Source: Bryobacterales bacterium (GTDB taxonomy: Bacteria > Acidobacteriota > Terriglobia > Bryobacterales > Bryobacteraceae). From it: a DNA stretch of 10,411 nt. A model generated the notes under the pieces. It was not told the origin of the DNA, made no database searches, and worked only from the letters and a program-made list of their open reading frames with translations. A program made the position numbers and the translations under genes. Of the stretch, positions 1 through 10,411 are shown one piece after another (positions within the stretch are counted from its first letter, which is position 1; each line of letters starts with the position of its first letter). The stretch spans positions 1-10,411 of the forward strand of contig JAEUQE010000274.1 in the NCBI GenBank assembly GCA_016789785.1, written 5' to 3'.

Positions 1-1
1 G

Positions 2-997
2 GCGGCGGAGTATGCGAATGTGAATCCTGTGGAGTTAGGGACGACATACTATAGCCGTGATTCACTGGGAAGCACGCGGGTAGTGAGTGGGGCCGGGGGG
101 ACGGTGCGGAGGCGGATCGACTACTGGCCGTTTGGGGAGGAAGTGTCGGGGTTGGACCGAGGGAGCTACCCGGGCTACGGTGGGAATGTGTATCCGGGTG
201 CGCGGGGGATGGTGGATGAGAAATTCACCGGCAAAGAGCGGGATGCGGAGACGGGGCTGGACTATTTTGGGGCGCGGTACATGTCGGCGGTGCAGGGGAG
301 ATTCTCATCTCCCGACCCGCTTCCGGGTTGGCAGAAAGACCCTCAGAGCTGGAACATGTACGCATATGGAAGGAACAACCCCCTCAAGTACGTCGATCCC
401 ACTGGCGAGACCTATCGAGTATGTGACGCCAAGGAAGAGAATTGCGCGAACATCAGTGACGCAGAGTTTGAGAAATTCCGCAAGGACAACAAGGATCTGA
501 ACTTCAGAGGTGGGAGTGCCGGATCGATCTACGCCGGAAGAACGTTGAGCGGCACGTTCACCCAAACGGATGTAGACATTGACCCTGGCGTTGCGATGGT
601 GCTGTATGCGGCTGGTGTGACGGCCGATCGCGAAGTTAAGAACTTCGCGCGAGCCATTCTCATTACTGCGGCAACCGGTCCACTTCTGGGCACGGCCGCT
701 GGAACCCTAACCAAGATTACGGCGAATCTTCCGTTGCTACGACAGGTTTCACGCCTCGTCAGCAACAATACCTTTAAGCATCTTGTGAACCGGGGCCACG
801 TAGCGGACTTCCAGAAGCTCGATCCAACACTCACCGTTGACGGTGTGATTAAGATTGGTATCGAAGTCGCCGAAACCGGCAGCCAGGTTGCGGGCAATGC
901 TTTTGTCAAAGCGGTGCAAGTTGGAGGGAAGGAAGTGACGGTTCGCTCAGTATTGAATTCGAACAATGCGATTCGGACAGTTCATATTCTTGAGTAG
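2..997 (+). CDS. RHS-repeat polymorphic toxin, 3' end (5' end outside window)
   Basis: The reading frame is already open at base 2, so this is the C-terminal end of a larger RHS protein; a GTG at 20 is not a convincing start. The RHS core is clear: SRDSLGSTRVV near 50, DYWPFGEE near 119, FTGKERDAETGLDYFGARY near 224-279, then a core end with WNMYAYGRNNPLKYVDPTG finishing at 406. In RHS proteins this core forms a shell around a variable C-terminal effector released after DPTG. Here the tip is about 195 residues (410-994). It has a small-residue hydrophobic linker (ITAATGPLLGTAAGTL, about 655-710) and a terminal segment with a His-containing stretch (FKHLVNRGHVADF) followed by strand-like FVKAVQVGGKEVTVRSVL and IRTVHIL. 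That His-then-strands layout recalls BECR-fold RNase toxins, which is only a weak inference; I do not recognise the family. The tip is visibly less GC-rich than the core, as expected for an exchanged module. An immunity candidate follows one base later. Confidence 0.85.
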   Translation, partial: AAEYANVNPVELGTTYYSRDSLGSTRVVSGAGGTVRRRIDYWPFGEEVSGLDRGSYPGYGGNVYPGARGMVDEKFTGKERDAETGLDYFGARYMSAVQGRFSSPDPLPGWQKDPQSWNMYAYGRNNPLKYVDPTGETYRVCDAKEENCANISDAEFEKFRKDNKDLNFRGGSAGSIYAGRTLSGTFTQTDVDIDPGVAMVLYAAGVTADREVKNFARAILITAATGPLLGTAAGTLTKITANLPLLRQVSRLVSNNTFKHLVNRGHVADFQKLDPTLTVDGVIKIGIEVAETGSQVAGNAFVKAVQVGGKEVTVRSVLNSNNAIRTVHILE

Positions 998-998
998 C

Positions 999-1421
999 AT
1001 GGCATTCACAATTGACTGGGAATTAGATACCGAAGAGCCGCTGGTAGCGGAGTCGCTGCTTGGGCGAATCACTCTGCACAACGGTGAGGAGAAAATCGTG
1101 GAGGGTTCGGTTTACCTCGATAGTTGGCTCGAAACTCTTGCTCGGGCGGCGAAAGAATCCCCGCCGACGGAGGCAGATGGCGCGACATTCGAGATTGTAG
1201 AAGAGTCAAAACCACTGAAGGTCCGCGCGTGGAATGGAGGTCTGATTGTCTCATTTCGCGGCCAGGACGTGAGTAGTGATTCGCAAGAGGACTTTCAGCG
1301 GGCCGTCGTGAGAGCCGGAACCACCTTCCTTGATCGAACGCGGAATCTCCGAGGAGCTAGCGAGAACAGCCGCCTTGAGCGGCTGAGGTTACTACTCAAT
1401 GAGTTCCATTTGTTCCGATAA
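999..1421 (+). CDS. Candidate immunity protein for the RHS tip toxin
   Basis: A 140-residue acidic protein begins MAFTIDWELDTEEPL and ends LLNEFHLFR. Its ATG at 999 lies one base after the toxin TAG stop (995-997). No Shine-Dalgarno sequence is visible, so translation is probably coupled to the toxin gene. An earlier in-frame ATG at 966 would add 11 residues overlapping the toxin; the second Met is preferred because the natural-looking N-terminus and the tight stop/start junction coincide there. No signal peptide or membrane segment is seen, so it should act in the cytoplasm. I do not recognise the family. The immunity role is inferred from position (directly 3' of an RHS tip), small size and acidity, the usual pattern for RHS cognate inhibitors. 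Base composition resembles the toxin tip rather than the GC-rich core, consistent with the pair moving together. Confidence 0.65.
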   Translation: MAFTIDWELDTEEPLVAESLLGRITLHNGEEKIVEGSVYLDSWLETLARAAKESPPTEADGATFEIVEESKPLKVRAWNGGLIVSFRGQDVSSDSQEDFQRAVVRAGTTFLDRTRNLRGASENSRLERLRLLLNEFHLFR

Positions 1422-1480
1422 CGTCATTCGCGAGGTTGCCGGCATCAGTAACCACAAAGGCCTGGCCTAATCGACTTCGG

Positions 1481-1747
1481 AGGCGGCTGCAGACGGCCAC
1501 AAATCCGGAAACCGGGATGGTCACTTTCACGTATGATCCGAACGGCAATCTGGTGAGCAGAGTCGCTCCGAAGACGGTTATTCCCGCGATTTCGGTGACC
1601 ACAACGAACACTTATGACGCCTTGAATCGCGTTCAAAAGCGAACGTATTCCGATGCGACGCAGGCCGTGACATTCTGCTACGACGGGAAAGCGGGCGCGA
1701 CAACCGTGGCGGGTGAGTGCGATGGGACACTGCTGGGAGCCTACGAA
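1481..1747 (+). pseudogene. Displaced RHS/YD-repeat fragment
   Basis: In one frame this stretch reads as mid-protein RHS repeats: RLQTATNPETGMVTFTYDPN then GNLVSRV, followed by NTYDALNRVQKRTYSD and VTFCYDGKAG, ending near GTLLGAYE. These are canonical YD-repeat units from the shell of an RHS protein, not from the core end that precedes a toxin tip. There is no convincing start upstream and no RHS sequence after about 1747, so it is a fragment and not a gene. It sits just downstream of the RHS tip/immunity pair, a place where displaced RHS pieces are often found. At its 3' end it abuts, in antiparallel orientation, the truncated tail of a vapC gene, so the end at about 1740-1748 looks like a recombination junction. 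Confidence 0.8.
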
Positions 1748-2139
1748 AGCCCGCCTGTTCGAAATGATTGTCCGCGGTCAGAGCGTCCCGAGTGTTCCGG
1801 CGCTCCATCACGACGAAGGAAAGGCAATCCGTCAGGCTCCAGTCCTTGTCCAAGCGGCTGGCGAAGAGGCGGAGGGCGGCCTCACTCAAGTCTTCGGGAT
1901 GCGGAATCACTTCAATGAGCGAATCGCGGCGAATTTGTTCGAAGCCGTCAGCGGCAACCTTGCGTGTGGCGGAATCCGGACATCGCGTTCAGCCATTCCC
2001 AGCACACAGCCTCCGTGGTGACGATCACCGCGCCCGATTCGACCAGATGGACGTGCCACGCCAACGTGTCGCGGTGGTACTGATCGCGTGCGCGGGACAA
2101 GGCGATCCAGAACGCGGTGTCGACGAAAAAAAGAGGGAT
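1741..2139 (-). pseudogene. vapC: VapC-like PIN-domain toxin, frameshifted and truncated
   Basis: Read on the minus strand, two frames together give a nearly full PIN-domain ribonuclease. The first half is PLFFVDTAFWIALSRARDQ, then VTTEAVCWEWLNAMS. A one-base shift near 1975-1981 moves to the second half: DSATRKVAADGFEQIRRDS, PHPEDLSEAALRLFASR, DKDWSLTDCLSFVVM, ALTADNHFEQAGFR. The acidic PIN residues (first Asp in FVDT, Glu in VTTE, Asp in LTDC and TADN) are all kept. VapC toxins are Mg-dependent RNases paired with VapB. Three lesions are visible. The frameshift is one. No ATG/GTG/TTG occurs at the expected start: a GGAGG (2152-2148) stands 8 bases before an ATC at 2139, where ATG would be ideal. 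The 3' end after AGFR is replaced by RHS sequence. A sequencing error could explain the shift alone but not all three. The intact antitoxin gene lies immediately upstream. Confidence 0.8.
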
Positions 2140-2144
2140 TCGGA

Positions 2145-2387
2145 TTACCTCCGCTTGGCGGTTCCATAGAGGTAGTGGTCGTGATGAGCTGAAAGATCGC
2201 TCGGGAGTTCGTCTTCCACTGCGTTGTCCGCTAGCCACCGCAGGCCGCTCAAGGGCTCACTGGTGGGCCCTGCATCCGCATCGCGGTCCGTCTCAATGTG
2301 CACTACAAAGGCTCGGTCGACCGGCAGATCCACCGGATGTTCCGGCACAATCACCTTGCCGTCAAAGTGCGCGTTAAAAGCAATCAT
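2145..2387 (-). CDS. vapB: VapB-type antitoxin
   Basis: An 80-residue protein begins MIAFNAHFDGKVIVPEHPVD and ends HHDHYLYGTAKRR. The N-terminal part (FDGKVIVPEHPVDLPVDRAF) resembles the short beta-rich DNA-binding segment of DUF104/AF2212-like antitoxins. The acidic middle and the HDHYLYGT-K-R tail are typical of small antitoxins paired with this PIN toxin group in acidobacteria and cyanobacteria. It would neutralise VapC and repress its own operon. The ORF is intact, and its stop overlaps the region that should hold the toxin's ribosome-binding site and start, the usual antitoxin-first operon layout. Because the partner toxin is broken, this is probably an orphan antitoxin. No strong Shine-Dalgarno sequence precedes its ATG. 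The antitoxin role is well supported by context; the exact family is less certain. Confidence 0.75.
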   Translation of the reverse strand: MIAFNAHFDGKVIVPEHPVDLPVDRAFVVHIETDRDADAGPTSEPLSGLRWLADNAVEDELPSDLSAHHDHYLYGTAKRR

Positions 2388-2760
2388 GGGAAGCTCTGCG
2401 TTTTTCCAAGTATGCCAGAAGTCACCGGGGCACGGATCGCGAAGGCAACCGCAAAACCAAATGCGCCGGGAACGAATCCAGGCACGCCTCGTGGAATTCC
2501 GCTTTCGAGTGTTCGCCGAGCTGCCTCAGATCGTTGGTGTGCGAACCAGTTCTGCTTCTTTCGGGATTCCGCGACCTTGAATTGCTCTCTAGGAAGGCCG
2601 GAGACAGGCACGGCAATCGTTCGAAACGCCGGTCGAAGATCAGCGATCACCACCGGTCAGAGGTCTGGCTACGATCCGCTGTGGCCAACGGACTGGTTGC
2701 AAACACGGTGCCGTGAGGGTGGATCTGCGCCGCCCTGATTTCGCTGCCCGCCGGACGCCG
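2388..2760. other. Gene-free stretch between the antitoxin and the permease
   Basis: This stretch lies downstream of the permease stop and upstream of the antitoxin start, both on the minus strand. Several short open frames cross it on both strands, but none has a recognisable motif, a credible ribosome-binding site or sustained coding character. No hairpin with a T-tract was found after the permease stop. It must contain the antitoxin promoter, but no clear -35/-10 pair could be assigned. It may hold decayed sequence like its left neighbour. Confidence 0.5.
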
Positions 2761-5529
2761 TCAGTCGCTCCGCATCGCTGTCATCGGATCGATCCGTGAC
2801 GCTCTCCGAGCCGGGATGTAGCCGGCCAGAAGCACGGCGCCAAGCAGAATGCCCACCGACAACAGCATGGTCGACGGATCCGCCGGCTCCACTCCGTAAA
2901 GGAACGACTCCACGAGCCGCGAGGAAAGGAAGGCCACGGGTAAACCAAGCGCCAGCCCCGCCACGCCGAGCCCGACGGCGTGCCGCAAAACCAACCACAC
3001 TACGTCACCGCGCCGGGCCCCGAGCGCTACCCGGATACCGATCTCGCCGGTACGCCGCTCGACCGAGTAGGCCATCGTGCCGTAGAGACCGACGCAGGCA
3101 ATCAGCAAGGCCAGGACTGCGAACGCGGTGCAGAGCCGCGCAAAGAGGATTTCCTGGTTCATCATCTGATCGATCTGAGCGGTCTGGGTCTGGATATCGG
3201 TGACCGGCACGCGTGGATCGGCATTCCGGACGATCTCGCGCACGGTAGCGGCAAAGCGTTGCGGATCCCCGCTGGTGCGCAGCGCGTAGGTCACCTCGTC
3301 CACTGGATAGTAGGAGTCCTGGCCGATGGGAAGATACACAATGCACCGATGCTCGCCCTTCAGAGCGCCGTACCGGGCATTTCGCGCCACGCCGACAACG
3401 TCCAACTCCCGGTTCTGAAGCGGCGCCCTGCGGCGAAGCGTGATGCGCTGGCCGATCGGATTACCACCTTCCAAGTAGGTCTTCGCGTACGCCTCATTGA
3501 CCACCGCCACAGGTGTTGCCCCGGCGCGATCGCGGTCGTCGAAGACGCGGCCGGTTTGCACCGGGATCTGCTGGGCGGCGAAGAAGTCCGGCCCGACGAG
3601 TAAGATGTGTGGGTACTTGCCAGGCTTGGCCTCAACGCCGGCCGGCATGACGGGTGAACTCCAGGTGCCCTGTCCGAGCATCGGATGATGCGTAAACGTA
3701 GCCTGACTTACCCCGGGGAGCGCACGGAACCGGGCCCATAAGCCGGCATAGAAAGCGTGTATCTCCGGGTCACGATGCCCCGCTTGGCGTGCGTTCATGC
3801 GGAAGAGCAGGACGCTTTCGCGGTTGAAGCCCAACTCGATGGACTGTAGATTCGACAACGTGCCGACGAACAGGCCGGCGGCCAGCAGCAGCACCAGCGA
3901 CAGCCCGATCTGCGCTGCCACCAGGACCTGGCTCGTGCTGAACCGGCGCGAGCGGCGGCCCGCCTGGCCCGCGCAGGTCTCCTTCAACGCGCCCACCACA
4001 TTCACACGCGTCGACGCGACGGCCGGCGCCAGCCCAAAGGCAATCCCCGTGAGGACCGACAGCGCCGCGGCGGCACCGAGCACATTCCAGTTGAGGGTGG
4101 GACTCATCGTGAAGTCCTCCTGGCCATTGGCCAGCAGTGCTGTGAGAGTCCGGATTCCCGAAATCGCAAAGACGATTCCCAGCGCGCCGCCCAGCGAGGA
4201 GAGCAACACGCTTTCGGTCAGCAATTGGCGGATGACGCGGAAGCGCCCGGCGCCAATGCTCAGTCGCACCGCGATTTCGCGGCGGCGCGCCGTGGCTCTC
4301 GCCAGCAGCAGGTTGGCGATGTTGACGCAGGAGATGGTGAGGATCAGCGCCACCATTGCCAGGAGGACGTACAGGGGTTTCGAATACTGCCGCCGCAGCG
4401 TGTCCAGTCCCGTGGCGCCCTCGCGGATCCGCAGTTCCGGCAGGTGGACGCGCTCCCGCTCGTTGGCTGCCGTGGACTCCACCCAGCGGTGAAACAAGGG
4501 GCCGAGTGCGGTCTGCGCCTGCGACGGGCTCACGCCGGGCCGCAGGCGCGCCATCATTTCAAGCCAATAGTAATGCTGGTCCAGAAAAACACCGGCCTCG
4601 TTCGCGCCGAACGTCTGCCGGAGCAAGAGACCCGTGCGAAGCGGAATGTAGAAATCAGGCGCAGCCGCGGGATCCACGCCAAAGAAACCGAGCGGCGCCA
4701 CGCCGGCCACGATAAACGGCACGTTGTTGATCGAGATCGACTGGCCCGGAGCTTTCGCCGCATCGCCAAACCGCTTCTGGCTATAGGCGAAGCTGAGGAC
4801 GGCGACGGCCGGAGCACCCACCCGGTCGTCATCGGGGCCAATCAACCGTCCCGTTGCCGGCGCTACGGCCAGTCCAGAAAAGTAGTCGCCGGTGACGTAC
4901 TCACCGCTGGCGATCTCCGCGTATCCGTTCGCCAGCAGGTTGAGCTTTCCCGCGGGATAGTAAGCGAAGACGGTGGAGAAGACCCCGCGAGCGTTGGACC
5001 GGATCAGGTCGAAAGCCGGATACGGGAAGATGCCCGCCACGGTTCCAGAGTCGCCCTCCTCCCACATGCTCCCATTCATGTTCTGAACCACACTGTCGCG
5101 GCCGGAACGGTCAGCGACCCGCCAGTTGAGCACGACCAGCGATTCGGGATTCGCTACCGGCAGCGAGCGCATCAACAGCCAATCCATGAAGCTATAGATG
5201 GCCGTATTGGCACCGATGCCAAGAGCCAAGGAGAGGATCGCCAGCAAGCTGAATGTCTTGTTGGTGGCTAACGTCCGCAGACCATAGCGGCAATCCTGGA
5301 GGAGTTGTTCGAGTCCAACCCAGGTCCAAACGGCGCGCGTTTCCTCCTGCACAAGAGTGGCGTTGCCGAGATCGCGGCGCGCGGCGAGGCGGGCGTGTTC
5401 CGCGGGGAGCCCCTCGGCCTGGAGCTCCTCGGCTTCCTGGTCGAGGTGAAACTGTAGCTCCTCGCGAAGGTCGTCCTCTTTGCGACGGCGAAAGAAGAGC
5501 GCCCGCAGCTTTTGAAAGAACAGATTCAT
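2761..5529 (-). CDS. ADOP-family ABC transporter permease (acidobacterial duplicated orphan permease)
   Basis: A 922-residue permease of the MacB/FtsX superfamily with duplicated architecture. Residues 1-80 form the ADOP N-terminal prefix (MNLFFQKLRALFFRRRKEDD and LREELQFHLDQEAEEL). TM1 is about 93-113 (SLLAILSLALGIGANTAIYS). A MacB-like periplasmic domain follows to about 380. The first FtsX block (about 385-515) includes LLAMVALILTISCVNIANLL and RREIAVRLSIGAGR. The repeat starts near 535 (QVLVAAQIGLSLVLLLAAGL), with a second periplasmic domain and a second FtsX block (about 794-922) containing RTGEIGIRVALGARRGDV and ending RRASRIDPMTAMRSD. The ATG at 5529 is chosen over an upstream Met (5589) because it has an AGGAGGG three bases before it and starts at the prefix. 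It overlaps the padR stop as ATGA, so the two are co-expressed. No ATPase gene is nearby, which is usual for this family. Substrate unknown; MacB relatives move peptides, antibiotics or lipoproteins across the envelope. Confidence 0.95.
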   Translation of the reverse strand: MNLFFQKLRALFFRRRKEDDLREELQFHLDQEAEELQAEGLPAEHARLAARRDLGNATLVQEETRAVWTWVGLEQLLQDCRYGLRTLATNKTFSLLAILSLALGIGANTAIYSFMDWLLMRSLPVANPESLVVLNWRVADRSGRDSVVQNMNGSMWEEGDSGTVAGIFPYPAFDLIRSNARGVFSTVFAYYPAGKLNLLANGYAEIASGEYVTGDYFSGLAVAPATGRLIGPDDDRVGAPAVAVLSFAYSQKRFGDAAKAPGQSISINNVPFIVAGVAPLGFFGVDPAAAPDFYIPLRTGLLLRQTFGANEAGVFLDQHYYWLEMMARLRPGVSPSQAQTALGPLFHRWVESTAANERERVHLPELRIREGATGLDTLRRQYSKPLYVLLAMVALILTISCVNIANLLLARATARRREIAVRLSIGAGRFRVIRQLLTESVLLSSLGGALGIVFAISGIRTLTALLANGQEDFTMSPTLNWNVLGAAAALSVLTGIAFGLAPAVASTRVNVVGALKETCAGQAGRRSRRFSTSQVLVAAQIGLSLVLLLAAGLFVGTLSNLQSIELGFNRESVLLFRMNARQAGHRDPEIHAFYAGLWARFRALPGVSQATFTHHPMLGQGTWSSPVMPAGVEAKPGKYPHILLVGPDFFAAQQIPVQTGRVFDDRDRAGATPVAVVNEAYAKTYLEGGNPIGQRITLRRRAPLQNRELDVVGVARNARYGALKGEHRCIVYLPIGQDSYYPVDEVTYALRTSGDPQRFAATVREIVRNADPRVPVTDIQTQTAQIDQMMNQEILFARLCTAFAVLALLIACVGLYGTMAYSVERRTGEIGIRVALGARRGDVVWLVLRHAVGLGVAGLALGLPVAFLSSRLVESFLYGVEPADPSTMLLSVGILLGAVLLAGYIPARRASRIDPMTAMRSD

Positions 5530-5882
5530 TGTCCCTCCTGCCGGGCTGGATTCATCACCAGCCGCATGGCGCGGGAGAATGCCTCCCATTTCGACTGCTC
5601 GCTGACAAGTTGTTTCCGGCCGCGGGGGGTGAGGCGGTATACTCTGGCCCGCTTGCCCTTGTCAGACAACTCCCAGGAGGCAGTGACCCAGCCCTTGGCT
5701 TCGAGCCGGTGAAGGGCCGGGTAGAGCGACCCGGTTTCGACTTTCAGCAGGTCCTCGGAAGTGCGTTGGATGTGTTTGGCGATGGCATGGCCGTGGGTAG
5801 GTCCGTTGAGAAGGGTTTGGAGGATCAGAAGATCGAGCGAACCCCTCATCAATTCGATGCTGGAGATCGGCGTGGCAGGCAT
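5526..5882 (-). CDS. PadR-family transcriptional regulator
   Basis: A 118-residue winged-helix protein. The PadR signature is clear: MRGSLDLLILQTLLNGPTHG (about residues 12-31), HAIAKHIQRTSEDLLKVETG, then the recognition-helix/wing region SLYPALHRLEAKGWVTASWE and RVYRLTPRGRKQL. This short form, with a small C-terminal dimerisation helix, is the type usually paired with ADOP permeases. PadR proteins are generally autorepressors released by a ligand. The stop (5526-5528) overlaps the permease ATG as ATGA, so the regulator leads a two-gene operon. The ATG at 5882 has no Shine-Dalgarno sequence and sits only a few bases below a plausible -10 element, so the mRNA may be leaderless or have a very short leader. 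A later in-frame Met (MRGSL) also lacks a ribosome-binding site. Two copies of an inverted repeat overlap the promoter. Confidence 0.93.
   Translation of the reverse strand: MPATPISSIELMRGSLDLLILQTLLNGPTHGHAIAKHIQRTSEDLLKVETGSLYPALHRLEAKGWVTASWELSDKGKRARVYRLTPRGRKQLVSEQSKWEAFSRAMRLVMNPARQEGQ
5533..5539 (-). promoter_or_regulatory. Shine-Dalgarno of the ADOP permease
   Basis: AGGAGGG on the minus strand, followed by ACA and the ATG at 5529. It lies inside the last codons of padR and settles the permease start. Confidence 0.85.
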
Positions 5883-5921
5883 TGTGTAGAAATCCTACCA
5901 TTGATTGTGTAGAAAGTCTAC
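5881..5921 (-). promoter_or_regulatory. padR-permease promoter with tandem PadR-like operators
   Basis: Two copies of the 12-mer ATTGTGTAGAAA lie at 5881-5892 and 5904-5915 (plus-strand reading), spaced 23 bp apart. Each belongs to a dyad: GTAGAAAGTCTAC at 5909-5921 (GTAGA/TCTAC arms, perfect) and GTAGAAATCCTAC at 5886-5898 (one arm mismatch). On the minus strand TAGACT and TAGGAT, 17 bases apart, make a plausible -35/-10 pair lying within the two dyads. The placement predicts autorepression by the PadR protein. Function is inferred from geometry; PadR sites vary widely. The remaining bases up to 6120 show no gene. Confidence 0.6.
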
Positions 5922-6120
5922 TGCTCTGATATCTGACCGGTTGCGATTGGGAACACCTCCATGCAGCCCAGCAGCATGATGTGGCAGCCGGCAAGGTTCG
6001 GCTGATGCGGTGGCGCTCAGAGTGCCAAGGAAGCGAATCGTCTGTGTACGGTAGGCTTTGCTGCCACGGCCGTGCCGCGAGTGATCGGCAGCGCGATCCG
6101 GTGGGGCAAGTGAAAGCGAC

Positions 6121-6501
6121 GTGGCGTTCAGACATTCGGCCGTGTGCATCGTTCCTCAGAACCTCTACGAGTTGTGGACAGTCGCGACCAGGCCAGCGGC
6201 CAGTAACGGACTTGCGCTCACACCCGAGCAAGCCAATCGCGTTCTCACTCGCATTGAACAGCTTCTCGTTCTGATGCGCGACACGCCAGGGATCTACGAC
6301 GAGTGGCGTCGCCTTGTTTCTGTCCACTCGATATCCGGCAAGGCTTCACACGATGCGCGACTGGCCGCCGCCATGAACGTGCACGGAATCGGCCATGTGC
6401 TCACCTTCCACACCGGAGACTTCAAACGCTTTCCGGGAATCACGGTTCCTGATCCGCGCAAGGTTTCGGCCAAGCCGGCCGAACCGCAGAGGGAGTCATA
6501 A
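6121..6501 (+). pseudogene. VapC-like PIN-domain remnant, N-terminus missing
   Basis: From about 6139 the frame matches the C-terminal two thirds of a PIN toxin: AVCIVPQNLYELWTVATRP, then LVSVHSISGKASHDARLAAA, MNVHGIGHVLTFHTGDFKRF and PGITVPDP. The second and third acidic positions (E in YELW, D in SHDARL) and the D near TGDF are present. The first 35-40 residues, which should carry the LLDTN-type first Asp, are absent. The three plus-strand frames of 5990-6140 do not supply them, and no antitoxin gene precedes it. The GTG at 6121 could open the frame but would give a protein without the first catalytic Asp, so it is called a truncated pseudogene. This PIN subgroup differs from the broken vapC at 1741-2139, so the two are not a recent duplicate. 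The 3' end at TAA 6501 appears natural. Confidence 0.75.
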
Positions 6502-6823
6502 CGGGGGCGTTGCCCCTGCGACACCCGAGAGAGGCGTTCCCCAGGCGATTCCAGGCGGCTTGCATTGCGCGAGGACGCGCACTGCGATGTTGAAGGGCAG
6601 CTAAGCTTCGCTCCGGGTTTGACGATGCGCGGCCCCAGGCGAGGCGGCGCCGCTTTCCTGCTCCCGCCGGCAGCTTGCAGGATACTCACGGCTCTGCGTC
6701 CATGCTGTTGTCCGCAGGCTCGAAGCTGCTCTCGAGCTTCCCGCGGCTGGCTGTATCGCGATCCCCAGAGCACGAAGTCTTGACCGGTTCCACACGCTCC
6801 AGGCGAAGGCGTGTTCTTTAATG
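6502..6823. other. Gene-free stretch upstream of the fusion gene
   Basis: No supported gene. Short frames on both strands here lack motifs, ribosome-binding sites and biased codon use. A small GGGGC-GTT-GCCCC hairpin sits at 6504-6516 with no T-tract. Promoter elements of the next gene begin at 6824. Confidence 0.5.
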
Positions 6824-6852
6824 TTGCAACTGATTTGCAAAACGAATATACT
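6824..6852 (+). promoter_or_regulatory. Promoter and palindromic operator of the PepSY-receptor gene
   Basis: TTGCAA (6824-6829) and TATACT (6847-6852) are separated by 17 bases, a good sigma70-type promoter, with expected initiation near 6859 and the ATG at 6873. A second TTGCAA lies at 6835-6840 inside the spacer. TTGCAA-CTGAT-TTGCAA is thus a 17-bp dyad covering the -35 and spacer, the position of a repressor site. The shape and the gene it serves suggest a Fur-family site, an inference from resemblance only. Confidence 0.55.
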
Positions 6853-6872
6853 GGATCCACGCGAGCAAGACC

Positions 6873-9800
6873 ATGTTTCCCTTTGTATCGAACCCGCGAG
6901 CCTGGAAGCCGAGGAAGTGGTTCTTCCAGGTACACCTTTACGCCGGCATCGTGGTTGGTTTTCTGGCACTCGTGATCGGGTTGTCCGGCGCCGCGCTGGT
7001 CTACTCGCCAGAGCTGGAAGTCGCGCCAAGATGGGCTTCGGCGTCCGTTTCGAAGCCCATGGCGCTCGCTGATCTGACCCGCGCCGTTGCCCGGCAGTAT
7101 CCGGGGTTTCGCGTCGAGGACATCAGGTTCAGCACGGCGGGGATCGCCACGCAGGTTCACGTCAAGAAAGCGCTCGCCAACGACGGCGGCAACGGGAAGG
7201 CGCCGGGAACCGATCTGCAACTCGTTGTCGATCCACAGACGGGTCAAGTACTCAAGGCGGTGGACCGGCACACTGGCGTCTGGAATTTCCTTCGCGACCT
7301 GCACCACGATCTGCTGGCGGGCAGGACCGGCCGTGTGGTGAACGGTCTCGGCGCCTTGGCCCTGTTCACGCTTTGTGTGACTGGAATGGTCATCTGGTGG
7401 CCAGGCACACGGCTGTGGAAGCAGAGAGTGAAAGTCCAGAGCGGGACCAGTTGGAAGCGTTTCAACTGGGACTTGCACAACGCAGGGGGATTCTGGCTTG
7501 CGGCGGGTCTTGCGTTCTTCTCGTTCACTGGTTTTCAATACGCGTTTCCGCAGGTGACAAAAGGTGCGCTGCGCTGGATGACCGGGAGTCCGGAGCGGCC
7601 CAAGAAGCCGAAGCTTGCCGTGCGAACCGGCGGGATGGCTGATCTCGATACCGTTGCCCGGCAGGCGATGGGTGCGGTTCCCGATGGACGCCTCGCGCAG
7701 ATCAAACTGCCGAAGAAGGCAGACGAGCCATTCGAAGTGCGGATGAAGACGGCCTTCGACGGACACCATGAGGGAAACAACAAGGTCTTCCTGGACGGGC
7801 CGACCGGCGATGTGCTGCTGGTGGATCGATTCGACCGGCTGCCGCTCGCGAGCCGTGCAATTGAGTTGCTAGAGCCGCTGCACAACGCGCGGTTCATGAC
7901 GCTCAATGAAGCGAGTGTGTTGGCGCGTGCGCCTTGGATCGTGATGGGACTGGCGCCCGGCTTTCTCTTCCTTACGGGCTTCCTGATGTGGTGGAACCGG
8001 GTGGTCTCGAAGAAACTGGTGGCGGTACGCTCGCAGGCGGCACGGGTTGAACTGGTCAAGCCCGCGCGGGCAGCGGGAATCGCGATCTTGCTGTTTATGG
8101 CGCAGACGCAGCTTCATGCTCAACTCACCGCGGAGCAGAACGTGCTGAGCGGTCTGGTGTTGGACCCGGCTGGCGCGGCCGTTGCCGGCGCGAAGATTAC
8201 GTTGCGGATCTCACCGGAGAGAACCGCGAGATCGCAGGCCGATGGAAGGTTTGAGTTTTTGAATGTTGCGCCGGGTGAATATCCGGCCAGTGTGGAAGCG
8301 GCGGGTTTCACTTCGTGGTTCGGGACGTTGAAGCGGGCGGCGGGGACGGAGGTACGGCTCGAGGTGGCGGCCGCGGTCGAGTCGATCACGGTCAACGCGG
8401 GTACGTTGGAGGAGCAGCGTCTTGAAGAGCCTTTGATGAGCACCAGCATTGGACGCGCCGATATCGCGAGCCGGAACAACCGGCGTTTGAGCGACGTTGT
8501 GGCGCGCATGCCTGGTGTGTTTCTGACCGGGCCTCCGGGCGGCGAGAAGGATATCCGGGTGCGAGGCCTCGACAAGGAATACGCGCGGACACAGGTCGAT
8601 GGAGTCATGATTCCAGATGGCGGCGAGAAGCGAGAGTTGCAACTCAATCGCATCCCGTCATCCGTGGTGGATTCGGTGCGGCTGATTCGGAATCCAACCG
8701 CCGAGTTCGAAAGTGACGGCCTGGCCGGCCGCGTTGACGTGCAGACCCGGCCCATTCCGGAGGGGCTTCACGTGGATGGAAGGCTAGGATACGGCGCCCG
8801 CGGCGCGAGGACCAACAGCGTGGCCCAGGGACAACTCTCGGCCGGGTGGCGTTTCAGCCGGCGCTTTGGCTTCATGGCGGGATACAACTACATCGACGAC
8901 CACCTGCCAATCGATCGCAACAGGCTACTGTCCAATCGCAACACGGAGGTTGAAACGGAGCAGCAGAACCAACGATCGGGGAACTTCTTCGGCAACTTCG
9001 GAGTGTACACAGATCGCTTGGGCACATTTCACGTGAAGCCCGTAGTGATGGACTTCTTGACCGGGATGGAGCGGCTGCGGACGAGCGAGAATTTCGCTGG
9101 CGCGCTTCTGAACCGTACCGGCGAAGCGGAAGACAAGTCGCAGAGGACGCGCGGGCTGTCGCTGACGCACCAGTACGCCCGATCAAACGGTCTCGTTTGG
9201 GATACGCAGGCGGCGTTCTTCCGGAGCACGGAAGGCAAGGACAAGCTGGCGACGGCATTCAAAGTGAGCAACCAGATCGCGACGCTCGATAAGAGAACTC
9301 CCGAATTGGAGACGAAGGCGGACCAGACCTGGAACTTTGCGAGCGCGGCCGCTGTGCCGTTCCAGTTCGGTGTATGGAATGAGTTGAAGTTTGGCGCTGC
9401 CGCTCGCATGCGGGACCGGTTTCGCGATAAGAGCAAGTATGAAATCGATCTGGCGGGCAGGCAAAAGGACGTGAGCACTCCCAAGGACCGGTACAACCTG
9501 ACCGAGGATTATCAGGCGTTCTTCGTGCAAGACCGGTTCCGGTTTACGGAGCGTTTCTCCATCATGCCCGGTTTGCGAATTGAGCGTGTCACGCTCGATG
9601 CGGGGAATCCACTGGTGCAAGCGGACCGGCGCGTGTTTGTGGATGTGAATCCTTCGACGCACCTCCTCTATCGCGTCCGCCGCAATGTGAGTCTGCACGC
9701 GGCGGTGTCACGCGGGCTGGCGCGCCCGAAGTTCGACGAGCTGTCACCGTTCGAAGTCGCCAGTGCGACGAAGATCGTGGTTGGCAATCCGGACCTGGAT

Positions 9801-10411
9801 CCGGCCCGGGCCTGGAACTATGACGCGGGAGTGGATTATGCGACGAGCCGGGTATCCTTCTCGGTCAACGCGTTCCGAAAGACGATTCGGGGCGTGATTG
9901 AAGAGGTGGACACGCTTGAGAACCGCGGTACGGTGGACATCTACCAGGTGCGGAACGCCGGCAACGGCTGGCTGCGTGGGATCGAGTTCGAGCAGCGGTT
10001 GCGGATGCCGCAGGCGGCGCCGGTCTGGATGAGGGCGTTTTCGGTGTGGTCGAACCAGACGCTGATCAGCAGCCGCCTGCTGGCGGCCAGCGGGTTGCAC
10101 CGGCCATTCAAGGAGCAACCCCGATGGATCGCCAACGTGGGCCTGGACTTCAACAACGACGAGCGCAGTGGCACTTCGATGTCGGTGATCTCGAATTTCA
10201 CCGCGCGCCGTTTTGACTATAAGACCTCCGGCGATGTGACGGGGAAGGGCGGGTCGTCCAACTTCGACATGGCAGTGTACCAGAGGGTGCGTGGCAACTG
10301 GCGCCTCTTCGCGGAGATGAATAACCTGATGAATCGCGACCGCAGTGAGGACGAGATGTTCGTGAACGGCACGGTGAACCGGAGAGTGGAGCGCTACGGC
10401 CGGACGGCGCT
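6873..10411 (+). CDS. PepSY-TM / TonB-dependent receptor fusion, 3' end outside window
   Basis: One reading frame without a stop runs from ATG 6873 to the window end (at least 1179 residues). Residues 1-381 are a four-helix PepSY-TM protein: TM1 about 24-46 (VHLYAG entry), TM2 156-176, TM3 206-222, TM4 355-374, with periplasmic domains between TM1/2 and TM3/4. Conserved His stand at H21, H144/H145 (DLHHDLL), H202 (WDLHNAGG) and H337 (PLHNARF). In relatives such as FoxB/PiuB such His bind heme for ferric-siderophore reduction. Residues 396-416 look like a signal peptide ending LHA/Q. Then come CarboxypepD_reg (about 424-495), TonB plug (about 517-627; LSDVVARMPGVFL, IRVRGLDKEYARTQVDGVMI, GLAGRVDVQTR) and a 22-strand-type barrel from about 630, ending in FAEMNNLMNRD and YGRTA, about a dozen residues short of a normal receptor C-terminus. 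The ATG is the first Met after an in-frame stop at 6831; its ribosome-binding site is weak. An internal GTG start (8019) for a separate receptor is possible but unsupported. Confidence 0.9.
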   Translation, partial: MFPFVSNPRAWKPRKWFFQVHLYAGIVVGFLALVIGLSGAALVYSPELEVAPRWASASVSKPMALADLTRAVARQYPGFRVEDIRFSTAGIATQVHVKKALANDGGNGKAPGTDLQLVVDPQTGQVLKAVDRHTGVWNFLRDLHHDLLAGRTGRVVNGLGALALFTLCVTGMVIWWPGTRLWKQRVKVQSGTSWKRFNWDLHNAGGFWLAAGLAFFSFTGFQYAFPQVTKGALRWMTGSPERPKKPKLAVRTGGMADLDTVARQAMGAVPDGRLAQIKLPKKADEPFEVRMKTAFDGHHEGNNKVFLDGPTGDVLLVDRFDRLPLASRAIELLEPLHNARFMTLNEASVLARAPWIVMGLAPGFLFLTGFLMWWNRVVSKKLVAVRSQAARVELVKPARAAGIAILLFMAQTQLHAQLTAEQNVLSGLVLDPAGAAVAGAKITLRISPERTARSQADGRFEFLNVAPGEYPASVEAAGFTSWFGTLKRAAGTEVRLEVAAAVESITVNAGTLEEQRLEEPLMSTSIGRADIASRNNRRLSDVVARMPGVFLTGPPGGEKDIRVRGLDKEYARTQVDGVMIPDGGEKRELQLNRIPSSVVDSVRLIRNPTAEFESDGLAGRVDVQTRPIPEGLHVDGRLGYGARGARTNSVAQGQLSAGWRFSRRFGFMAGYNYIDDHLPIDRNRLLSNRNTEVETEQQNQRSGNFFGNFGVYTDRLGTFHVKPVVMDFLTGMERLRTSENFAGALLNRTGEAEDKSQRTRGLSLTHQYARSNGLVWDTQAAFFRSTEGKDKLATAFKVSNQIATLDKRTPELETKADQTWNFASAAAVPFQFGVWNELKFGAAARMRDRFRDKSKYEIDLAGRQKDVSTPKDRYNLTEDYQAFFVQDRFRFTERFSIMPGLRIERVTLDAGNPLVQADRRVFVDVNPSTHLLYRVRRNVSLHAAVSRGLARPKFDELSPFEVASATKIVVGNPDLDPARAWNYDAGVDYATSRVSFSVNAFRKTIRGVIEEVDTLENRGTVDIYQVRNAGNGWLRGIEFEQRLRMPQAAPVWMRAFSVWSNQTLISSRLLAASGLHRPFKEQPRWIANVGLDFNNDERSGTSMSVISNFTARRFDYKTSGDVTGKGGSSNFDMAVYQRVRGNWRLFAEMNNLMNRDRSEDEMFVNGTVNRRVERYGRTA
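8058..8123 (+). other. Internal signal-peptide-like segment joining the PepSY and receptor parts
   Basis: Codons for residues 396-417 read KPARAAGIAILLFMAQTQLH then AQ: two basic residues, a short hydrophobic core (GIAILLFM) and small residues at -3/-1 in a type-I-like site (L-H-A before Q). It follows a basic stretch after TM4 that should be cytoplasmic, so the segment would cross the membrane inward-to-outward and place the cleavage site in the periplasm. Confidence 0.7.

Follow-up and report, generated by a model that had tools for sequence, protein, structure and literature searches.

In the window, by which we mean the whole 10,411-nucleotide stretch of DNA analysed, a single reading frame encodes a FoxB-like PepSY-TM protein, a segment resembling an internal signal peptide and a receptor-like protein, and we consider it likely that the product is a polyprotein cut after residue 416. 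Almost as probable, in our view, is the wider reading that genes of this kind encode two-membrane polyproteins, joining an outer-membrane metal receptor to an inner-membrane reductase, which are matured by signal peptidase, supply both parts 1:1 from one start codon and have evolved at least twice. Sequence analysis and structural models together show the single frame, both folds, four histidines and the anatomy of the signal peptide with its conservation. If the reading is correct, one precursor serves two membranes, the inner-membrane protein coming first and the outer-membrane barrel after one cut, and synthesis of receptor and reductase is coupled.

The reading frame and its two halves

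The fused gene (6873..10411, + strand) is open over 1,179 codons from the ATG at 6873 to the end of the window and, as the first-pass annotation had reported, has no stop. Its 3′ end is incomplete, the frame being truncated by the end of the contig; P0003 and other relatives extend 8 residues beyond this point. Elsewhere in the window, Pfam searches of 2–994, 966–1418 and 6121–6498 returned no family at E ≤ 0.001.

The first half (6924..8000, + strand; residues 18–376) contains four predicted transmembrane helices and two PepSY domains. Pfam PepSY_TM (PF03929) matches it over residues 18–376 with E = 2.9e-52, spanning positions 1–295 of the 295-position profile, which bears out the earlier claim of a complete PepSY-TM protein. 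Because the receptor part fills the fold list of the full chain, for which only receptor matches were listed, we folded and searched the PepSY half separately, and found FoxB as its sole strong fold match. Four histidines, invariant across 36 rows and each aligned with a FoxB histidine, are predicted heme ligands: His21 (6933..6935), His144 (7302..7304), His202 (7476..7478) and His337 (7881..7883), all on the + strand. Ligation of two hemes by the conserved histidines is described in passages of the CrpH/CrtA literature (PMC13038864, PMC12914433), and the four-helix topology with periplasmic PepSY domains is given in part of PMC10866019. The PepSY half is predicted to be a FoxB-like inner-membrane siderophore reductase, which would bind heme and reduce its substrate.

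The second half begins with a CarboxypepD_reg domain (PF13620; 8145..8366, residues 425–498, E = 4.6e-12), followed by a plug (PF07715; 8430..8729, residues 520–619, E = 9.4e-15) and a TonB-dependent receptor barrel (9096..10328, residues 742–1152, E = 3.7e-42), all on the + strand. It thus has the plug and beta-barrel of TonB-dependent receptors, and barrel strands continue past the Pfam match to the end of the window. All three domains named in the first-pass annotation were matched, although the receptor is only nearly complete, the window stopping short of its C-terminus. Receptors of this class carry a C-terminal aromatic residue for the BAM machinery; many relatives end in F and some in L or NR. 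Between the first two domains lies VESITVN (8376..8396, + strand; residues 502–508), which by sequence we take to resemble a TonB box; V507, N508 and G510 are invariant across 27 rows, and the AlphaFold pLDDT is below 50 over 499–523.

Fold ranks 1–5 of the receptor are Fiu, FptA, Cir, PirA and FecA, all siderophore receptors, the best PDB sequence match is Cir, and FeoB_C was found in 3 of 4 genomes. These results favour a ferric siderophore as the substrate over copper, heme or another chelate, although a similar fold does not by itself establish what is bound. A polyprotein for such a different chelate is possible, if doubtful: CrpH, a PepSY_TM protein, pairs with the copper receptor CrtA; OprC, ChuA and BtuB also occur among the fold matches; and in NCBIfam, where 12 families matched the window protein with none past the cut-off, hemin and hemoglobin receptor profiles outscore CirA.

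Just upstream of the ATG, a promoter scan predicted TTGCAA-17-TATACT (6824..6852, + strand). This was the only promoter-like site on either strand of 6600–8300 (1 found, 0.2 expected), with none inside the join between the two halves. Its first 17 bases form the palindrome TTGCAACTGATTTGCAA, a candidate Fur-family-like operator for a putative regulator. TTGCAAN5TTGCAA with 0–1 mismatch lies 19–30 nt 5′ of the start in L051, L052 and L006 and was not found before the start in L001, so that the motif stands at the gene start in 4 of the 5 members whose DNA was examined. Genome-wide, sites with at most 1 mismatch are hardly commoner than in the reversed control (3 vs 2, 12 vs 10 and 3 vs 2), and we therefore treat control by iron or Fur as a lead only.

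The join and the fate of the product

The join has the three parts of a signal peptide, judged from segment features (charge, core and site rule). A basic n-region, predicted to be cytoplasmic (8001..8069; residues 377–399; 6 K/R and 1 D/E), leads into the hydrophobic core AAGIAILLFMA (8070..8102; residues 400–410; Kyte–Doolittle mean 2.55 over 11 residues) and a predicted signal peptidase I site, LHA|Q (8112..8123; residues 414–417), with the cut at 416/417, between 8120 and 8121; all three lie on the + strand. We compared the joins of 37 fused sequences, namely P0002 (the window's own), P0003–P0028, P0046, P0048–P0052, P0054, L001, L051 and L052, omitting P0099, P0057 and P0060; the join of P0051 equals that of L052, so that the 37 are not all independent. 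The n-region carries a net charge of at least +3 and the core a Kyte–Doolittle mean of at least 1.92 in 37/37, and AQ stands at the join in 20. Among 24 MWW[NT]-ended PepSY rows outside this set, a core was present only in L006/P0130, P0133 and P0029 (27 control tails in total, 3 without MWW[NT]; the tails of L006/P0130 and of L020/P0135 are identical). P0133 is a decayed fusion and P0029 another fusion, both with the hydrophobic core in the tail.

TonB-dependent receptors are recognized in part by a cleavable N-terminal signal peptide; here the signal-like stretch is instead internal (residues 377–416). By eye, the predicted cut falls where the signal-like stretch at the N-terminus of unfused receptors ends; only the location of that stretch differs, internal in the fused protein and N-terminal in unfused relatives. 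In 15 receptor rows (frames of at least 400 residues, without repeats and matches starting after profile position 25), 3 are fused and 12/12 of the others show, again by eye, a hydrophobic stretch at the N-terminus ahead of the same domain; in one unfused receptor, L029, about 25 residues separate the two.

As the join resembles an internal signal peptide, cleavage of a precursor into two proteins is the most likely fate of the product. From these features we infer how insertion, cleavage, heme binding, substrate import and reduction may proceed. The four PepSY helices would insert with both ends of the half cytoplasmic; the basic stretch 377–399 would remain inside while the core 400–410, acting as a signal sequence, enters the Sec translocon; export of the receptor part would follow, and signal peptidase I would cleave at LHA|Q. 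The receptor would then move on to the outer membrane, and the PepSY part, its tail now formed by the signal peptide, would be retained in the inner one. Metal in chelated form, most probably as a ferric siderophore, would reach the periplasm through the receptor; two hemes of the PepSY part would carry the electrons that release the iron, which a ferrous importer such as FeoB could take up. The first-pass annotation was right about the single frame, and the fusion is conserved in relatives. It missed the predicted internal signal peptide, which makes a lasting chain tied to both membranes unlikely; its proposal of 1:1 synthesis of the halves holds whether the chain is cut or uncut.

Two proteins would likewise arise by internal initiation, if ribosomes restarted at the methionine of LMWWNR or at a GTG in the join, producing a receptor with an N-terminal signal peptide of its own, while some read through. 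The LMWWNR ATG (7986) does precede a usable signal peptide, and GTG codons lie at 8001 and 8019. However, 35 of the 37 members have no methionine between WWNR and the core, and MWW[NT] occurs in 24 of 27 PepSY tail rows, mostly unfused; since the motif is common among unfused PepSY proteins, helix 4 explains the methionine. The absence of a promoter-like site from the join also argues against a restart, as does the frame, which is kept in 37/37 members across 12 distinct join lengths (31 to 53 residues), although a list of long proteins is biased toward kept frames. AGGAGG matches before ATG or GTG codons of the join reach 2–4 of 6, with 5 of 6 before one CTG, but this is a poor counter-argument because the true start is equally weak (only 3 of 6). 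Taken together, these observations make internal initiation unlikely.

Were the chain to remain uncut, residues 398–416 would form a fifth transmembrane helix and the whole protein would bridge both membranes or insert only one half. AlphaFold does model this stretch as helical, either over 398–412 or within a single long helix. Against this, a membrane helix would normally need a longer core (the uncharged runs measure about 11–25 residues, 11 in the window protein), and a candidate cut site follows it in 37/37 members under a lenient −3/−1 rule. About 110 residues, including the domain of about 75, separate core and plug, probably too few to span the periplasm comfortably by our estimate. 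L006, which has a PepSY half and core, terminates in WIWAE, by eye one residue beyond the LSA|E position of P0007 and thus one beyond the predicted cut. We regard an uncut chain as very improbable and retain the cleaved precursor as the preferred reading.

Distribution and phylogeny of the fusion

Following the earlier suggestion to search for the combined domains in relatives, we found single chains carrying PepSY_TM, plug and barrel in 25 of 42 matches (49–100% identity, 87–100% query coverage; window's own included) and the fusion in 37 of 113 matches of a second homologue search (window's own included). One fused gene is located on a 4.86-Mb contig (L051/L073), and the L051 gene is complete. 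Relatives therefore do not always carry two separate genes, the pattern that the first-pass annotation had named as contrary evidence, though L006, P0134 and P0044 have one half only. A separate search for standalone PepSY proteins was run because the 42-match search was unable to return such short proteins. All three homologue searches scored only candidates sharing most words, and genome searches used E ≤ 1e-70, at which weaker standalone relatives would go unlisted. In tblastn against plasmids, 685 records matched and 0 covered 80% of the query.

In midpoint-rooted trees, L006 is nested inside the fused clade (100/97, in a tree excluding P0021), and again as P0130 in a second tree (100/95) that excluded P0014, P0021, P0027, P0028, P0052, P0099 and L052 and used 10 of 17 matches from the standalone-PepSY search. 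The receptor tree, likewise midpoint-rooted, excluded P0012, P0027, P0028, P0099 and L052, used 14 of 76 unfused matches and included P0015 and P0058 uncut; its nearest outgroups to the fused receptors are unfused receptors. A second fused pair, P0057/P0060, with a join of the same kind, occupies a separate place in this tree.

A lost stop or one-off chance fusion was ruled out, since 37 members of a single clade share the join. The window is a single 10.4-kb contig ending inside the gene, yet a stop lost between adjacent genes through sequencing or assembly error is virtually inconceivable and already refuted at family level, because 25 of 42 matches share the fusion and one lies on the 4.86-Mb contig, the join recurs in 37 sequences at differing lengths and a second fused pair stands elsewhere in the receptor tree.

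Comparison with known systems

The closest known counterparts are pairs of separate genes. FoxB/FoxA, HiuB/HiuA and XusC/XusA comprise the same kinds of partner, a siderophore reductase of the PepSY_TM type adjacent to a TonB-dependent receptor, whereas the window gene is one frame in which the receptor signal peptide is now internal. The comparison with foxB/foxA-type pairs made in the first-pass annotation is apt, the PepSY half having the FoxB fold and the four histidines. Adjacency of FoxB and FoxA (PMC10866019) and the HiuA/HiuB (PMC13001220) and XusA/XusC (PMC13142918) pairs are described in the relevant passages of these papers. In Bordetella, according to sections of two reports, CrpH and CrtA, a PepSY_TM protein and a TonB-dependent receptor, share an operon and CrpH function needs its histidines (PMC13038864, PMC12914433). 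CrpH/CrtA differs from the window gene in consisting of separate genes and in being tied to copper and respiratory oxidases.

The nearest analogue of the predicted processing is of another kind. FbcH of Bradyrhizobium japonicum is a cytochrome b/c1 precursor cut by signal peptidase, in which an internal signal peptide and then an exported protein follow a polytopic inner-membrane protein whose C-terminus is inside. By segment features, the window gene has the same arrangement in one frame. Both FbcH products belong to one inner-membrane complex, whereas the second product here is predicted to form a barrel in the outer membrane. Among the matches listed in open-licence literature, we found no paper on FbcH and none on PepSY–receptor fusions.

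The link between PepSY proteins and receptors is usually one of neighbourhood only; in a fused gene it is the reading frame itself. If the polyprotein reading is correct, partners are paired unambiguously, and a receptor of unassigned ligand points to its own reductase. Such genes would also offer a natural experiment on the handling, by Sec, signal peptidase and barrel assembly, of a signal placed after four membrane helices, for which L006, P0134 and P0044, each with one half alone, are usable as natural controls.

P0057/P0060, of which P0060 is from Methylomirabilota, resembles the window gene in having PepSY-type helices, a basic tail and a core ending in ALAQ|P before the receptor, which belongs to the same subfamily as the window receptor (46% identity). 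It differs in its separate origin, as judged from the receptor tree, and in having no CarboxypepD_reg domain. In P0060, PepSY_TM matches residues 9–45 only, and PepSY_TM_like_2 falls below the cut-off. Inspection by eye also revealed propeller-like repeats between the helices.

The fused frame and its internal signal-like segment

On the + strand of the window, the frame from 6873 to 10409 is open throughout, as the first-pass annotation had read it, and Pfam matches confirmed its reported content, with PepSY_TM, CarboxypepD_reg, Plug and barrel in that order. The frame is incomplete at its 3′ end alone, where the contig ends 8 residues before the end of P0003 and other relatives from the protein search.

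Helix 4 of the PepSY half ends at residue 376 (FLMWWNR) and is followed by a basic stretch of 23 residues (6 K/R, 1 D/E), a core (AAGIAILLFMA) and a predicted cut (QTQLHA/Q, 416/417), with the CarboxypepD_reg domain starting a few residues further on. In all 37 fused members examined, this join has a net charge of at least +3, an 11-residue core averaging at least 1.92 on the Kyte-Doolittle scale and, under a lenient −3/−1 rule, a candidate cut site after the core. The letters of the join are divergent among these members and 12 length values occur, from 31 to 53 residues, with the frame unbroken. The core is missing from PepSY proteins without a receptor: among 24 rows with the end motif, it is present only in locus L006 and its protein-search counterpart P0130, which share the same tail, in the decayed fusion P0133 and in P0029, another fusion. 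In unfused receptors, the same domain is preceded by a hydrophobic stretch at the N-terminus, which by eye resembles a signal peptide: this holds for all 12 unfused rows among the 15 receptor rows listed, one of which, L029, has a longer gap between the two, and likewise for P0044, P0055 and P0058.

Proposed maturation

As described in passages of PMC10866019, PepSY_TM proteins of this type have four helices and both PepSY domains periplasmic, and the PepSY C-terminus therefore lies inside. The basic stretch and short core, inside after helix 4, are positioned so that they could work as a signal sequence, and the predicted cut would leave the signal peptide attached to the C-terminus of the PepSY protein. 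The cytochrome b/c1 precursor FbcH of Bradyrhizobium japonicum is a precedent for this cleavage principle. The main rival is internal initiation of the receptor. Against it, 35 of 37 members have no Met from the end of helix 4 to the core, and no promoter-like site was found in the join, but the Met of LMWWNR and two GTG codons are in frame and their ribosome sites are at least as strong as the one at the true start, so this rival keeps some probability.

The L006 PepSY gene (6001–7272 of Bryobacterales SHUD01000009.1) is nested within the fused clade (100/97 in one tree; as P0130, 100/95 in another), keeps the signal core and ends in WIWAE, one residue beyond the predicted cut, and no receptor remnant was found in 13.3 kb of sequence. 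On these grounds, its product looks like a natural version of the predicted cut PepSY protein.

Distribution and origin of the fusion

The full-query protein search gave 42 matches, 25 of them fused (the window's own included) and covering 87–100% of the query, and two further ones, P0027 and P0028, cut within the barrel. PepSY_TM lay in the same chain in 37 of 113 receptor-half matches (E ≤ 1e-50), while all 17 PepSY-half matches (E ≤ 1e-40) were shorter proteins, owing to the length rule of the search. Scanning of named public genomes yielded 30 loci, including L001, a full fusion from a Gemmatimonadetes bin, and L006, a PepSY gene alone. In the order to which L006 belongs, three of 257 genomes matched at E ≤ 1e-70: the full fusions L051 (on a 4.86-Mb contig) and L052, plus L006. 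L006 was the sole match in a sample of 396 genomes from its phylum, as was L001 among 149 from its class. Taken together, these counts indicate a fusion scattered over divergent members yet rare. The first-pass annotation had proposed to seek the same fusion in related Acidobacteriota; the fused relatives that carry a name come from Bryobacteraceae (P0022, P0024), a Verrucomicrobia bin (P0012) and a Gemmatimonadetes bin (L001). The fused gene is apparently broken or decayed in P0131, P0053, P0132 and P0133, with the join frame changed or an internal deletion; for P0131 as for P0053, the longest contig given is 38376 bases.

Pairs of adjacent PepSY and receptor genes are a familiar arrangement. 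The first-pass annotation knew of no described single-chain example, and among the matches listed from the open-licence literature we likewise found no single-chain PepSY–receptor with an internal signal peptide. Automatic annotation already gives a single protein the names of both halves; the architecture has thus been noticed before, by machine.

In the receptor tree, the fused proteins of the same kind as the window's (33 rows) fall within a clade of 36 (99/95), in which P0044, P0045 and P0047, unfused or shortened, are nested; the outgroups closest to this clade are P0058 and P0055, both of them receptors without a PepSY half and with a signal-like N-terminus. A second fused pair, P0057 and P0060 (100/100), stands apart from the first group, next to the unfused P0059 (100/99). 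The P0060 join, ARRRRLRLQRGNGGRG-CAAIALFLAVL-HGGPALAQ/P, also lacks a Met, and the membrane part of P0060 matches PepSY_TM at residues 9–45 only. The PepSY tree recovers the fused group (100/99) with P0130 (L006) and P0134 nested inside, suggesting that the receptor was likely lost twice. The simplest account is that a PepSY gene became continuous with the receptor gene lying downstream, whose signal peptide thereby became internal. L020, with a PepSY gene, a stop and a receptor gene ~200 nt downstream in the same frame and order, shows how such a fusion could look at its start; L024 has the same gene order, and neither receptor is a near relative of the one in the window (28% identity, partial coverage).

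Upstream palindrome and neighbouring loci

A palindrome, TTGCAAN5TTGCAA (0–1 mismatch), which we take to be shaped like a Fur-family site and treat as a candidate, lies 19–32 nt ahead of the start both in the window and in L051, L052 and L006, and overlaps the predicted −35 box in the window; L001 has TGAGACTGAGTCTCA in its place. In a genome-wide test, the palindrome did not stand out from the control.

The fusion P0029 (768 aa) has a full PepSY_TM match (E 3.3e-61), then a basic stretch, a core (FLALVIAGGTV) and VAQ/D; the ~370 residues after that lack a Pfam match and look by eye like a secreted beta-propeller. The internal-signal arrangement may serve other exported partners too. L009 (5679–7976, Verrucomicrobia JACQWL010000496.1) joins PepSY_TM and the plug of a different receptor in one frame, inside which the contig ends; its signal-peptide-like stretch carries its own ATG, and an unfused relative of the window's receptor (37%) lies upstream. 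Among 188 genomes of its class, 30 had a match and, among the frames inspected, both halves were matched in its own genome only; the genome G956 also has a 1006-residue frame. The Methylomirabilis contig L004 (1331–6649) has the unfused form, with exbB, exbD and tonB look-alikes (by eye), a receptor, then a 240-aa protein of PepSY_TM-like appearance, and a ferritin-like gene nearby. Directly before the L052 fused gene, two ORFs on the minus strand (260 and 513 aa; L074, 1496–3816) resemble IS21-type IstB/IstA by eye, and the region is possibly mobile.

In the window, the − strand at 2761–5882 encodes a MacB/FtsX-type permease (942 aa) preceded by a PadR regulator, an ordinary pair. The + strand at 2–1421 presumably encodes, by motif, the C-terminal piece of an Rhs-like protein, for which no Pfam match was found; within the same stretch, the 151-aa frame after this piece might be its immunity partner.
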